Of a DNA stretch of 64,000 bases, positions 1-64,000 are shown piece after piece. The stretch spans positions 1-64,000 of the forward strand of contig JAKADY010000003.1 of the NCBI GenBank assembly GCA_021826065.1. Direction: 5' to 3'. The notes under the pieces were generated by a model, which saw nothing but the letters and a program-made list of their open reading frames with translations, was not told the origin of the DNA and did not search any database. The DNA comes from Pseudomonadota bacterium. Its GTDB lineage: Bacteria; Pseudomonadota; Gammaproteobacteria; Burkholderiales; Thiobacillaceae. Both the position numbers and the translations under genes were made by a program. Positions within the stretch are counted from its first letter, which is position 1; each line of letters opens with the position of its first letter.

Positions 1-2
1 TC

Positions 3-533
3 AAGCGCATCGTGCTGGTGCGCCCGGCGGTGGAGGCGGGCGAGCGCCTGGGCTTCCTGCCCGGCGACTTGGTGCAGAAGGTGGACCCTTATCTGCGGCC
101 CCTCTACGACGCCCTCTACGACCTGATGGGATTCGATCGTGCCACCCGCGCCTTCGAGCGGCAGGTCATCGAGATCGCGCCACTGGCCTTCATGCGCGGC
201 AGGACCCTCAACCATGCCTTCATCATCCTCGATGAGGCGCAGAACACCACGCCGGAGCAGATGAAGATGTTCCTCACCCGCATCGGCTTCGGCTCCAAGG
301 CGGTGATCACCGGCGACGTCACCCAGATCGACCTCGCCCGCGGGCAGAAGAGCGGGCTGGTGGAGGTGCGCGAGATCCTGCGCGAGGTGCGCGGCATCGC
401 CTTCACCGAATTCCAGAACGACGACGTGGTGCGCCACCCCCTGGTGGCCCGCATCATCGAGGCCTATGACCGATATCAGGGATCAGGCATCAGGGATCAG
501 GCGTCAGGGATCAGGGGGCAGGACGGGGCCTGA
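3..533 (+). CDS. ybeZ: PhoH-family ATPase (YbeZ), 5' end cut by window
   Basis: This is the C-terminal part of a PhoH/YbeZ-type P-loop ATPase thought to act with YbeY in RNA and ribosome metabolism. The frame is already open at base 3, so the Walker A part lies outside the window. Visible are the Walker B-like run FIILDEAQN (about residues 73-81 of the visible part) and the conserved [11 protein letters not shown] block. The last ~15 codons are made by a 7-bp tandem repeat and read as [14 protein letters not shown], which is not family sequence. ybeY overlaps the 3' end, and the order phoH-ybeY-corC is the classical one. Confidence 0.93.
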
Positions 534-993
534 ACACCGCTCGCCGCGGTTGCGGCTGGCCGTGCAGTACGCCCTCGATGTCACAGGATTGCCAGACCGG
601 ACTCGGCTGCGGCGCTGGGCACAGGCGGCACTCGTGCAGGATGCCGAGGTGACCCTGCGCTTCGTGGACGAGGCCGAGGGCCGCCGGCTCAACCGCGACT
701 ACCGCGGCAAGGACTACGCCACCAACGTGCTCACCTTCGCCTACGACTCACCCCTCACCCCTCACGCCTCACCCCTGAGCGGCGACATCGTCCTCTGTGC
801 GCCGGTGGTGGCCCGCGAGGCGGCGGCGCAGGGCAAGCCCTGTGAGGCCCACTATGCCCACCTGGTGGTGCACGGGCTTTTGCACCTGCAGGGCTATGAC
901 CACGAAGACGAACGGGAGGCCACTGCCATGGAAGCGGTGGAAAGTTTTATCCTACGCAGGTTGGGTTATCCCGACCCCTATGCCCTTCCATGA
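466..993 (+). CDS. ybeY: endoribonuclease YbeY
   Basis: YbeY is a zinc-dependent single-strand RNase needed for 16S rRNA 3' maturation and ribosome quality control. The metal site [11 protein letters not shown] (HGxLHxxGYDH) is intact near residues 135-145. The frame opens at ATG 466 inside phoH, which gives a 175-residue protein whose first ~25 residues are translated repeat; the conserved domain begins at RLRLAVQYA, so a TTG start at 550 is equally plausible and would give 147 residues, closer to the family. A second heptamer array (747-774) encodes [10 protein letters not shown] in the loop before GDIVLC. corC overlaps by 4 bp (ATGA). Confidence 0.93.
475..523. repeat. seven-copy 7-bp tandem repeat (ATCAGGG type)
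   Basis: Seven consecutive heptamers: ATCAGGG, ATCAGGC, ATCAGGG, ATCAGGC, GTCAGGG, ATCAGGG, GGCAGGA. The array covers the stop end of phoH and the possible first codons of ybeY, and is therefore read in two frames at once. The unit length matches three other arrays in this window. Confidence 0.85.
747..774. repeat. four-copy 7-bp tandem repeat (CTCACCC type) inside ybeY
   Basis: CTCACCC, CTCACCC, CTCACGC, CTCACCC in direct succession, translated in the ybeY frame as part of a surface-loop segment between the conserved TNVLTF and GDIVLC strands. The same unit occurs twice at 4934-4947. Confidence 0.8.
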
Positions 994-1829
994 ACGACGA
1001 CAGTCACCCGCGACCGAGTTTTCTCGAACGACTCACCTCCTGGCTCTCCCGCGAGCCGGACAACCGCGAGGAGCTGCTGGACCTGCTCCACGCCGCCTAC
1101 GACAAGAACCTGCTGGATGCCGATGCCCTGTCCATGATCGAGGGGGTCATGCAGGTCTCCGAGATGCAGGTGCGCGAGATCATGATCCCGCGCGCGCAGA
1201 TGGACGTGGTCGACATCAACGACCCGCCTGACAAGATCCTGCCCTTCGTCATCGAGACCGCCCACTCCCGTTTCCCCGCCGTCGATGGCGACCGCGACGA
1301 CGTCGTGGGCATCCTGCTCGCCAAGGACCTGCTGCGGCTGTGCCTCGACGAGGAGGTGGACCTGCGCGACATGCTGCGCCCGGCCGTTTTCATCCCGGAA
1401 TCCAAGCGGCTCAACGTCCTGCTGCGCGAGTTCCGCGCCTCGCGCAACCACATCGCCATCGTCGTCGATGAATACGGCGGGGTGGCGGGGCTCGTCACCA
1501 TCGAGGACGTGCTCGAGCAGATCGTCGGCGACATCGCCGACGAATACGATTACGACGAGGCCGAGGACAACATCCTGCAGGAGGGCGACGGCAGCTTCCG
1601 CGTCAAGGCCCAGACCGAGATCGGCGATTTCAACCTCGCCCTGGGCACCGCCTTCTCCGACGAGGCGTTCGACACCGTGGGCGGGCTGGTGACCCACGCA
1701 TTCGGGCGCTTGCCCAAGCGCGGCGAGAAGATCGATATCGGCGGCCTGGAGTTCGAGGTGCTGCGGGCCGACAGCCGGCGGCTGCACACCCTGCTGGTGC
1801 GCCGCCTGGCGCAGGCCGGCCTGTTGTGA
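990..1829 (+). CDS. corC: CorC/YbeX-type CBS-domain protein
   Basis: Cytoplasmic CBS-pair protein of the CorC/YbeX family, linked to magnesium/cobalt homeostasis and ribosome metabolism, 279 residues. Two CBS motifs span about residues 65-185 (blocks REIMIPRAQM and VVDEYGGVAGLVTIEDVLEQ), followed by a CorC_HlyC transporter-associated domain (about 200-275). There is no DUF21 membrane domain, as expected for CorC rather than HlyC/TlyC hemolysin homologues. Starts by a 4-bp ATGA overlap with ybeY. In many proteobacteria lnt follows; here it does not. Confidence 0.92.
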   Translation: MNDDSHPRPSFLERLTSWLSREPDNREELLDLLHAAYDKNLLDADALSMIEGVMQVSEMQVREIMIPRAQMDVVDINDPPDKILPFVIETAHSRFPAVDGDRDDVVGILLAKDLLRLCLDEEVDLRDMLRPAVFIPESKRLNVLLREFRASRNHIAIVVDEYGGVAGLVTIEDVLEQIVGDIADEYDYDEAEDNILQEGDGSFRVKAQTEIGDFNLALGTAFSDEAFDTVGGLVTHAFGRLPKRGEKIDIGGLEFEVLRADSRRLHTLLVRRLAQAGLL

Positions 1830-1831
1830 CC

Positions 1832-2035
1832 ATGCGCCGTCCCCTCCTCCTGTTCGGGCTTCTGTTGTTGCTGTTCCCGGCCGTGTCGGCCCTGTTCACC
1901 GGACTGCGCGACGGGTTTGCGACGCTCGCCGTCTGGCAGTGGGCGCTGGTGCTCCTGCTCCCCGGCCTCGTCTGGCTCTGGTACCGGCATTTCTCCCGCC
2001 TGGGCTGCCGCGACGGCTGCGCGCCTTTGCGCTGA
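1832..2035 (+). CDS. small hydrophobic membrane protein, unknown
   Basis: Unrecognised 67-residue protein. It has two hydrophobic stretches, about residues 4-22 and 31-50, with a positively charged C-terminus ending in a Cys-containing tail, so it is probably a two-pass inner-membrane protein. The ATG lies 3 bp after the corC stop, with a GTG at 1826 overlapping that stop, consistent with translation coupled to corC. It occupies the place where apolipoprotein N-acyltransferase (lnt) is often found, but is far too small to be it. Confidence 0.55.
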   Translation: MRRPLLLFGLLLLLFPAVSALFTGLRDGFATLAVWQWALVLLLPGLVWLWYRHFSRLGCRDGCAPLR

Positions 2036-2122
2036 ACCGGCACGGCCCCCGCCATTGCCCCGCTTGTCAGTGGGGTGGGCGGCCGGGTAAGTTACGCCTG
2101 TTCCCTGCACGCCCCTTGCGAC

Positions 2123-3151
2123 ATGATCCCGAGCTGGAGTGAATACTTGCAAACCCACGGCGCCGTCGTGCTCGACGGCGTGGTCCAGCACTTCGGCGAT
2201 CCGGCCGCCGAGCTCGCCCACGCCCGCGACGCCCTGGTCCTGGCCGACCTGTCGCACTATGGCCTGATCGCGCTCACCGGCGAGGACGCCCAGACCTTTC
2301 TGCATGGCCAGATCACCAATGATCTGCGCGGACTCAGAGACGAGCGCGCGGTGTTCGCCGGCTACTGCTCGGCCAAGGGCCGGCTGCTCGCCGACTTCCT
2401 GGTCTTCCGCCGCGCGGACGAGCTGTATGTCATGCTTCCGCGGGCGCTGCGCGAGACGGTGCAGAAGCGCCTGGCCATGTTCGTGCTGCGCGCGCGGGTG
2501 CGGCTGGCCGACGCCTCGGATGCCTGGGTCATCCTCGGCTTGAACGGCGTCGGTGCCGACGCACTGGTGCGCGAACGTTACGGGCGAGTCCCCGACGCCC
2601 CCATGGACGTGGTGCAGGCCGCGGACGGCTGGGTGGTGCGACTGGGCGAGAGCCGCTTCGACGCCTTCGTCAACCCGCAGGCCGCCCCCGCGCTTTGGCA
2701 AAGCTGGACGGGCCAGGCCAGACCCGTCGGTGCCCCCGCCTGGGACTGGCTCACCATACGCGCCGGGGTGCCGGTCATCCTGCCCGCCACACAGGATCAC
2801 TTCGTGCCGCAGATGGTCAACCTGGAGGTCCTGGGCGGGGTGAGCTTCAACAAGGGCTGCTATCCCGGTCAGGAGATCGTCGCGCGCAGCCATTATCTGG
2901 GCAAGCTCAAACGCCGCATGTATCTGGCCCACGTCGAGGCCGAGACGGCGGCCGGTGCCGAACTTTACAGCCCGGAGCTGCCAGGCCAGTCCTGTGGCCT
3001 GGTGGTCAATGCCGCACCGGCCCCGGCGGGGGGCACGGACGTGCTGGCGGTGATGCAGGTGTCGAGCCACGATGCGGGTGAGATTCATCTCGGCAGCCCC
3101 GATGGGCCGCGCCTGGTCTTCCAGCCGCTGCCCTACGAACTGCCGGCCTGA
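2123..3151 (+). CDS. ygfZ: folate-binding protein YgfZ
   Basis: YgfZ is a GcvT-like tetrahydrofolate-binding protein that supports assembly or repair of iron-sulfur enzymes such as MiaB. The family signature KGCYPGQE with its functional cysteine is present around residue 245, within NKGCYPGQEIVAR. The frame extends upstream to 2075, but ATG 2123 (MIPSWSEYL) gives the usual 342-residue length. Downstream DUF4936 and slmA follow closely on the same strand; this order is familiar from betaproteobacteria. Confidence 0.92.
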   Translation: MIPSWSEYLQTHGAVVLDGVVQHFGDPAAELAHARDALVLADLSHYGLIALTGEDAQTFLHGQITNDLRGLRDERAVFAGYCSAKGRLLADFLVFRRADELYVMLPRALRETVQKRLAMFVLRARVRLADASDAWVILGLNGVGADALVRERYGRVPDAPMDVVQAADGWVVRLGESRFDAFVNPQAAPALWQSWTGQARPVGAPAWDWLTIRAGVPVILPATQDHFVPQMVNLEVLGGVSFNKGCYPGQEIVARSHYLGKLKRRMYLAHVEAETAAGAELYSPELPGQSCGLVVNAAPAPAGGTDVLAVMQVSSHDAGEIHLGSPDGPRLVFQPLPYELPA

Positions 3152-3168
3152 GCGAGCCGCGCCGAGGT

Positions 3169-3486
3169 ATGCGCTTCACCTACTGCGTCTGGTACCGCGT
3201 CACGGATGACGGCCCCGACACCGAACGCATCGTACGCGGCCTGATGGCACGGCTGGCCTGCCGCACCGGGATCGCCGGGCAGCTCATGCGCAAGCGCGAT
3301 GAGCCGCGCCTTTGGATGGAGCTGTATGCGGGCGTCGTCGCGCCCGCCGCCTTCGAATCCGCCCTGCGCGAGCTTGCCGACACCTACGACGTGGACATGT
3401 TCCTGAGCGGCGAGCGGCGCATCGAATGTTTCATCGAGGATGAGGCCCGCGCCGAGGCGCATTGCGGGACGGGGGGCGGTGCATGA
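3169..3486 (+). CDS. DUF4936 family protein
   Basis: A 105-residue cytoplasmic protein of the DUF4936 family, found mainly in betaproteobacteria next to ygfZ. The recognisable features are the N-terminal YCVWYRV strand and the ELYAGV and FLSGERRIECF segments. No catalytic motif is visible and no function is known to me. The stop overlaps the slmA start as ATGA, which argues for co-translation. Confidence 0.75.
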   Translation: MRFTYCVWYRVTDDGPDTERIVRGLMARLACRTGIAGQLMRKRDEPRLWMELYAGVVAPAAFESALRELADTYDVDMFLSGERRIECFIEDEARAEAHCGTGGGA

Positions 3487-4082
3487 GCCGCCAGCCGGGC
3501 GAGCGCCGCCAGCAGATCCTGCAGGCCCTGGCGCAGATGCTGGAGGAGCCACAGCCCGAGAAGATCACCACGGCGGCGCTAGCACAGCGGCTGCAGGTCT
3601 CGGAGGCGGCCCTCTACCGCCATTTCGCGAGCAAGGCGCAGATGTACGAGGGCCTCATCGAGTTCATCGAGCAGGCCCTGTTCACCCGTATCAACCGCAT
3701 CGTCAGCGAGGAGGCACAGGGCGTGCGCCAGCTCTACGCCATCCTGACCCTGCTGTTGGCCTTCGCCGAGAAGAATCCCGGCATGACCCGCGTGCTGGTG
3801 GGGGAGGCCCTGGTGCACGAGAACGAGCGGCTGCAGGCGCGCGTGAATCAGCTGCACGACCGGCTCGAGGCGGTGCTGCGCCAGAGCCTGCGCATCGCCG
3901 CCAGCCAGCAGGCCGCCGCCGTCCCCCAGGACGCCACGGCGGCGCATGCCAACGCCCTCATCTGCTTCGTGCTGGGCCGCTGGCACCAGTTCGCGCGCAG
4001 CGGCTTCAAGCGCCTGCCGACCGAATACTGGCAGGCCCAGGCGGCCTGGTTACTGCCCCCAGCGTACGGCTTGGGTGAATGA
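3483..4082 (+). CDS. slmA: nucleoid occlusion factor SlmA (TetR fold)
   Basis: SlmA binds chromosomal SBS sites and blocks FtsZ assembly over the nucleoid. The TetR-type HTH with VSEAALYRHFASK is near residues 35-48, followed by the SlmA-like LIEFIEQALFTRIN stretch and a C-terminal FARSGFKRLPTEYW segment similar to the E. coli protein. Starting at ATG 3483, which overlaps the DUF4936 stop, it is 199 residues, normal for SlmA. An in-frame upstream start at 3462 lies inside DUF4936 and is less likely. Confidence 0.9.
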   Translation: MSRQPGERRQQILQALAQMLEEPQPEKITTAALAQRLQVSEAALYRHFASKAQMYEGLIEFIEQALFTRINRIVSEEAQGVRQLYAILTLLLAFAEKNPGMTRVLVGEALVHENERLQARVNQLHDRLEAVLRQSLRIAASQQAAAVPQDATAAHANALICFVLGRWHQFARSGFKRLPTEYWQAQAAWLLPPAYGLGE

Positions 4083-4130
4083 TCGTGGAGGCAACGCTGG
4101 CAAAGCGCCGGCAATCTTCGGTTTTTGTCT

Positions 4131-4895
4131 CTACCGCCCACTGTCCTCTGCCCCCTGACAGACGGGACATCCCGGGTCACGCCTGACCCGGATCGCGCGC
4201 CACTGACCGGCCAGACTGTCGATCAGCAGAAGGCGTCCGCTGAGGCTCTGGCCGACGCCCAGGAGGAGCTTGAGGGCCTCGGCGGCCTGGAGGCTGCCCA
4301 CCACCCCGACCAGGGGGGCGAAGACGCCGAACTCGGCGCAGCGCATCTCGCCGGTGTCTGCCTCCGCGGGGAACAGGCAGGCGTAACAGGGGGCGTCGGG
4401 CTGGCGCCGGTCGAACACGCTCACCTGGCCATCGAAGCGAACCGCGGCACCCGAGACGAGCGGCCGCCGGTGGGCCACACAGGCGGCGTTGACGGCATAG
4501 CGGGTGGTGAAGTTGTCGCTGCAGTCGAGCACGACGTCCGCCTCCCCAACCGCAGCGTCCAGGGCCTCACCCGCCAGCCGGGTCTCCAGCGGCAGGATGC
4601 TCACCTCAGGGTTCATCGCCTGCATGCGGCGCGCGGCCGAGCGGGCCTTGTTCACCCCCAGGCTCGTCATGTCGTGGGCGATCTGCCGCTGCAGGTTGGT
4701 CAGGTCCACGTCGTCGTGGTCGGCCAGGGTGATGCGGCCTACCCCGGCCGCGGCGAGATAGAGGGCCGCCGGCGAGCCCAGCCCGCCGGCGCCGACGATC
4801 AGGGCATGCGCGCCGAGCAACCGTGCCTGCCCCTCGATGCCGATCTCGTTGAGCAGGATGTGGCGCGAGTAACGCAGGAGTTGCTGGTCATCCAT
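4131..4895 (-). CDS. moeB: MoeB/ThiF/HesA-family E1-like adenylyltransferase
   Basis: ThiF-fold enzyme that adenylates the C-terminal glycine of MoaD or ThiS-like sulfur carriers in molybdopterin or thiamine synthesis. It shows the ATP-binding glycine motif VGAGGLGSPAALYLAAAGVG, the DxDxVxxxNLQRQ motif, the DCSDNFTTRY block, and zinc-type CxxC pairs (CYAC and CPVC). The TTG at 4913 lengthens it by six residues, but ATG 4895 (MDDQQLLRYSRH) matches the family. The 254-residue length is typical of bacterial MoeB without a rhodanese domain. Confidence 0.9.
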   Translation of the reverse strand: MDDQQLLRYSRHILLNEIGIEGQARLLGAHALIVGAGGLGSPAALYLAAAGVGRITLADHDDVDLTNLQRQIAHDMTSLGVNKARSAARRMQAMNPEVSILPLETRLAGEALDAAVGEADVVLDCSDNFTTRYAVNAACVAHRRPLVSGAAVRFDGQVSVFDRRQPDAPCYACLFPAEADTGEMRCAEFGVFAPLVGVVGSLQAAEALKLLLGVGQSLSGRLLLIDSLAGQWRAIRVRRDPGCPVCQGAEDSGR

Positions 4896-4933
4896 CGAAT
4901 TGCTGGAAGTCAAGCCACCCTATCGCCAGACCT

Positions 4934-4947
4934 CTCACCCCTCACCC
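4934..4947. repeat. two copies of CTCACCC between moeB and its upstream neighbour
   Basis: Two perfect CTCACCC heptamers directly after the stop of the minus-strand gene 4947-5342, the same unit as in ybeY. Confidence 0.5.
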
Positions 4948-5342
4948 TATTTGTACTGGCGCCATTCCTGCGGTGTGTCGTCGTGGTCGCCATGCGGGCG
5001 CTGGTCCCAGACCTGGATGTGGGGCTTGTAGTTCTTGGTGCTGACCTCGGGTCGGGTGAGGTTCTCGCGCTGCACGCGCTCGACGTGGTAGACGAGGGCA
5101 CGCTTGATCTTGATGAGCAGGCTCACCTCCAGGTGGAAGCCCTGCTCGCTGAGCAGGCTCTCCAGGTCCTCCAGGCAATGATCGGTGAGGTCGTAGTGCA
5201 CGGTGAGCTGGCGCTCGCCGCTGCGCAGCACGGACAGGCGCGGCAGCGCGCTGAGCAGCGCATGCGCACGCTCGGTCTGCGCCGGCGGCGTGGGGTGGAA
5301 GACGATGTCCCGCTGCTTGCGGGTGTCACCCGGTGGCGTCAT
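4947..5342 (-). CDS. small HMA-like (ferredoxin-fold) protein, unknown
   Basis: Unrecognised 131-residue cytoplasmic protein. The stretch from about residue 35 to 75 (RLSVLRSGERQLTVHYDL, then LEDLESLLSEQGFHLE) has the beta-alpha-beta rhythm of heavy-metal-associated domains, but the CxxC metal motif is absent. The C-terminal third is rich in His, Asp, Trp and Tyr (KPHIQVWDQRPHGDHDDTP). It lies in the minus-strand block between ctpA and moeB, so a sulfur-carrier or metal link is possible but unproven. Confidence 0.6.
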   Translation of the reverse strand: MTPPGDTRKQRDIVFHPTPPAQTERAHALLSALPRLSVLRSGERQLTVHYDLTDHCLEDLESLLSEQGFHLEVSLLIKIKRALVYHVERVQRENLTRPEVSTKNYKPHIQVWDQRPHGDHDDTPQEWRQYK

Positions 5343-5474
5343 GAGCGGCGGTCATCGTCGTCCATTCGGGGGCGCCAGCGACTCGTGGGGCACCCCACCC
5401 GGATGCGGCAGGGAGAGGAGTGCCGGCGGGCAACGGAGGCGCCAGTCAGGCCCAGCTTCATGCCCGTCGCTCCG

Positions 5475-6863
5475 TCAGCGCGCCTGCAGCAGGTTCAGCC
5501 CTTTGAGCAGGATCAGCGCCTGATTGAACTGGTAGTCGTTGCGCGAAATGATGTCACGCCCCTCCGGCTGTTTTTCCATCTTTTCATCCTTTGGTGTCTT
5601 GTCCTTCTCGGTCTTGGCGGGCGACTCCTCTTTGCCATTGGACAGGTGGCGGCTGAGGTCGGCCTCGCGCACGGCGAGCGAGGGACCGCTGTCGGCCGCG
5701 GCGGTGACGGTGGCCTCCTCGACGACGATGTCGGGGGCGATGCCCTTGGCCTGGATGGAGCGGCCCTTGGGCGTGAAGTAGCGGGCGGTGGTGAGCTTGA
5801 TGGCGGCACCGTTGTTGAGCGGCAGGATGGTCTGGACCGAGCCCTTGCCGAAGGTCTGGGTGCCGACCACCAGCGCCCGCTTGTGGTCTTGCACGGCGCC
5901 GGCGACGATCTCAGAGGCGGAGGCCGAGCCGCCGTTGACCAGCACGACCAGCGGCGCGGTCTTGGCCCAGGCCGGCACGCGCGCCAGGTAGTCGCGTTCG
6001 CTCGAGCGCAGGTAGTGTTCGCGCGCGTTGGTCAGCCGCATGCGGGCGTCCTCGCTGCGGCCATCGGTGTAGACCACCAGATCGCCGGGCTTGAGGAAGG
6101 CCCCGGCCACGCCCACGGCGGTGTTGAGTAGCCCCCCGGGGTTGTTGCGCAGGTCCAACACCAGGCCGCTCAGCGGGCCCTTGTTCTGCGTCTCCAGGTC
6201 GCGCAGGGCGTCGACCAGGGCGGGGCCGGTCTGTTCCTGGAACTGGGTGATGCGCACGTAACCGTAGCCGGGTTCAATCAACTGGTATTTCACGCTCCGG
6301 ATCTTGATCACCGCGCGTGTGAGGGTCACGACGATGGGCTTGGCCTCGCCCTTGCGCATGATGGTGAGGGTGATCGAGGTGCCGGGCTTGCCGCGCATGC
6401 GTTTGACCGCGTCGTTCAGGCTCATGCCCTTCACAGGGGTCTCGTCCAGCTTGATGATGAGGTCGCCGCTCTTGATGCCGGCGCGGTGGGCGGGGGTGTC
6501 CTCGATGGGGGCGACCACCTTGACGAAGCCATCCTCCATGCCGACCTCAATCCCCAGGCCGCCGAACTCGCCCTGGGTGCCGACCTGCAGCTCCTTGAAG
6601 GCCTCGGGGTCGAGGTAGGCGGAATGCGGGTCGAGGCCCGAGAGCATGCCGTTGATCGCCTCGGTGATCAGCTTTTTGTCGTCGACCGGCTCGACGTAGT
6701 CGCTCTTGATCTTGCCGAAGATCTCGGTGAAGGCGCGCAGGTCCTCGACCGGAAGCACCTCGCGCTCGCGCTGGGCGACGGCGGGATAGTTGAGGGTTAG
6801 GGCGGCGCCCAACAGGGCGCCCAGTGCCAGCAGGCCGATTTGCTTGAATCTGGAGATCTTCAT
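5475..6863 (-). CDS. ctpA: S41 carboxyl-terminal processing protease CtpA
   Basis: Periplasmic tail-specific serine protease of family S41. An uncleaved or cleaved signal segment covers residues 1-30 (LLALGALLGAALTLNYPAVA), a PDZ domain about 90-175, then the protease fold with the catalytic Ser in NGGSASASEIVAGA and Lys in TFGKGSVQT. The C-terminal ~70 residues contain a charged low-complexity linker (EESPAKTEKDKTPKDEK). ATG 6863 is preferred to GTG 6881 because it begins the signal sequence. It is followed closely upstream by envC, as in many betaproteobacteria. Confidence 0.92.
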   Translation of the reverse strand: MKISRFKQIGLLALGALLGAALTLNYPAVAQREREVLPVEDLRAFTEIFGKIKSDYVEPVDDKKLITEAINGMLSGLDPHSAYLDPEAFKELQVGTQGEFGGLGIEVGMEDGFVKVVAPIEDTPAHRAGIKSGDLIIKLDETPVKGMSLNDAVKRMRGKPGTSITLTIMRKGEAKPIVVTLTRAVIKIRSVKYQLIEPGYGYVRITQFQEQTGPALVDALRDLETQNKGPLSGLVLDLRNNPGGLLNTAVGVAGAFLKPGDLVVYTDGRSEDARMRLTNAREHYLRSSERDYLARVPAWAKTAPLVVLVNGGSASASEIVAGAVQDHKRALVVGTQTFGKGSVQTILPLNNGAAIKLTTARYFTPKGRSIQAKGIAPDIVVEEATVTAAADSGPSLAVREADLSRHLSNGKEESPAKTEKDKTPKDEKMEKQPEGRDIISRNDYQFNQALILLKGLNLLQAR

Positions 6864-6887
6864 GGGGCTCACACCTAACACGTCCGT

Positions 6888-8135
6888 CTAACCGGCCTTG
6901 CCGGGCTTGACCCAGGCCATCGGGTCGAACGGTCGGCCCTGGCGACGCAGTTCGAAATAGAGGCCGGTATCGGCCTGGCCGCCCGTGTTGCCGACTGCAG
7001 CGATGACATCCCCGGCGCGCACGAGTTCACCCGCCTGCTTATACAGGCTTTCGTTGTTGCTGTACAGGCTCAGGTAGCCGTCGCCGTGGTCGATGATGAG
7101 CAGGTTGCCGAAGCCGCGCAGCCAGTCGGCGAAGACCACCCGCCCATTGCCGACGGCGCGCACCTCCCGCCCGGCCGGCGCGCGGATGAACAGGCCCTTC
7201 CAGGAGGGGCCGCCGCCTTCGCGCGCCTGGCCGAAGCGGGCGATGATCTCGCCGGCCACGGGCAGCGCCAGGCGCCCCTGGAGCTTGGTGAATTCCAGTC
7301 CCGCCAGGCTGGCGTCGGCCACCTCGGTCACCGCCTCGCCGGGGCGCGGCGCGGGGGTTCCGGGCTTGCGCGGCGGACGTGCGGGTCTCGCCGCCATGCG
7401 GCTCAGTCGATCGATCAGGCGGGTCAGGCGCTGCTCGTCCCGCACCAGGGTGTCGACCTGGCGGCGTTGGGCGCGGATCTGCTCGGAGAGCTTGTCGAGC
7501 ACGACCTGACGCTCGCGTTTCTCCGCCTCCAGCTGGCGCCTGAGATCCAGCTGCTCGGCGCGGGCCTGGCTGAGCGCCGCCTTGTGGGCGAGGGTACGCT
7601 GCTCGAGGGCCTGCAGGCGATCGAGCGCCGCCTGGTGATCGCGGATGAGGTCCTGCCGCGCCTGACCGATGTAACGCAGATAGGCGAGTTGACGGGAGAC
7701 CTCGGCGGGGTCGCGGCCGCTCAGGAGCAGGCGCAGGGCATCGGCATTGCCTTGGGCATGCCGCGTGCGCAACAGGGTCGCCAGGGCCGCCTGCTGTGCC
7801 TGGATGTCCGCGCGGGCCTTGTCGGCTGCGGCATCCAGTTCGGCGAGCTCCCGGTCCAGGGTGCGTAGGCGGGCGGCCAGCTCGCGCAGGTTGCGGTTGA
7901 CGTCGGAGATCCGCCGCTCGGACTGCTTGAGGGCGTCGGCCGCCTCGGAGCGGTCGCCCGCCGCCTGCTCGATCTCGCGTTTGAGTTGCTCGATGCGCTG
8001 GCGCAGGTCCTGGAGCTCCTGCCGTTTGCCGTCGAGGCTGCCCCAGGCCGGGGCGGCCAAACTCAGCAACAGCAGCAGGCGGAGGATCAGCAAGGGCCGG
8101 GCTCGGTTCGGATGCGCATCCACCAGCCCCCGCAC
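6888..8135 (-). CDS. envC: murein hydrolase activator EnvC
   Basis: Periplasmic activator of amidases at the division septum. A hydrophobic signal sequence lies at about residues 14-32, then a long coiled coil (35-250, many heptads rich in R, E, L, Q) and a C-terminal LytM/M23 domain (about 290-410; GNLLIIDHGDGYLSLYSN, FELRRQG). The HxxxD and HxH zinc ligands of active M23 peptidases are not complete, so it is probably an activator rather than an enzyme. The start shown is GTG; no upstream ATG is in frame. Confidence 0.88.
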   Translation of the reverse strand: MRGLVDAHPNRARPLLILRLLLLLSLAAPAWGSLDGKRQELQDLRQRIEQLKREIEQAAGDRSEAADALKQSERRISDVNRNLRELAARLRTLDRELAELDAAADKARADIQAQQAALATLLRTRHAQGNADALRLLLSGRDPAEVSRQLAYLRYIGQARQDLIRDHQAALDRLQALEQRTLAHKAALSQARAEQLDLRRQLEAEKRERQVVLDKLSEQIRAQRRQVDTLVRDEQRLTRLIDRLSRMAARPARPPRKPGTPAPRPGEAVTEVADASLAGLEFTKLQGRLALPVAGEIIARFGQAREGGGPSWKGLFIRAPAGREVRAVGNGRVVFADWLRGFGNLLIIDHGDGYLSLYSNNESLYKQAGELVRAGDVIAAVGNTGGQADTGLYFELRRQGRPFDPMAWVKPGKAG

Positions 8136-8229
8136 GCGCGGCTCACAAGAAACTCGCCGGGCCGGCCCAAGAGTTTCTTGGCCCCCGTGGGGGGCGATTC
8201 GACGCGTTGCGGAGAATCGGGGGCTGTGT

Positions 8230-9786
8230 TCATTCGTCCGTGAAGACGATCAGCGGGTGGCCGGTCATTTCCATCGGCTGCGGCAGCCCCATCATCTTGA
8301 GCAGGGTGGGGGCCACGTCCTCCAGCGCCCCCTCCTCGGCGACGCGGGCAGGACGGCCGATGTAAATGAAGGGTACCAGGTTGGTGGTGTGGGCGGTATG
8401 GGGCTGGCCCGCGGATTCGTCGAGCATGCACTCGGCGTTGCCGTGGTCGGCGGTGATGAGGACCTCGCCGCCGATCGCCTGCATGGCCGGCACCACGCGG
8501 CCGAGGCAGGCGTCCACGGCCTCGATGGCACGCCGCGCGGCGTCCAGGTCGCCGGTGTGGCCCACCATGTCGGGGTTGGCATAGTTGCAGATGATGGCGT
8601 CGAAACGGCGTGACTCGATCGCCTCGACCAGCCGGTCGGTCACCTCGTAGGCGCTCATCTCCGGCTTGAGGTCGTAGGTGGCCACGTGCGGGGAGGGTAC
8701 CATGATGCGCTCCTCGCCCGGGAACACCGTCTCTACCCCGCCGTTGAAGAAATAGGTCACGTGCGGATATTTCTCCGTCTCGGCGATGCGCAGTTGCCGC
8801 AACCCCAGGTTGGAGATGTATTCGCCGAAGCTGTTACGGATGCGCTCGGGCGGGAAGGCGACCAACACCAGGGCGTCGAACTCCTCGCTGTAGCTGGTCA
8901 GCGTGCAATAGGCGGAGAGCCTGGGCACGTAATCGCGCTCGAACTCGGCGAAGTCGGGGGCGACGAAGGCGCGCGTCAACTGGCGCGCCCGGTCGGAGCG
9001 GAAGTTCATGAAGACGACGGCGTCGCCGTCGTGCATGCGCACCGGTGTCTCGCCCGCCGCGACGATGGCGGTGGCCTTGACGAATTCGTCGGTCTCGCCG
9101 CGCGCATAGGCGAGCGCCAGACCCTCCAGGGCGGTCGGTGCCTCGAACTCGGCGCGGCCCAGGGTGATCAGGTCATAGGCCTGTTTCACCCGCGGCCAGC
9201 GCCGGTCGCGGTCCATGGCGTAGTAGCGGCCGACGATGGAGGCGATGCGGCCGCGGCCCAGGGCGTTGAGCTTGTCCTGCAGGCGCTGCAGATAGACATC
9301 GGCGCACTTGGGCGGCGTGTCGCGTCCGTCGAGGAAGGCGTGCACGTAGAGGCGCTCGACCCCCTCGCGCGCGGCCATCTCCAGCATGGCGTGGATGTGG
9401 TTCTCGTGGCTGTGCACGCCGCCGTCGGAGACCAGGCCGAAGATGTGCAAGGCGCCGCCGGATTGCTTCACCCGGCGGATGGTCTCGAGGATGGCGCGGT
9501 TTTCGAAGAAGTGCCCGGACTGGATGGCCAGGTCGATGCGCGTGAAGTCCTGGTAGACCACGCGGCCGGCGCCGATGTTGAGATGTCCCACCTCGGAGTT
9601 ACCCATCTGCCCGCGCGGCAGCCCGACGGCCGACTCGGAGGCGTTGATCAGCGTATGCGGGAACTCGCGCCAATAGCGGTCCCAGTTCGGTTTGTGGGCG
9701 ATGGCGATGGCGTTGTAGGGGTCGTCTTCCCGGTAGCCGAAACCATCGAGGATGACGAGGAGTACGGGTCTGACTGCAGGGGGCAT
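8230..9786 (-). CDS. gpmI: 2,3-bisphosphoglycerate-independent phosphoglycerate mutase
   Basis: Mn-dependent interconversion of 3- and 2-phosphoglycerate in glycolysis and gluconeogenesis; 518 residues, the family's usual size. The alkaline-phosphatase-like metal site is visible: VILDGFGY at the N-terminus, the nucleophile Ser in GNSEVGHLNIGAGR (about residue 63), the HSHENHIHAML block, and the late DMVGHTGD and ITADHGNAE motifs. First gene of the minus-strand block gpmI-envC-ctpA; transcribed divergently from arsR across an AT-rich gap. Confidence 0.96.
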   Translation of the reverse strand: MPPAVRPVLLVILDGFGYREDDPYNAIAIAHKPNWDRYWREFPHTLINASESAVGLPRGQMGNSEVGHLNIGAGRVVYQDFTRIDLAIQSGHFFENRAILETIRRVKQSGGALHIFGLVSDGGVHSHENHIHAMLEMAAREGVERLYVHAFLDGRDTPPKCADVYLQRLQDKLNALGRGRIASIVGRYYAMDRDRRWPRVKQAYDLITLGRAEFEAPTALEGLALAYARGETDEFVKATAIVAAGETPVRMHDGDAVVFMNFRSDRARQLTRAFVAPDFAEFERDYVPRLSAYCTLTSYSEEFDALVLVAFPPERIRNSFGEYISNLGLRQLRIAETEKYPHVTYFFNGGVETVFPGEERIMVPSPHVATYDLKPEMSAYEVTDRLVEAIESRRFDAIICNYANPDMVGHTGDLDAARRAIEAVDACLGRVVPAMQAIGGEVLITADHGNAECMLDESAGQPHTAHTTNLVPFIYIGRPARVAEEGALEDVAPTLLKMMGLPQPMEMTGHPLIVFTDE

Positions 9787-9906
9787 CAGTATATTTTATT
9801 TGAATTCTGGTGCTTTTTACATCGCCATTTTATTATATTTGGATAAAGCCTTGCCCCCGGCGGGGGGTTGCAGTATGGTTACAGGGTTGACAGGGGAAGT
9901 GCCCAC
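9787..9906. promoter_or_regulatory. AT-rich divergent promoter region gpmI / arsR
   Basis: This 120-bp gap is far more AT-rich than the surrounding genes. On the minus strand a TATAAT at 9837-9832 lies 46 bp before the gpmI ATG and is its likely -10 box; I see no good -35 with it. On the plus strand there is a GGGGAA ribosome-binding stretch about 8 bp before the arsR ATG. No clear copy of the palindrome found downstream of arsR is present. Confidence 0.5.
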
Positions 9907-10218
9907 ATGCTATCCAGCGAACTCATCGACAAAGACGAACACATCGAACAGGCCTCTCGTGCACTGAAGGCCATGTCGCACCCGCTCAGGCTCAAGATCC
10001 TCTGCGTGCTGGGCGACCGCGAGGTCAGCGTGCAGGACATCGTCGACAACGTGGGCACCTCGCAGAGCAACATCTCGCAGCACCTGGCCATCCTGCGCGA
10101 CAATGGCGTGCTGCGCACGCGCAAGGACGCCAATCGGGTGTACTATCGGGTGAGCGACACCCGCACCCTGCAGCTCATCAGCTTGATGCGCGACGTGTTT
10201 TGCGGCTTCACCAAGTGA
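9907..10218 (+). CDS. ArsR/SmtB-family repressor with SqrR/BigR-like cysteine pair
   Basis: A 103-residue winged-helix regulator. The recognition helix region SQSNISQHLAILRDNGVL (about residues 52-69) is typical ArsR. There are exactly two cysteines, C33 in LRLKILCVLGD and C99 in MRDVFCGF, 66 residues apart; from memory this is the spacing of the persulfide-sensing pair in SqrR (C41/C107) and BigR (C42/C108). Metal-binding ELCVCDL-type motifs are absent. ATG 9907 has a GGGGAA Shine-Dalgarno; an upstream in-frame ATG at 9868 lacks one. It probably represses the RND operon that follows. Confidence 0.85.
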   Translation: MLSSELIDKDEHIEQASRALKAMSHPLRLKILCVLGDREVSVQDIVDNVGTSQSNISQHLAILRDNGVLRTRKDANRVYYRVSDTRTLQLISLMRDVFCGFTK

Positions 10219-10248
10219 GGCCGTGGGCGGCCTGCCGCCGCCCAATGG

Positions 10249-10292
10249 TTGCATAAATATTTTTGATAAGGTATATTAGCCGGTACTAATAT
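10249..10292 (+). promoter_or_regulatory. promoter and palindromic operator of the RND operon
   Basis: TTGCAT at 10249-10254 and TATATT at 10272-10277 form a -35/-10 pair with a 17-bp spacer. A perfect 7-bp inverted repeat, ATATTAG (10273-10279) and CTAATAT (10286-10292) with a 6-bp spacer CCGGTA, overlaps the -10 box, the placement expected of a repressor site. The upstream arsR gene ends 30 bp before it. Confidence 0.7.
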
Positions 10293-10365
10293 TCCGGCCG
10301 CCGCTCGCGTCCGCGGCCGGTTGCCTGCATGATGCGCACTGCGCGTCCCGAGTAGGAGTACGGTT

Positions 10366-11706
10366 ATGACCTTGAATACGCTGCGGCGGCAGGCCTTTTT
10401 GCTCGCCGTCGGTCTGCTGCCCGGCCTGGTGCAGGCGGAGACGCTCGACTTCCGGCAGTGCGTGGAACTCGCGCTGGCCCAGAATCCCGAGCTCATGGCC
10501 AGCCGCAGTAGAATCGCCCAGGCCGAGGCGGGGCTCAGACAGGCCGAGGCCGGGAAGCTGCCGCGGCTCAACCTCTCGCTCACCGCCACCCACACCAACG
10601 ACCCGCTCGGCGCCTTCGGCCTGAAACTGGGGCAGGCGCGGGTGAGCACCGGGGACTTCGACCCCACGCGCCTCAATGATCCAAAGGGTATAAATAATCT
10701 CAATACCCGGGCCGAGCTGGTCTGGCCGGTCTACACCGGCGGCCAGGTCGAAAGCGCCGCGGCGCAGGCGCGCGCCCTGATCCGCGCCGCCCAGTCGGGT
10801 GACGCCGCGGCCCGCCAGCAACTGATCCAACAGGTGCTCGCCGCCTACCAGGGTGTGCATACCGCCCGCGCCTATGTGCGCGTGGCCGAGCAGGCGGTGA
10901 CGGCGGCCGAGGAGGCGGTGCGGGTGACCCAGCGCCTGCACCAGCAGGGCATGGCGGTGAAGAGCGACGTCCTCTCCGCCCGTGTCCACCTGGAGGACGC
11001 ACGGGTACGCCTGGCCGAGGCGAGGAACGGGGTGGCGGCGGCACTCGACCGGCTCAAGCTGTTGCTGGGCAAGTCTCTGGACGACGCCCTCGAGGTCGGA
11101 CCGCCGGTGATGCCGCGCCTGCTCGCGGGCAGCGAGCAGGACCTGCGGCGCCAGGCCATCGAGGGGGAGGCCCAGATCGCGGCGCTGCGTGCGCAAATGG
11201 AGGCCGCCGGCGCCCAGGTCGAGGCGGCGCGTGCCGGCCGGCGCCCGCAGTTGAGCCTGATGCTGCGCCAGGACTTCAATGACAAGGGCATCGGCCTGGA
11301 CGCCAGCAGTCAGACCGTGGCCGGGATGTTGACCTGGACGGCCTTCGACGCCGGGGCCACACGCGCCGCGATCGACCGCGCCGAGGCGGGCCGTCAGGAG
11401 ATCGCTGCCCGGCTGCGCCAGGCCGAGGACGGCATCGCCCTGCAGGTGGCTGAGGCGCGGCGCCGGGCGCTGGAGGCCGAGGAGCGCCTGGCGGCGCGCG
11501 AGCTCGCCGTTGAACAGGCCGAGGAGGCGAGCCGTATCGTCAAGCGCCGCTATGAAAACGCCATGGCCACGGTCGTCGAACTGCTGACGGCCCAGACCCA
11601 GCTCGACCGGGCGCGCGCCGAGGTGGTCGCTGCCCGCCATGACCTCGCCCTGCGCCGTGCCGAGCTCGCCCGCGCCGTCGGCGTCTTGAACCCCGATCAG
11701 ATCTGA
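10366..11706 (+). CDS. TolC-family outer-membrane efflux protein
   Basis: Outer-membrane channel of a tripartite pump, 446 residues with a signal peptide (residues 1-24, ending VQAET). Two OEP repeats are seen, each a long alpha-helical stretch rich in A, E, Q and R (about 30-250 and 255-440), joined by short strands such as PRLNLSLTATHTN and RPQLSLMLRQDFND. First gene after the palindromic operator, followed at 9-bp intervals by the adaptor and the RND permease, so the three are almost certainly one transcript. Confidence 0.9.
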   Translation: MTLNTLRRQAFLLAVGLLPGLVQAETLDFRQCVELALAQNPELMASRSRIAQAEAGLRQAEAGKLPRLNLSLTATHTNDPLGAFGLKLGQARVSTGDFDPTRLNDPKGINNLNTRAELVWPVYTGGQVESAAAQARALIRAAQSGDAAARQQLIQQVLAAYQGVHTARAYVRVAEQAVTAAEEAVRVTQRLHQQGMAVKSDVLSARVHLEDARVRLAEARNGVAAALDRLKLLLGKSLDDALEVGPPVMPRLLAGSEQDLRRQAIEGEAQIAALRAQMEAAGAQVEAARAGRRPQLSLMLRQDFNDKGIGLDASSQTVAGMLTWTAFDAGATRAAIDRAEAGRQEIAARLRQAEDGIALQVAEARRRALEAEERLAARELAVEQAEEASRIVKRRYENAMATVVELLTAQTQLDRARAEVVAARHDLALRRAELARAVGVLNPDQI

Positions 11707-11715
11707 GGAATCGCC

Positions 11716-12777
11716 ATGCTCGTATCCAGAACCACCCTGTTGCTGACCGCAACGCTGCTGTTGGCCGGTTGCGGCGCCGAGGACAAGACTGAGACGGCCG
11801 CGGGCGAGGCGCGCAGCGTGCAGGCCCGCGTCGAGGCGGTGACCGTCGCCGAGCTGCCCACCCATCATGCCGCGCCGGCCACCGTCGTGGCGCGTGAGCG
11901 GGTGGAGGTGGCCTCACGCCTGATGGGCTACATCCGCGAGATCAATGTGGCCGAGGGGGCAGCGGTGAAGGCTGGCCAGCGCCTGTTCACCGTGGACCCC
12001 CTCGATGTCGAGGGCCAGGTGGCGCAGGCACGTCTGGCCGTCGAGCTGGCCGAGGACGCCTGGCGCGACGCGGTGGCCGATTACGAGCGCCATGCCAACC
12101 TGCTCAAGGAGGAGGTGGTCACGCGCCAGCAGTACGAGAAGATGAAACTCAACCGTGACCTGGCGGCCACACGGCTGGCCCAGGCCCGTGCCCAATTGGC
12201 CACCGCCGGCGGGCAGTTGCGCTATGCCACCGTGACGGCGCCGATCAGCGGCGTGGTCACGCGCAAGCTGGCCGACCGCGGCGACCTGGCCACGCCCGGC
12301 CAGCCCGTCGTCGTGCTGGAGTCGGCCGGCCCCATGCAGGTGGAGACCCAGGTGCCGGAGGCGATCCTGGCGCGCCTCAAGGTCGGTCAGGCGGTCCCGG
12401 TCGAGATCGACGGGGTGATTGGGCCGGTCGAGGCGCGCGTCGCCCGCATCGCGCCGGCGGCCGACCCGGTCAGCCGCACCTTCCTGGTCAAGCTGGACCT
12501 CGCCCAACCGGGCCTCAGGAGCGGTAGCTTCGCCCGCGTGCTGTTCCCGCTGGCGAGCCGCCAGGCGCTGACCGTGCCAGCCGCCGCCCTGGTGCAACGC
12601 GCCGGCATCGAGGGGGTGTTCGTCGTCGATCAGGCGGGCATCGCGCAGTTCCGCATGGTGCGCAGCGGCGAGCGCCAAAACGGCCGGGTCGAGATCCAGG
12701 CCGGGCTCGCCGCCGGCGAGCGGATCGTCGTCGAGGGCGCCGAGCGGCTCGCCAACGGCTACAAAGTGACCGGCTGA
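11716..12777 (+). CDS. RND periplasmic adaptor lipoprotein (membrane fusion protein)
   Basis: HlyD/AcrA-type adaptor linking the RND permease to the TolC-like channel. It has a lipobox, LLLAGCGAE, with Cys at residue 19, a short lipoyl-like half-motif around GYIREINVAEGAAVKAGQRLF (about 72-92), a coiled-coil hairpin (about 95-160), the second half-motif APISGVVTRKLADRGDLA, and a beta-barrel and membrane-proximal C-terminus. At 353 residues it is of ordinary size. Substrate cannot be told from sequence. Confidence 0.9.
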   Translation: MLVSRTTLLLTATLLLAGCGAEDKTETAAGEARSVQARVEAVTVAELPTHHAAPATVVARERVEVASRLMGYIREINVAEGAAVKAGQRLFTVDPLDVEGQVAQARLAVELAEDAWRDAVADYERHANLLKEEVVTRQQYEKMKLNRDLAATRLAQARAQLATAGGQLRYATVTAPISGVVTRKLADRGDLATPGQPVVVLESAGPMQVETQVPEAILARLKVGQAVPVEIDGVIGPVEARVARIAPAADPVSRTFLVKLDLAQPGLRSGSFARVLFPLASRQALTVPAAALVQRAGIEGVFVVDQAGIAQFRMVRSGERQNGRVEIQAGLAAGERIVVEGAERLANGYKVTG

Positions 12778-12786
12778 GAGGCTTAC

Positions 12787-15700
12787 ATGGCAGACACTAA
12801 GCCTGCGGTGAACGAGGAGGTGAATATTGCCGGTCGCCTGGCCGGCGCCTTCCTGGAATCCAAGATCACCCCGCTGATGATCGTGTTCCTGTTCATGATC
12901 GGGGCGCTCGCCCTGATCATGACGCCGCGCGAGTACAACCCGCAGATCGTCGTGCCGGCGGCCAACATCATCGTCGCCAAACCCGGTGCGAGCGCGCAGG
13001 AGGTGCACAACCTCATCGTCAAGCCGCTCGAGACCATCATGAACGCACAGTCGGGCGTGGACCACACCTTCGGGGTGGCGGCCAACGACGTCGGCATTGT
13101 CACCGTGCAGTTCGAGGTGGGGCAAGACCAGGAGGATAGCCTGGTCAAGCTCTACAACCAGCTCATGCAGAACATGGACCGCATCCCACCCGGGGCGATG
13201 CAGCCGGTGGTGCGGCCGATCAACGTGGACGACGTGCCCATCCTCACCCTCACGCTCAGTTCGCAGGTGCACGACGCGGTCGTGTTGCGCGAGCTGGCGG
13301 CACGTCTGTTGGAACAACTGCGCAACGTGGAGGGGGTCTCCTTCACCCAGCTGGTGGGCGGGCGGCCGCGCACGGTGAACGTCTGGGTCGACCCCGAGCG
13401 CTTGGCCTCCGCCCGGCTCACACTCGACCAGCTCGATCGCATGCTGCGAGGCGCGAACGTCGCCGCCCCCCTGGGTGAGCTCGTCGACAACAACCGCTCG
13501 CATCCCCTGCGCCTGACCGGCTTCCTCGGCTCGGCGCGCGAGGTGGGCGAGATCGTGGTGGGGGTGCACGAGGGCCGGCCGGTCTACCTCAAGGACGTAG
13601 CGCGGGTCGAGGACGCCGGTCTGGAGGTCGAGGAGGGCTCCTGGATCGGCTTCAAGGGGCAGGGCGAGCTGCGACCGGCGGTCACCCTGGCCATCGCCAA
13701 GAAGGCCGGTACCAACGGCGTGACGGTGTCGCGGGCGGTGCTGGCGAAACTCGAGGAGCTCAAGCGCCTGGCCCTGCCGGAGGGGGTCGAGGTCACCGTC
13801 ACGCGCGACGACGGCGAACGCGCCAACGCCGCGGTGAACCTGCTGGTGGAGCACCTGGGCATCGCCATCGCCACCGTCATCCTGCTCATGTGGTGGTTCC
13901 TCGGCTGGCGCGAGGCGGCCATCGTCACCATGACCATCCCGCTCATCCTGTTCATCGTCCTGGCGGTGGGCTATGTCTTCGGTCAGACCATCAACCGCAT
14001 CACGCTCTTCGCCCTGATCCTGGCCTTGGGGCTGTTGGTGGACGACTCCATCGTGGTGATCGAGAACATCCACCGGCATCTGCACCACGGCAAGGAGAAG
14101 CTGAAGGACTTCGGCCGCACCCTGATCCTGGCCACCAACGAGATCGGCAACCCGACCAACGTGGCCACCCTGGCGGTGATGCTCGCCTTCATCCCCATGG
14201 CCTTCGTCACCGGCATGATGGGCCCCTTCATGCGCCCCATCCCGATCAACGTGCCGGTGGCCATGTTGGCCTCGCTGTTCATCGCCTATTCGGTGGTACC
14301 CTGGGCGGCACGGCGGGCCCTGCAGGGTAAGGCGCGCCGGGCGTTGGAGGACACACCCACCCTGGAGGACCGCGATCACGAGGCGACCGATCCCCTGCGC
14401 CGGACCTATCTCGCCGTGATCCGGCCGCTCATCGCCAGCGCCGCCAAACGCAACGTCTTCTTCCTCGTCGTGCTGATCCTGCTCGCCGGGGCGATGCTCA
14501 TGCCGGCCTGGCAGTTCGTGCGTCCGGGCGGCATGAACGGGCCGCTCTCGCCCCTGGGCGTGGAGCTCAAGATGCTGCCGCACGACAACACCAACACCAT
14601 GCTGCTGCAGATCGACATGCCGGTGGGCACGGCGCTGGCCGCCACCGACCGGGTGACCCGCGATGTCGGGGCGGTCCTCGCGCAGCACCCGGAGGTGACC
14701 AACTATCAGGCCTTCCTCGGCATCCCCGCCCCGATCGACTTCGCCGCCCTGGTGCGCGGCGATCTCATCAAGCGCGGTTCGCACTTCGCCCAGATCCGGG
14801 TGAACCTGACCGACAAGCACGACCGTTCGGCCAGTTCGCACGACATCGCCTTCGAGCTGAACGAACAGCTCGAGGCCGTGCGCAAGCGGCACCCACAGGC
14901 GAAGATCAAGATCTACGAGACCCCGCCGGGCCCGCCCGTGCCCTCGCAGATCCTGGCCGAGCTCTACGGCCCCGATTACGACCGGCTGCGTGCCGCCGCC
15001 GCCGAGGTCAACGCCGCCTTCCGCGGTATCTACGGCCTGATCAACGTGGACGACACGGTGGGGGCTGACGTGGTGGGCTACGACGTCAAGGTGGACGCGG
15101 AAAAGGCCCTGCTTGCCGGCATCGCCCCCGGGCAGGTGGCCGAACTGCTGCGCCAGTATGTCAGCGGTCACAGCATCGGCACACTGCATATCGAGACGGC
15201 ACGGGAGCCGATCGAGATCCGCGTGCGCCTGCCGCGCGACCAGCGGGCCAGCCCAGACACCCTGCTGTCGCTGCGCGTGACCAACCCCCAAGGCGCTCAG
15301 GTGCCCCTGTCCGAGATCGCCCGCGTCGAGCAGGTCATCGAGGCCAAGCCCATCTACGGGCGTGATCTCCACCCGATGGTGATGGTGGGGGGTGAGATGA
15401 TCACCTCCAGCCCCGTCTATGCCGTGCTCGCCCTGGACCAGATGCTGGATGGCAAGCCGTTGGAGCAGACCGGGTTGACCTTCACCACCGGCAACCTGGG
15501 CTTTGTCGAGGCGCAACCCGATGATGTCGCGGATTACGTCCTGCTGTGGGGCGGCGAGATGCGGCTTACGCTCGACGTCTTCCGCGACCTGGGCAGTGCC
15601 TTCATCGTCGCCCTGGTCCTGATCTATCTATTGCTCACCGGCTATTACAAGTCGTTCATGCTGCCCTTCGTGGTGATGGGGGCCATTCCGCTCACCCTGG

Positions 15701-16071
15701 TCGGCGTCTTCCCCGGCCACTGGCTCATGGGTCAGGCCTTCACCGCCACCTCCATGATCGGCGCCATCGCGCTGGCCGGCATCGTCGTGCGCAACTCCCT
15801 GCTGCTCATCGACTTCATCCTCGACTACCGCCGCCAGGGCTACAGCTTGGAGGAGGCGGTGATGGAGGCGGGCGCGGTGCGCTTCCGGCCCATCCTGCTC
15901 ACGGCCCTGGCCATCATCCTGGCCTCCGCCATCATGATCACCGACCCGGTGTTCGGCGGGCTGGCCATTTCGCTCATCTTCGGCACCTTCGCCTCGACGG
16001 CGCTCACCCTGGTGGTGATCCCGCTCATCTACTACCTGTGGCAGCGCCGCGCGCAACCCCAAACCGCCTGA
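12787..16071 (+). CDS. RND-family efflux permease
   Basis: Inner-membrane proton-driven pump of the AcrB/MexB superfamily, 1094 residues. TM1 is at about 30-50, TM2-6 at about 355-510, TM7 at about 560-580 and TM8-12 at about 940-1080, with two large periplasmic loops between. TM4 carries the proton-relay Asp pair in LGLLVDDSIVVIENIHRH (about 418-420). The sequence is closer to the general multidrug/biogenic-amine-like RND branch than to metal pumps: the heavy-metal DFGIIVDGAVVMVEN signature is absent. Link to ArsR suggests a sulfur or thiol stress role (inference). Confidence 0.92.
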   Translation: MADTKPAVNEEVNIAGRLAGAFLESKITPLMIVFLFMIGALALIMTPREYNPQIVVPAANIIVAKPGASAQEVHNLIVKPLETIMNAQSGVDHTFGVAANDVGIVTVQFEVGQDQEDSLVKLYNQLMQNMDRIPPGAMQPVVRPINVDDVPILTLTLSSQVHDAVVLRELAARLLEQLRNVEGVSFTQLVGGRPRTVNVWVDPERLASARLTLDQLDRMLRGANVAAPLGELVDNNRSHPLRLTGFLGSAREVGEIVVGVHEGRPVYLKDVARVEDAGLEVEEGSWIGFKGQGELRPAVTLAIAKKAGTNGVTVSRAVLAKLEELKRLALPEGVEVTVTRDDGERANAAVNLLVEHLGIAIATVILLMWWFLGWREAAIVTMTIPLILFIVLAVGYVFGQTINRITLFALILALGLLVDDSIVVIENIHRHLHHGKEKLKDFGRTLILATNEIGNPTNVATLAVMLAFIPMAFVTGMMGPFMRPIPINVPVAMLASLFIAYSVVPWAARRALQGKARRALEDTPTLEDRDHEATDPLRRTYLAVIRPLIASAAKRNVFFLVVLILLAGAMLMPAWQFVRPGGMNGPLSPLGVELKMLPHDNTNTMLLQIDMPVGTALAATDRVTRDVGAVLAQHPEVTNYQAFLGIPAPIDFAALVRGDLIKRGSHFAQIRVNLTDKHDRSASSHDIAFELNEQLEAVRKRHPQAKIKIYETPPGPPVPSQILAELYGPDYDRLRAAAAEVNAAFRGIYGLINVDDTVGADVVGYDVKVDAEKALLAGIAPGQVAELLRQYVSGHSIGTLHIETAREPIEIRVRLPRDQRASPDTLLSLRVTNPQGAQVPLSEIARVEQVIEAKPIYGRDLHPMVMVGGEMITSSPVYAVLALDQMLDGKPLEQTGLTFTTGNLGFVEAQPDDVADYVLLWGGEMRLTLDVFRDLGSAFIVALVLIYLLLTGYYKSFMLPFVVMGAIPLTLVGVFPGHWLMGQAFTATSMIGAIALAGIVVRNSLLLIDFILDYRRQGYSLEEAVMEAGAVRFRPILLTALAIILASAIMITDPVFGGLAISLIFGTFASTALTLVVIPLIYYLWQRRAQPQTA

Positions 16072-16110
16072 TCGGTCTTTTTCGTCGTCATTTTTCAGAG
16101 GAGCAAAACC

Positions 16111-16338
16111 ATGACCATTGAACGCATCGTCCGCATCGTTGCTGGCTTCTTCATCCTGCTGTCGCTGGGGCTTGCGCACGCCACCGGCCAGGCCGACCTC
16201 TCGCAGGTGTCGTGGATGTGGTTCACCGCCTTCGTCGGGCTGAACCTGTTCCAGTCCGGCTTCACCAACCTGTGCCCCTTGGTGACCATCCTGAAAAAGC
16301 TGGGCTTCAAAGAGGCGAGCGCGGCCGGTGCCAACTGA
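16111..16338 (+). CDS. DUF2892 / YgaP-like transmembrane protein
   Basis: A 75-residue inner-membrane protein with two helices (about 5-24 and 35-55) and the family pattern GLNLFQSGFTNLCPLVTILKKLG. Similar segments form the membrane tail of the YgaP rhodanese and are common beside sulfide-responsive genes. It follows the RND gene by 39 bp with a good GAGGAG ribosome site, so it is likely the fourth gene of the pump operon. A cysteine sits at the membrane boundary in NLCPL. Confidence 0.85.
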   Translation: MTIERIVRIVAGFFILLSLGLAHATGQADLSQVSWMWFTAFVGLNLFQSGFTNLCPLVTILKKLGFKEASAAGAN

Positions 16339-16346
16339 GCGATAAT

Positions 16347-16365
16347 CCCCGGTCATATGCCGGGG
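16347..16365. repeat. short hairpin after DUF2892 gene
   Basis: CCCCGG and CCGGGG separated by seven bases, just after the DUF2892 stop. There is no T-run, so it is at best a pausing or mRNA-stabilising hairpin rather than an intrinsic terminator. Confidence 0.35.
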
Positions 16366-16374
16366 GTATGCGAG

Positions 16375-16947
16375 ATGGGACACCCACAGCAAAAGAGCGA
16401 GCATTACACCTACGCCGACTATCTCGGTTGGCCGGAGGATGCGCACTATGAGCTGATCGACGGCGTGGCCTACGCCATGGCCCCGGCACCCTCGCGCAGC
16501 CACCAGCTCGTCACGGGCGAGCTCTTCCGCCAGATCGCCACGGCCCTCAAGGGCTCCTCCTGCCAGACCTTCGTCGCCCCCTTCGACGTGCGCCTGCCGC
16601 GGGCGGGCGAGGCCGACGAGGCGGTGGATACGGTGGTGCAGCCCGACGTTGTGGTCGTCTGCGACCCGGCCAAGGTGGACGAGCGCGGCGTGCGCGGCGC
16701 GCCCGACTGGGTGGCGGAAGTGCTCTCGCCGGCTTCGGCCGGGCGCGACCAAACGGTCAAGCTCGCCGCCTACGAGCGCGCCGGCGTGCCGGAGGTGTGG
16801 CTGCTGCATCCGACCGACCGGGTGCTCACCATCTACCGTCTGGACAGCGGCCGCTATGGCCGACCGCAGATCCGGGAGATGCGCGGGCGCGTGACCATCG
16901 GCGTGCTGCCCGAGGTCAGTGTCGAATTCGACGTCTTCCCGAGCTAG
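16375..16947 (+). CDS. Uma2-family putative endonuclease, copy 1
   Basis: A 190-residue protein of the Uma2/DUF820 family, which has a PD-(D/E)xK nuclease fold of unproven role. The core is visible: YELIDG (about 26-31), VQPDVVVV (about 92-99), WVAEVLSP (about 114-121) and VKLAAYERAGVPEVWLL (about 128-144). ATG 16375 is chosen because copy 2 starts with the identical MGHPQQKSEHYTYADY; a start at 16357 is possible. Copy 2 follows six bases later. The pair sits between the DUF2892 gene and the rhodanese gene. Confidence 0.85.
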   Translation: MGHPQQKSEHYTYADYLGWPEDAHYELIDGVAYAMAPAPSRSHQLVTGELFRQIATALKGSSCQTFVAPFDVRLPRAGEADEAVDTVVQPDVVVVCDPAKVDERGVRGAPDWVAEVLSPASAGRDQTVKLAAYERAGVPEVWLLHPTDRVLTIYRLDSGRYGRPQIREMRGRVTIGVLPEVSVEFDVFPS

Positions 16948-16953
16948 CCGCAT

Positions 16954-17526
16954 ATGGGACACCCACAGCAAAAGAGCGAGCATTACACCTATGCCGACTA
17001 TCTCGGTTGGCCGGAGGATGCGCGCTATGAGCTGATCGACGGCGTGGCCTACGCCATGGCCCCGGCGCCCTCGCGCGCCCATCAGGCCGTGGTCGGTGAA
17101 TTATTCGCCCAAGTCAAGCTCGCCCTGCGCGGCAAACCCTGTAACGCCTATGTCGCCCCCTTCGACGTGCGCCTGCCGCGGGCGGGCGAGGCCGACGAGG
17201 CGGTGGATACGGTGGTGCAGCCCGACGTTCTGGTCGTCTGCGACCCGGCCAAGGTGGATGAGCGCGGCGTGCGCGGTGCGCCCGACTGGGTGGCGGAGGT
17301 GCTCTCGCCGGCCTCGGCCGGGCGCGACCAGACGGTCAAGCTCGCTGCCTACGAGCGTGCCGGCGTGCCGGAGGTGTGGCTGCTGCATCCGACCGACCGG
17401 GTGCTCACCATCTACCGTCTGGACAGCGGCCGCTATGGCCGACCGCAGATCCTGGAGATGCGCGGGCGCGTGACGATCGGGGTCTTGCCCGAGGTCAAGG
17501 TCGACTTCGATCTGTTCACTGAGTAA
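16954..17526 (+). CDS. Uma2-family putative endonuclease, copy 2
   Basis: A second 190-residue Uma2/DUF820 protein, the same length as copy 1 and nearly identical to it over residues 1-41 and 68-180, including all nuclease-fold motifs (PDVLVV, WVAEVLSP, VKLAAYERAGV). Residues about 42-67 differ strongly: AHQAVVGELFAQVKLALRG here against SHQLVTGELFRQIATALKG in copy 1. It ends five bases before the GTG start of the rhodanese gene. Confidence 0.85.
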   Translation: MGHPQQKSEHYTYADYLGWPEDARYELIDGVAYAMAPAPSRAHQAVVGELFAQVKLALRGKPCNAYVAPFDVRLPRAGEADEAVDTVVQPDVLVVCDPAKVDERGVRGAPDWVAEVLSPASAGRDQTVKLAAYERAGVPEVWLLHPTDRVLTIYRLDSGRYGRPQILEMRGRVTIGVLPEVKVDFDLFTE

Positions 17527-17531
17527 TCACC

Positions 17532-17942
17532 GTGGATTTCATTCTTCAGAACATCTGGCTGGTCCTGCTCGCCCTCTTTTCCGGCTTCATGCTGATCTGG
17601 CCCTCCATCGGCGGGCGGCTGTCGGGCGTCAAGCAGGTCGGCCCGCAGGAGGCCGTGATGCTGTTCAACCACGAGGACGCCCTGGTGCTCGACGTGCGCG
17701 AGGAGTCCGAGTGGCGCGACGGCCACATCCCCAAGGCCAAGCACATCCCGCTGCGCCAGCTCAAGGACCGGATGAAGGACCTGGAGAAACACAAGGACAA
17801 GCCCATCGTCGCCGTCTGCCGCAGCGGCAACCGCTCGGCCCATGCCTGCCGGTTGTTGCGCCAGTCGGGCTTCGAGCGCGTGCACAACCTGGCTGGCGGC
17901 ATGCTGGCCTGGGAGCAGGCGGGCCTACCCAAGGAGAAATGA
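17532..17942 (+). CDS. membrane-anchored rhodanese-like protein (YibN type)
   Basis: Single-domain rhodanese of 136 residues with an N-terminal membrane anchor (about 5-25). The active-site loop is CRSGNRS with catalytic Cys near residue 97, the pattern CxxGxR/S of sulfurtransferases; LVLDVREESEWRDGHIPKA is the typical CH2A region. E. coli yibN also precedes grxC and secB, which is the order here apart from inserted trxC. GTG start 17532; the stop overlaps a possible ATG of grxC. Confidence 0.88.
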   Translation: MDFILQNIWLVLLALFSGFMLIWPSIGGRLSGVKQVGPQEAVMLFNHEDALVLDVREESEWRDGHIPKAKHIPLRQLKDRMKDLEKHKDKPIVAVCRSGNRSAHACRLLRQSGFERVHNLAGGMLAWEQAGLPKEK

Positions 17943-17944
17943 CC

Positions 17945-18202
17945 ATGCCGCATATCAAGATGTACTGCACCGCCGTGTGCCCCTACTGCCAACGCGCCGA
18001 GGCCCTGTTGCGTCGCAAGGGTGTGACCGAGATCGAGAAGATCCGAGTGGACCTCGACCCCAAACAGCGCGAGGAGATGATGCGCATCACCGGACGCCGC
18101 ACCGTGCCGCAGGTCTTCATCGGCGAGCGCCATGTCGGCGGCTTCGACGACCTGGCCGAGCTGGACGCCGGCGGGGAGCTCGACGCCCTGCTTGCCGCCT
18201 GA
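17945..18202 (+). CDS. grxC: glutaredoxin 3
   Basis: Glutathione-dependent thiol-disulfide reductase of 85 residues. The dithiol active site CPYC is preceded by CTAV (residues ~11-14), followed by the TVPQVFIG cis-proline loop and GGFDDL glutathione-binding motif. ATG 17945 has GGAG eight bases upstream; the ATG at 17939, which overlaps the rhodanese stop, is too close to it. An extra cysteine, MYCTAVCPYC, lies just before the active site. Confidence 0.92.
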   Translation: MPHIKMYCTAVCPYCQRAEALLRRKGVTEIEKIRVDLDPKQREEMMRITGRRTVPQVFIGERHVGGFDDLAELDAGGELDALLAA

Positions 18203-18313
18203 CGATCGGTCGACACGACGCAAGTGGCGTCCCCCTTGCGTTCGAGCGACCCGTTGATCCCCGGCCCCCACGCCACCATCTGACAGACAGTCCAACCTGA
18301 ACACGGAGTCGAC

Positions 18314-18733
18314 ATGGAACTCGTCTGTCCCAACTGCGGCGCGGTCAACCGCGTGCCATCCGAGCGTCTGCACGACCGCCCCAAATGCGGCAAATGCGGC
18401 GCCGAGGTGCTGCCCTCGCATCCGGTGGAACTGACTGCCGCCACCTTCGAGAAATTCATCACCCGCAACGAGCTGCCGGTGCTGGTGGACTTCTGGGCGC
18501 CCTGGTGCGGGCCGTGCAAGATGTTCGCACCGGTGTTCCAGCAGATGGCCGGGCAGTACGTCGGCCGCGTGCGTTTCGCCAAGGTCAACACCGAGGCGGA
18601 GCAGATGCTGGCGGCGCGGCATGGCATCCGCAGCATCCCGACCCTGGCCCTGTTCAAGGGGGGCCGCGAGGTGGACCGGGTCTCCGGGGCGCTGCCTCCG
18701 CGCGAGCTCGCGGCCTGGCTGGCGCGTTACTGA
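18314..18733 (+). CDS. trxC: thioredoxin 2
   Basis: TrxC-type thioredoxin, 139 residues, reducing protein disulfides in the cytoplasm. An N-terminal zinc ribbon has two CxxC pairs (CPNC and CGKC), then the thioredoxin fold with WCGPC at about residues 62-66 and the cis-Pro in SIPTLALF. It sits in the yibN-grxC-secB neighbourhood, where it is not found in E. coli, adding a second dithiol reductant to the cluster. Confidence 0.93.
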   Translation: MELVCPNCGAVNRVPSERLHDRPKCGKCGAEVLPSHPVELTAATFEKFITRNELPVLVDFWAPWCGPCKMFAPVFQQMAGQYVGRVRFAKVNTEAEQMLAARHGIRSIPTLALFKGGREVDRVSGALPPRELAAWLARY

Positions 18734-18787
18734 ACAACCCCGCCCCAAACGTGGGGCCGTTCCCACGTTCTTGTCATATCGGGCGGG

Positions 18788-18793
18788 TATAAT
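18788..18793 (+). promoter_or_regulatory. TATAAT -10 box ahead of secB
   Basis: A perfect TATAAT lies 37 bp before the secB start. TTGTCA occurs upstream but only 11 bp away, too close to be its -35 box, so the promoter is only partly supported. Confidence 0.45.
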
Positions 18794-18829
18794 GCCATCT
18801 TTGACAACTCCGCCTACTCAGGGAACCCC

Positions 18830-19294
18830 ATGAGCGAACAACAGCCGCAGCAACAGGCCCAGCCCTTTTTCAACATCGAAAAGATTTATGTGAAGGACCT
18901 CTCGGTCGAGGTGCCCAACGCCCCGCAGATCTTCCTGGAGCGCGAGCAGCCGCAGATCGACATGCAGATCAACACCCAGAGCGGACCGGTGGAGCAGGAC
19001 ATCTATCAGACCGAGCTGACGCTGACCATCACCGCCAAGATCAAGGACAAGACCGCCTTCCTGGTCGAGGTGCGCCAGGCCGGCATCTTCCGCATCCAGA
19101 ACCTGCCCAAGGAGGCCCTGGAGGCGGCGTTGGCGATCGGCTGCCCCAACATCCTCTTCCCCTATGCCCGGGAGGTGGTCTCCAGCGCTGTGCTCGGCGC
19201 GGGGTTCCCACCGCTGCTGCTGCAGCCGGTGAACTTCGAGCTGCTTTACATGCAGCAGCAGGCGGCCCGACAGGCCGGGCAGCAGCCCAACTGA
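18830..19294 (+). CDS. secB: protein-export chaperone SecB
   Basis: Tetrameric cytoplasmic chaperone that delivers unfolded preproteins to SecA; 154 residues, the typical size. Recognisable blocks are FNIEKIYVKDLSVEVPNAP, the LTITAKIKDKTAFLVEV strand region and the C-terminal GFPPLLLQPVNFELLY. Its place after rhodanese, glutaredoxin and before gpsA is conserved among proteobacteria. Confidence 0.96.
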   Translation: MSEQQPQQQAQPFFNIEKIYVKDLSVEVPNAPQIFLEREQPQIDMQINTQSGPVEQDIYQTELTLTITAKIKDKTAFLVEVRQAGIFRIQNLPKEALEAALAIGCPNILFPYAREVVSSAVLGAGFPPLLLQPVNFELLYMQQQAARQAGQQPN

Positions 19295-19457
19295 CTACCC
19301 GGCCGATGCGCTGCCCCCTCTTGACGGTCGCCACGCCGGGCATGTGGGGGATCGGCGCTGTGCATGGCGTTTTCGGCCCTGGCAAACCCGCAGAGAGGCG
19401 CCTCGCTCGCCTCGTGTGCCGCGGTGGCGGCATTGGTTCTCGGTTTAGCCTGCGGAC

Positions 19458-20447
19458 ATGAAGATCTGCGTGCTGGGGGCCGGGGCCTGGGGCACCGGCA
19501 TCGCCATCCGGCTGGCCGAACACGCGCAGGTGACTCTGTGGGCGCGCAATGCCGAACAGGTGCGCGCCATGCGTGCACAGCGGGTCAACGCCCGGCATCT
19601 GCCCGGTGTACCGCTGCCCGAGGCCCTGCAGATCAGCGATGATCTGGCGGCGGCCGCGCACGGGGCCGATTACCTCATCGCAGCGGTGCCCACCGGCGGC
19701 TTCCGCAGCCTGTTGCGCCAACTCCGGCAGGCCGACCGGCTCTTGCCCCTCATCTGGCTGTGCAAGGGCTTCGAGGCGGGCAGCATGAAACTCGCGCATC
19801 AGGTGGTGGACGAGGAGTGGCCCGACGATGTCCCGCGCGGGGTGCTCTCCGGCCCCAGCTTTGCCCTGGAGGTGGCGCGGGGGCTGCCGGCGGCGTTGAC
19901 GCTGGCCTCGCGCGATGCCGACTTCGCGCGGCGGGCGGCGGCGGCCCTGCACACCAGCACCCTGCGGCCTTATTCCAGCACCGATGTGGTGGGCGTCGAG
20001 GTGGGCGGCGCGGTCAAGAACGTGATCGCCATCGCCGCCGGGGTGTCGGACGGTCTGGAATTCGGCCTCAATGCCAGCGCGGCGCTGATCACGCGGGGGC
20101 TCGCCGAGATGACCCGGCTGGGCGTGCGCATGGGCGGCGAGCCCAAGACCTTCATGGGGCTGTCAGGGGTGGGCGACTTGATCCTCACCTGTACCGGCGA
20201 CCTCTCGCGCAACCGCCAGGTGGGCCTGCGGCTCGCCCGCGGTGCGAGCCTCGAGACCATCCTGCGCGAACTGAACCACGTCGCCGAGGGCGTGACCAGC
20301 GCGCGCGAGGTGCGACGCCTGGCGGACACGCTGAAGGTGGACATGCCCATCACCGAGACGGTCTGCCGCCTGCTCGACCAGGCGCTCTCCCCGCAGCAGG
20401 CGGTGGCCGCCCTGCTCAACCGTGGGCTCAAGGACGAGTGGGCCTGA
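19458..20447 (+). CDS. gpsA: NAD(P)+-dependent glycerol-3-phosphate dehydrogenase
   Basis: Makes sn-glycerol-3-phosphate for phospholipid synthesis; 329 residues. The Rossmann motif [10 protein letters not shown] is at residues 6-15, with CKGF, SGPSFA(xE)VA, the catalytic Lys in [12 protein letters not shown] and the late [14 protein letters not shown] motif all present. The 163-bp space from secB has no other gene. The secB-gpsA-trmL order is common; trmL lies convergently four bases downstream. Confidence 0.96.
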
Positions 20448-20451
20448 CTCA

Positions 20452-20916
20452 CTAACCGCCGCCGGCAAAACCGTTTTGCCGCCAGGCCTCGTACAACGCC
20501 ACGGCCACCGCGTTTGACAGATTGAGGCTGCGGCTGCCGGGCCGCATGGGCAGGCGCAACCGCTGCGCCTCCGGCAGGGACTCCAGGATGTCCGTGGGCA
20601 GACCGCGCGTCTCCGGCCCGAACAGGAGCACGTCGCCCGGCTGGAAATGCACCTCGAACAGCGAGCGCCGACCGCGTGTGCTCATCGCATAGATCGGCCG
20701 TCCGGCGAGCGCGGCCAGGGCGGCCGCCCAGTCTTCGTGCACGCGCACGTCGGCGTATTCGCGATAGTCCAGGCCGGCGCGCCGCAGGTGCTTGTCCTCC
20801 AGTGAAAAGCCGAGCGGGCGCACCAGGTGCAGGCGGCAGCCGGTGTTGGCGGCCAGGCGCATGACGTTGCCGGTGTTGGGCGGGATCTCGGGCTGGTAGA
20901 GGACGATCTCGAACAC
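20452..20916 (-). CDS. trmL: tRNA (cytidine/uridine-34-2'-O)-methyltransferase TrmL
   Basis: SPOUT-class methyltransferase modifying the wobble base of tRNA-Leu. It is 154 residues with the SPOUT motifs NTGNVMRLAANTG (about 14-26), LFGPETRGLP (about 97-106) and the knot motif LNLSNAVAVALYEAWRQ (about 130-146). Convergent with gpsA. Confidence 0.94.
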   Translation of the reverse strand: MFEIVLYQPEIPPNTGNVMRLAANTGCRLHLVRPLGFSLEDKHLRRAGLDYREYADVRVHEDWAAALAALAGRPIYAMSTRGRRSLFEVHFQPGDVLLFGPETRGLPTDILESLPEAQRLRLPMRPGSRSLNLSNAVAVALYEAWRQNGFAGGG

Positions 20917-20919
20917 GGC

Positions 20920-21543
20920 CTAGGGCATGCGATCCAGCCGGCCGGCGAGCACCTCGGCACGGGCGAGGTCGTCCGGCGTGTTGATGTTGAAAAAGGCATC
21001 GGTACCGGCCGGCCAGGTGACCGGCGCGGCATCCACCGCCTGCAGCCAGGCGCCGACCTTGCGACCGCCGGCCTGCAGGTAGGCCGCCATGGGGTCCAGC
21101 AGGGCCCGGTTGATGAGCACGATGCCGAAGTGCGGCTGTTGCGGCTCGGCGGCGTACACGGCCTGGCGTCGCTGTTGTCGGGCCGCCGCCAGCAGCCGGG
21201 CGGCGAGATCCAGCGGCAGGAAGGGGGTGTCACAGGGCGCGGTGAGCACCCATGCACTCTTGAGCATGGAGGCGGCGGCGTGGATGCCGGCGAGCGGGCC
21301 GGCATGGCCGGGGATATGGTCGCTGACCACCGGGCAGCCCAGGGCGCCATACTCGGCCAGATGGCGGTTGGCGGAGAGCACGATCTCGCCGACCTGAGGG
21401 CGCAGTTGGTCGATCACCCAGGCGGCCAGCGGCCGGCCCTGAAGCCGGATCAGCCCCTTGTCGCGACCGCCGAAGCGCCGGGCCTGTCCCCCGGCCAGGA
21501 CCACCGCGCCGATCGCGGCGGGGGGGTCAAGGTGCGTCGTCAT
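20920..21543 (-). CDS. mobA: molybdenum cofactor guanylyltransferase
   Basis: Transfers GMP from GTP to molybdopterin to make the bis-MGD-type cofactor. The nucleotide-binding signature LAGGQARRFGGRDKGL lies at about residues 15-30, with the APCDTPFLP metal-site motif at about 102-110 and NINTPDDL near the end. The reading frame stays open upstream to 21744, but ATG 21543 gives the usual 207 residues; it overlaps the end of the upstream glycosyltransferase gene by 17 bp. Confidence 0.92.
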   Translation of the reverse strand: MTTHLDPPAAIGAVVLAGGQARRFGGRDKGLIRLQGRPLAAWVIDQLRPQVGEIVLSANRHLAEYGALGCPVVSDHIPGHAGPLAGIHAAASMLKSAWVLTAPCDTPFLPLDLAARLLAAARQQRRQAVYAAEPQQPHFGIVLINRALLDPMAAYLQAGGRKVGAWLQAVDAAPVTWPAGTDAFFNINTPDDLARAEVLAGRLDRMP

Positions 21544-23098
21544 ATATCCGATACAGGCGATAGATCTCGCGCTTCTCGCGCGGCCGCCGGCCTTCCCAGA
21601 CGAGTTCCGCATCCGCCCGCGGCGGGGTGTTGCGGCCGACGACCTCGACCCGCCAGGCGCAATGGCCCTGCGGGCCTGACAGGAAACGGGCCAGGTGGTA
21701 CTCCAGCATGATACGGGGTGCCCCCTGCGCCTCGATCCGCACACAGGCGTCCGCCGGCAGCCGGGCGGCGATGGCTGTGGCGACGGGACGGTAGCCCCAG
21801 GACAGTTCGGCCCATGGCTTGAGCAGGGTGATGAGGAGGACCCAGCTCAGGGTCATGCCGGTGGCCCAGACCAGGGCGGGCCGCACCTGGGCGCGCGGGA
21901 AGAGCGGCATGGCGATGAGCCACAGCAGGGTGGCAGCAGCGGCCCAGGCGACCGCCTCCAGGGCCACGCGCGGCGTGTAGCCCGGCGTCATGCGCTGAAG
22001 GTGGGCGGCCAGGGCGTGTGGCCAGCCCCAGTCCAGGGCCAGGTAGTGCAGCCAGAAGGCCAGCGCGAAGAAGACGAAACAGGTCGCGCCAAACCAATAG
22101 AAGGCCTGTGCTGCCCCTCGCTTGAGGGTGGCGATGCCGAAGGTGGCCAGCAGGGTGAGCGGCACCAGGGCGGGCATGGCCAGGCCGTCATAGGTGTAGG
22201 CGGGGACCAGTCCCAGGAGGAGGGTCACCAGGGTGGCCACGAGTGGCAGATGCAGCGGGTTTTCCCGTCCGAGGCGGCGGTGTTGATGCCACAGGGCCCA
22301 CAGGGCGAGCGGCCAGGCCGGCCAGGCGAACCAGGCGAGGGTGGACATGAGCCGGCGTGGTGACTTGAGATCGGTCAGGCGTGAAAGCTGCGCCTCCCAC
22401 CAGGCCGTCAGCAGCCCTTCGGCCGCCAACAGGGTCAACCAGGCGACGAGCAGGGCCAGCAGCACCAGGCCGGCCTTGAGCAGGGCCCGGTGGTAGCCGC
22501 GCGTGGCGAAGCCCGGCAACATGAGCGGCAGCAGGGCGATCAGCAGGGCGGCGATGAGGTCGGGCAGGCCCCGGGTGAGGAATAGACTCAACGTCCCCAG
22601 TAGGATGGCCCAGGCGCGGTCGGGCCCGCGGCGGCTCTCGGCAAGGCCATAGAGCAGCAGGGCATAGCCGGCCAGCATCGCCGTCTCCGGCAAGAGGGCA
22701 TGCACGCGCAGGGTGAGACCGAAGGCCCCCATCAGCAGCAGCACGGCGATCACCCCGTAGCCGGTGCCGTACAGGCTGCGCGCCGTAAGCCCCGTGAAGA
22801 GCAACCCGGTCAGGGCGAAGAGGCTGCTGGCAAAGCGCGCCGCCGCCTGGCTATCGCCCAGTCCCTGTAGCACGGCGGTGGCGGCGCCGGCCACCCAGGT
22901 GTGCAGCGCCGCATCGATGGGCAAGCGGCCGACGCGCAGCCAGTCCAGGACCTGACCCAGGGCGATGGCCTCGTCCGCCTGCCAGGCGTCGCGACCGGTG
23001 AGCCCAACCAGGGCCCAGACGAGGGCGAGCACCACCAACCAGGCCAGGCGGCTGGGGGGGGTGGCGTGTAACTGGGGATGCGGCGTGTCCGGCGGCAT
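21527..23098 (-). CDS. GT39/ArnT-like integral-membrane glycosyltransferase
   Basis: Multi-pass membrane protein of 523 residues with about 11-12 hydrophobic helices and a soluble C-terminal domain (from about 430). The first periplasmic loop has DAWQADEAIALGQ, comparable to the acidic (D/E)E catalytic motif of lipid-dependent ArnT/PMT glycosyltransferases. It is likely to add a sugar from a polyprenyl carrier to an envelope lipid or protein; acceptor unknown. ATG 23098 is preferred over TTG 23116. It overlaps mobA by 17 bp, which is unusual pairing. Confidence 0.75.
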   Translation of the reverse strand: MPPDTPHPQLHATPPSRLAWLVVLALVWALVGLTGRDAWQADEAIALGQVLDWLRVGRLPIDAALHTWVAGAATAVLQGLGDSQAAARFASSLFALTGLLFTGLTARSLYGTGYGVIAVLLLMGAFGLTLRVHALLPETAMLAGYALLLYGLAESRRGPDRAWAILLGTLSLFLTRGLPDLIAALLIALLPLMLPGFATRGYHRALLKAGLVLLALLVAWLTLLAAEGLLTAWWEAQLSRLTDLKSPRRLMSTLAWFAWPAWPLALWALWHQHRRLGRENPLHLPLVATLVTLLLGLVPAYTYDGLAMPALVPLTLLATFGIATLKRGAAQAFYWFGATCFVFFALAFWLHYLALDWGWPHALAAHLQRMTPGYTPRVALEAVAWAAAATLLWLIAMPLFPRAQVRPALVWATGMTLSWVLLITLLKPWAELSWGYRPVATAIAARLPADACVRIEAQGAPRIMLEYHLARFLSGPQGHCAWRVEVVGRNTPPRADAELVWEGRRPREKREIYRLYRIYDDAP

Positions 23099-23174
23099 CG
23101 GGCGATTCTGCCTCAAACCTCGCGGCCGTAGGTGTGCGGCCCAGACGAGGCGGCTTGCGCCACCTGCAAAAACA

Positions 23175-23196
23175 AAAGGCGGCTCGCGCCGCCTTT
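23175..23196 (-). terminator. intrinsic terminator of rpmE
   Basis: Perfect 9-bp arms AAAGGCGGC / GCCGCCTTT around a 4-base loop, followed on the minus strand by a T-rich tail (TTTTGTTTTT when read 3' of the stem). It lies 39 bp after the rpmE stop. Confidence 0.85.
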
Positions 23197-23234
23197 CGAT
23201 GCCCGTTGGCCCAGGCCGGAGGAAGACCGGTGCC

Positions 23235-23447
23235 TTACTTGGCGGTCTTCATGCCGTATTTCTGACGGAACTTCTCCACCCGGCCGGCGGTGTCGACGAT
23301 CTTCTGTTTGCCCGTGTAGAAGGGGTGGCAGGCGGAACAGACCTCGACGTGCAGGGGCTTGGCCAGGGTCGAGCGGGTGGTGAAGCTGTTGCCGCAACTG
23401 CAGGTGACCGTGATCTCCTGGTAGTCGGGGTGGATGCCGGCTTTCAT
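23235..23447 (-). CDS. rpmE: ribosomal protein bL31
   Basis: Zinc-type large-subunit protein L31, 70 residues, complete. The zinc ligands are visible as CSCG (residues 16-18) and [13 protein letters not shown] (37-40). It is a stand-alone gene with its own terminator. The C+ form is the one replaced by a cysteine-free paralogue under zinc starvation in many bacteria, relevant because a zinc regulon lies 5 kb away, though no Zur-type palindrome is seen here. Confidence 0.97.
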
Positions 23448-23516
23448 CTGGGCTCCTGGATGGAAAATCTGGAAAGCTCGTAATTATGCCCGAGTGCGCC
23501 GGTGCAAAGCAAGCCA

Positions 23517-24398
23517 TCACCCCCCGAGCTCGGCCAGCAGACGTTCGGTCATCCGTTGCGCCTGGGCGAGATAGCCGCCGCCGAAGAGGTTGAAATGGTT
23601 GAGCACGTGGTACAGGTTGTAGAGCTCGCGGCGCACGCGGTAGCCGGCGTCGAGCGGCCAGGCCTCGCGATAGGCGGCGTAGAATTCGGCCGGAAAGCCG
23701 CCAAACAGCTCGGTCATGGCCAGGTCCGCCTCGCGGTCGCCGTAATAGACCGCCGGGTCGTAGACCACCGGCTCGCCCCCGCAATAGGCGTAGTTGCCGC
23801 CCCAGAGATCGCCGTGCAGCAGAGAGGGCAGCGGCCGATAGCCGTCGAACAGGCCGGCGAAGGACGCCATGAGCCGCTCGCCCAAGTCGATGAGGCGCCG
23901 CGGCGCGCCGTTTTCCACCGCCAGGCGATATTGAGGGCGCAGGCGCCGTTCACGGTAGAAGGCGATCCAGTCGGGCGCAGGTGTGTTGGTCTGGGGCGTG
24001 CTGCCGATGGTGTTGTCGCGCCGCCAGCCGAACTGCGGGGCGGTGTGGCGATGCATCTGCGCCAGGCGTCGGCCCAGCTCGGCGGCGCTGCCGCGCCCGC
24101 CGAGGTCCAGATATTCCAGCACGAGCCAGGCCTCGCCGCCACTCACCCCGCTGGCGATGGGGCGCGGCGCGCGCAGGGCCCCGGCGGCGCGGATCTCTTC
24201 GAGCCCTGCCGCCTCGGCCTCGAACATGTCGAGCCGGTGCGCGCGGTTCAGCTTGACGAAGTAACGCCGGCCGTCCCTGGCCTGCACGACGCTCGCGTGG
24301 TTGATGCAGCCACCGCCCGCCCCCTGCGCGGCCGTCAGTTCGATCGGCCGGCCTTCGGCCTGGGCGATGGCGGCGGCGATGTCGGCGAGCGCGATCAC
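23517..24398 (-). CDS. fructosamine kinase-family protein
   Basis: Aminoglycoside-phosphotransferase-fold kinase of 293 residues, family acting on ketosamines or ribulosamines in protein deglycation. Motifs: GAGGGCINHA (about 25-34), YFVKLN with the ATP-binding Lys, the catalytic loop SLLHGDLWGGNYAY (about 190-204) and VYDPAVYYGDREADLAM with metal-binding Asp. GTG start. It ends the minus-strand run addA-DUF971-kinase with 4 bp to the neighbour. Confidence 0.88.
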   Translation of the reverse strand: MIALADIAAAIAQAEGRPIELTAAQGAGGGCINHASVVQARDGRRYFVKLNRAHRLDMFEAEAAGLEEIRAAGALRAPRPIASGVSGGEAWLVLEYLDLGGRGSAAELGRRLAQMHRHTAPQFGWRRDNTIGSTPQTNTPAPDWIAFYRERRLRPQYRLAVENGAPRRLIDLGERLMASFAGLFDGYRPLPSLLHGDLWGGNYAYCGGEPVVYDPAVYYGDREADLAMTELFGGFPAEFYAAYREAWPLDAGYRVRRELYNLYHVLNHFNLFGGGYLAQAQRMTERLLAELGG

Positions 24399-24402
24399 CG
24401 TT

Positions 24403-24792
24403 CTATTTCACCAGCGCCTTGGGCTCGCGCGAGGCCCCGGCCGCCTCCAGGCGGGCGAGGTAGGCCTGCCAGTAGCGTTCCTGGTTGACGCCGAGATCGT
24501 AGAAATAGTCCCAGGAGTAGATACCGGAGTTGTGACCGTCGTCGAAAAACAGGCAGACCGCGTACTGCCCGACCGGCTCGATGTGGGTGATGTCCACGTA
24601 TTTCTTGCCGACCTGCAGCACCTCCTGACCGGGGCCGTGGCCGCGCACCTCGGCCGAGGGGGAGAAGACGCGCAGGTACTCGAACGGCAGGTTGAAGCGC
24701 CGGCCGTCGTTGAAGGCGATCTCCAGGATCTTGGACTGCTTGTGCAGCTTGATCTCGGTGGGTATGGGGGTGTTGGGGCTCAGGCCGCCCAT
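24403..24792 (-). CDS. DUF971 (GBBH-like) domain protein
   Basis: A 129-residue protein with the DUF971 fold: TEIKLHKQSKILEIAFNDGRRFNLPFEYLRVFSPSAE at the N-terminus and DGHNSGIYSWDYFYDLG about residues 87-103. The related domain in gamma-butyrobetaine hydroxylase binds zinc or serves structural roles, and DUF971 proteins have been linked to Fe-S assembly; neither is proven here. It is 70 bp downstream of addA. Confidence 0.85.
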   Translation of the reverse strand: MGGLSPNTPIPTEIKLHKQSKILEIAFNDGRRFNLPFEYLRVFSPSAEVRGHGPGQEVLQVGKKYVDITHIEPVGQYAVCLFFDDGHNSGIYSWDYFYDLGVNQERYWQAYLARLEAAGASREPKALVK

Positions 24793-24863
24793 GGTTGCTC
24801 CTTTGTCCGGTTGAGGTCTAGGTCAGGCGCCGCCCTCGCGGCGATGGCCAATAGTATACTAAA

Positions 24864-27800
24864 TTAGTCGGGTAAAAGTTCCAGCAAGGTCGCATCGGCG
24901 AAGATGAGCGCCGCGCGCAGGCGGCGGCCGGGATAGAGCTGGCCCATGGCGGCACGGTAGGCGGCGAGTTGGTCGCGGTAGGGTTCGGCCCGGCGTTCGG
25001 GGTCGGCCTCGCCCATGCCCCCGGTCTTGTAGTCGAGCACCCAGACCTCGTCGCCGAAATCGACCAGGCGGTCGATGCGCCGCAGCTGACCGTCGGCGTC
25101 GACGAAGGCGAGCTCGTCGTGCGCGGCGCGATACTGCGCCGGGTCGAAGAAGCGGCGCAGTCCTGGCGCCGTGAGCAGGGCTCGGGCGCGGGTGCGGACC
25201 TCGGCGAAGTCGGCCGGGCCGAGGGCGAGGTCCCGGGCGATGGCGGTCTCGTCCCAGCCGCGGCAGGCGAGCTCCAGATAGCGGTGGATGGCGACCCCCT
25301 GCTGCGCTGCCGGGCTGGCCGGCTCGCGCCAGTTGCCCAGCGGCGGGGGGCTGGGCCGCGCCCCGACCGCGGTCGCCGGCGGCGTGCTAGGCGTGGCCGC
25401 GACCCAGGACATCGCCGGCAGATAGTCCAGCGAGACGTGTTCCAGGGCCGTGGCGGCGCGGCCGAGCCAGCTCTCCGGCTTAGCGTTGTCCAAGCCGCTG
25501 ATGAAGAGCGCCTGGCGCGCGCGTGTCATGGCCACATAGAGCAGGTTGAGCCGCTCGCGCGCCTCCAGCGCCTGTTCCTGCGCGAACAGGCCCTCCCGCG
25601 CCTGGCCGCGCCAGTCCTTGCGGCCGTAGACCGAGAAGTGCGCCGGGCGTGCCTCGGCGGCCGGCCAGTCGAGCAACACCCCGTAGCTGTCCTGGTCACG
25701 CCCGGGGTCGTCGGCCTTGATCAGGAAGACCACCGGCGCCTCCAGGCCCTTGGCGGCGTGTATGGTCATCAGCCGCACGGCGTCCGCCCCGGTGGCCGGG
25801 GGTTCGTCCGGCGCCTCGTCGCCGGCCTGATCGCGCAGGGCGGTGAGTTCGTCGAGAAAGCGCGGCAGGCTGGGGTAGCGCCCGCCGGAAAAGCTGAGCG
25901 AGAGCGCGAGCAGGCCGCGCAGGTTGGCCAGCACGCCGGCGCGCAGGTGCGTCGGGGCCGCGGCGGCATAGCGCGCCTCCACATCGCCCTCGTGGAAGAT
26001 GCGGTCGAGCAGATCGTGCGCCGGCACGCGGCCCGCCAGGGCGAGCCAGCCGGCCAGACGCCCGGCGGCATGGCGCACGTGCGCGGGGGCGCCGGGCTCG
26101 CTCGCCCAGGCCGCAAGCCGGCTGTGCCAGTCCGTCTCGGGACGTGCGCTGAGGGCGAGCAGATCGCTGTCGTCCCAGGCGAAGAGGGGTGAGCGCAAGA
26201 CCTGCGCCAGGGCGAGGTCGTCGCCTGGCCGGGTGAGCCAGGTGAGCAGGGCGATCAGGTCGGCGGCCTCCAGGGTGTCGAGCAGCCCGCCGCGACGGGC
26301 GCCGATGTAAGGGATGTCCGCGGCCTTGAAGGCCTGCTCGAAGGCCTCCAGGCCGGTTCGGCTGGCGGTGAGCACCAGGATGTCACCGTAGCGGGCCGGC
26401 CGCTCGCCGTCGTCGGCGCGGACCAAGAGCCGCCCCACCAGCGCGCGGATGCGCTCGGCCACGGCCTGTGCCTCGGTCTGTCGGGCCTCGGGGTCGGCCG
26501 GGGGGGGCTCGGTCAGGGGGTCGCGCAGACCCTCGCACGGCGGGCTCTCCGCATGGGCACGGGGCACGCGGATGACCTCGCACAGGCCGGGCAGATCGGA
26601 CGCATGGGCGGTGTGGGGGTGGAAGCCGGGATATTCGGGTCGGTCGCTGAAGACGGCATTGACCCAGGCTGCCACCCGCGGCGCCAGGCGGCGGGTGGTG
26701 TCGTTGGGCAGGACCAAGGCCCCCCAGGTCTGCTCGAGCCAGGCGGCCGCCTCGGCGAACAGGCGCGGCTCGGCGCGGCGGAAGCGGTAGATGGACTGCT
26801 TGGGATCGCCGACCAGGAACAAGGTCGGCCGCTCGCCCTCCAGGCCATAGGCGTCCAGCCAGGCGCGCAGGCACTGCCACTGCAGCGGGTTGGTGTCCTG
26901 GAACTCGTCCAGCAGGATGTGCCGCCAGCGGCTGTCCAGCCGGGCGAGCAGGGCCGGCCCCGCCTCTTCGTCGCGCAGGAGCTGCCAGGCGCCCCATTCG
27001 GCATCGGTGAAATCGAGCTGGTCGCGTCCCGCCTTGAGCCGCTGGTAGTGTTCGAGCAAGCCCACGCCGACCGTGAGCGTCCAGCGGTTGAGCCGCAGGG
27101 CGCGCTGCTCCGCCAACCGCGTCTGCGTGGCCTGCACCCGGGCGGCCAGGCGGGCGTGCAGGTCGAGGAAGGCAGCGGCGGCCTCGCCCAGCCGCTGGCG
27201 CAGGGTCGGGCCGTCATTCGAGACGCGCGGGCTGCCCGCCTGGGTCAGAAACACCTGCACGAGGCGCGGCCAGAGTGTGGCCCCAGCCACTGCGTCGGGC
27301 CCCTGTACGTCCTTTAGCCGTGCGACGACCTCGGCCAACGCCTCCGCCAGATGTCCGTCGCGCTGGTTGCCCGCCAGCTTGCGCGCGAGCAGCGGCTGAT
27401 AGGCGATGAGGTCATGCACGAAGCCGGCGTCGTTGAGCACGCCGCCGAGGATGTCCTCGTCCTCGGAGACACCGGACAGCCCGCGCAAGGCAGCTATCGC
27501 CGCCTCTATGGGCTCTGGTCGACCTTCCGCCCAGGCCCACCACTCGGCGCGGCGGCTGACAAAGGCGTAGAGCAGCTCCCGCACGCTGGACAGGGGGAAC
27601 TCCGCCAGCAGGGCGAGCAGTGCCTGTGCCTCGGCCGAGTCGGGCCGTGCACCGAGCGATTCGGCGTAGGTGAGCCAGGCCTCGCGCAGGAGCAGGACGC
27701 TGTCCTCCACCAGCTGGTTGGGACCGCGGGCCGGCAGCGGCGCGCGCGCGAGCAGGTGCAGGAACCAGCCGTGGAAGGTGGTGATCATGGGCCCGGGCGT

Positions 27801-28169
27801 GCTCAGCAACACCCGTTCGAACAGACCGCGCGCGATCGGCAGGGCGTCGTGTGCGGCGGCGGGCGTGAGACCGCGCTGGGTGAGGAAATCGATCGCCTCG
27901 TCCTCGGGCTTCAGGGCCAGGTCCTCCAGCCAGCGATAGAGCCGCTCGCGCATCTCCTCCGCCGCCTTGCGCGTGAAGGTGATGGCGAGCAGCTCGGAGG
28001 GCTTCGCCCCGGCGATGAGTAGCCGGATCATGCGCGAGACCAAAAGCCAGGTCTTGCCGCTGCCGGCACAGGCTTCGACCACGGCGCTGCGCATCGGGTC
28101 CAAGGCTTCGGTCAGCCGGGCCGCAGCGCCGGAGGGCAGTGGTGAGGCTATAGTTGGGACGGAATTCAC
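24864..28169 (-). CDS. addA: AddA/RecB-like UvrD helicase-exonuclease
   Basis: Superfamily 1A helicase with C-terminal RecB-type nuclease, 1101 residues, for end processing in recombinational repair. Walker A is EACAGSGKTWLLVSRM (about residues 33-48); LLAITFTRKAAEEMRERL, the Walker B DEFQDTNPLQWQ, LVGDPKQSIYRFRRAE and VMTIHAAKGLEAPVVFL-type motif VI region follow. The nuclease motif is IDRLVDFGDEVWVLDYKTGG near residue 1045. The start is a GTG. Its usual partner addB, which in betaproteobacteria typically lies directly upstream, is not present in this window. Confidence 0.9.
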   Translation of the reverse strand: MNSVPTIASPLPSGAAARLTEALDPMRSAVVEACAGSGKTWLLVSRMIRLLIAGAKPSELLAITFTRKAAEEMRERLYRWLEDLALKPEDEAIDFLTQRGLTPAAAHDALPIARGLFERVLLSTPGPMITTFHGWFLHLLARAPLPARGPNQLVEDSVLLLREAWLTYAESLGARPDSAEAQALLALLAEFPLSSVRELLYAFVSRRAEWWAWAEGRPEPIEAAIAALRGLSGVSEDEDILGGVLNDAGFVHDLIAYQPLLARKLAGNQRDGHLAEALAEVVARLKDVQGPDAVAGATLWPRLVQVFLTQAGSPRVSNDGPTLRQRLGEAAAAFLDLHARLAARVQATQTRLAEQRALRLNRWTLTVGVGLLEHYQRLKAGRDQLDFTDAEWGAWQLLRDEEAGPALLARLDSRWRHILLDEFQDTNPLQWQCLRAWLDAYGLEGERPTLFLVGDPKQSIYRFRRAEPRLFAEAAAWLEQTWGALVLPNDTTRRLAPRVAAWVNAVFSDRPEYPGFHPHTAHASDLPGLCEVIRVPRAHAESPPCEGLRDPLTEPPPADPEARQTEAQAVAERIRALVGRLLVRADDGERPARYGDILVLTASRTGLEAFEQAFKAADIPYIGARRGGLLDTLEAADLIALLTWLTRPGDDLALAQVLRSPLFAWDDSDLLALSARPETDWHSRLAAWASEPGAPAHVRHAAGRLAGWLALAGRVPAHDLLDRIFHEGDVEARYAAAAPTHLRAGVLANLRGLLALSLSFSGGRYPSLPRFLDELTALRDQAGDEAPDEPPATGADAVRLMTIHAAKGLEAPVVFLIKADDPGRDQDSYGVLLDWPAAEARPAHFSVYGRKDWRGQAREGLFAQEQALEARERLNLLYVAMTRARQALFISGLDNAKPESWLGRAATALEHVSLDYLPAMSWVAATPSTPPATAVGARPSPPPLGNWREPASPAAQQGVAIHRYLELACRGWDETAIARDLALGPADFAEVRTRARALLTAPGLRRFFDPAQYRAAHDELAFVDADGQLRRIDRLVDFGDEVWVLDYKTGGMGEADPERRAEPYRDQLAAYRAAMGQLYPGRRLRAALIFADATLLELLPD

Positions 28170-28537
28170 ACAGCGGGATCGGTAGGGGCGAGCTTTATCG
28201 TGCCGGACCTAGGCAGCAAGCCAGGCCCTGTGTCGGCTGAAGGTTAACGCACTCTGCCCTCGCGTGTACGCATCTGCAACTGGCGCAGGCGTCGAAGTGT
28301 CGGGCGTTGTGGACCAGGGGTGAGGACGGTGTGCGCTGTCATGAAGCGAGCATTCTTGCGACGCCCGACCACCGCATGCAGCAGATCAGCCTGTCTCGGC
28401 CGGGACGCTGACAGTGTGGGTAGCCGTTAGCGAACAAAGGGGTGCAGCCTTCGTGACTACTCCGGAACGCCGTGGTTCCCGGTAAGGGAGGCTGATGCGC
28501 CGGCTTGAGCGCCTGCTCGTGTGCTCACCCTGCACTA
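28170..28537. other. gene-free 368-bp stretch between addA and the zinc island
   Basis: I see no convincing coding sequence, RNA gene or riboswitch here. Base composition is lower in G+C than the neighbours and the stretch contains stops in all frames. It may hold the addA promoter on the minus strand, and may be what is left of an insertion or of lost addB; nothing in it is recognisable enough to decide. Confidence 0.5.
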
Positions 28538-28554
28538 ATGCAACTGTGTTGCAT
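28538..28554. promoter_or_regulatory. 17-bp palindrome, candidate Zur operator, ahead of cobW-like gene
   Basis: ATGCAAC (28538-28544), spacer TGT, GTTGCAT (28548-28554): perfect 7-bp arms. The right arm contains TTGCAT, which with TAAACT (28571-28576) 16 bp later forms a plausible promoter, so the palindrome would cover the -35 box. The same palindrome with a different spacer occurs at 30415-30431. Confidence 0.65.
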
Positions 28555-28615
28555 ATTATGGTTATCGCTGTAAACTATCACGGCAAATTCTTGGCCTGCT
28601 TTTTCCCACGCCCCT

Positions 28616-29692
28616 GTGCTGACCGCCAGCCACCGCATCCCCGTCACCCTGCTCACCGGCTTTCTGGGCAGCGGCAAGACGACGCTGCTCAACCGCATCC
28701 TGCGCGAGCGCCCGCTCACCGCCGTGGTGATGAACGAGTTTGGCGAGGTCGCCCTCGACCACCAGTTGGTGGAGGGCGTCCAGGGCCCGCTCGCCCTACT
28801 TGGCGGCGGCTGTGTGTGTTGCCAGGTGCAGGGCGACCTGGCGCCGGCGCTGAAGAACTTGTGGATGGGGCGCGCCGGCGGACAGGTGCCGAGGTTCGAG
28901 CGCTTGGTCATCGAGACCACGGGTCTTGCCGACCCCGCCGCGGTGCTCGCCACCCTGGTGCAGGACCGCTGGCTTGCCCGTCATTACGACCTCGATGGCG
29001 TGGTGACCACGGTGGACGCCCAGTTGGGGGCGGACAGCATTGCCCGCCACCGCGAGGCCCAACGCCAGGCGGCGGTGGCCGACCGGCTGGTGGTGACCAA
29101 GACGGACCTGGTGCCGCAAGAGACGCTGGACGCCTTGCGGGAGACCTTGCGGCGGCTCAATCCTCAGGCCCCCATCGTCGCCGGCCGCACGGCAGACCTC
29201 GACATCGCCCCGCTCGTGAGCATCGGCGGCTGGCAGCCCAAGACCGACCCCGCCGCGGTGCGTGCCTGGCTGGCCGTGTCGCGGGCGGACGCCGCACCGT
29301 CGCGGCTGCTGTCCCGGCCGGTGGCCGCCCATAGCGAGCGCATCCGCAGCTTCAGCCTGCGTTTTGACGAGCCGCTGCACTGGGAGGGGCTGGAGGCCGC
29401 GCTGGGCATGCTGGTCGACTTCCGCGGGCCGCAGCTGCTGCGCATGAAGGCCATCGTCAACGTCGCCGGGCGCGAGCGGCCGGTGGTGCTGCACGGGGCA
29501 CAACACGTCTTCTACCCGCCGCAGGAGTTGCCGCGCTGGCCGGATGCCGATCGCGCCAGCCGCTTCGTGTTCATCACCGAGGGCATCGAGCCGGCGCTCA
29601 TCGACCGCATACTCAGGGAATTCAGCCAGGCGGCGCGCGACGGCCTGATCGAGCGGGTGCACAACGCGAGCGCCAAGACGCTCATGACTTGA
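28616..29692 (+). CDS. COG0523 (CobW/YeiR-like) metallochaperone GTPase
   Basis: G3E-family GTPase of 358 residues. P-loop [12 protein letters not shown] is at about 15-26, the metal-binding GGGCVCCQV (CxCC) at about 63-71, ETTGLADP at about 100-107, the G4 motif VVTKTDL at about 160-166, and a CobW_C domain covers about 240-350. Such proteins hand zinc or other metals to client enzymes, often under Zur control. GTG start 28616. The adjacent regulator and transporters make zinc the likely metal (inference). Confidence 0.9.
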
Positions 29693-29934
29693 GGAGAACG
29701 CCATGCAATTGCCAGAACGCCGCCGGCCACGAGCCGCCACAGCACTGCGCTGCCGTCGGCGCTGTCGAAGGCATGGCAGCCCACGTCCACCTGCGTGTCC
29801 TGGCCCCGTTGCGTGTGGCGCTGCTGCACGCGGCGGCGGGCGCACACAAATCACCACGCCTCGGTCTTGCCCGAGCGGTATTGTGGATTTTGAGGCCGAC
29901 TGGGAGCTGCCACGGACCCGAGCCGCGCACACCG
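29693..29934. other. 242-bp stretch between cobW-like gene and zur, possible gene remnant
   Basis: A ribosome-binding site GGAG stands eight bases before ATG 29703, but the frame that follows (to 29951) reads as Arg/Pro-rich sequence without protein character. On the minus strand a short high-GC3 hydrophobic segment (AVLWRLVAGGVLAIAW, about 29700-29750) looks more protein-like. I regard the stretch as an eroded gene or non-coding leader of zur, not a real CDS. Confidence 0.35.
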
Positions 29935-30381
29935 ATGTCACAGCGCAGTGACCCGGAAGACGACTTGCTCGCAATGGCTGAGCGCCATATCCGCGCGTAT
30001 GGCCGGGTGACGCCGGCGCGGGTGCGGGTGCTCGGACTGCTGCTGGCGGCCGAGAGCGCCCTGACCCACGCCGAGCTGGAGGCACGGCTGGCGGGCGTGG
30101 ACAGGGTCACCCTCTATCGCGTGCTGGAATGGCTGGTGCAACACGGCCTCGTCCACCGCATCGCCGGCGATGAGCGGGTGTGGCGCTTCAGTGCCACACC
30201 CGGCGCCGGCGTCCAACACGGTCACGAACATGCCCATTTCCATTGCGAAGGCTGCGGCCGCACCTACTGCCTGGACGCCTTGCGCCCGGTCTTTGCCCTC
30301 AGCCTGCCGGCCGGGTTCCGCTGCCGCGCAGCGGAGCTGACCTTGTACGGGCAGTGTCCGCGCTGCAATCAGCCGGCGTGA
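29935..30381 (+). CDS. zur: Fur-family zinc regulator (Zur-like)
   Basis: A 148-residue Fur-superfamily regulator. The winged helix includes GVDRVTLYRVLEWLVQHGLVHRI (about 50-72). Metal sites: the His-rich HGHEHAHFHCEGC (about 100-112) and paired CxxC motifs CEGC and CPRC for structural zinc. Assignment to Zur rather than Fur or PerR rests mainly on context: COG0523 GTPase upstream, zinc transporters downstream. The frame is open upstream of ATG 29935, but the domain begins here. Palindromes at 28538 and 30415 are its likely targets. Confidence 0.85.
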   Translation: MSQRSDPEDDLLAMAERHIRAYGRVTPARVRVLGLLLAAESALTHAELEARLAGVDRVTLYRVLEWLVQHGLVHRIAGDERVWRFSATPGAGVQHGHEHAHFHCEGCGRTYCLDALRPVFALSLPAGFRCRAAELTLYGQCPRCNQPA

Positions 30382-30414
30382 ACGGTCTCATGCGCAGGGA
30401 TGGGGCGGGACTAT

Positions 30415-30431
30415 ATGCAACATGGTTGCAT
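30415..30431. promoter_or_regulatory. 17-bp palindrome, second candidate Zur operator
   Basis: ATGCAAC (30415-30421), spacer ATG, GTTGCAT (30425-30431), identical arms to the site at 28538. TATATG just upstream (30412-30417) overlaps its left arm and could be a -10 box. The next start codon, of the chimeric gene, is 24 bp downstream; the whole transporter series follows on the same strand. Confidence 0.65.
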
Positions 30432-30454
30432 TTCGGTGGTGGCAGTGAACCGAC

Positions 30455-31261
30455 ATGACCCTGCTTGCCATCCTTACCGCCACCCTGCTCAGCGGCGTGG
30501 CCTCCGTGCTGCTGGCCGCCGGTTGTTCGCGCGCACGGGCGCTCGCCTTCAATGCCCTGTCCGGGCTGGGGTTGGTGTTGGGCGGCGTCGCCGGTTATCT
30601 GGTCCTGGGCGCGAGCCGCGAGGTCCTGCCCTGGGCGCCCACACTGGCGGCGGCGAGCTTCCTATATCTCGCGGTGGCCGATCGGCTGCCTGCGCTCAAC
30701 CGGCAGCGGGCGCCGGGCGATGCCGCCATCCAACTCACCACGCACGGGCGGGTGCCGCTCGACCGGGTGCTCGATACGGGCCTGTTCGATTTCGACCAGG
30801 CGGCGCAGGCCCCCGGCTGGCTCAAGGAGCTGCGCGGCGAACACGTGCCGGAGACCGAGGAGTACGGCATCGCCAGCTTCGTCTACCGCGCCCGCTGCCC
30901 TTTCCATCCGCGCCGTTTCTGGGACTGGATCCACACCGACTGGCCCGGCGTCATCCGCGCCAAGGGCTGGTTCTGGCTGGCCAGCCGCCCCGAGTGGGCC
31001 GGGGTCTGGTCGCTCGCCGGCAGCACCCGCGAGCACGGCGCCGCCGGCCTGTGGCCGGAGGGCGAGGATAGCGCCGGCCGCTTGCGTCGCGACGGCCGCC
31101 AGGAGATCGTCCTGATCGGCATCGGCATGAACGAGGATGAGCTGACGGCCTGCTTCGACGCCTGCCTGCTCGATGATGCCGAGATGGCCTTGGGCGAGGC
31201 CGGCTGGCGGCGCTTCGACGATCCGTTTCCGGCCTGGGGCCGCGGCGAGGCGGCGGTATGA
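30455..31261 (+). CDS. chimeric ORF: partial ZIP transporter joined to C-terminal half of ZigA-type GTPase
   Basis: A 268-residue frame made of parts of two zinc protein families. Residues 1-25 resemble ZIP helix 1; residues 26-85 resemble later ZIP helices (FNALSGLGLVLGG and FLYLAVADRLPALNRQ), so the segment that normally holds the HxxxE metal-binding helices is missing. From about residue 92 (HGRVPLDRVLDTG) to the end it matches the C-terminal half of ZigA/YciC GTPases (VPETEEYGIASFVYRAR, WPGVIRAKGWFWLA), with no P-loop or CxCC. It is uninterrupted and sits behind a Zur-type palindrome. It may be an expressed membrane-tethered CobW_C protein or a relic of two deletions. Confidence 0.7.
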   Translation: MTLLAILTATLLSGVASVLLAAGCSRARALAFNALSGLGLVLGGVAGYLVLGASREVLPWAPTLAAASFLYLAVADRLPALNRQRAPGDAAIQLTTHGRVPLDRVLDTGLFDFDQAAQAPGWLKELRGEHVPETEEYGIASFVYRARCPFHPRRFWDWIHTDWPGVIRAKGWFWLASRPEWAGVWSLAGSTREHGAAGLWPEGEDSAGRLRRDGRQEIVLIGIGMNEDELTACFDACLLDDAEMALGEAGWRRFDDPFPAWGRGEAAV

Positions 31262-31310
31262 CTTAGAATGGACGCCGCACGAAGCGGCGCATTATGTAAG
31301 GAGACTTCAC

Positions 31311-31829
31311 ATGCGTTTCCCGTTGGTCTTCCTTCTTGGCCTGGGCATCGGCCTGGCCCACGCCCCCTGCCCGGCGCACGCGCACGGCGCCCACCAGCAC
31401 GGCGTGGCGCAGCTGATGGTGGCGGTGGAGGGGCCGACGCTGACCCTCCGCCTGGAAAGCCCCTTGGACAATCTGCTCGGCTTCGAGCGTGCGCCGCGCA
31501 CCGAAAAAGAGCGCGCCGCCGCCGAGGCGCTGCTCGGACGGCTCAAGCGCGGCGAAGGGCTGTTCGCCCTGACACAGGCGGCGGAGTGCGCGTTGGCCTC
31601 GGCGACGGTGGACGCGCCGGTGCTGCAGGGGGGTAAGGCGGCGGCGGGGCATGCCGACCTTGCCGCGGAGTGGCGCTATTCCTGCCGCGCGCCGGATAAG
31701 CTTACGGGGCTGCGGGTGCTGTTGTTCAGGGACTATAAGCGTCTCACCCGCCTGGAGGCGGCCGTGGCCGGCCCGCGCGGTCAGCGTGCGGCGCGCCTGA
31801 GCGCGCGCGCGCCGGATCTCGCCTGGTAG
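31311..31829 (+). CDS. ZrgA-like DUF2796 periplasmic zinc protein
   Basis: A 172-residue exported protein with a signal peptide (residues 1-24) followed by a His-rich mature N-terminus, HAHGAHQHGVAQLMVAVEG, characteristic of DUF2796. ZrgA of Vibrio, the founding example known to me, is the periplasmic part of the ZrgABCDE zinc uptake system. ATG 31311 has AAGGAG eight bases before it. The ABC ATPase, permease and DUF3299 genes that follow complete a Zrg-like set. Confidence 0.82.
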   Translation: MRFPLVFLLGLGIGLAHAPCPAHAHGAHQHGVAQLMVAVEGPTLTLRLESPLDNLLGFERAPRTEKERAAAEALLGRLKRGEGLFALTQAAECALASATVDAPVLQGGKAAAGHADLAAEWRYSCRAPDKLTGLRVLLFRDYKRLTRLEAAVAGPRGQRAARLSARAPDLAW

Positions 31830-31833
31830 CGCC

Positions 31834-32541
31834 GTGTCCCTCGTCGAACTCACCGACCTCCGCTACGCCTGGCCACGGCAAAGGCCCTGTCTGGAGATCG
31901 GGCACTTCGCCCTGGCAGCGGGCGAGACGGTCTTCCTGCATGGTCCATCCGGGTCGGGCAAGAGCACCCTGCTCGCCCTCATCGCCGGGGTCAACGTCGC
32001 CGGTACGGGGCAGGTGCGGGTGCTGGGCGAGGACCTGGCACGGCTGTCCCCCAGCGGGCGCGACCGCTTCCGGGTGGACCACATCGGCATCGTCTTCCAG
32101 CAGTTCAACCTGCTGCCCTATCTCAGCGTCCTGGAGAACGTCCTGCTGCCCTGCCGCTTCTCTGCCCTGCGGCGGCAGCGGGCGCAGGCGGAGGGCGGCC
32201 GGCCCGAGGCGGCGGCCCGGAGGCTGCTGGCGGGGCTGGATCTGGCGCCCGAGCTGTGGGAGCGGCCGGCCAGCCGTCTTTCGGTGGGACAACAGCAGCG
32301 GGTGGCGCTCGCCCGGGCGCTCATCGGCCGTCCGGCGCTGATCCTGGCCGACGAGCCCACCTCGGCCCTGGATGCGGCGCGGCAGCGCGCCTTTCTCGAG
32401 CTGCTCACCGAGGAGTGCAAGCGCGCCGGCGCCGGGCTGCTCTTCGTCAGCCATGACCTGCGCCTGGCCGAACGCTTTGGCCGGGTGGAGGATTTGACCC
32501 GGCTCAATCGCGCCCAGGCGGAGGCGGCATGCGCGGCCTGA
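31834..32541 (+). CDS. ABC transporter ATP-binding protein of Zrg-like system
   Basis: LolD/MacB-type ATPase of 235 residues. Walker A GPSGSGKST (about 37-45), Q-loop FQQFNLLPYLSVLENVLLP, signature LSVGQQQRVALARAL, Walker B LILADEPTSALD and the switch His in FVSHDL are intact. GTG start four bases after the zrgA-like gene stop; its end overlaps the permease start by 13 bp, so the two are translationally coupled. The signature reads LSVGQ instead of LSGGQ. Confidence 0.9.
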   Translation: MSLVELTDLRYAWPRQRPCLEIGHFALAAGETVFLHGPSGSGKSTLLALIAGVNVAGTGQVRVLGEDLARLSPSGRDRFRVDHIGIVFQQFNLLPYLSVLENVLLPCRFSALRRQRAQAEGGRPEAAARRLLAGLDLAPELWERPASRLSVGQQQRVALARALIGRPALILADEPTSALDAARQRAFLELLTEECKRAGAGLLFVSHDLRLAERFGRVEDLTRLNRAQAEAACAA

Positions 32542-33797
32542 GTGCCTTGCTCGCGCTGGCGTTCAGGAGCGCCTGGAACCGGCGCTTGACCCTGGGCCTG
32601 ACCCTCACGGCCGTGTGCCTGTCCGTGACCCTGCTGCTCAGCATCGAACGGCTGCGCGTCGATGCGCGCACGAGCTTCACCCAGGCCGTCTCCGGCACCG
32701 ACCTCATCGTCGGCGCCCGCGCCAGCCCCTTGCAGCTCCTGCTCTATGCCGTCTTTCGCGTCGGCGGCGCCACCCAGGAGATCGGTTGGGAGGCGGCCGC
32801 GGCGATAGATCGCCACCCGGCCGTGGCCTGGACCCTGCCGCTCGCCCTGGGCGACAGCCATCGCGGTTTTCCCGTCCTGGGCACGCCGGCTCGCTATTTC
32901 GAGGTGTTCCGCTATGGCGACCGGCAGCCGCTCGTCTTCGCCGCCGGCCGGCCCTATGCCGGCCTGTACGAGGCAGTGCTGGGGGTGGAGGTGGCCGAGC
33001 GGCTCGGCTACCAGGTCGGCGACCGCATCACCCTCGCCCACGGCGGCGGCGAATTCGCCCCGGAGCATGCCGACAAGCCCTTCACCGTGGTGGGGGTGCT
33101 CGCCCGCACCGGTACCCCGGTGGACCGCACCGTGCATGTCAGTCTGGAGTCCATCGAGGCGATCCATCTCGACTGGCAGGGCGGCGCGCCCATCCCCGGG
33201 CTCAACATCCCCCCCGAGCTGGCCACCAAGTTCGACCTCACGCCCAAGACAGTGACGGCCGTGCTGGTGGGGCTGAAGAGCCGCGCCCAGGTCTTCGCCA
33301 TGCAGCGCTGGGTCCAGGACTACCGGGCGGAGCCGCTCATGGCCGTGCTGCCAGGGGTGGCGCTGGATCAGCTCTGGGATCTGCTGGCCATAGGTGAACG
33401 CTCACTCTTGACGATATCAGCGCTGGTTGCCGGGGTGAGCCTGGTGGGTCTGGTCGCGGTGATCCTCGCCGGACTGAACGAGCGGCGCCGGGAGCTGGCC
33501 ATCCTGCGCTCGGTCGGGGCGGGGCCGCGGCGCGTGCTGTTCCTCCTGCTGCTGGAGGGGGCGGGGTTGACGCTGGCGGCCTGCGTGTTGGGCCTGCTTT
33601 TGAGCCTCGCCCTGGTGCTGGCCGTCGGCCCCTGGCTGGCGGCGTACTCAGGCATCCATCTGCAGCTGACGTGGCCGCATGCGGCGCAGTGGGCCTGGCT
33701 GGGCGCGGTCTTCGCCGTCGGCACCCTGGCGAGCCTGATCCCCGCCTGGCGGGCCTATCGACTCTCGCTGGCCGACGGGTTGACGCCGCATGTGTAA
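32529..33797 (+). CDS. FtsX/MacB-type ABC permease of Zrg-like system
   Basis: A 422-residue permease with one N-terminal helix (about 20-42), a large periplasmic domain (about 45-285) and three C-terminal helices (about 290-315, 330-365, 385-410), the FtsX/MacB topology. The sequence LNERRRELAILRSVGAGPRRVLFLLLLEG is the coupling-helix region. This architecture normally moves lipoproteins or works mechanically rather than importing ions, so its role in zinc handling is indirect or unknown; the DUF2796 and DUF3299 neighbours always suggest a zinc context. Confidence 0.88.
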   Translation: MRGLSALLALAFRSAWNRRLTLGLTLTAVCLSVTLLLSIERLRVDARTSFTQAVSGTDLIVGARASPLQLLLYAVFRVGGATQEIGWEAAAAIDRHPAVAWTLPLALGDSHRGFPVLGTPARYFEVFRYGDRQPLVFAAGRPYAGLYEAVLGVEVAERLGYQVGDRITLAHGGGEFAPEHADKPFTVVGVLARTGTPVDRTVHVSLESIEAIHLDWQGGAPIPGLNIPPELATKFDLTPKTVTAVLVGLKSRAQVFAMQRWVQDYRAEPLMAVLPGVALDQLWDLLAIGERSLLTISALVAGVSLVGLVAVILAGLNERRRELAILRSVGAGPRRVLFLLLLEGAGLTLAACVLGLLLSLALVLAVGPWLAAYSGIHLQLTWPHAAQWAWLGAVFAVGTLASLIPAWRAYRLSLADGLTPHV

Positions 33798-33807
33798 AAT
33801 CTGGGCC

Positions 33808-34398
33808 ATGCGCCTGACCCTCCTCGCCCTCGCTGCCCTGCTCGTCGCCTGCGAGCCCGCCACGGGGCAGGACTACAAGCTGGGCGAGAAGATCCGGCCG
33901 GCGCCATCGGCGCAGCGCCCGGCGGCCCCGCCGCAGGCCGGTGCGCCGCGCACCCTGACCTGGGACGACCTGCTGCCGCCCGACTGGGACCCCATGGCCG
34001 CGCTCAAGGGCCTGGACCTGGCCCGGCTGGACGATGCCGACCCGCGTGCGCAGAAGGCCCTGGAGGACTTGAAACGCGCCTGGGACAATGCGCCGCCCAA
34101 CCGGCAGTTGCATGGCCAGCGCATCCGCATCCCCGGCTTCGTCGTCTCCCTGGACGGCGGCCCCAAGGAGTTGCGCGAGTTCCTGCTGGTGCCCTATTTC
34201 GGTGCCTGCATCCACGTGCCGCCGCCCCCGCCCAACCAGGTGATCCACGCGGTGGCGCGCACCCCGGCCAAAGGGGTGCAGACCATGGATGCGGTCTGGG
34301 TCACGGGGCGCCTGGAGGTGGTGCGCTCCGACACCCCTTTCGGCTCGGCCACCTATGTGCTGCAGGCCGAGAGCGTTACCCCCTACAAGGGCAAATAG
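33808..34398 (+). CDS. DUF3299 lipoprotein
   Basis: A 196-residue exported protein with a lipobox, AALLVACEPA, Cys near residue 15. The DUF3299 core is clear: IRIPGFVVSLDGGPKELREFLLVPYFGACIHVPPPPPNQVI (described here only by its key blocks, PYFGACIH and PPPPPNQ). DUF3299 proteins accompany DUF2796/ABC clusters; their biochemical role is unknown to me. A frame start at 33790 exists but ATG 33808 begins the signal sequence. Spacing of 4 bp to the next small gene. Confidence 0.82.
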   Translation: MRLTLLALAALLVACEPATGQDYKLGEKIRPAPSAQRPAAPPQAGAPRTLTWDDLLPPDWDPMAALKGLDLARLDDADPRAQKALEDLKRAWDNAPPNRQLHGQRIRIPGFVVSLDGGPKELREFLLVPYFGACIHVPPPPPNQVIHAVARTPAKGVQTMDAVWVTGRLEVVRSDTPFGSATYVLQAESVTPYKGK

Positions 34399-34401
34399 GC
34401 C

Positions 34402-34686
34402 ATGACGCGTCTGCGCGCCTGGCTGCTCGCCCTGGTCCTGCTGTGGGCCCAGCTCGCCGCCGGTGTGCATGCGCTCGAACACCTGCACGACGCCGACGAT
34501 TCCGACCACCCGCCTTGCGAATGGTGTCTGGCCTTCCATGCCGTGCAGCACGGCGCCAGCGGTTCCTCGCTCGCCCTTCCTGCCAGCGACCGGACGACCA
34601 AGACACTGCCGCCGACACACATCGGCGCGCGATCGCCATTCTGCCCGCACTACCAAAGCCGCGCCCCGCCTCTGAACCTCGTCTGA
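34402..34686 (+). CDS. small secreted His/Cys-rich protein
   Basis: A 94-residue exported protein: signal peptide at residues 1-25 followed by HALEHLHDADDSDHPPCEWC, then FHAVQHG and a C-terminal FCPHYQ. Seven histidines and three cysteines in about 70 mature residues suggest metal binding. Similar short DUF2946-like proteins occur in copper and zinc loci, but I cannot assign it firmly. It lies 3 bp after DUF3299 and 66 bp before the outer-membrane protein gene. Confidence 0.65.
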   Translation: MTRLRAWLLALVLLWAQLAAGVHALEHLHDADDSDHPPCEWCLAFHAVQHGASGSSLALPASDRTTKTLPPTHIGARSPFCPHYQSRAPPLNLV

Positions 34687-34751
34687 GCCCGTGTCGCCTG
34701 CCCCTGTGAGGGTGGGTCAGTGCCTTTTCCTTTTCCAGACGAGGATCAGTC

Positions 34752-36206
34752 ATGCACGTCAAGTTCAAGCATTTGGCGGGTGCGCTCGCGCTCGCCGGCA
34801 TCATCACGCCGTCCCACGCCAACCCGGAGATCGACGCCTTGCGCGCAGAGATCGCGCAGATGCGGCAGCAATACGAGGCGCGCCTGGCAGAACTGGAGGC
34901 CAGGCTCAAGGACGCCGAAGGCCGTGCCGCGCCCGCCGCCCAGCCCACGGCGAGCGACCGCCTGGGTGCCCTCACCTCCGGTGCCGCCTTCAACCCGCAG
35001 ATCTCCGTCATCCTCGACGGGGTCTATTACCGTGACAACAAGAAGGGCAAGGGCCCCGAGCTCTATGCGCATCTCGACGGCATCAACCACAGCCATGGTG
35101 GACACGACCATGGGCATGAACTCGAGCGCGGCTTCAACCTGCGGCCCACGGAACTCGTCTTCTCGGCCACGGTGGACCCCTGGTTCGACGCCAACCTGAT
35201 GTTGACCGTCGACTCGCACGGCGGGGTGGAGCTGGAGCAGGCCTATTTCGACACGCGCAGCCTGCCCGCAGGGCTCAAACTCAGGGGCGGCAAGTTCTTT
35301 TCCGGCATCGGCTATCTCAACGACAAGCACCCGCACCAATGGGACTTCGTCGACCAGAACCTGCCCTATCGCACGCTGCTGGGCGAGCATGGGCTGATGG
35401 ACACCGGGCTGCAACTGACCTGGCGGCCGAAGACCGGCAGCCTCTACACCCTGCTGGGCGTGGAGGCCCTTCAGGGCAACGAGCAGCTCTTTGCTACGGC
35501 AGGCTTGGCCACGCCGACCTCACCACGCGCCGACGGCAGTCCTCTGGCACCCACACGCGCTGGCGAGCTCACTGGCAAGAAGGCCGGTCCACGCCTTTGG
35601 ACCGCTTTTGCCAAATTCGCCCCGACCCTGTCCGACGACCACGCCCTGCAATTGGGGGTCTGGGGCGGCTGGGCCAACCAGCATCAGGAGGTGCACGACC
35701 ATACCCTGGAGGATCCCGGCTCGCTCGTGCATGCCCTGGAGGGCAAGAGTCGGTTGTGGGGGCTGGATGCGGTGTACAAATTCGACGCCCCGGGTGCCTA
35801 TGGCGCCGGCGATTTCAGCCTGAACGCCGAGTATCTGCGCGAGGTGAAGGATTTGAGCATCGCCTTCCACGAAATCGGCAGCCGGGTGGGGCAGCCGCGC
35901 AAATTCACCCAGGACGGCTTCTACGTGCAAGGCGTTTACGGCTTCGCGCCACGCTGGCAGGCCGGCCTGCGCTACGACATCACGGGGTTGACCAGCAAGG
36001 TCGATGGCCCCGCCGGACGGCTCAGGGAATGGGACGACTCGAACCGGTGGTCTCTGGCGGTCACGCACCACTTCAGCGAGTTCTCGCGCCTGCGCCTGCA
36101 GGCGTCCAGCGCACGGCTTGCCGTCGATGGCAACCGCGAGCGGCTCAACGAGTTCTGGATCCAGTACCAGCTGAGCCTGGGCGCCCACGGCGCGCACAAG
36201 TTCTGA
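34752..36206 (+). CDS. zinc-island outer-membrane beta-barrel protein with His-rich loop
   Basis: A 484-residue outer-membrane protein. The signal peptide ends about residue 24 (SHANPE), a short coiled coil follows (about 25-55, ALRAEIAQMRQQYEARLAEL) as in OprP/OprO-type porins, then a barrel of alternating strands ending in a C-terminal aromatic (HGAHKF). A His-rich loop, HLDGINHSHGGHDHGHELE, lies at about residues 101-119. It is probably the outer-membrane entry for zinc or a zinc ligand in this locus (inference from loop and context); no TonB box or plug domain is visible. Confidence 0.75.
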   Translation: MHVKFKHLAGALALAGIITPSHANPEIDALRAEIAQMRQQYEARLAELEARLKDAEGRAAPAAQPTASDRLGALTSGAAFNPQISVILDGVYYRDNKKGKGPELYAHLDGINHSHGGHDHGHELERGFNLRPTELVFSATVDPWFDANLMLTVDSHGGVELEQAYFDTRSLPAGLKLRGGKFFSGIGYLNDKHPHQWDFVDQNLPYRTLLGEHGLMDTGLQLTWRPKTGSLYTLLGVEALQGNEQLFATAGLATPTSPRADGSPLAPTRAGELTGKKAGPRLWTAFAKFAPTLSDDHALQLGVWGGWANQHQEVHDHTLEDPGSLVHALEGKSRLWGLDAVYKFDAPGAYGAGDFSLNAEYLREVKDLSIAFHEIGSRVGQPRKFTQDGFYVQGVYGFAPRWQAGLRYDITGLTSKVDGPAGRLREWDDSNRWSLAVTHHFSEFSRLRLQASSARLAVDGNRERLNEFWIQYQLSLGAHGAHKF

Positions 36207-36219
36207 GGGGAGGGTGCCA

Positions 36220-37101
36220 ATGACCCGAGCATTCTGGGCAATCCTTCTCGCCCTGACCGCGCCGCTTGCCTGGGCGCTCAACGTGGTCGCCACCACCGCC
36301 AGCATGGGCATGCTGACGCGCAGCGTCGGCGGCCCCGGCGTGAACATCACGGTGCTGGCCCCACCCGATCGCGATCCGCATCAACTACAGGCCAAGCCCT
36401 CGATGATGCGGGCCCTGCGCGATGCCGATCTGGTGGTGGCGGTGGGGGCGGAGCTGGAGGCTGGTTGGCTGCCGGCGGCCCTCGACGCAGCGGCCAATCC
36501 CCGCGTGCTGCCCGGCCGCCTGGGCTATTTCGAGGCGGCGGCACAAGTGCCGCTGCTGGAGGCAGGGCTGCCGGCCGACCGCGCGCGCGGCGATGTCCAC
36601 CCCATGGGCAACCCGCACGTGCATCTGGACCCGCAGCGCATGGCCGACATCGCCCGCGCGCTGGCCGAGCGCTTGGCGCGCCTCAAACCCGAGCAGGCCG
36701 CCGATTTCCGCGCCCGCGCCGAGGGCTTTGCAGGCAGCGTGCAGGCGCGTCTGCCGGCCTGGCGGACGCAGGCAGCCGGCAGCGGCGGGGCGGTGCTCTA
36801 CCACAAGGACGGTGTCTATCTGCTCGACCGCCTGGGCCTGCCCCTGCTGGGCACCATAGAGCCCGTGCCGGGCGTCCCCCCCACTGCCCGACACCTGGCC
36901 GAACTGACCGATCGGCTGCGAGGCCGGCGCGGGGTGGTGCTCTATCACCCCTACCAACCCGCCCAGGGGCCGCAGCGGGTCGCCGAGGCCCTGGGGTGGA
37001 AGGCCATTGCCGTGCCCATGGAACCGCCGGTGAGCGCATCGGCTGAGGATTATTTCCGTCTCATCGACCAGTGGGTGGCCGCCCTGGTGCAGGCGAAATG
37101 A
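36220..37101 (+). CDS. znuA: zinc ABC transporter substrate-binding protein ZnuA-like
   Basis: Periplasmic cluster A-I binding protein of 293 residues with signal peptide (1-20). Expected metal ligands are seen: His in DRDPHQLQAKPSMM (about 48), His in GNPHVHLDPQRM (about 130-134), His in VLYHKDG and a late acidic or His position in VLYHPYQ. There is no long His-rich loop, unlike E. coli ZnuA. ATG 36220 has GGGGAGGG upstream. The stop overlaps znuC as ATGA. Confidence 0.85.
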   Translation: MTRAFWAILLALTAPLAWALNVVATTASMGMLTRSVGGPGVNITVLAPPDRDPHQLQAKPSMMRALRDADLVVAVGAELEAGWLPAALDAAANPRVLPGRLGYFEAAAQVPLLEAGLPADRARGDVHPMGNPHVHLDPQRMADIARALAERLARLKPEQAADFRARAEGFAGSVQARLPAWRTQAAGSGGAVLYHKDGVYLLDRLGLPLLGTIEPVPGVPPTARHLAELTDRLRGRRGVVLYHPYQPAQGPQRVAEALGWKAIAVPMEPPVSASAEDYFRLIDQWVAALVQAK

Positions 37102-37721
37102 ATCCCTGGCTGCGCCTCGAAGGGGTCGTCGCCGGCTACGGCCGGCCTGTGGTGGGCCCGGTGAGCCTGGAGCTCGGCCCCGGCGAGGTGCTGGGCCTGG
37201 CCGGGCCCAATGGCGCCGGCAAATCCACGCTGATCGCCGCCATCCTTGGCGAGGCGCCCGTCTTTGCCGGCCATGTGGAGCGCGCCCATGGCCTCACGGT
37301 GGCCCACCTGCCGCAGCGGCCGATCCGTCCCCTGGAGCTGCCGCTCACCGGGCAGGAATGGTTGCGCTGCATGGGTGTGAGTGCCGACGGGATGCCCGGC
37401 CATCTCGCCGGCATCCTCCAGCGCCGCATGGACCGGCTTTCCGGCGGCGAATTCCAGCTCCTGAGCCTGTGGGCGGCGCTCGCCGGGGCGGGCCAGTTGG
37501 TGCTGCTCGACGAGCCGACCAACAACTTGGACCCGGCCCATGTCCATCTGGCGGCAGAGGCGATCATGGCGCGGCGCGAGGCACGCGCCACCCTGCTCGT
37601 CAGCCACGACCAGGATTTTCTGCAACGGGTCTGCTCCCGTATCCTGACCCTTGGGGCCATGCGCGGGGGGGGACATGGATGCGGTCGGCAGCAGAGCGGG
37701 ACCACACATCCCCCGTCGTGA
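37098..37721 (+). CDS. znuC: zinc ABC transporter ATPase ZnuC-like
   Basis: A 207-residue ABC ATPase, somewhat shorter than E. coli ZnuC. Walker A GPNGAGKST (about 39-47), the Q-loop HLPQRP, signature LSGGEFQLLSLWAAL, Walker B LVLLDEPTNNLDP and switch His VSHDQDF are present. The last ~20 residues after ILTLGAM (GGGHGCGRQQSGTTHPPS) look untidy, and the stop overlaps the start of znuB. Translational coupling on both sides (ATGA with znuA, TGATG with znuB). Confidence 0.88.
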   Translation: MNPWLRLEGVVAGYGRPVVGPVSLELGPGEVLGLAGPNGAGKSTLIAAILGEAPVFAGHVERAHGLTVAHLPQRPIRPLELPLTGQEWLRCMGVSADGMPGHLAGILQRRMDRLSGGEFQLLSLWAALAGAGQLVLLDEPTNNLDPAHVHLAAEAIMARREARATLLVSHDQDFLQRVCSRILTLGAMRGGGHGCGRQQSGTTHPPS

Positions 37722-38518
37722 TGTTTTGGCCCATGGATGATTTCCTCTGGCCCTTCCTGGCAGGGCTGCCGCTGGCGCTCGCTCTGCCCCTGCTGGGCAC
37801 CCTGCTGCGGCTGCGCGACGAGTGGCTGGCCACCCTGGGCCTCGCCCACCTGGCCGCCGCTGCGGCCCTGGCCGGCATGGGGCTGGGCCTGGCCGCGGTC
37901 TGGGGGGCGCCGGTCGGCGCGATGCTCGGCGCCCTCGGCAAGACCCTTGCACGCCAGCGCAACAACAGCGTCTATGCCGTGATGATCCTCGGCGGCTGGT
38001 CGCTCATGCTGCTCATCGCCGCCAATAGCGCCTTGGGGCACGCCCTGGCCCAGGCCCTGGTGGATGGCCAGCTCTATTTCGCCGGCGACCGCGAGGCGTT
38101 CCTCGCCGCGACGGTGGCCCTGCTCTGTCTATGGGCCCTGCCCTGGCTCACGCCGCGGCTCATCCGCGCCCGCCTGCTGCCGAGCTTCGAACGCGCCAAT
38201 CACCTGCCCGCCTGGCGCTGGCACCTGGGCTTCGACCTCCTCGTGGCACTCACGGTTGCGGTGGCCACGGCGACCCTGGGCCTCATGGCCACCTTCGCCC
38301 TGGTCTTCGTGCCGGCCTGGTTGGCCTTCCGGCATGCCCCGAGCTGGCGGCGGGCCTGGCGGTTCAGCACCGGGGTCGGAATCGCCGCCTATGGCCTCGC
38401 CTTCGCCCTGGCCCTGGGCCTGGATCAGCCTTTCGGCCCCGTCCTGGTCCTGCTGCTGGTATCGGCTCTAATCCTTGACGGTTTTGTCCGCAGGGGGCCG
38501 CGGGATGCAGGGGTGTGA
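37721..38518 (+). CDS. znuB: zinc ABC transporter permease ZnuB-like
   Basis: Cluster 9 (ABC-3) metal permease of 265 residues with about eight hydrophobic segments. Recognisable parts: the first helix LAGLPLALALPLLGTLLRL, GLAHLAAAAALAGMGLG, and GAPVGAMLGALGK. ATG 37721 lies within the znuC stop (TGATG); ATG 37733 (MDDFLWPF) is an alternative. No good ribosome site precedes either, in line with coupling. A run of codons upstream stays open but lies within znuC. Confidence 0.85.
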   Translation: MFWPMDDFLWPFLAGLPLALALPLLGTLLRLRDEWLATLGLAHLAAAAALAGMGLGLAAVWGAPVGAMLGALGKTLARQRNNSVYAVMILGGWSLMLLIAANSALGHALAQALVDGQLYFAGDREAFLAATVALLCLWALPWLTPRLIRARLLPSFERANHLPAWRWHLGFDLLVALTVAVATATLGLMATFALVFVPAWLAFRHAPSWRRAWRFSTGVGIAAYGLAFALALGLDQPFGPVLVLLLVSALILDGFVRRGPRDAGV

Positions 38519-38528
38519 ACCGGATCAC

Positions 38529-38558
38529 TTGTCGGCGGCCGGACCTTGGGTCTAGTAT
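38529..38558 (+). promoter_or_regulatory. sigma-70-type promoter for STAS gene
   Basis: TTGTCG (38529-38534) and TAGTAT (38553-38558) with an 18-bp spacer, 26 bp before the GTG start. Confidence 0.55.
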
Positions 38559-38584
38559 CAAAGACCCGGCAGACGAGGTGACCC

Positions 38585-39712
38585 GTGTCCCTGTTCAACC
38601 TGTTCCGCAAAGACAAGGCCGAAGATTTTATGGCCTTCCTCAAGGAAGGCACGCCTGGGGCCAAGGAGGGACCGGAGGTCCGTGTGGGCCAGGACTCCGC
38701 CGCGGTCGAGGCCGGCATCGAGGTTCACGAGGCCGGCGGTGCCCTCGCCCCCGAGCTGGAGGAGGCCGCCGTGCTCTACGCCAACGGCAAGATCGGCGAG
38801 GCCGCCACGGTGCTCAACCGCTATCTCCTCGACAACCCGGACAACCGCGATCCGCAGCCCTGGTACATGCTGTTCGACCTGTACGAGGCGACGGGGCAGC
38901 TTGATCCCTTCGAGGACGCGGCGGTGGACTTCGCCGTCAAGTTCGAGCGCTCACCGCCCACCTGGGCGCCGCGCACCCAGACCCAACGCCAGGAGGCGAG
39001 CGCGCTGCCCTACATGGGCTTCGGCGCGAGCTTCGGCGCGGCCGACCGGGAGCGTCTCAAGCGCTTCATGCTGGAGGCCGCCTCCAAGCCGGCGGTGCGC
39101 GTGGAGGTGAGCCGCACACCGGTGCCGGACGAGGACTACATCCGCACCCTGCTCGACTGCCTGGTCAGGCTGCAGGAACAGGGTAAGGCCATCAAGCTGG
39201 TGGGTGGGGCCAACCTGATCGGCAAGCTCAACGCCCTGCGCGGCGAGGACAAGCTGAGCGAGCCCGGCTGGCTGCTGTTGCTCACCCTGCTGCAGCTGGA
39301 GGGCGACGAGGATGCGTTCGAGGACACGGCGGTGGACTATGCCGTGCGTTTCGAGGTCTCGCCGCCCTCCTACAGCCCGCCCAAGGTCCCGCAGGAGAGC
39401 CCGCAGACTGCACCGGTCGCGGAGCCTTCTGGCCTGACCTTCCCGCTCAAGGGCGTGGTCGGCGCCAGCGGTGACCCCCAGCTCGCCGAACTGCGCAGTT
39501 TCTGCCAGGACAAACCGCAGGTGGAGATCGACCTATCCCAGGTCACCCGCATCGAGTTCGCCTCGGTGGGGCTGCTGCTGGACACCCTGATCTCGCTGCA
39601 CGAGGCCGGCCACAAGATCCTTTTCAAGGAGGGCAACGAGCTGGTGAACGTGCTGCTCAACATGATCGGCGCCGGCCAGTACGCAGTGATCCTGGGGCGC
39701 ACACGGGTCTGA
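38585..39712 (+). CDS. STAS-domain protein, unknown
   Basis: A 375-residue cytoplasmic protein. The C-terminal ~85 residues (from GLTFPLKGVVGAS) are a STAS-like domain, with VEIDLSQVTRIEFASVGLLLDTLISL matching the SpoIIAA strand-helix; there is no clear phosphoacceptor Ser. The middle (about 55-280) contains two related helical units, each with FEDxAVDxAV(K/R)FExSPP, around residues 109-126 and 241-258, so it is internally duplicated. Homologues stand next to hslV in betaproteobacteria. GTG start. Confidence 0.7.
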   Translation: MSLFNLFRKDKAEDFMAFLKEGTPGAKEGPEVRVGQDSAAVEAGIEVHEAGGALAPELEEAAVLYANGKIGEAATVLNRYLLDNPDNRDPQPWYMLFDLYEATGQLDPFEDAAVDFAVKFERSPPTWAPRTQTQRQEASALPYMGFGASFGAADRERLKRFMLEAASKPAVRVEVSRTPVPDEDYIRTLLDCLVRLQEQGKAIKLVGGANLIGKLNALRGEDKLSEPGWLLLLTLLQLEGDEDAFEDTAVDYAVRFEVSPPSYSPPKVPQESPQTAPVAEPSGLTFPLKGVVGASGDPQLAELRSFCQDKPQVEIDLSQVTRIEFASVGLLLDTLISLHEAGHKILFKEGNELVNVLLNMIGAGQYAVILGRTRV

Positions 39713-39772
39713 GGACAGAAGACTGAGGACAGAGGACTGACAACCGAGGACCGAGGACGGAAGACTGAGGAC
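39710..39772. repeat. nine-copy 7-bp tandem repeat (NGAGGAC type)
   Basis: Nine heptamers: TGAGGAC, AGAAGAC, TGAGGAC, AGAGGAC, TGACAAC, CGAGGAC, CGAGGAC, GGAAGAC, TGAGGAC. The first unit contains the TGA stop of the STAS gene. The array fills most of the space to hslV. Confidence 0.85.
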
Positions 39773-39842
39773 TGGGGGGCAGGTATGCGCCTCGCACGTC
39801 CGTCAACAACCCGATGGCCTCGGCATTTGACAAGCGCTCCCC

Positions 39843-40418
39843 ATGACGCAAGGCGATCCCTCCAGCGTGACCAGCCCGCGCCTACACGGCACCACCATCC
39901 TCTGCGTGCGCCGCGGCGCGCAGGTGGCCATGGCCGGCGACGGTCAGGTGACCCTGGGCAACGTGGTCATGAAGGCGACGGCACGCAAGGTGCGCCGGCT
40001 GTACAAGGACCAGGTGCTGGCCGGTTTCGCCGGCAGCACGGCCGATGCCTTCACCCTGTTCGAGCGCTTCGAGGCGAAACTGGAGAAGCACCAGGGGCAT
40101 CTCACCCGCAGCGCGGTGGAACTCGCCAAGGACTGGCGTACCGACCGCATGCTGCGCCGGCTGGAGGCCATGCTGATCGTGGCGGACACCCAGGTCACCC
40201 TGATCCTGTCCGGCGCCGGCGACGTGCTGGAGCCTGAATACGGGATCGCCGCCATCGGCAGCGGTGGCGCCTTTGCCCAGGCCGCGGCGCGGGCGCTGCT
40301 CGCGCACAGCGCGCTCAGCGCCGAGCAGGTGGTGGCCGAGGCGATGGCCATCGCCGCCGACATCTGCATCTACACCAACCGCAACGTCGTCGTCGAGACG
40401 CTGGGCAGCGAGGGCTGA
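39843..40418 (+). CDS. hslV: ATP-dependent protease proteolytic subunit HslV
   Basis: Threonine protease core of HslUV, 191 residues. The active-site Thr is in [10 protein letters not shown]; about 17 residues precede it and would be removed as a propeptide, longer than the usual one or few. [21 protein letters not shown] and the C-terminal [13 protein letters not shown] are family blocks. hslU normally follows directly, but here the next gene is convergent regA 20 bp away, so the ATPase must be encoded elsewhere or be absent. Confidence 0.93.
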
Positions 40419-40437
40419 GGCTCGAGCGTCTCGGCCC
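40412..40437. terminator. possible bidirectional terminator hslV / regA
   Basis: Imperfect inverted repeat GGGCTGAGGC / GTCTCGGCCC around a 6-base loop in the 20-bp gap between two convergent stops. No T-run on either side, so support is modest. Confidence 0.3.
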
Positions 40438-40438
40438 T

Positions 40439-40975
40439 TCAGTCCCGCACCGGCCGCTTGGCCAGCTTGCGCTGCAGGGTGCGCCGGTGCATCTTGAGCG
40501 CCCGCGCCGTGGCCGACAGGTTGCCACCATGTGCGGCCAACACGCGCTGGATGTGCTCCCATTCCAGGCGATCGACCGACAGCGGCGTCTCCTGTACCGG
40601 GACCTGGTCATCGCCCGCCTCGCGTCCGAGGGCGCTCAGGATCTCGTCGACAGTCGACGGCTTGGGCAGGTAATGGGTGGCCCCCAGCTTGATCGCCTCC
40701 ACCGCTGTGGCGATGCTGGCATAACCGGTGAGCAGCAGGATGCGCGCCTGCGGGGCCAGCGCGCGTAGCGGCGGGATGAGGGTCAGCCCCGAAGTGGTGG
40801 CCAGGCGCAGGTCCAGGATCACGGCGTCGAAGGCCTCGGTCTGTGCGCGGGCCAGCGCGGTTTCGGCATCGCCGGCGCAGACGACGCGATGCCCGCGGCG
40901 GGTGAGCGCGGTGGCCAGGCTGCGGGCGTAGACCGCGTCGTCATCGACCACCAGGATGTGCCAGGCGTCGGTCAT
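40439..40975 (-). CDS. regA: RegA/PrrA/ActR-family redox response regulator
   Basis: Response regulator of 178 residues. Receiver domain with phospho-acceptor Asp in DAVILDLRL (about 55), the switch Thr in LLLTGYAS and Lys in YLPKPST; a proline-containing linker; and a Fis-type HTH GNLSATARALKMHRRTLQRKL (about 149-169; given here as 20-residue core NLSATARALKMHRRTLQRKL), the hallmark of RegA/PrrA/ActR/RoxR. It would control respiratory, hydrogenase or carbon-fixation genes according to redox state. It overlaps regB by 4 bp. Confidence 0.88.
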   Translation of the reverse strand: MTDAWHILVVDDDAVYARSLATALTRRGHRVVCAGDAETALARAQTEAFDAVILDLRLATTSGLTLIPPLRALAPQARILLLTGYASIATAVEAIKLGATHYLPKPSTVDEILSALGREAGDDQVPVQETPLSVDRLEWEHIQRVLAAHGGNLSATARALKMHRRTLQRKLAKRPVRD

Positions 40976-42309
40976 CGGCCTGCCTCCAGAGGGATCTCGG
41001 CGCGCGCCAGTACCCCACCACCGGCCCGCTCCGCCAGCGTGAGCCGGCCGCCCAGGCGTTCCAGGGCGGCGCGGGCGAGATCCAGGCCGACGCCCCAGCC
41101 GGGCGCCTTGCCGCCCAGGCCCGGGCCGGCGTCGGCGACCTCCAGACGCAGGCGCCCACTCTCGGCGCTCGCCGTGAGTGAGATACCGGCCGGCGAGGCC
41201 GCCTGCGCGTTGTTGAGCAGAGTCATGAGCACGGCCTCCAGCATGGGGTCGTCCTCCACCGTCGGTAGCGTCTCGGGCGCGTTGATGGTCACGCGGGCCT
41301 GCGGGTGCATCAGCCCCCAGCGCTCGACGCAGCGGTCTATCCATCGCCGCGCCGGCAGCGGTGGGCCGGCGTATGCCTCGCGGGCGCGGGCGGCCTCGGC
41401 CAGGCGGGCGAGCACGGCCTCGACGCGCTGCAGCTGACCATGCATCAGACCGAGACTGGGGACCAGCTCGTCGTCGCCGGCGTAATCGGCGCGCAGCTCG
41501 TCCAGGGTGAGCCGCACCGAGGCGAGCGGGGTGGCCAGCTCGTGCGCGGCGGTGGCCGCCTGCAGGCCCAGGGCGAAGAGCTGTTCGTCGCGCAGGCGCT
41601 GCTCGCGGGCGGCGGCCAGCTCGGCATCGCGGCGGCGCAGGGCGGCGGCGAGCGCCCCGGTGAAGGCGGCGACCAGGGCGGCGGTGAGCAGGAAATTGAG
41701 CCACATGCCGCGCAGGTGCAGGTCTACCGCGGTGGCATCCGGGAGTTGCACGGCCAGGGGGTGGTAGTGGGACATCAGCAGGGTATAGAGTGTGGCCACC
41801 CAGGCGGCCAGCGCCCAGGCTAGGGCGGGCGTCAGCAGCACGGCGCCGAGGATGAGCGGCACCAGCAGCAGCGAGATGAAGGGGTTGGCATAGCCACCGG
41901 TGAAATAGACCAGGGCGGCCAGCACGGCTGCGTCGATGGCGAGCTGAAGCGCGGTGGCTGTCTGGCTGAGACCCAGACGGCGCCGGCCCAGGCCCCAGAG
42001 CAGGGCCGCCAAGTGTAGGCCGAGCAGGGCGCCGAGGGACGGCCAGGGTAGCCGGGCACCCAGCCAGACGTCGGCGAGGACGAGCAGCACCGTCTCGCCG
42101 CTCAGGAGCGCCGCCCGCACCCACAACAGCAGGCGTATCGCTGCCTCGGGGGCATGAGCGACTGCGGCGGGCGGTGTGGTTGAACCTAAAAACCTCAGTT
42201 GACCGCTCCTTTGGTCTTGTAAGGGTCTGACGCTGCACACGATTCTGCCCTCGATTGCCCTCACACATAAGGTGAGACCGCTACGCGTCCGGCTTTCGGC
42301 CGCGTTCAA
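40972..42309 (-). CDS. regB: RegB/PrrB-family sensor histidine kinase, 5' end altered
   Basis: Membrane histidine kinase with six predicted helices (about 60-225), the RegB quinone-site motif GGYANPFISLLLVPL (about 148-162), H-box ATAAHELATPLAS, N-box MTLLNNAQAAS, and G boxes VADAGPGLGG. The position of the redox-active Cys of RegB seems to be Val in QRVEAVL. The open frame begins at ATG 42309 inside an inverted-repeat element, which supplies residues 1-42; family similarity begins about residue 57 (AIRLLLW). The native start may be lost, or one of CTG/TTG/GTG codons near residues 60-64. Confidence 0.82.
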   Translation of the reverse strand: MNAAESRTRSGLTLCVRAIEGRIVCSVRPLQDQRSGQLRFLGSTTPPAAVAHAPEAAIRLLLWVRAALLSGETVLLVLADVWLGARLPWPSLGALLGLHLAALLWGLGRRRLGLSQTATALQLAIDAAVLAALVYFTGGYANPFISLLLVPLILGAVLLTPALAWALAAWVATLYTLLMSHYHPLAVQLPDATAVDLHLRGMWLNFLLTAALVAAFTGALAAALRRRDAELAAAREQRLRDEQLFALGLQAATAAHELATPLASVRLTLDELRADYAGDDELVPSLGLMHGQLQRVEAVLARLAEAARAREAYAGPPLPARRWIDRCVERWGLMHPQARVTINAPETLPTVEDDPMLEAVLMTLLNNAQAASPAGISLTASAESGRLRLEVADAGPGLGGKAPGWGVGLDLARAALERLGGRLTLAERAGGGVLARAEIPLEAGR

Positions 42310-42322
42310 CTGAGGTTTTTAG
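42186..42322. mobile_element. 137-bp MITE-like element with 17-bp terminal inverted repeats
   Basis: CTAAAAACCTCAGTTGA (42186-42202) and its exact inverse TCAACTGAGGTTTTTAG (42306-42322) bound a 137-bp segment; the match continues inward for four more bases with one mismatch. TA occurs at both outer ends, compatible with a TA target duplication as in IS630/Tc1-type elements, though this is inference. No transposase is encoded. It lies at the 5' end of regB. Confidence 0.65.
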
Positions 42323-42327
42323 CGTGA

Positions 42328-42345
42328 AAGTCGCTTGAGCGACTT
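42328..42345. repeat. inverted repeat AAGTCGC-N4-GCGACTT
   Basis: Perfect 7-bp arms, 4-base loop, directly after the MITE-like element. Confidence 0.6.
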
Positions 42346-42355
42346 CTCGAAGCTC

Positions 42356-42376
42356 CCCTCGCCCTCTGGGCGAGGG
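42356..42376. repeat. inverted repeat CCCTCGCCC-N3-GGGCGAGGG
   Basis: Perfect 9-bp arms with a 3-base loop, followed by GGGGGTGAGGG. Sequence of this style is a frequent dispersed intergenic repeat in beta- and gammaproteobacteria. Confidence 0.6.
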
Positions 42377-42391
42377 ACTGGGGGTGAGGGA

Positions 42392-42442
42392 AACGGACAT
42401 GGCTTTCATATTTCGGGGCGTCTTCTCAAAGACATGTCCGTT
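42392..42442. repeat. inverted repeat AACGGACATG ... CATGTCCGTT
   Basis: Perfect 10-bp arms at 42392-42401 and 42433-42442 separated by 31 bp. The sequence TTAGGTTGAAC just outside resembles, inverted, the GTTGAACCTAA at 42178-42188, so the two could delimit a larger composite repeat. Confidence 0.5.
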
Positions 42443-42520
42443 AGGTTGAACGTCGGTCGGTCGAGCCGGTCAGGTCTATGGCGGCATTTTAGCCGTCGGT
42501 CGTGCGGCCACGTGGCGCCC

Positions 42521-42537
42521 TGCGACAATCTGTCGCA
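42521..42537. promoter_or_regulatory. RegA/PrrA-like palindrome
   Basis: TGCGACA (42521-42527), spacer ATC, TGTCGCA (42531-42537). This fits the GCGNC-N5-GNCGC type of half-site arrangement described for RegA/PrrA. It lies between regB and the divergent PCuAC gene and may serve either. Confidence 0.55.
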
Positions 42538-42599
42538 TCCCCCGGCGTGGGTGCATGCGTTACGCTAATGTCTCGCTTTCATACGCAACGCGTGTGCCC

Positions 42600-42622
42600 G
42601 GCCCAGCAATGGGCCTTTTTTT
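42600..42622 (+). terminator. intrinsic terminator upstream of PCuAC gene
   Basis: GGCCCA, loop GCAA, TGGGCC, followed by seven T residues (42616-42622). It is oriented on the plus strand, 73 bp before the PCuAC start, with no coding gene upstream on that strand, so it would end a short RNA or attenuate a leader. Confidence 0.75.
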
Positions 42623-42694
42623 CGAACCCCGCCGCCGTGGCAGCGCCTGTCAGGCGGGGCCCGGCGGCCCCAGCCATTCGAGGAGTCCGAGACG

Positions 42695-43156
42695 ATGAAA
42701 CCCTTGGCCTATACCCTGCTGGCAGCGGGTCTGACCTTGATGTCCGCCGCCCATGCCGATTCGGTTCAGGTCAGCAATGTCTGGATGCGCGCCACCGCAC
42801 CCGGCCAGAAGGTCGCCGGCGGCTTCATGGACCTCACCGCCAACGCGGACATGCGCCTCGTCGGTGGCAGCAGCCCGGTCTGCGGTCGCGTGGAGCTGCA
42901 TACCATGCGCATGGAGGGGGGCATGATGGTGATGCGCCAGGTGCCCGACATCCCCCTGCCCAAGGGGCAGACGGTGAGCCTCAAGCCCGGCGGGCTGCAC
43001 ATCATGTGCATCGACCTCAAACAGCCGTTGAAGCCCGGCGAGCGCGTGCCGCTGAGCCTGCGGGTACGCAGCGGTGGTGGCCAGGAGCAAAGCCTGCAGC
43101 TCGAGGCCGAGGTGCGTCCGGCCGGCGAGGGCCGCCCCATGCAGCACATGCATTGA
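42695..43156 (+). CDS. periplasmic copper chaperone PCu(A)C
   Basis: A 153-residue exported protein with signal peptide (1-21, ending AHAD). The PCuAC/DUF461 copper site pattern is visible as ELHTMRMEGGMMVMRQV (about 69-85) and GGLHIMCIDL (about 104-113), with His and several Met ligands, and a His/Met C-terminal tail (MQHMH). Such proteins deliver Cu(I) to cytochrome oxidase CuA or CuB sites, which fits the divergent RegB/RegA genes that regulate respiration. Confidence 0.88.
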   Translation: MKPLAYTLLAAGLTLMSAAHADSVQVSNVWMRATAPGQKVAGGFMDLTANADMRLVGGSSPVCGRVELHTMRMEGGMMVMRQVPDIPLPKGQTVSLKPGGLHIMCIDLKQPLKPGERVPLSLRVRSGGGQEQSLQLEAEVRPAGEGRPMQHMH

Positions 43157-43164
43157 GGCAGGCA

Positions 43165-43182
43165 GACCGGCGGCGGCCGGTC
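43165..43182. terminator. possible terminator between PCuAC and phoU
   Basis: Perfect 7-bp arms GACCGGC / GCCGGTC around GGCG, located between two convergent stops and touching the phoU stop. No T-run. Confidence 0.3.
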
Positions 43183-43879
43183 ACTGGATCTCGCGCTCCA
43201 GCTCTTCCAGGGAGGTGTGGCGCACGTCCTTGCCCTTGACCATGAACACCACGTACTCGGAGATGTTCTTGGCGTGGTCGCCGATGCGTTCGATGGCCTT
43301 GACCACGAACATCAGGTCGATGAAGGTGGAGATGGTGCGCGGGTCCTCCATCATGTAGGTGATGAGGTGGCGCGTGATGAGGTGGAACTCCTCGTCCACC
43401 TCGATGTCCTGGCGTGCCACCGCACCGGCGGCCGAGGCGTCCAGGCGGGCGAAGGCGTCGAGCGATTCGCGCAGCATCTTGAGCGCAAGCCCCGCCATGT
43501 ACTTGATCTCGCTGTAGCGGGGGGTGACGATGCGGTCGCTCTCGTACACCCGCAGGGCGTAGCGGGCGATTTTGGCGGCCTCATCGCCGATGCGTTCGAG
43601 GTCGGTGATGGTCTTGATGATGGTGAGGATCATGCGCAGGTCGACCGCGGCCGGCTGGCGCAGCGCGATGATCTGCGTGCAGGCCTCATCGGTGCCGACC
43701 TCCAGGGCGTTGACCTGATGGTCGGCGGCGATCACCGCCTCGGCCGCCTTGACGTCACCGTCGATGAGGGCGTCTATGGCCCGGTTGACCTGCTCCTCGA
43801 CCAACCCCCCCATCTCGAGAACGCGGGCCCGCACCATCTCCAGGTCCGCATCGAACTGCTTATAGGTGTGTTCAGTCAT
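43181..43879 (-). CDS. phoU: phosphate-specific transport regulator PhoU
   Basis: PhoU, 232 residues, two three-helix bundles that couple the Pst transporter to PhoR. The metal-binding repeat pattern is seen in ERIGDEAAKIARYAL (first half) and ERIGDHAKNISEYVVFMV (second half), the E(R/N)IxDxxxxI motifs. No pst or pho genes flank it within the window, so it is a stand-alone copy. Confidence 0.93.
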   Translation of the reverse strand: MTEHTYKQFDADLEMVRARVLEMGGLVEEQVNRAIDALIDGDVKAAEAVIAADHQVNALEVGTDEACTQIIALRQPAAVDLRMILTIIKTITDLERIGDEAAKIARYALRVYESDRIVTPRYSEIKYMAGLALKMLRESLDAFARLDASAAGAVARQDIEVDEEFHLITRHLITYMMEDPRTISTFIDLMFVVKAIERIGDHAKNISEYVVFMVKGKDVRHTSLEELEREIQ

Positions 43880-43947
43880 GCTCTCGCTCCTAATCCACCC
43901 GTCCTTTGGGTGCTCGCCGATTATAGATAGCGACGGCGCCGGAATTA

Positions 43948-44385
43948 TTACAGTTCCGTAACGAAGGGCACGGCAAGCCGCCGCCCGTCGATGTCCAGCG
44001 TCATCACCCAGTCCCGTCGGCCGGAGACGCAGACCGGCAGGGTGACACGGCCGCGGAACACGCCACCTCTATCGGCATGCAGGGTGTAGAGGTTGAAGCC
44101 CATGTCCATGCCTTCCATGGTGAACTGGGCCTGCACCTTACGGGCGCCGCCGGCGCGCACCCAGACCTCGAAGGGCTGCAGGACCTTGAGCGCCCCCTCG
44201 ATGCCGACCGCCACCTCGCGGTCACCGAGCCGGGTCGTACAGCCCTTGGCGAGATCGGCGCACTGCAGGGTCTGCGGCGCCGTGTCGCCGGGCTCACGCC
44301 CCGGCTGCAGGAAGACGACCAAGGCGACCAGCAGGAGGATGCCCAGTGGGGCGAGGCGGTAAAAATGGCTGCGTGCGGTGGTCAT
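43948..44385 (-). CDS. membrane-anchored periplasmic protein, unknown
   Basis: A 145-residue protein with one N-terminal membrane helix (about 11-27) and a periplasmic domain. Motifs include QCADLAKGCTTRLG with two cysteines and MEGMDMGFNLYTLH rich in Met, then a beta-sandwich-like end (VTLPVCVSGRRDWVMTLDIDG). FixH-like or copper-delivery proteins share the Met pattern, and PCuAC and phoU are near, but I cannot assign it. It overlaps the next gene's stop by 4 bp. Confidence 0.7.
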   Translation of the reverse strand: MTTARSHFYRLAPLGILLLVALVVFLQPGREPGDTAPQTLQCADLAKGCTTRLGDREVAVGIEGALKVLQPFEVWVRAGGARKVQAQFTMEGMDMGFNLYTLHADRGGVFRGRVTLPVCVSGRRDWVMTLDIDGRRLAVPFVTEL

Positions 44386-45314
44386 GTCCAGGCCCCCGTC
44401 TTTAGGGCGATGCCGTGCGCGCCCGCCTGCCGGGCGGTGGCGAGGTCGGTGGTGGTGAGCCCGCCCAGGGCATAGACCGGGAGGGCCCGGCCGGCGGCGA
44501 GCTCGGTAAAACGTGCCCAGCCCAGGGTGCGGGCGCTGGGGTGACTCGCGGTGGGCTTGACCGGCCCGAGGACGACGAAGTCGACCCCCAAGGCCTGCGC
44601 CTGTTCGAGCTCTGCTGCGTCATGGCAGGAGGCGGCCACCCAGGGCAGCTCGGGCCTGCGCTCCATCTGCATGAGCTGGGCGGCGGTCAGGTGCACACCC
44701 GCTTCGAGCCGGTCGGCGAGCGCCAGGTCGCCATTGATCAGCAGGCGGGCGCTGTACGCCCGGCAGCGGGCGCCGACGGCGCGGGCGAGCTCGGCCAGGG
44801 CCTCGGCCGGCAGGGTCTTCTCGCGCAGCTGCACCAGGCGCAGACCCGCCGCGAGCGCGGCTTCGAGACGGGCGAGGAAGCGCTCGCGACCCAGCTCGCT
44901 GGCGGCGGAGATGGCATAGACGAGCGGCAGCGACAGGCCCTTGAGGATGGGGCCGTTGGCCGGGAGGATGGGGCTGACCTGGGGACGTTCGGCCCGCACC
45001 CAGGCCATACTCTGGCCCTCGTGCGGATGCGGTTCGCCCGACCAGTCCACGACCCGGAAGAAGTGCAAACGCACGCGCGCGTGTTCGTAGTCGTAGTCAC
45101 GGGTGAGCCAGGGATAGGCCGCGCGCACGCGGATGCCCAGCTCCTCGGCGAGCTCGCGTGCCAGGGCCTCGCGCGGGGTCTCGCCCGGTTCGACCTTGCC
45201 GCCCGGGAACTCCCACCAGCCGGCATAGGCCTTGCCAGGCGGCCGGCTGGCCATGAGGAAGGCCCCGTCGGGCCGCTCGATCACGGCGGCGGCCACCTCG
45301 ACGCGCGCGCTCAT
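44382..45314 (-). CDS. Nudix hydrolase (MutT-like) fused to ThiE/TenI-like domain
   Basis: A two-domain protein of 310 residues. Residues 1-130 are MutT-like with a complete Nudix box GGKVEPGETPREALARELAEELG (core GETPREALARELAEELG), which hydrolyses 8-oxo-dGTP or similar. Residues 132-310 are a TIM-barrel like thiamine phosphate synthase/TenI, with LVQLREKTLPAEAL and DFVVLGPVKPT but an incomplete ThiE active site. This fusion is widespread in beta- and gammaproteobacteria. ATG 45314 overlaps the upstream DUF815 gene stop. Confidence 0.9.
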   Translation of the reverse strand: MSARVEVAAAVIERPDGAFLMASRPPGKAYAGWWEFPGGKVEPGETPREALARELAEELGIRVRAAYPWLTRDYDYEHARVRLHFFRVVDWSGEPHPHEGQSMAWVRAERPQVSPILPANGPILKGLSLPLVYAISAASELGRERFLARLEAALAAGLRLVQLREKTLPAEALAELARAVGARCRAYSARLLINGDLALADRLEAGVHLTAAQLMQMERRPELPWVAASCHDAAELEQAQALGVDFVVLGPVKPTASHPSARTLGWARFTELAAGRALPVYALGGLTTTDLATARQAGAHGIALKTGAWT

Positions 45315-46186
45315 CGCTTGCGCCCCCGCAGGCCCTGCCGCCCGACCCAGTCGGCGGCGAACTGGCGGGCGATGCGGCCGGAGCGGCCGCCGCGCTGGAT
45401 GGCCCACTGCAGCGCCGCCTCGCGCATCTCGGCCGTGACGCGCCCGCCCAGGGCCTCGACCCAGGCGGCGACGATGTCCAGATAGGCGTCCTGGTCGAAG
45501 GGGTAAAAGGTCAACAGCAGGCCGAAGCGGTCGGACAGGGACAGTTTCTCCTCGGTGCTGTCGGCCGGGCGCACCTCGCCGCCCTGGTGCCGGGTGGCGG
45601 CGTTTTCGGCGAAATATTCCGGGATCAGGTGGCGGCGGTTGGAAGTGGCGTAGATGAGCACGTTGTCTGGCAGCCCCGCCACCGAGCCGTCCAGCGCCGC
45701 CTTCAGTGGCTTGTAGGCGGGCTCGTCGGCCTCGAACGAGAGGTCGTCGGTGAACAGCACGAAGCGCTGTGGCAACCCCGCAAGCCGCTCGACGATGTGC
45801 GGCAGGTCGATGAGGTCGGCCTTGTCCACTTCGACCAGGCGCAGGCCCTGTTTCGCATAGCGCGGCAGCAGCGCCTTGATCAGGGAGGACTTGCCGCAGC
45901 CGCGGCTGCCGGTGAGCAGTGCATTGTTGGCCGGCAGCCCGGACACGAACTGGCGCGTGTTGCGGTCGAGCGTCGCCTTTTGTTCATCGATGTGGCGCAG
46001 CGACGCCCAAGGCGGGCAGTTGAGCACCCGCACCGGCTCCAGCCAGCCGGCGAGCGGCGTGCGCCGCCAGCGGCAGGCCAGGGTGGCCGACCAGTCCACC
46101 GTCGGCGGTGCCGGGGGCAACAGCGGCTCCAGGCGGGCGAGCAACGCCTCCGCCCGCGCGACGAAGGCCTCCAGCCCGGTGTTCAT
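45311..46186 (-). CDS. DUF815 AAA-type ATPase
   Basis: Cytoplasmic P-loop ATPase of 291 residues. Walker [15 protein letters not shown] (about 92-105), Walker [12 protein letters not shown] (about 150-160), sensor-1 [11 protein letters not shown], and arginine-rich [14 protein letters not shown] end. Function is unproven. It lies between argJ and the Nudix-ThiE gene with ATGA overlaps on both sides, an arrangement that recurs in related bacteria. ATG 46186 excludes a long non-conserved upstream extension. Confidence 0.88.
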
Positions 46187-47412
46187 GTCCGGTATTCGGC
46201 GTTGATCTTGACGTAGTCGTAGGAGAGGTCGCAGGTCCACACCGTCGCCGCCGCCGTGCCGCGCGCCAGGTCGATGCGCACCTCGATCTCGGGTGCGGCC
46301 ATCACGCGCCGGCCATCCGCCTCGCGGTAACCGGCGGCGCGGCCGCCGTTCTCCGCCACCAGCACGTCGCCGAGGTAGAGACGGACGCGTTCGACCTCGA
46401 GGTCGCTCAGACCGGCATAGCCGATCGCTGCGAGGATGCGCCCGAGGTTGGGGTCGGAGGCGAAGAAGGCGGTCTTGACCAGCGGCGAGCGGGCCACGGC
46501 ATAGGCGACCTGCTTGCACTCCGCCTCGTCGCGTCCCCCCTCGACCCGGATGGTCATGAACTTGGTCGCCCCCTCGCCGTCGCGCACGATGGCCTGGGCG
46601 AGCTGGACCATCACCTCGGTCACCGCATCGCGCAGGGGCAGGAAGCGGGGGTCGGCGTCATCCATGATCACCGCGGCCTCGGTCGCGCCGGTGGCGATGA
46701 GGATGCAGGCGTCGTTGGTCGAGGTGTCGCCGTCGACCGTGATGCAGTTGAAGGAGCGGTTCACCGCATGGCGCAGGATGGCCTCCAGGGCCTCGCAGGA
46801 CACCGGCGCATCGGTGGCCACGAAACTCAACATGGTCGCCATGTTCGGATGGATCATGCCGGAGCCCTTGGCGATGCCGGTGATGACGAAGTCGGTGCCA
46901 TCGAGCGTGACCCGGCGCGAGACGGCCTTGGGCACCGTGTCGGTGGTCATGATCGCCTCGGCCGCCGTCGCCCAGTTGTCGGGCCTTAAGTCGGCGATGG
47001 CGGCGGGCAGGGCGGCGACGATCTTGTCCGCCGGCAGCGGCTCGAGGATCACCCCGGTGGAGAAGGGCAGGACCTGCAGCGCGCTTATCCCCAGCCGTTC
47101 GGCCAGGGCCGTGCAGGTGGCGCGCGCCCGGGCGATGCCGTCGGCGCCGGTGCCGGCGTTGGCATTGCCGGTGTTGACCAGCAGGGCGCGCACCCCGGCG
47201 TCCGCCGCCAGGTGTTCGCGCGCCACGCTGACCGGGGCGGCGCAGAAGCGGTTCTGGGTGAACACACCCACCACCTCGGCCCCTGGCGCCACGGTCATCA
47301 CCAGGACGTCCCGGCGGCCCGGACGTTTGATGCCGGCGGCAGCGGTGCCTAGGGTGATGCCCGGCACGGGCAGGAGACGGGCGGGGTCGGGGGGTGGGAG
47401 ATTGACGGGCAT
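46183..47412 (-). CDS. argJ: bifunctional ornithine acetyltransferase / N-acetylglutamate synthase
   Basis: ArgJ recycles the acetyl group in arginine synthesis; 409 residues. The self-cleavage and nucleophile Thr is in [13 protein letters not shown] (about residue 191-194), with GIAKGSGMI before it and [13 protein letters not shown] after it. ATG 47412 ([10 protein letters not shown]) is preferred over the ATG four codons earlier. Overlaps the DUF815 gene by 4 bp. Confidence 0.95.
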
Positions 47413-47469
47413 GGCGGACTCCAATGGCGCGATCGCACCATTGTACCGGCTCGCTCGCGGACCCGGGGG

Positions 47470-50400
47470 CTAGGCGGCCAGGGCCTGGTCCTGTGTGCCG
47501 GGAAAGTGTTCGGGCGGCACGGGGCGTCCGTAATACCAGCCCTGGGCCTGATCGCAGCGCCGAGTAAGCAGGAAATCGCGCTGGGCAGCGGTCTCCACGC
47601 CCTCGGCGATGACCGTGAGCCCCAGGCTGTGGCCCAGGGCGATCACGGCGGCGGCGATGGCGGCATCCTCCTCGTCGGCGGGCAGGTCGCGCACGAAGGA
47701 ACGGTCGACCTTGAGTTTGTCGATGGGCAGGCGTTTGAGGTAGGCCAGAGAGGAATAGCCGGTGCCGAAGTCGTCGATGGCGAGCCGCACGCCGAGTCGA
47801 CTCAGGGCATCGAGCACGCCGATGGCGGCCTCGGCCTGCCCCATGATGAAGCCCTCGGTGACCTCCAGTTCCAGGCAATGGGCCGGCAGACCGGTCTCGG
47901 CCAGGACACGCTGGACGGTGGCGAGGATGTCGCCGCGCTGGATCTGGGGGCCGGCCACGTTGACGGCGATGCTGTCGAGCGGCAGGCCGGCCTGACGCCA
48001 GCTTTGCATCTGCCGGCAGGCCTGGTGCAAAACCCAGGCGCCGATGTCGATGATGAGCCCCGTGTCCTCGGCGATGGGGATGAAGCGCTCGGGCGAGACC
48101 ATCCCCAGACGCGGGTGCTGCCAACGCAACAGGGCCTCGGCGCCGATCACGCGGCCGCTGGCCAGATCGACCTGGGGTTGGTAGTGCACGGCGAGCTCGC
48201 CCCGGGCGATCGCCTGACGCAGCTCGGTCTCGATCTGCACGCGCTCCATCGCGCTGTGGGTCAGCGCCTCGGTGTAGAAGGCGTAGGCATTGCGTCCCTG
48301 CGCCTTGGCCCGGTACATGGCGGCATCGGCGTTGCGCACCAGGGTCTCGGCGTCAGTGCCGTCGCGCGGATAGAGGCTGATGCCGATGCTGCTGGTGATG
48401 TAGAACTCGTGACCCTCCAGGTGGAAGGGTGCGCTCATGACCTGTAAGAGTTTTTGCGCGAGCAGGGCGGCGTCCTCGTCTTGGCGCAGGTTCTCCATCA
48501 ACAAGATGAACTCGTCGCCGCCCATGCGCGCGACCGTGTCCTCGCTGCGCACGGTGCTGCGCAGGCGCAGGGCCACCTCCACCAGGAGGCGGTCGCCGAG
48601 GGCATGGCCGAGGCTGTCGTTGATGTGCTTGAAGCGGTCGAGGTCGAGGAAGAGTACCGCCAACCGTTGTTGTTCGCGGCGTGCCCGCTCCAGGGCGTGG
48701 CGCAGGCGGTCCAGGTAGAGCAACCGGTTGGGCAGGTCGGTCAGGGCGTCGTGCTGCGCCAGGTGCAGCAACTGGCTGCGCGATTCGACCAGCTCGCTGA
48801 TGTCGGTGAAGACCGAGACGTAGTGGGTGATCTCGCCGTGCTCGTCGCGCACCGCGCTGATGGTCTGCCAGGTCGGGAAGACATCGCCGTTGGCGCGCTG
48901 GTTCCAGATCTCGCCCTGCCAGAAGCCCTCTGTCCTGAGGGCCTCCCAGAGCCGGGTGTAGAAAGTCTTGTCGTGATGCTGGGACTTCCAAAAGCCCGGC
49001 TTGCGGCCGACGGTCTCAGCGGCGCTGTAGCCGGTGATGCGGCAGAAGGCGGGATTGACCTCGATGATTCGGGCCTCGCGGTCGGTGATCACCACCGCCT
49101 CGTGGGTGCTTTCGATCACGCGGGCGGCCAGCCGCAGGCGCTCGGACTGGCGTACGCTGTCGGTGATGTCCAGGCTGGCACCATAGATACGCACGGGCCG
49201 GTCGGCGTCGTCAAACGCGATCTCGGCGCGCTGATGCACGAGACGCACAGCGCCGGCCTCGGGCGCGCTGCGATGGATGAGGTCGAGGTTCGCGCTGCGC
49301 CCCATGCACAGCGCGTCGAGGGCCTCCAGCACCCGCGGGCGGTCCTCGGGGTGGACGGTCATCGGCCGATCCGCTGTCGTTTGCGCCTGCTCCAGGCAGG
49401 CCAGGGCCCTCTCGGCCCAGGTGGCCGGGTCGGAGTCGAGCGTGAGCTCCCAAATGCCCAGGTTGGCCAGACGTTGGGCCTGCCCGAGCCGCAGACTGTG
49501 ACGGGTGAGCGCCTCGTTGCTGTGCTGCAAGGCGTCGTTGAGGCTCGCCAGGGCCGCGCTGCTCGACTGCCGGCGAAGCTGGTGCGCGACCATCGCACCG
49601 GTGAGCGACAGCCCGAGGAGCATGATCCAGAACCAGCGGTGATTGTGGAATTCGCGTTGGAAGGCAGGACTGGGCCGGAACAGCATCTCCCAGTGGCGGC
49701 CCGGGACCTGCAGGGGCACCACGTGGTGTACACCGCTGAGCATCTCGGTCAGGGTCGGCGGTGGGGCGCCAGGGCCACGTGCCCGGGAGGCATGGGCGTG
49801 CAAGACCTGTGGCTGGCGGCCGCTGCGGTCGAGGATGATGACGTCGAGGCCCGTGGGCTGGCTGCCTTTAAGGGCACTGGTGAGGATCTCGGCGATGATG
49901 AGGATCCCGACCGCAAAGCCGCCGTGCGCCGCGCGGCGATCGGCTACTGTCGCGGTGGGGGCGTCGCGACGGTAGACCGGACGATAGACCGCCACCCCTT
50001 GCCTGCGGCCGTCGGTTTGCACCAGGGCGATGGGTTCGGAGACCACCATCTCACCGCTGTCACGCGCCAGGTCCATGCTGGGGCGCATACCTGCGCGGGA
50101 GTAGGCATCTAAGCCCAGCACCTTTTCATTGCCGTTCAGGGGCTCTACGAGGAGGATGGGAAAGTAGGTCGCGCGCTCGCCCGCCTGCTGCAAACCTCCG
50201 GCGCCGTCGCGTTCGGTGATCCTCGCTGTGGGCGTGGCCTCCGCGAGACGCGTCTCGAACGCCGCCCGCCCGGGCGAATCGACCTTGGGCAGCCACTGCA
50301 GGGCATAGAACTCCGGGTGCCGCGCGAGCGGGCCGGCGGCGAACAGCCGGAATTCCTCCCGTTCGACCTCGCGAGAGGCGGCCAGGAAGCTCGCCAGGGC

Positions 50401-50616
50401 GTCGACGACCTCCAGGCTGCGATCCAGACTGCGCTGGAAACGCATGGCCTCGTTGTCGGCGCGCCAGACCAGCTGCCGCCGCATCGTCTCCTGGGTCTGC
50501 CGCCAGTCATAGGCCACGGCGAGTGCGGTGAGCAGGATGCCGGCCAGGGCAATGAGCCCACAGGCCAGATAGCGGCGTGGCGGGTCGGGTGGGGTGATGT
50601 TGCCGGGTGATCCCAT
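47470..50616 (-). CDS. CHASE-PAS-PAS-GGDEF-EAL cyclic-di-GMP enzyme
   Basis: A 1048-residue membrane sensor that makes and/or breaks c-di-GMP. TM1 at about 17-37, a periplasmic CHASE domain (about 60-315), TM2 at about 328-348, two PAS domains (about 385-490 and 500-615), GGDEF (about 625-780) with intact ARMGGDEFILLM, and EAL (about 800-1035) with intact GAEALLRW, EVTEG and DDFGTGYSS motifs. Both catalytic centres look competent. Not overlapping neighbours, so independently transcribed. Confidence 0.93.
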   Translation of the reverse strand: MGSPGNITPPDPPRRYLACGLIALAGILLTALAVAYDWRQTQETMRRQLVWRADNEAMRFQRSLDRSLEVVDALASFLAASREVEREEFRLFAAGPLARHPEFYALQWLPKVDSPGRAAFETRLAEATPTARITERDGAGGLQQAGERATYFPILLVEPLNGNEKVLGLDAYSRAGMRPSMDLARDSGEMVVSEPIALVQTDGRRQGVAVYRPVYRRDAPTATVADRRAAHGGFAVGILIIAEILTSALKGSQPTGLDVIILDRSGRQPQVLHAHASRARGPGAPPPTLTEMLSGVHHVVPLQVPGRHWEMLFRPSPAFQREFHNHRWFWIMLLGLSLTGAMVAHQLRRQSSSAALASLNDALQHSNEALTRHSLRLGQAQRLANLGIWELTLDSDPATWAERALACLEQAQTTADRPMTVHPEDRPRVLEALDALCMGRSANLDLIHRSAPEAGAVRLVHQRAEIAFDDADRPVRIYGASLDITDSVRQSERLRLAARVIESTHEAVVITDREARIIEVNPAFCRITGYSAAETVGRKPGFWKSQHHDKTFYTRLWEALRTEGFWQGEIWNQRANGDVFPTWQTISAVRDEHGEITHYVSVFTDISELVESRSQLLHLAQHDALTDLPNRLLYLDRLRHALERARREQQRLAVLFLDLDRFKHINDSLGHALGDRLLVEVALRLRSTVRSEDTVARMGGDEFILLMENLRQDEDAALLAQKLLQVMSAPFHLEGHEFYITSSIGISLYPRDGTDAETLVRNADAAMYRAKAQGRNAYAFYTEALTHSAMERVQIETELRQAIARGELAVHYQPQVDLASGRVIGAEALLRWQHPRLGMVSPERFIPIAEDTGLIIDIGAWVLHQACRQMQSWRQAGLPLDSIAVNVAGPQIQRGDILATVQRVLAETGLPAHCLELEVTEGFIMGQAEAAIGVLDALSRLGVRLAIDDFGTGYSSLAYLKRLPIDKLKVDRSFVRDLPADEEDAAIAAAVIALGHSLGLTVIAEGVETAAQRDFLLTRRCDQAQGWYYGRPVPPEHFPGTQDQALAA

Positions 50617-50670
50617 GATAGAGGCTGATAACGGCAGACCGGGGCATTACTTGACCCCGTCGGTGTGGCC

Positions 50671-52032
50671 TCACGGCCGCTTGCCCAGGGGGCCCGACAC
50701 CAAGCGGTATTCATACAAACGACAGGCGAGCGGTCCGTTGTACAGCGGGATGCGGCGGGCGGCCCTCAGGCCGATGCGTTTGGGCAGTTCCGGGTCGGCC
50801 GAGAGCAACCAGGCGGTCCAGCCGGCGAAATGCTGTTTGAGGGTGTCACCCAGGGCGCGGTAGAAGGCGGCCGGCTCGGTCTGGGACAGGCGCACGCCGT
50901 AGGGTGGGTTGCTCACCAGGACGCCGGCGGGCGCTGGCGCCTCGAGGGCGCGGACGTCGGCCTGTCTGAGCTCAACGCAGTCGAGCAGGCCGGCGGCGCG
51001 CAGGTTGGCCTGGGCGGCGCGGACCATGGCGGGGTCGATGTCGCTGCCATAAATGGGCAGCGGCTGCGCCGGGCGCGCGGCGGCCTCGGCCTCTTTGCGC
51101 AGCCGGGCCCATTCGACACGGTCGAAGCTCCTGAGGTGTTCGAAGGCGAAGTGGCGTTTGAGTCCCGGCGCGCGGTTGAGCGCCAGCAGGGCGGCCTCGA
51201 TCAGGATCGTGCCGCCGCCCATCATCGGGTCGATTAGCGGCGTGTCGGGCCGCCAGCCGGTGAGGCGCAGGATGCCGGCGGCGAGGTTTTCGTTGAGCGG
51301 TGCCGCCGCCGGCTGCACGCGAAAGCCGCGGCGGTTCAATGGCGTGCCGCTCAGGTCCAGATAGAGGGTGTAACGGTCGCGTTCCAGGTAGAGCAATAGC
51401 GGCACGTCGGGGTTGCGCGCGTCGACGCTGGGGCGTGCGCCACACTCGGCCCGGAAGCGGTCGCACACCGCGTCCTTGATGCGCAGGCTGGCGAAGTTGA
51501 GGCTTTTGAGGGGGCTCGCGTGGGCGACGGTGTGAACCGCGATGGTGCGGCGCACGTCGAACCACTCGGGCCAGGGCAGGGCGAGGGTGGCGCGGTAGAG
51601 GTCGTCCTCGCTGCGGTAGCGGCCGTGCGCGACTTGTTGCAGCACCCGCACCGCCAGGCGTGACCACAGATTGATGCGCCAGGCGAGCACGCGATCGCCC
51701 GCGCAGCCGACACCGCCCGAGGCCGGCGTTATGTCACTGGCGCCGAGTTCGCGCAGCTCGTCAGCGAGCGCCGACTCGAGGCCGCGCGGGCAGGGGACGA
51801 ACAGCCGCAGCGTGGCCGGCTCGGGCCGCCGGCGCTGGGCTCGGGACCGGTCGCTCGCGTCGGCCGGTGGTGGCTTCGCAGCGGGCGTAGGCGCAGTCGG
51901 CTGCACCGGTGAGCGCAGGGCCTCACGCTCGCGCCGGCTGAGGTGCCGGCCACGCACGGGCGGCCGCCGCGAAGGGGCCTCGGGTGTATCCTCAGCGGCC
52001 GCAGCGGCATCGCCGCGGCGGCGTGAGATCAA
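50671..52032 (-). CDS. THUMP-domain RNA N2-guanine methyltransferase, RlmL/YcbY N-terminal type
   Basis: SAM-dependent RNA methyltransferase, 453 residues from TTG 52032. An Ala/Pro/Arg-rich N-terminus (about 1-75) precedes a THUMP-like region (LFVPCPRGLESALADELREL, about 75-170) and a methyltransferase core with IDPMMGGGTILIEAAL (SAM motif I) and VSNPPYGVR (motif IV). Only the RlmL-like half of E. coli RlmKL is present. The frame is open to 52161 but that would run into the divergent thioredoxin gene; the start is uncertain. Confidence 0.85.
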   Translation of the reverse strand: MISRRRGDAAAAAEDTPEAPSRRPPVRGRHLSRREREALRSPVQPTAPTPAAKPPPADASDRSRAQRRRPEPATLRLFVPCPRGLESALADELRELGASDITPASGGVGCAGDRVLAWRINLWSRLAVRVLQQVAHGRYRSEDDLYRATLALPWPEWFDVRRTIAVHTVAHASPLKSLNFASLRIKDAVCDRFRAECGARPSVDARNPDVPLLLYLERDRYTLYLDLSGTPLNRRGFRVQPAAAPLNENLAAGILRLTGWRPDTPLIDPMMGGGTILIEAALLALNRAPGLKRHFAFEHLRSFDRVEWARLRKEAEAAARPAQPLPIYGSDIDPAMVRAAQANLRAAGLLDCVELRQADVRALEAPAPAGVLVSNPPYGVRLSQTEPAAFYRALGDTLKQHFAGWTAWLLSADPELPKRIGLRAARRIPLYNGPLACRLYEYRLVSGPLGKRP

Positions 52033-52052
52033 GGGCTTGTTTTTCGACGACG

Positions 52053-52580
52053 ATGCAGACAAGGACCATCCTGAGCAAACTGAGACCCAGCCCCGTGACC
52101 CTGATCCTGCTGGGCCTGATCGCCTACCTGTGGTTCCGACCGCCGGCCTGGGTGAGCGCATGGAACCAGCCGGCCCCGGATGTGCCGCTGGACGGGCGGC
52201 AGCGCCTGGCCGACCTGCAGGGCCGGGTGGTGCTGGTCAACTTTTGGGCCACCTGGTGCCCCTACTGCCGGCACGAGATGCCCGCCATGCAGTCCTTCTA
52301 CGACGACTATCGCCATTGCGGTTTCGAGATCGTGGCTTGGAGTCTGGACGAATCGGCCGAGACGGTGGCACAGTTCATGCATGACAAGGGGTATAGCTTC
52401 CCGGCACCGCTCGCCCCGCCCGGCGTGAGCGCAGCCTTCGGCGGGGTCGAGCGGCTACCGACCTCCTTCGTCATCGACCGGGCGGGCCGGATACGCCACA
52501 AGGTGAGCGGCCAGGTGCATTATGCCCGGCTCGAACGCCTGATCACCCCCCTGTTGGGGGATTGCTCCCCCCGTTCCTGA
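52053..52580 (+). CDS. TlpA-like membrane-anchored thioredoxin
   Basis: A 175-residue protein with an N-terminal anchor (about 14-28) and periplasmic thioredoxin fold. WATWCPYCRHEMP holds the CPYC active site near residue 67-70, and RLPTSFVIDRAGRI holds the cis-proline. Likely reduces periplasmic disulfides or takes part in cytochrome maturation. Divergent from the methyltransferase gene; its last 38 bp overlap the end of the convergent DinB-like gene. Confidence 0.85.
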   Translation: MQTRTILSKLRPSPVTLILLGLIAYLWFRPPAWVSAWNQPAPDVPLDGRQRLADLQGRVVLVNFWATWCPYCRHEMPAMQSFYDDYRHCGFEIVAWSLDESAETVAQFMHDKGYSFPAPLAPPGVSAAFGGVERLPTSFVIDRAGRIRHKVSGQVHYARLERLITPLLGDCSPRS

Positions 52581-53094
52581 CCTCGTTGAGCAGGCGCTCC
52601 ATCTCGCGCCGGTAATAGACATAGTCCATCTCCGGGCAGGGGGCGCCCAGACGGGTAGCCACGGCCGAGACCTGGCCGCGATGGTGGGCGTAATGGGTGA
52701 ATAGGTGGGTCAGCATGTCACGCACCCACATGCGGCGGGCACGGCCGTCGCTGCCGGCGAACTCGATCTCGCGCTCGAACCAGGCGTCGTCCTGGTCCTG
52801 CAGCCAGGCCTGCAGCCGGCGCGTCTCCCGGCGCAGGGCGTTTTGCAGCTCGCGCCAGTCGGGATGCTGGATCTCGCGGAAATTGACGGCGTGCGTCTCG
52901 CCCTTCAGGCGTGCGAGCCACAACTCGCTCACCGCCAGCATGTGGTCCACCGTGTGGTGGATGCTGCGGAAGTAGAGGCCCTGGTCGCTTGCCAGGGCAT
53001 CGGGCGTGAGGTGTTCGAGGCTGGCGAACAAGACCTCGTTGGCCCAGTGTTGGTAATCCGCCTGGATGACGAAATAGTTCTTCCAGCTGAACAT
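52543..53094 (-). CDS. DinB-family protein
   Basis: A 183-residue four-helix-bundle protein of the DinB/YfiT type. The three metal-binding histidines are visible in SIHHTVDHML (about 48-57) and THYAHHRGQV (about 141-150). Family members include thiol-dependent enzymes such as maleylpyruvate isomerase and bacillithiol transferases; the true activity here is unknown. ATG 53094 (MFSWKNYF). 3' overlap of 38 bp with the convergent tlpA-like gene. Confidence 0.82.
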   Translation of the reverse strand: MFSWKNYFVIQADYQHWANEVLFASLEHLTPDALASDQGLYFRSIHHTVDHMLAVSELWLARLKGETHAVNFREIQHPDWRELQNALRRETRRLQAWLQDQDDAWFEREIEFAGSDGRARRMWVRDMLTHLFTHYAHHRGQVSAVATRLGAPCPEMDYVYYRREMERLLNEVRNGGSNPPTGG

Positions 53095-53154
53095 GCCCGT
53101 CCCGCCCCTAGGTGCCGTCAATGTCTGCAAGTTTGCCGTAATCGCCGGCCCGGG

Positions 53155-54225
53155 TCATCTGGTCGGGTGGAGCGGGGCCGGCGGCTCGCCCTCCCAGGTG
53201 ATGCGGCGCGCCATCGCCGGGGTGAGATCCACACGCCCGGCTGCGTCCACCAGCAGGGCCTCGCGAATACCCAGCCGCTCGGCCATCGCCCGCCAGCCGG
53301 CCGGCCCGGCGATGAACAGGGGCTTGCTGGCGACGTCGGAGGCCACACCGGCCTGGGGCCCGCGCGCGATCACCGTCACCGCCTGCACACCCTGCACCGG
53401 GTAGCCGCTGCGCGGATCGATCAGGTGGCAGTAGCGCCGTCCCGCCATCTCGAAAAAGCGCTGGTAGTCGCCCGAGGTGCCGATGGCCTCGCCGTCGTTG
53501 AGATCGAGCGTGGCGATGGCACCGGCCCGGCGCGGATGCTGGATGCCCACCCGCCAGGGGCGGTTGCCCCGGGTGCCGAGGGCCATGACGTTGCCGCCGA
53601 TGTTGACGAGGGCGTTGCGGATACCGGCGGCGCGCAGGATGGCTGCCGCCCGGTCCAGGGCGTAGCCCTTGGCGTAGCCGCCCAGATCGAGGCGCACGGC
53701 CGGATTGCGGCTGGCCACACGGCCATCGGTGAAGACCAGGTCGTCCATGCTGGGGGCGGCCGCCACCAGGCGCTGGATCTCCGCCTCGGGGGGCAGGCGC
53801 GCGGTGTATTCGTCGGCATGGAAGCCCCAAAGCCGCACCAGGTTGCCGATGGCCGGGTTGAACAGGCCATCCGAGCGGCGCGACCAGGCGGCGGCATCGC
53901 GCAGCAGGGCGGCGAGGTCGGCGGCCACCGGCACCGGTGCGCTGCCCCTGGCGAAGGCCCGGTTGAGCGCCTCCAGCTCGCTGTCCTGCCAGGCGTGCAG
54001 CCGCCGGTGTAGCGTGTCGAACTCGCGCAGCACGGCCTGGGCGGCCTGCCGGGCGCGCTCGGGTTCCTCGCCGGCGATGCTGATCTCCACCAGGGTGCCG
54101 AAGACGTAGGCCTGTTCCCGGTAGATGGGGGGCGGGCCGCAGGCGGAGAGAAAAGGGATGAGCGCGGAGAGAAAAGCGAGGAGCACGGCCAGCCGTAGGC
54201 ACTGGCCTGAGGTCTTTTCTCTCAT
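53155..54225 (-). CDS. apbE: FAD:protein FMN transferase ApbE
   Basis: Periplasmic lipoprotein of 356 residues that attaches FMN to threonine of target flavoproteins such as NqrC or RnfG. Signal peptide with lipobox FLSACG (Cys about 29), ApbE motifs YVFGTLVEI, DLGGYAKGYALDRA, NIGGNVMALG and a late GTSGDYQRFFEM with IDPRSGYPV. The signal peptide contains a 21-bp duplication (LLAFLSA / LIPFLSA). It overlaps gshB by 4 bp, forming an extended glutathione operon. Confidence 0.9.
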   Translation of the reverse strand: MREKTSGQCLRLAVLLAFLSALIPFLSACGPPPIYREQAYVFGTLVEISIAGEEPERARQAAQAVLREFDTLHRRLHAWQDSELEALNRAFARGSAPVPVAADLAALLRDAAAWSRRSDGLFNPAIGNLVRLWGFHADEYTARLPPEAEIQRLVAAAPSMDDLVFTDGRVASRNPAVRLDLGGYAKGYALDRAAAILRAAGIRNALVNIGGNVMALGTRGNRPWRVGIQHPRRAGAIATLDLNDGEAIGTSGDYQRFFEMAGRRYCHLIDPRSGYPVQGVQAVTVIARGPQAGVASDVASKPLFIAGPAGWRAMAERLGIREALLVDAAGRVDLTPAMARRITWEGEPPAPLHPTR

Positions 54226-54246
54226 CCCTCGGCCACTTTTCTCTCC
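54145..54246. repeat. complex inverted repeat across the gshB stop and apbE signal sequence
   Basis: GGAGAGAAAAGGGATGAG at 54145-54162 can pair with CTCATCCC (54221-54228) and CTTTTCTCTCC (54236-54246), the latter two being separated by seven bases. AGAGAAAAG recurs at 54167-54175 and, inverted, at 54214-54222. All of it is coding. Confidence 0.45.
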
Positions 54247-55193
54247 AGGGCGTCCATGAACATCGCCGCGACGTCGAAGCCGGTCTGGTCGGTGATCTCG
54301 CGGAAGCAGGTGGGGCTGGTGACGTTGACCTCGGTCAGCCAGTCGCCGATCACGTCGAGCCCCGCCAACAGGATACCCGCCGCCTTGAGCACGGGCCCCA
54401 CCGTCTGGGCGATCTCGCGGTCGTGCGGGGTGAGCGGGCGTGCCTCGCCACGGCCGCCGGCGGCGAGGTTGCCGCGCGTCTCGCCGGGTGCGGGGATGCG
54501 TGCCAGCACATAGGGCACGGGCGCGCCGTCGATCACCAGCACACGCTTGTCGCCCGCGCTGATCTCCGGGATGTAGCGCTGCGCCATTACCGCCGTCTGT
54601 CCGTGGCGGGTGAGGACCTCGCAGGTCACGCCGATGTTGGCGTCCCCTCGTCGCAGCCGGAAGACCGCGGTCCCGCCCATGGCGTTGAGCGGCTTGACCA
54701 CGATGTCGCCCTGCTCGGCGAGGAAGGCGCGGATCGCCGCCTCCTGGCTGGTGACCAGGGTGGGCACGGTGAATTGCGGGAAGCGGGCGATGGCCAGCTT
54801 CTCGTTGAAGTCGCGCAGGGCCTGTGGCCGGTTGTAGACCCGTGCGCCGGCGCGTTCGGCCAGCTCCAGCAGATAGGTGGCGTAGAGGTAGTCCTGGTCG
54901 AAGGGCGGGTCCTTGCGCATGAGCACGGCGTCCACCGCTGTGAGGTCGAGAGCCTGCGGCGACCCCAGCTCGAACCAGGCCGGTTTGGGGGCATGTTCCT
55001 CTGCGGGCGTGAGCGGCAGCAGCCGCACCTCCCGGGCCAGGGCCCTCACCACGCCGCCCGCCCAGCTGAGGTCCTGCGGCTCACAGGCCCAGAGGCGATG
55101 GCCGCGCCGCTCGGCCGCGCGCATCATGGCATAGGTCGAGTCCTTGTAGACCTTGAAGTGATCGAGTGGGTCGGCGACGAAGAGCAGCTTCAT
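54222..55193 (-). CDS. gshB: glutathione synthetase
   Basis: ATP-grasp ligase adding glycine to gamma-glutamylcysteine; 323 residues. Motifs: MRKDPPFDQDYLYATYLLE (substrate loop, key residues RKDPPFD), VVKPLNAMGGTAVFRL (ATP-grasp nucleotide Lys and Gly-rich loop), EVNVTSPTCFREI near the C-terminus. The upstream hepT-like gene overlaps by 4 bp and the downstream apbE also by 4 bp. Confidence 0.95.
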   Translation of the reverse strand: MKLLFVADPLDHFKVYKDSTYAMMRAAERRGHRLWACEPQDLSWAGGVVRALAREVRLLPLTPAEEHAPKPAWFELGSPQALDLTAVDAVLMRKDPPFDQDYLYATYLLELAERAGARVYNRPQALRDFNEKLAIARFPQFTVPTLVTSQEAAIRAFLAEQGDIVVKPLNAMGGTAVFRLRRGDANIGVTCEVLTRHGQTAVMAQRYIPEISAGDKRVLVIDGAPVPYVLARIPAPGETRGNLAAGGRGEARPLTPHDREIAQTVGPVLKAAGILLAGLDVIGDWLTEVNVTSPTCFREITDQTGFDVAAMFMDALERKVAEG

Positions 55194-55597
55194 TGCGGCA
55201 GATGTTGCAGCGCCCAGGCGGCAAAGCGTCGGTACAGGGACGGCGCCGTATCGACGGCGGCGAGGATGCGGCGCATGTCGAGGGTGTCGTAGAGGTGTAC
55301 GATGACGTTACGCATGCCGCAGGCGCGGATCATCTCTGCGGCCAGGTCCGCCGGCATCAGTCCCAGGTCGCGCACCCGTTCGAACACGGCACGGTAGCTC
55401 TCGGGCGGGGCCACGCCCCGGTCGCGCAGGATCTGCAGTGTGATATCGGCCGCCGCCTCGCACAACAGCTGCAGCAGGCGCTCGATGGCGTAGTGTTGCG
55501 CCTGCCGTAGCAAAGGGTCGAGCGGCACGAGGGCCTCCAGGTCATGGAGATAGCCGTGCAGATGCGCCAGCTTGCGCTCGACGACCACCCGTCTCAT
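55190..55597 (-). CDS. hepT: HepT-family HEPN toxin (DUF86)
   Basis: A 135-residue all-alpha HEPN protein. The family motif RX4HXY is complete: R96, H101, Y103 in RNVIVHLYD. HepT acts as an RNase-type toxin that its partner MntA silences by AMPylating the tyrosine of this motif. ATG 55597 overlaps the mntA stop, and the stop overlaps the gshB ATG, both by 4 bp. Being locked between gshA and gshB it cannot be expressed without them. Confidence 0.88.
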   Translation of the reverse strand: MRRVVVERKLAHLHGYLHDLEALVPLDPLLRQAQHYAIERLLQLLCEAAADITLQILRDRGVAPPESYRAVFERVRDLGLMPADLAAEMIRACGMRNVIVHLYDTLDMRRILAAVDTAPSLYRRFAAWALQHLPQ

Positions 55598-55983
55598 GCG
55601 TAAGTCTCCTGCAGGAAATCCGTCAACGCACGGCGCAGCGGGGCGCTGTCCGCATGCAGGAAGAAGGCGCGGTCCTGTTCTGAGTCGAACAGGCCGGGCT
55701 CGGCCTCGTACAGACACACGCCGCGGCAAAGGGCCTCGTAGCGCAACAGCGGCGACAGCCCGTCGTGGATGAGTACGAGGTCCACCGGCCGTGGCGCACA
55801 CACCGCCTCCAGCTCGGCCTGCCAGCCGCCCAGCTCCAGGGGGTCCGGCGGCTGCGCAGGTAGCACGGCCAGGTCCACATCGCGGCCGTCGCCGCGCGCC
55901 GATGAACCGAACAGCACGAGCAGACGCCAGCCATGGCGTTGCGCCGTCTCGCGCAAGGCGTTGAGCTGAGCCTCAGCCAGCAT
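55594..55983 (-). CDS. mntA: MntA-type minimal nucleotidyltransferase antitoxin
   Basis: A 129-residue minimal nucleotidyltransferase. The active site reads GSSARGDGRDVD (residues 26-37): the GS...DxD motif is intact, with Asp35 and Asp37, though the loop between GS and DxD has seven residues rather than the usual ten. A third acidic residue is likely in PVDLVLIHD (about 72-80). It should modify HepT, its downstream partner. It starts inside the last codons of gshA (11-bp overlap). Confidence 0.85.
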   Translation of the reverse strand: MLAEAQLNALRETAQRHGWRLLVLFGSSARGDGRDVDLAVLPAQPPDPLELGGWQAELEAVCAPRPVDLVLIHDGLSPLLRYEALCRGVCLYEAEPGLFDSEQDRAFFLHADSAPLRRALTDFLQETYA

Positions 55984-57289
55984 GGGCGAATTCCGGATCG
56001 GTCTCCTCCAGCTCGATGGCCGCGGCCAGCGCCGCCAGTCGCGCGAGCACGCCATAGGTGTAGAAGCGGTTCACCGGGGCGTCGGGGCGGGCGGAGGCGT
56101 CGGCATAGCTGCCCACCTCCTCGAAGGCGAGCGGGACGAAGTGCATGCCGGGGGCGTTGAGGTTCTCGTCGGCACCGCGCCCGGTGTGCACCCGGTAGAA
56201 GCCGCCGATGACGAAATGGTCGATGAGGTAGACCACCGGTTCGGCCACCGCCTCGTTGATCGATTCGAAGGTATAGACTCCCTCCTGGATCAGCACCTGG
56301 TTGACCGGCAGGCCCTCCTTCACCACCGCCATCTTGTTGCGCACCCGGCGCGAGAGGTCACGCACGTCGTCGGCGTGCTTGACGGTCATGATGCCCATGC
56401 CGTAGGTGCCGGCGTCGGCCTTGACGATGACGAAGGGATCGCGGTCGATGCCGTACTCCGCGTACTTCGCGCGGATGCGGGCGAGCAGTTCATCCACGTG
56501 GGCGGCCAGACAGTCCTCGCCGGCACGCGCCATGAAGTCCACCCCGCTGCAAAAGCTGAAGTAGGGGTCGATCAGCCAGGGATCGATGCCGATCAGGCGC
56601 GCGAAGGCCTGGGCGAGCTCGGCATAGACGCGGAAGTGGTTGGATTTGCGTCGTGTGGCCCAGCCGGCATGCAGCGGTGGCATGAGGGTCTGGTCCGGGT
56701 CCAGTCCCTTGAGCACATCTGGCACCCCCGCCGAGAGGTCGTTGTTGAGCAGTACGGCACAGGGGTCGAAGCGGGCCTCCGCATCGGCCGCCTCGCGCAG
56801 CCTGAGCCGGTCGCCCTCGCGCAGGATCGGCTCCAGTTTGAGCACATGGCCATCGGGCAGATCGATGAGCAGCGGTTCGGCAAGCCCCGGGAGCAGGCTG
56901 CCGATGCGCACCGTCAGCCCCGTCTTGCGCAGGATCTCGGCCAGCGCGGCGACGTTCTGCAGGTAGTAGAGGTTGCGCGTGTGGTTTTCCGGGATGATCA
57001 GCAGTCGCTGCGCCGTCGTGCAGAGCTTCTCCACCGCCACCTGGGCGGCCTGCACCGCCAGCGGCATGAAGGCCGGATTGAGGTTGTTGAAGCCGCCGGG
57101 AAACAGGTTGGTGTCCACGGGCGCCAGCTTGTAGCCGGCGTTGCGCAGATCGACCGAGGTGTAGAAGGGGGCGGCGTGTTCATGCCACTGGACGCGGAAC
57201 CAGTGCTCGATCCGGGGCTGGGCGGCGATGACCTGTTTCTCCAGGTCGAGCAGGGGGCCGGTGAGGGCCGTGGTGAGGTGCGGGACCAT
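55973..57289 (-). CDS. gshA: glutamate-cysteine ligase, Thiobacillus/Acidithiobacillus type
   Basis: First enzyme of glutathione synthesis, of the ferrooxidans-type family that differs from E. coli GshA. It is 438 residues, with conserved blocks LAPVDTNLFPGGFNNLNPAF (exact run given is 20), YFSFCSGVDFMARAGEDC, FVIVKADAGTYGMGIMTVK and VYTFESINEAVAEPVVYLID. This type is found in chemolithotrophic beta/gammaproteobacteria and supports the taxonomic guess. Divergent from hoxF with 133 bp between. Confidence 0.93.
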   Translation of the reverse strand: MVPHLTTALTGPLLDLEKQVIAAQPRIEHWFRVQWHEHAAPFYTSVDLRNAGYKLAPVDTNLFPGGFNNLNPAFMPLAVQAAQVAVEKLCTTAQRLLIIPENHTRNLYYLQNVAALAEILRKTGLTVRIGSLLPGLAEPLLIDLPDGHVLKLEPILREGDRLRLREAADAEARFDPCAVLLNNDLSAGVPDVLKGLDPDQTLMPPLHAGWATRRKSNHFRVYAELAQAFARLIGIDPWLIDPYFSFCSGVDFMARAGEDCLAAHVDELLARIRAKYAEYGIDRDPFVIVKADAGTYGMGIMTVKHADDVRDLSRRVRNKMAVVKEGLPVNQVLIQEGVYTFESINEAVAEPVVYLIDHFVIGGFYRVHTGRGADENLNAPGMHFVPLAFEEVGSYADASARPDAPVNRFYTYGVLARLAALAAAIELEETDPEFAHAG

Positions 57290-57341
57290 GATCGGGTTGG
57301 GGCATGAATGCAGTAAGTTTAGCAGTGTGCCAAGTCTGACC

Positions 57342-57369
57342 TTGGTTTTTCAAACGCACCGACTATGCT
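57342..57369 (+). promoter_or_regulatory. candidate hox operon promoter with small dyad
   Basis: TTGGTT (57342-57347) and TATGCT (57364-57369) with a 16-bp spacer, 53 bp before hoxF. A dyad CCAAG (57330-57334) / CTTGG (57341-57345) covers the -35 and could be a regulator site. Support is moderate because gshA's promoter must lie in the same gap. Confidence 0.4.
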
Positions 57370-57422
57370 GTGAGTGGGCCGTCATGCCGAGTCTTCACCC
57401 CAGTCGTCGCCGCCAGTAACCC

Positions 57423-59309
57423 ATGCCTGAGCAAGACCCCTATCCCCGCGTCGACGACGTCCTCGCCCTGCATCGCCACGACCCGACCCGTCTGGTACAG
57501 ATGCTGCGCGACCTGCAGGAGGCGCAGGGCTGGCTGCCGCCGCCGGTGATCACCGAGCTCGCGCGCAAGCTGGGTGTGTCGCGCGCGCGGGTCGAAGGGG
57601 TGGCGGCCTTCTACAGCTTTCTGCATCTGCAACCGGTGGGCTACTACCGCGTGCTGTTCTCGGACAACATCACCGACCGCATGCAGGGCTCGCAGGCCCT
57701 GCTCGAATACCTGTGCAACAAGCTCTGGGTGGAGAAGGGCAAGGTCTCCGAGGACGGGCTGCTGTCCATCGACACCACCTCCTGCACCGGGCTTTGCGAC
57801 CAGGGGCCGGGGCTGCTCGTCAACGGCTGGGCGATCCCGCGCTTAAGCCGCGAGCGCCTGGACGAGATCGCCGAGCTGATCCTGGCGCGGCGTCCCCTGG
57901 CCGAGTGGCCGCAGCACCTGTTCCACATCGAGGACAACATCTGCCGTCGCGACATCCTGCTCGACCACAACCTCACGCCGGGCGAGGCGATCCGCGCCGC
58001 GCTCGCGCGCGGACTGGGCACGGCACCGGCGCGGCCGGTGAGCGGCCGCTCCTGGCGCGAGGGCATCCCCGCCGCACCCCCTGGGCCGGTCGCCACCCTG
58101 GAGGAGATCAAGCGCTCCGGGCTGCGCGGCCGTGGCGGTGCGGGTTTTGCCACCGGGCTCAAGTGGGAGGCCTGCCGCAACGCCCCGGGCGAGACCCACT
58201 ACGTGGTGTGCAACGCCGACGAGGGCGAGCCCGGCACCTTCAAGGACCGCGTGCTGCTCACCCGCTATGCCGACCTGGTGTTCGAGGGCATGACGGTGTG
58301 CGCCTATGTCCTGGGCGGCGGCCGCAGGCCTACGCACGGCTTCCTCTACCTGCGCGGCGAATACCGCTACCTGCTCGAGCCGCTGCTGGCATGTCTGGAA
58401 CGCCGGCGGCGGGAGGGACTGTTGGGCCGGGACATCTGCGGCGAGCGCGGTTTCGACTTCGACATCGAGATCCATGTCGGTGCCGGCGCCTATGTCTGCG
58501 GCGAGGAGAGCGCGTTGATCGAGTCGCTCGAGGGCAAGCGCGGCATCCCGCGCAACCGGCCGCCCTATCCGGTCACCCATGGCTACCTCGGCCAGCCCAC
58601 CGTGGTCAACAACGTCGAGACCTTCTGTGCGGCGGCGCTGGTCGCCGCGCGCGGGGCGGATTGGTACCGCGCACGCGGCACGCCCGATTCGACCGGCACC
58701 AAGCTCCTGTCGGTCTCGGGCGACTGCGAGCGACCGGGCATCTACGAGTATCCCTTCGGGGTGACGGTGCGCGAGGTCCTCGAGGACTGCGGCGCGCGCG
58801 ACACCCAGGCGGTGCAGGTCAGCGGGCCCTCCGGCAGCCTGATCGACGCCGCCGAGTTCGACCGGCGGCTCGCCTTCGAGGACCTGCCCACCGCCGGCGC
58901 CTTCATGGTCTTCGACGCCAGCCGCGACATCTTCGAGGTGGTGCGCAACTTCGTGCACTTCTTCGCCCACGAGAGCTGCGGTTTTTGCACCCCCTGCCGG
59001 GTGGGCACGGCCATGATGCGCAACGTGGTGGACAAGATCCACGCCGGTCGCGGCGCCCAACTGGACCTCGAGGAGATCTGCCGGTTGCGTCAGGTCATGC
59101 ACTTGGCGGCCCACTGTGGTCTGGGGCACACCGCCTGCAACCCCATGCAGGACATGCTCAAGCGCTTCAGGCCCGCCATCCAGCGGCGCTTGAAGTCGCT
59201 CGATTTCGAGCCCGCCTTCGACCTCGACGCCGCACTCGCCCGTGCCCGCGCCTTCACCGGCCGCGACGACGCCGGCGCCCACCTGCCTGCGGAGAGCGAG
59301 ACACCATGA
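57423..59309 (+). CDS. hoxF: NAD+-reducing hydrogenase diaphorase subunit HoxF (NuoE-NuoF fusion)
   Basis: Diaphorase subunit of 628 residues that binds FMN and NAD. Residues 1-160 are NuoE-like with SCTGLCDQGPG (C-x3-C); the other two cysteines of the NuoE [2Fe-2S] site appear replaced (VLFSDNITDRMQGS). From about 215 the NuoF-like part has RGRGGAGFATGLKW (about 234), CNADEGEPGTFKD, GAGAYVCGEESALIESLEG and the [4Fe-4S] site ESCGFCTPCRVGT with HTACNP (about 516-570). This is the Ralstonia-type HoxF; a separate hoxE is not present. Confidence 0.93.
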   Translation: MPEQDPYPRVDDVLALHRHDPTRLVQMLRDLQEAQGWLPPPVITELARKLGVSRARVEGVAAFYSFLHLQPVGYYRVLFSDNITDRMQGSQALLEYLCNKLWVEKGKVSEDGLLSIDTTSCTGLCDQGPGLLVNGWAIPRLSRERLDEIAELILARRPLAEWPQHLFHIEDNICRRDILLDHNLTPGEAIRAALARGLGTAPARPVSGRSWREGIPAAPPGPVATLEEIKRSGLRGRGGAGFATGLKWEACRNAPGETHYVVCNADEGEPGTFKDRVLLTRYADLVFEGMTVCAYVLGGGRRPTHGFLYLRGEYRYLLEPLLACLERRRREGLLGRDICGERGFDFDIEIHVGAGAYVCGEESALIESLEGKRGIPRNRPPYPVTHGYLGQPTVVNNVETFCAAALVAARGADWYRARGTPDSTGTKLLSVSGDCERPGIYEYPFGVTVREVLEDCGARDTQAVQVSGPSGSLIDAAEFDRRLAFEDLPTAGAFMVFDASRDIFEVVRNFVHFFAHESCGFCTPCRVGTAMMRNVVDKIHAGRGAQLDLEEICRLRQVMHLAAHCGLGHTACNPMQDMLKRFRPAIQRRLKSLDFEPAFDLDAALARARAFTGRDDAGAHLPAESETP

Positions 59310-60031
59310 ACAGCTTCCTGCTCGATGGCGCGGAGATCCCGTTCGAGCCGGGCCAGACCGTGATCCAGGCGGCGCTGGCGGCGGGGCATTACATCCCGCA
59401 CCTGTGCTACCACCCGGAATTCGTCCCGCACGGCAGCTGCAAGCTGTGCACCGTGCGCGCCGACGGACGGCCCACCGCCGCCTGCACCCTGCCCGCCCAG
59501 GCGGGGCTCAAGGTGGAGAGCGAGACCGAGGAGCTCAACGACCTGCGCCGCACCCTGGTGCAGATGCTGTTCGCCGAGGGCAACCACTTCTGCCCGTCCT
59601 GCGAGAAGAGCGGCAACTGCGTGCTGCAGGCCCTGGGCTACGACCTGGGGGTGATGACCGCGGGCTTTCGCCACTTCTTCCTCGACCGGCCGGTGGATGC
59701 CTCGCATCCCGACATCCTGCTCGACTTCAACCGCTGCGTGCTGTGCAAGCTGTGCGTGCGCGCCTCGGAGGAGGTCGACGGCAAGGGGGTGTTCTCGCTG
59801 GCCGGCCGCGGCATCCAGCGGCGGCTCATCGTCAGCGCCGAATCCGGGCGTCTGGCCGACACCGACATCGCGGTGACCGACAAGGCGGTCGAGGTCTGCC
59901 CGGTGGGGGTGATCCTGCGCAAGCGGGTGGGCTTTCGCGTGCCCATCGGCCGACGCCGCTTCGACGCGCGTCCGATCAGCGCCCAGGCCCTGGAGGACGC
60001 ACCGCGCAAGCCGGAGCACAAACATGAGTGA
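59306..60031 (+). CDS. hoxU: NAD+-reducing hydrogenase subunit HoxU
   Basis: Electron-transfer subunit, 241 residues, similar to the N-terminal part of NuoG. [2Fe-2S] ligands in HLCYHPEF, GSCKLC and AACTL; the His-Cys3 [4Fe-4S] site in GNHFCPSCEKSGNC; and a further cluster in CVLCKLC with CPVG near the C-terminus. ATGA overlap with hoxF and 8-bp overlap with hoxY show translational coupling along the operon. Confidence 0.94.
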   Translation: MNSFLLDGAEIPFEPGQTVIQAALAAGHYIPHLCYHPEFVPHGSCKLCTVRADGRPTAACTLPAQAGLKVESETEELNDLRRTLVQMLFAEGNHFCPSCEKSGNCVLQALGYDLGVMTAGFRHFFLDRPVDASHPDILLDFNRCVLCKLCVRASEEVDGKGVFSLAGRGIQRRLIVSAESGRLADTDIAVTDKAVEVCPVGVILRKRVGFRVPIGRRRFDARPISAQALEDAPRKPEHKHE

Positions 60032-60566
60032 GGGCAGGATCCGGATCGCCACGGCCTCGCTGGCCGGCTGTTTCGGCTGCCACATGTCCTTCCTGGACAT
60101 CGACGAGCGGCTGTTCGATCTGCTCGCAAAGGTCGAGTTCGACCGCACGCCGCTCACCGACATCAAGCACTGCGGCCCCTGCGACATCGGGCTGATCGAG
60201 GGCGGCGTGTGCAATGCCGAGAACGTCGAGGTCCTGCGCGCCTTCCGCCGCAACTGCAAGATCCTGGTGGCGCTGGGCGCCTGCGCGGTGACCGGCGGGT
60301 TGCCGGCGCAGCGCAATCATCTCGACATCGGCGCCTGCCTGCAGGAGGTCTATCTCACCGAGCCCGGCCTGATCAACGGCCAGATCCCCAACGACCCCGA
60401 GCTGCCGCTGCCGCTCGACATGGTGCACCCCATCCACGAAGTGGTGAAGGTCGATTACTTCATCCCCGGCTGCCCGCCCTCAGCCGATGCCATCTGGAAG
60501 GTCCTGACCGACCTCATCGCCGGCCGCACGCCACGGCTCGGACATGGCCTCATTCAGTATGACTGA
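60024..60566 (+). CDS. hoxY: NAD+-reducing hydrogenase small subunit HoxY
   Basis: Small [NiFe]-hydrogenase subunit of 180 residues, carrying the proximal [4Fe-4S] cluster. Cysteines are seen in AGCFGCHMSF, HCGPCDIG, LGACAV and PGCPPSADAIW. No signal peptide, so cytoplasmic as expected for group 3d. Overlaps hoxU by 8 bp and hoxH by 8 bp. Confidence 0.94.
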   Translation: MSEGRIRIATASLAGCFGCHMSFLDIDERLFDLLAKVEFDRTPLTDIKHCGPCDIGLIEGGVCNAENVEVLRAFRRNCKILVALGACAVTGGLPAQRNHLDIGACLQEVYLTEPGLINGQIPNDPELPLPLDMVHPIHEVVKVDYFIPGCPPSADAIWKVLTDLIAGRTPRLGHGLIQYD

Positions 60567-62076
60567 CACGACCACCGCTTCGCCCCCCACCCCTCAATCA
60601 ACGCCGAGACTCGAGACCGCCGCGCAGCCCGAGCGGCTGCGCCGGGTGGCCATCGAGCCGCTCACGCGCGTCGAGGGCCACGGCAAGGTGACCCTGCTGC
60701 TGGACGAGCACGACCGCGTGCACCAGGTGCGGCTGCACATCGTCGAGTTCCGCGGCTTCGAGCGTTTCATCCAGGGCCGCCCCTACTGGGAGGTGCCGGT
60801 CATGGTGCAGCGCCTGTGCGGCATCTGCCCGGTCTCCCACCACCTCGCCGCGGCCAAGGCCATGGACGTCATCGTCGGCGCCCGGGCGCTCACCCCCACG
60901 GCGGAGAAGGTGCGGCGGCTCATGCACTATGGCCAGATCCTGCAGTCGCACGCCCTGCACTTCTTCCACCTGGCCTCGCCCGATCTGCTGTTCGGCTTCG
61001 ACTCGGAGGTTGCCCGCCGCAACATCGTCGCCGTGGCGCAGGCGCATCCGGACATCGCCCGCAAGGGGGTGCTGCTCAGGAAGTTCGGCCAGGAGGTGAT
61101 CCGCATCACCGCCGGCAAGCGCATCCACGGCACCGGCGCCATTCCCGGCGGGGTCAACAAGAACGTGAGCCCCGAGGAGCGCGACGCCCTGCTCAAGGAC
61201 ATCTACCACGTCATCGCCTGGAGCCGCGAGGCGGTGGCGTTGGCGCGCCAGCTCTACGAGCAGGACCCGGCGCTGTATGGCGAATTCGGTAGCATCCGCG
61301 CGCACCAGCTCTGCCTCGTGCGCGCCGACGGGGCCATGGACCTCTATCACGGGGGACTGCGCGCCCGCACGGCGGACGGCGAGACCCTGTTCGACCACCT
61401 CGATTACGACCGCTATTGGGAGCACATCCTCGAGGAGGTCAAGCCCTGGTCGTACATGAAGTTTCCCTTCCTGCGTGCCCTGGGGCCCGAGCAGGGCTGG
61501 TACCGGGTGGGGCCGCTGGCGCGGGTCACGCTGTGCGACACCATCCCCACGCCGTTGGCCGATCACGCCCGGCGCGAGTTCCTCGCCTACGCCGGGGGCA
61601 GCGCCGCGCGCGCCACCATGGGCACCCATTGGGCGCGCATGATCGAAGTGCTGCATGCCGCCGAGGTGATCAAGGCGCTGCTGCACGACCCGGACATCCA
61701 CGGCGAGGACCTCGTCACCCAGGGCGAGCGCAGTGAGCGCGGGGTGGGCATCATCGAGGCGCCGCGCGGGACCCTCATCCACCACTACCGGGTCAACGAG
61801 GACGACGTGGTCACCCGCTGCAACCTGATCGTCTCCACCACCCACAACAACCAGGCGATGAATGAGTCCATCCGCCAGGTGGCGCGCCGCTACCTGGACG
61901 GCAGAAGGCTGACCGAGGGGCTGCTCAACCACATCGAGGTGGCGATCCGCGCCTTCGATCCCTGCCTGTCCTGCGCCACCCACGCCCTCGGCCAGATGCC
62001 GCTCGCCGTCGAGCTGGTGGATGCCAGCGGGCAGACCCTGGACCGCATCACGCGGGATGCCCCCTCGGTCTGTTGA
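60559..62076 (+). CDS. hoxH: NAD+-reducing hydrogenase large subunit HoxH
   Basis: Catalytic NiFe subunit of 505 residues. Both nickel ligand motifs are intact: RLCGICPVSHH (RxCGxCxxxH, about 91-101) and DPCLSCATHALG (DPCxxCxxH, near 470). Beyond the last His about 30 residues remain (ALGQMPLAVELVDASGQ...), the extension removed by HoxW. ATG 60559 is chosen; an upstream ATG 60544 lies deeper in hoxY. The hypABCDEF maturation genes are not in this window. Confidence 0.95.
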   Translation: MTDTTTASPPTPQSTPRLETAAQPERLRRVAIEPLTRVEGHGKVTLLLDEHDRVHQVRLHIVEFRGFERFIQGRPYWEVPVMVQRLCGICPVSHHLAAAKAMDVIVGARALTPTAEKVRRLMHYGQILQSHALHFFHLASPDLLFGFDSEVARRNIVAVAQAHPDIARKGVLLRKFGQEVIRITAGKRIHGTGAIPGGVNKNVSPEERDALLKDIYHVIAWSREAVALARQLYEQDPALYGEFGSIRAHQLCLVRADGAMDLYHGGLRARTADGETLFDHLDYDRYWEHILEEVKPWSYMKFPFLRALGPEQGWYRVGPLARVTLCDTIPTPLADHARREFLAYAGGSAARATMGTHWARMIEVLHAAEVIKALLHDPDIHGEDLVTQGERSERGVGIIEAPRGTLIHHYRVNEDDVVTRCNLIVSTTHNNQAMNESIRQVARRYLDGRRLTEGLLNHIEVAIRAFDPCLSCATHALGQMPLAVELVDASGQTLDRITRDAPSVC

Positions 62077-62521
62077 AATACCCGCTCCCCGCCTGGTGCT
62101 CGCCGTCGGCAACCCCAGCCGTGGCGACGATGCCCTAGGGCCGCAGCTCCTCGAATACCTGCAGGCGAAACGCCTGGCCGATGTCGAGCTGCTCACCGAC
62201 TTCCAGCTCCAGGTGGAGCACGTCCTCGACTTGGTCGGTCGGCAGACGGTGGTCTTCGTCGATGCCGCGGCGAGCGGGCCCGAGCCCTTTGCCTTTTATC
62301 CCGTCACCCCGCGCCGCGACGCGAGCCACAGCAGCCACGCCCTCTCGCCGCAGGCCCTGCTGCACACCTACGGCCGCCTGTACGGCGCGCCACCCGAAGC
62401 GCACGTCCTAGCGATCCGCGGTTACGACTTCGGCCTGGGCGCCGAGCTGAGTAGGCGCGCGCGCGACAACCTCGCGGCGGCCGAGGCCCAACTGTTAGAA
62501 TGGCTCGCCGCCGCCCGCTGA
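62057..62521 (+). CDS. hoxW: hydrogenase maturation protease HoxW
   Basis: HyaD/HycI-type endopeptidase, 154 residues, which trims the C-terminus of HoxH after Ni insertion. The N-terminal block AVGNPSRGDDALGPQLLEYL contains the nickel-sensing acidic residue (GDD), and DFQLQVEHVLDLVG and VVFVDAAASG follow. ATG 62057 overlaps the end of hoxH by 20 bp. Last gene of hoxFUYHW. Confidence 0.9.
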   Translation: MPPRSVEIPAPRLVLAVGNPSRGDDALGPQLLEYLQAKRLADVELLTDFQLQVEHVLDLVGRQTVVFVDAAASGPEPFAFYPVTPRRDASHSSHALSPQALLHTYGRLYGAPPEAHVLAIRGYDFGLGAELSRRARDNLAAAEAQLLEWLAAAR

Positions 62522-62551
62522 AGCCCGCGCTTGCAACCGCCACCCGCCCCC

Positions 62552-63040
62552 ATGCTCCGCCTCGCCGGCTGGTTTTGGCTCCTGGCGCTGGCCGTGGCTC
62601 CGTGGGCGTGGGGAGAGACCCTGGAAGGCCATGTCGTGTGCGTCAGCGACGGCGACTCCGTCGTCCTCATCGATGCCGCGCAGCAGGAGCACACCCTGCG
62701 CCTGGCCGGCATCGACGCCCCGGAGCGCAGCCAACCCTTCGGCGCCGCTGCCCGTCTGGTCTTGGCGCAGGCCGTGCAGGGGCGCCCCGTGCGCTTCGAG
62801 ATCCAGAAGCAGGACCGCTATGGCCGTGCGGTCGGCCGGCTGGTCGTGGACGATACGGACGTCGCCCTGAGTCTCGTCGAGCAGGGCCTGGCCTGGCACT
62901 ACACGCGCTATGCCCACGAGCAGCCGGAGCCGGAGCGCCGTCGCTATGCCGCGGCCGAGCTCAAGGCGAGGCAGGCCGGGCGGGGCCTGTGGTCCGACCC
63001 CAACCCCGTCCCGCCCTGGGAGTGGCGGGCACGGCACTGA
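62552..63040 (+). CDS. exported staphylococcal-nuclease-like protein
   Basis: A 162-residue SNase-fold nuclease with signal peptide (about 1-20). GHVVCVSDGDSVVL, LAGIDAPERSQPFGAAAR and the Arg-containing DRYGRAVGRLVV segment hold the calcium and catalytic residues (Asp, Arg, Glu). ATG 62552 begins the signal; a TTG at 62531 would add seven residues. It probably degrades nucleic acid in the periplasm. Thirty base pairs after hoxW but not functionally linked to it. Confidence 0.9.
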   Translation: MLRLAGWFWLLALAVAPWAWGETLEGHVVCVSDGDSVVLIDAAQQEHTLRLAGIDAPERSQPFGAAARLVLAQAVQGRPVRFEIQKQDRYGRAVGRLVVDDTDVALSLVEQGLAWHYTRYAHEQPEPERRRYAAAELKARQAGRGLWSDPNPVPPWEWRARH

Positions 63041-63047
63041 GGCCGCC

Positions 63048-63785
63048 TCAAAGCTTGTAGCCGGTGTGCAGGGCGACCACGCCGAAGGTCAGGTTGTGGT
63101 AGTCCACCCGGTGGAAGCCGGCCTGCTCGATCATCCCCTTGAGGGTCTCCTGATCGGGGTGCATGCGGATGGATTCGGCCAGGTAGCGGTAACTGGCCGC
63201 GTCCTTGGCCACGAGTTCCCCCATGCGCGGCAGGACCTGGAAGGAGTAGAGGTCGTAGAGCGGGGCGAGCGGCCGCGCCACACGCGAAAATTCCAGGATC
63301 AACAGTTTGCCGCCGGGCCTGAGCACCCGGTGCATCTCGGCGAGCGCCCGCTCCTTGTGCGTCATGTTGCGCAGCCCGAAGGCCACCGTCACGCGGTCGA
63401 AATAGTCCGCCGGGAAGGGCAGGCGCTCGGCGTCGCATTGCACGCAGGGCAGCAGCCGGCCCTCGTCGAGCATGCGGTCGCGCCCCACCGAGAGCATGGA
63501 GCCGTTGATGTCGGTGAGCCAGACCTCGCCCGTGGGGCCCACGCCGTCGGCCAGCAGGCGGGCGATGTCGCCGGTGCCGCCGGCGATGTCCAGACAGCGC
63601 ATGCCCGGCCGCAACAGGGCCTGCTCGACCATGAAACGCTTCCACAGTCGGTGCAGGCCCGCCGACATGAGGTCGTTCATCAGGTCGTAGCGGTTCGCCA
63701 CCGAGTGGAAGACCTCAGCCACCCGCTGGGCCTTTTCGTGCTCGTCGACGGTCTGGAAGCCGAAGTGGGTGGTCTTCTCGCTCAT
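63048..63785 (-). CDS. ubiE: ubiquinone/menaquinone C-methyltransferase UbiE
   Basis: SAM-dependent methyltransferase of quinone synthesis, 245 residues. Family start [38 protein letters not shown] motif [25 protein letters not shown] and [20 protein letters not shown] are present. Convergent with the nuclease gene. Together with the hydrogenase it fits a respiring organism. Confidence 0.96.
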
Positions 63786-63808
63786 GGCCGGGTGGCAGGT
63801 GCGGGCGT

Positions 63809-64000
63809 TCAGCGCGGGACAAAGCCCTGCGGGGCGCCCACGCCCTCGCCGAAGAAATACTTCTCGGCCTGCTCCATCAGATACTTGCGGTGCTGGGCAT
63901 CGGCCAGGTTGAGCCGGTTTTCGTTGATGATCATGGTCTGCAGCCGGATCCAGCCCGCCCAGGCCTCCTTGGAGACATTCTCGTAGATGCGCTTGCCCAG
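63809..64000 (-). CDS. yggX: YggX Fe(2+)-trafficking protein, 5' end cut by window
   Basis: The last 63 codons of a YggX-type protein are present; the start lies beyond base 64000. [18 protein letters not shown], the [20 protein letters not shown] block and EKYFFGEG match the family. YggX protects Fe-S clusters against oxidation and takes part in iron handling. It is 23 bp upstream of ubiE on the same strand. Confidence 0.88.

Follow-up and report, generated by a model that had tools for sequence, protein, structure and literature searches.

Within the window, the 64,000-nt stretch of DNA analysed here, one open frame joins pieces of a ZIP zinc transporter gene to the C-terminal part of a ZigA-type GTPase gene. 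Does this chimeric ORF encode a new kind of protein, or is it what deletions left of a zinc-starvation operon? An earlier note on the same DNA described a single uninterrupted frame behind a Zur-type palindrome, with ZIP pieces lacking the metal-binding helices, a ZigA C-terminal half lacking the GTPase domain and two junctions that had both kept the frame. It left the choice between a new family and the in-frame remains of two deletions, and proposed a structure prediction and a search for the same fusion in other genomes. Our analysis suggests that the chimeric ORF is most likely an evolutionary scar rather than a new kind of protein. The features of the locus are collected in Table 1.

Table 1. 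Features of the chimeric ORF and its surroundings in the window.
Feature	Position	Strand	Basis
Zur-type palindrome TGCAACTGTGTTGCA, upstream of the intact COG0523 gene (28616-29692)	28539-28553	+	Perfect copy
Fur-family regulator gene, probable zur, start codon not certain	29938-30381	+	Pfam FUR, E 8e-8; syntenic with L025 zur
Zur-type palindrome TGCAACATGGTTGCA	30416-30430	+	Perfect copy, upstream of the chimeric ORF
Chimeric ORF, 268 aa: ZIP pieces and ZigA C-terminal part	30455-31261	+	ORF, Pfam, NCBIfam, DNA alignment
zip 5' piece: start codon and helix 1	30455-30519	+	Block 30454-30519, 80% DNA identity to L025 zip 3755-3820
Junction 1, imperfect direct repeat common to both zip pieces	30509-30519	+	Two alignment blocks overlap by 11 nt
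zip 3' piece: end of helix 5, helices 6 and 7	30509-30720	+	74% DNA identity to L025 zip 4239-4450
Junction 2, zip to zigA	30721-30743	+	Gap between alignment blocks, ~1.55 kb missing
zigA 3' part with CobW_C	30738-31261	+	DNA identity 85% to L024 zigA, 83% to L025 zigA
zrgA, ABC ATPase, FtsX-type permease, DUF3299, small ORF, porin-like gene, znuA, znuC	31311-37721	+	Pfam for all but the small ORF and the porin-like gene

Frame, domains and predicted structure

The frame is open from the ATG at 30455 to the stop at 31261. Residues 1 to ~91 are ZIP-derived and come from the neighbouring, ZupT-like zip gene, and residues ~94-268 correspond to the C-terminal part of ZigA, with 87% identity to the copy at L024, a locus of the same genus. 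The Pfam CobW_C profile (PF07683) was matched in full (positions 1-94) by residues 139-238 (E 6e-22). The NCBIfam ZigA model (NF038288) matched residues 89-259 with its positions 203-390 of 390 at 215 bits, below the cut-off of 600. Model positions 1-202 were unmatched and Pfam found no PF02492 GTPase domain in the ORF, whereas ZigA has the whole domain. The match to the Pfam Zip profile (PF02535) was sub-threshold, with residues 14-79 covering positions 222-292 of 323, and its score of 18.7 bits against a cut-off of 35.1 leaves the ORF below the ZIP-family threshold. Of the transporter, helix 8 and helices 2-5 with the metal-binding motifs (HNFVDG and HELPQE in L025, a second locus of the same genus) are missing. 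The profile searches, together with DNA alignment to L025, thus bear out the earlier description of the frame and of both its halves.

The proposed structure prediction gave a divided result. It was made from ZigA alignment rows alone, because the ZIP rows were wrongly placed in alignments that combined fragments of both proteins. The CobW_C core was predicted with confidence (10-residue means of 87-96 over residues 141-180 and 221-260), but the ZIP-derived N-terminal part, with helices at residues 2-21, 25-50 and 61-83, was of low confidence. The best PDB structure matches of the model were to the E. coli GTPase YjiA (4ixm and 1nij, E ~1e-6), with a TM-score by query length of 0.30, and are attributed to the CobW_C domain, whose predicted core resembles YjiA. 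PDB sequence searches returned nothing useful. YjiA differs from the fusion in possessing a GTPase domain at its N-terminus and in lacking membrane helices. ZIP proteins cross the membrane with eight helices and have both termini outside. Since the loss of helices 2-5 keeps the ZIP parity, CobW_C would face the cytoplasm after three helices, and the positive loops CSRARA and NRQR, which follow helices 1 and 3, agree with a cytoplasmic CobW_C. This topology reasoning suggests that the protein, if made, would be a three-helix anchor carrying CobW_C on the cytoplasmic side.

Two deletions seen against the L025 locus

At L025 (genome G003) the gene order is COG0523 GTPase, hisI paralogue, dsrE-like gene, zur, zip, DUF1826 and zigA. 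Zur-controlled clusters of COG0523 genes with DUF1826 and HisI paralogues have been described (PMC2770081), and the fusion sits in predicted Zur-controlled surroundings like those of ZigA. DNA alignment of the window with L025 gave three blocks, the last pairing window 30744-31240 with L025 6023-6519, and hence two junctions. At junction 1, the copies of the direct repeat read CTGCTGGCAGC and CTGCTCGCCGC in L025 and CTGCTGGCCGCC in the window, and both repeat copies code for LLAA in the same frame. The 429 nt (143 codons) between the copies have been deleted from zip in frame, together with the helices bearing HNFVDG and HELPQE. Deletion 2, of ~1.55 kb, took out the 3' end of zip, all of the DUF1826 gene and the first ~214 zigA codons, which encode the GTPase domain; no clear repeat was found at junction 2 in the alignment to L025. 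As judged from this alignment, the chimeric ORF derives from two deletions in a zur-zip-DUF1826-zigA order. The two frame-keeping junctions of the earlier note are thereby recovered, and of its two readings the alignment upholds the in-frame remains of two deletions, while the new-family reading gains no support, as the fusion is absent in relatives. The note had also been right that both the ZIP and ZigA genes had lost sequence, but it had missed the loss of a third gene, DUF1826.

The short repeat may have given rise to deletion 1, through either slippage or recombination. With the HNFVDG and HELPQE helices lost, zinc transport as a ZIP would be impossible for the product, and so would a GTP-driven metallochaperone role, the GTPase domain with its P-loop and CxCC region having gone. 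The missing parts were sought by sequence queries in the rest of the genome, a 74-contig draft of 2.74 Mb. Neither the ZigA N-terminus nor the zip middle nor DUF1826 was found there, and the queries met only paralogues: the intact COG0523 gene at 28616, with 37% identity, a ZIP paralogue of 44% on contig C40 and a weak ZIP match of 31%.

The open frame was discounted as proof of a gene, as other frames here stay open for almost as long: the region is 72% GC, and two other forward frames run through 218 and 204 codons without a stop. When random double deletions were simulated in L025, 23% of the products still read in the ZigA frame up to the ZigA stop codon. As about this proportion is expected by chance, the survival of the frame across both junctions is no evidence of selection.

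The cluster in relatives and its Zur boxes

The proposed search for the same fusion found it only in the window genome, that is in 1 of 117 family genomes, in none of 67 GTDB loci and in none of 368 other genomes of the class. Matches at E 1e-18 were present in 15 of the 117 family genomes, and among the ZigA matches listed in the family, all but that of the window had an open frame of at least 389 aa. A single match spanning the ZIP and ZigA parts was seen among 369 class genomes, in the fusion's own genome. All that this absence in relatives shows is that the event is restricted to one lineage, that of the window. Several candidates were rejected. L034 and L036 (query residues 1-261 and 10-261 matched) encode full ZigA proteins of 409 and 412 aa, in which the alignment had extended into the GTPase domain. 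The short CobW_C ORF of G141 (L115 1476-2309), 277 aa long, belongs to zigA, starts within the GTPase domain and has no ZIP part; it adjoins two intact COG0523 genes and is probably frameshifted or mis-sequenced. In two further class members, the ZigA matches G446:C1:1075189-1075671 and G607:C4:1622281-1622790 are short or stop-bearing, with no ZIP part reported, which suggests that zigA decay happens elsewhere too. Literature searches, not aimed at such a fusion, brought up no report of a ZIP-CobW_C protein.

Within this genus, the same cluster has been eroded in other ways. At L024, zigA and zrgA come after zur, with neither zip nor DUF1826 in between, and in G002, a genome 92% complete, no match to zrgA, zigA or DUF1826 was found. 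Of the hisI paralogue, only the first 17 nt align to L025 (window 29703-29719), and the next ~215 nt, up to zur, are unassigned, so both this paralogue and the dsrE-like gene have also been lost in the window. No plasmid matched the stretch in their place (29720-29937), and Pfam recognised nothing in its forward ORF. The dsrE-like gene of L025 itself carries an extra GC-rich stretch of ~120 nt with inverted repeats (2960-3080) relative to L024, possibly a small mobile-element insertion.

The Zur-type palindrome reported before the ORF is indeed there as a perfect copy. TGCAACATGGTTGCA and TGCAACTGTGTTGCA are the only two perfect copies of TGCAACNNNGTTGCA in the 2.74-Mb genome, and a reversed-pattern control gave 0. 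With up to two mismatches allowed, 2 boxes were found in the window against 1.76 expected by chance; because this count equals chance, the weight rests on both boxes being perfect and on conservation. Tandem boxes ~39 bp apart lie just upstream of intact zip at L026, L028 and L029, and a one-mismatch box lies upstream of zigA at L024. Since boxes are conserved before zip in relatives, the box 5' of the fusion is probably an old zip promoter element, and its sequence makes it a putative Zur binding site. The best NCBIfam match of the Fur-family regulator was Zur PRK11639, under that model's cut-off. The downstream zinc genes follow with gaps of -31 to 65 nt, no further Zur box was found in the window downstream of the box before the ORF, and no sigma-70-like promoter was matched in 30300-38600. 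The chimeric ORF and the downstream zrg/znu genes may thus share one transcript, in which the ORF would come first behind a Zur box serving those genes. The ABC ATPase and FtsX-type permease genes (31834-33797) lie between zrgA and DUF3299, which are directly adjoining at L024; either the window lineage acquired the pair or L024 lost it.

Constraint on CobW_C and the readings of the ORF

Selection on the CobW_C part (~170 codons, nine taxa) was estimated on one fixed tree using a purpose-written codon model rather than a published package. Omega was 0.04 on the window branch compared to 0.11 for the background, an omega of 1 was rejected for the window branch (LRT 19.8), and the likelihood profile gave an upper limit of ~0.105. 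The branches to L024 and L025, loci where ZigA is whole, behaved alike, each with an omega of 0.06. The zip part (71 codons) was too short for an omega, and the estimate for the intact L025 zip was unstable as well. The window branch includes time before the deletions; from the profile we estimate that neutral evolution, had selection ended with the deletions, could fill no more than roughly 7% of the branch. The strong constraint therefore means that the event was recent, that CobW_C is still used, or that the contig is wrong.

We consider it probable that two separate, recent deletions in a Zur-controlled zip-DUF1826-zigA operon left the ORF as their in-frame scar. This reading draws on the blocks shared with L025, the repeat, the gene order, the absence of the missing parts elsewhere, the uniqueness of the fusion and the chance retention of the frame, as well as on the other erosion of the cluster (the hisI remnant, L024 and G002). 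Counted against it are the intact Zur box and frame and, given the constraint on the window branch, the fact that a useless ORF would require a recent event; a recent event would also account for an ORF that is still clean. The rejection of neutral CobW_C evolution (LRT 19.8) could alternatively reflect a functional new protein: a CobW_C module anchored in the membrane and repressed by Zur, which would employ the ZigA surface that binds clients or metal, would hydrolyse no GTP and might be held close to the zinc importer. Its confident, YjiA-like core would fit such a role, as would the intact frame, start codon and Zur box and the ZIP-based parity that places CobW_C in the cytoplasm. However, the fusion is unique to one genome and has no GTPase domain, the constraint may predate the deletions, and the 71 zip codons give no information on selection; we regard a functional protein as rather unlikely. 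That the two deletions made a zinc-starvation protein which was then selected, with a ZIP-derived three-helix anchor holding a GTPase-free CobW_C at the inner membrane beside the Zrg/Znu import products, we regard as unlikely.

The uniqueness of the fusion, the draft state of the genome and a CobW_C constrained like an intact gene would also be expected if assembly or strain mixture had produced the contig and the true genome had intact zip, DUF1826 and zigA. Such an artefact appears improbable, as the junctions lie ~220 nt apart and share at most ~11 nt of sequence, by our reasoning far below usual assembly word lengths, and other losses occur in the same cluster in the window and in relatives. 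Finally, translation of the ORF might prevent early termination of the zrg/znu transcript, the protein itself being useless. The position of the ORF as the first after the Zur box, the small gene gaps downstream and the lack of a further box in the window or of a sigma-70-like promoter match in the range searched agree with a translated leader, but this would not alone preserve the CobW_C amino-acid sequence, which makes it very improbable.

The in-frame scar is thus an unusual product of an ordinary process, and its novelty is an arrangement of known parts, not a demonstrated function. As a scar, the locus is a clear case of the in-place erosion of a zinc-starvation operon. It would likewise illustrate how short-repeat deletions create chimeric open frames in GC-rich genomes, and relatives are needed before such frames are called new proteins. 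If the product does work, it would be a natural test of the role of CobW_C without the GTPase.

Follow-up and report, generated by a model that had tools for sequence, protein, structure and literature searches.

The regB gene in this Thiobacillaceae genome has been cut off from its ancestral translation start by a small mobile element, a MITE with a second repeat nested in one end, and its translation now probably begins within that element. The gene lies in the window, by which is meant the whole stretch of 64,000 nucleotides that was analysed. Comparison of the window with the regB loci of relatives and with other copies of the two repeats documents the insertion, its target duplication, the nesting, the loss of the old start and an intact kinase. 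The features of the region are collected in Table 1.

Table 1. Features of the regB start region, in order of position along the window.
Feature	Position	Strand	Basis
regB frame, 445 aa from TTG 42309; HisKA and HATPase_c domains	40972..42309	-	ORF, domain search
Candidate starts TTG 42126-42124 and GTG 42120-42118, first membrane helix, beyond the MITE	42118..42126	-	in frame
Target duplication, left copy, TTGAA	42180..42184		sequence; family duplication rule
IS1380-type MITE, short form, counted from terminal C	42185..42322		sequence, repeat matches, copy alignment
Candidate start CTG in left terminal repeat, behind AAAGGAG	42196..42198	-	ribosome-site scoring; weak by control
GTG preceded by GAGGG within the MITE, candidate start	42238..42240	-	ribosome-site scoring; weak by random-codon control
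Candidate start TTG in terminal repeat, without ribosome site	42307..42309	-	sequence, ribosome-site scoring
In-frame TAA in MITE end, bounding the regB frame	42319..42321	-	sequence
Repeat B, TTAG-bounded, hairpin-rich, nested in MITE right end	42323..42444		genome matches, alignment, boundaries
Displaced terminal G of the MITE	42445..42445		sequence; inferred from nesting
Target duplication, right copy, TTGAA	42446..42450		sequence
ATA at the position of the relatives' regB start ATG	42477..42479	-	alignment with relatives
Retained -10-like box TAAAAT, 6 nt upstream of the old start	42486..42491	-	spacing as in 15/25 relatives
Palindrome GCGAC-N5-GTCGC, RegA-site-like	42522..42536		sequence; similar in 17/25 relatives

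The ancestral arrangement can be read from the relatives, for which 26 loci (L196-L221) were gathered; L212, a partial alignment, was dropped to leave 25, and the weaker loci L222-L224 were not used. The same-genus relative G001 (L196) has an insert-free locus with, by eye, the same gene order as here (phoU, pcuAC, regB, regA, hslV), and its regB starts at an ATG 6 nt after TAAAAT. In 15 of the 25 regB loci a -10-like TANAAT is followed, at a distance of exactly 6 nt, by an in-frame ATG, and the palindrome GCGRC-N5-GNCGC is found upstream of the gene in 17 of them, as a raw count. A -10 box only 6 nt from the ATG suggests a leaderless mRNA, and on the strength of this spacing the ancestral regB was probably leaderless. 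Searches of the literature found nothing joining leaderless mRNA with RegB and RegA, and nothing joining RegR, RegA and RegB with GCGGC.

Measured against these relatives, the MITE is inserted 11 codons into regB, downstream of the ancestral start. When the flanks are joined without the insert, the frame of the old start runs open again as far as the kinase body. With the insert in place, the old-start frame reads through 12 codons and then ends at a TAA on the edge of the insertion, a stop which renders the old start useless. The initial annotation had allowed that the native start might have been removed, and rightly so, as that start is severed from the kinase and its ATG has become ATA. 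It had also laid the element exactly across the start of regB, which the position of the insertion contradicts, and had placed the only ATG of the frame in a terminal repeat. The regB frame in fact contains no ATG from the TAA at 42321-42319 to the kinase body; the terminal repeat has a TTG (42309-42307) instead, and an ATG does occur at 42268 but in another frame. The 42 residues which the element was said to add are correct if translation starts at this TTG, although the start codon named for them is no ATG. Comparison of regB starts in relatives, which had been recommended, found no terminal repeat at regB in the 25 loci. At L220 a single decayed end match, with 4 mismatches, lies several hundred bases from regB.

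Several codons of the regB frame are candidates for the present start, and the MITE contains a further standard start, GTG 42264, in addition to those in Table 1. From the MITE edge up to the first helix this frame has no ATG, GTG or TTG. The best ribosome-site duplexes are those of CTG 42198 (-8.0 kcal/mol) and GTG 42240 (-6.4 kcal/mol), but among 500 random codons of each kind 29 CTG and 69 GTG codons reach the respective values, so that the support from ribosome sites is weak. By eye, the AAAGGAG motif is common to four of the aligned MITE copies. The insert is predicted to fold more stably than shuffled sequences (z -4.9) with the two MITE ends paired, and CTG 42198 would thus sit hidden in a stem. 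No promoter-like site was found on the insert. It is likely that the N-terminus of RegB is MITE-derived.

It may be instead that no part of the protein comes from the MITE, with RegB starting at TTG 42126 or GTG 42120 and the element serving only as leader RNA. Both of these codons are in the regB frame, the stretch before the first helix is poorly conserved among relatives, and MITE copies elsewhere are found immediately upstream of genes which, by eye, seem to keep their own start. Against this, the ribosome-site scores at both codons are poor, and every aligned relative has residues before the helix. On this evidence a start beyond the MITE is considered somewhat unlikely, and a start within the MITE is preferred.

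The body of regB is intact and its evolution is not accelerated. The kinase domains are present, the protein aligns with its relatives over its length, and neither a stop nor a frameshift interrupts the 387 aligned codons. Relative-rate tests against G001 with four outgroups detect no excess change in the regB of the window (chi-square 1.59, 2.17, 0.02 and 0.19) and dN/dS is 0.227/0.625 over the 387 codons, both being measures which cannot separate the time before the insertion from the time after it. These results bear on a further possibility, namely that regB is decaying, with its start removed, little or no kinase made and regA expressed alone. The loss of the ATG and the stop at the insertion edge are in keeping with decay, but the uninterrupted codons, the intact kinase domains and the lack of acceleration speak against it and make it distinctly improbable, even though a recent event would look alike.

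The element itself had been described as 137 bp (42186-42322) with perfect 17-bp terminal inverted repeats, and the sequence confirms this, the repeat reaching 21 nt at 95%. The MITE at regB is however one base longer at each end, with a C at 42185 and the matching terminal G displaced to 42445. The end sequence of the family is CCTAAAAACC[G/T]CAGTTGA. At up to 3 mismatches the 17-mer end is found at just two sites in the window, where shuffles expect 0.01, and at 96 sites (46 + 50) in the 2.74-Mb genome, against 1 + 0 for a reversed control pattern. The genome is a 74-contig draft, and repeats of such a kind are often at contig ends. The search for further copies which had been proposed yields 41 in this genome (L001-L079), a count of paired ends which leaves out unpairable ones, many of them near contig breaks. 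Seven of the copies measure 133-137 bp, 33 measure 231-237 bp and one measures 346 bp. In the short form about 97 bp are missing relative to the long one, apparently from between two short direct repeats CCCGCYTTCGG (by eye); since short copies exist with both T-type and G-type ends, this deletion probably arose more than once. When the terminal C and G are counted, 30 of the 41 copies have an exact 5-bp target duplication and 6 have one with a single mismatch, and 40 of the 41 have WTNAW on one side or both. The element is thus short, multicopy and bounded by terminal inverted repeats, and is without a transposase gene. The earlier description of it as MITE-like is borne out by these copies, by the target duplications and by an autonomous partner with the same ends.

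The partner was identified in another bacterium (L135:445-2078), where matching ends, the right one with mismatches, lie 1634 bp apart within the duplication ATGAT. It encodes a 513-aa DDE transposase, which passes the Pfam DDE_Tnp_1_4 threshold (63.2 against 34.7). The best NCBIfam model of this protein is IS1380, at 130.6 bits against a cut-off of 180, and a score below the cut-off suggests a divergent subgroup. On a Polaromonas plasmid an element whose ends are similar, and whose length is about 1630 bp, has a transposase 50% identical to that of L135 and, by eye, the target duplication TTAAA. The MITE resembles the IS1380 family in its ends, which start CCTA, in its AT-rich 5-bp target duplications and in the DDE_Tnp_1_4 transposase of its autonomous relative; unlike IS1380 insertion sequences, the MITE copies here carry no gene. 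Judged by its ends, duplications and partner, the element at regB is probably an IS1380-type MITE. Neither an autonomous element with the ends of the MITE nor a match to the L135 transposase protein was found in its own genome, and in 61 genomes, own included, this protein has just partial matches, in two. With no matching transposase in the genome, the MITE copies may be stranded or moved by something unseen. The sole IS1380-family transposase gene of the genome, L257 (G000:C8:19544-20809), belongs to an element whose ends differ by eye, reading CCTGAATCCGTGG.

A repeat nested in the MITE end, here called repeat B, is absent from the initial annotation. It is about 122 bp long and has 42 matches in the genome, the window copy included. 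Among 20 copies fetched, again including that of the window, it starts after TTAG in 11 of 17 scorable left sides and ends with TTAG in 14 of 19 right sides. At regB its left boundary is the MITE's own TTTTTAG, and beyond its right end comes the G (42445) which the MITE lacks at its terminus, followed by TTGAA, as at 42180-42184. With repeat B taken as nested in the MITE end, the target duplication at regB is perfect, and on the sequence a MITE in TTGAA with repeat B inserted in its end accounts for every base. GTGAA was rejected as a decayed target duplication of the MITE, as it belongs to repeat B. It is highly improbable, and ranked behind nesting, that the MITE and repeat B moved jointly as one 261-bp module by one-ended transposition: TTGAA flanks the whole unit, the CCTAA at its right-hand outer end resembles the beginning of a MITE end, and the available text of one source describes modules of the IS1380 elements ISPme1 and ISEcp1 which carry neighbouring DNA by this route (PMC9330008), but repeat B forms a family of its own and has these boundaries at other sites too, the missing G lies exactly after repeat B as nesting predicts, and joint movement would still need repeat B in the MITE end beforehand.

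The nested repeat invites comparison with a known class. REP/BIME repeats are short, hairpin-rich and present in many copies, with the fixed boundary tetranucleotide GTAG. Repeat B is likewise short, hairpin-rich and multicopy with a fixed boundary tetranucleotide, but this is TTAG and not GTAG, and the three matches to Y1 (RAYT-type) transposases in the genome are unflanked by it. The suggestion that repeat B is the product of a local Y1 transposase was rejected, since no copy lies beside any of the three. A search of Rfam for repeat B as a known RNA gave no match up to E = 1.

The following course of events is proposed. A non-autonomous element with IS1380-type ends transposed into TTGAA, 11 codons into regB, duplicating five bases. 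The hairpin-rich repeat B inserted at TTAG in the MITE's right end, whether at this site or at an earlier location of the MITE, and the two together now part the promoter and the old start position of regB from the rest of the gene. The old start has lost its use and now reads ATA, the kinase body staying open and constrained. The mRNA most likely still begins at the old promoter and crosses 266 extra bases, and translation most likely begins inside the MITE, at GTG 42240 or at CTG 42198 behind AAAGGAG. A gene once without a leader would thereby have gained a long structured one, along with a short N-terminus encoded by the MITE. In this scheme we infer that the gene was originally leaderless, that transcription crosses the insert and that a new start is used. 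The account as a whole, from the insertion of the MITE and nested repeat B through the loss of the old start to translation from within the MITE, is on balance probable. A bolder and rather doubtful proposal is that this MITE subfamily carries an outward-facing start (AAAGGAG-N7-CTG, in the terminal repeat) able to rescue genes, and that at regB it would have turned a leaderless, probably RegA-controlled gene into one translated from a transposon behind a long folded leader.

Fusions of MITEs to genes are known from sequence surveys, and the regB case is a clear further example. The enterobacterial RU elements, in the available text of PMC2759123, are bacterial MITEs fused to genes, and in both cases a small mobile repeat has an open frame entering an annotated gene. 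Unlike the RU elements as described there, the MITE at regB is of another element family and has displaced a start region, that of regB, which was probably leaderless. At regB an insert, an exact target duplication and a nested repeat are seen together with a displaced start, in a gene which apparently still works. The case involves a global redox regulator whose start was probably leaderless, and bears on how genes regain translation once such a start is lost.

Other copies in the genome were considered as fusions and rejected. A 440-aa frame crossing the MITE copy at C34 is antisense to a CBS-domain gene (domain by reading), and outward frames at other copies meet several recognisable genes whose own ATG, by eye, lies beyond the element. 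At L023, L028, L064 and L075 MITE copies lie directly upstream of recognisable genes with their own ATG apparently kept (by eye), which suggests that the MITE may commonly insert into 5' leaders.

Among bacteria the MITE family, together with its IS1380-type partner, is widespread. The same ends are present in at least 115 stretches from other bacteria, often as short copies with 5-bp target duplications. A 235-base query around one copy gave no blastn-level match in plasmids, and a literature search by end sequence did not find the family, its sole match being an unrelated paper on the human Y chromosome. In a comparison between genomes, end matches number 93 in the own genome (G000), 45 in G002, 29 in G003 and 0 in the same-genus G001, and there are 36 in G056, which belongs to a different family. 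At one site in the own genome (L004, G000:C7:36571-37044) a head-to-tail pair of long MITE copies, separated by 8 bp, shares a TTTAA-type target.
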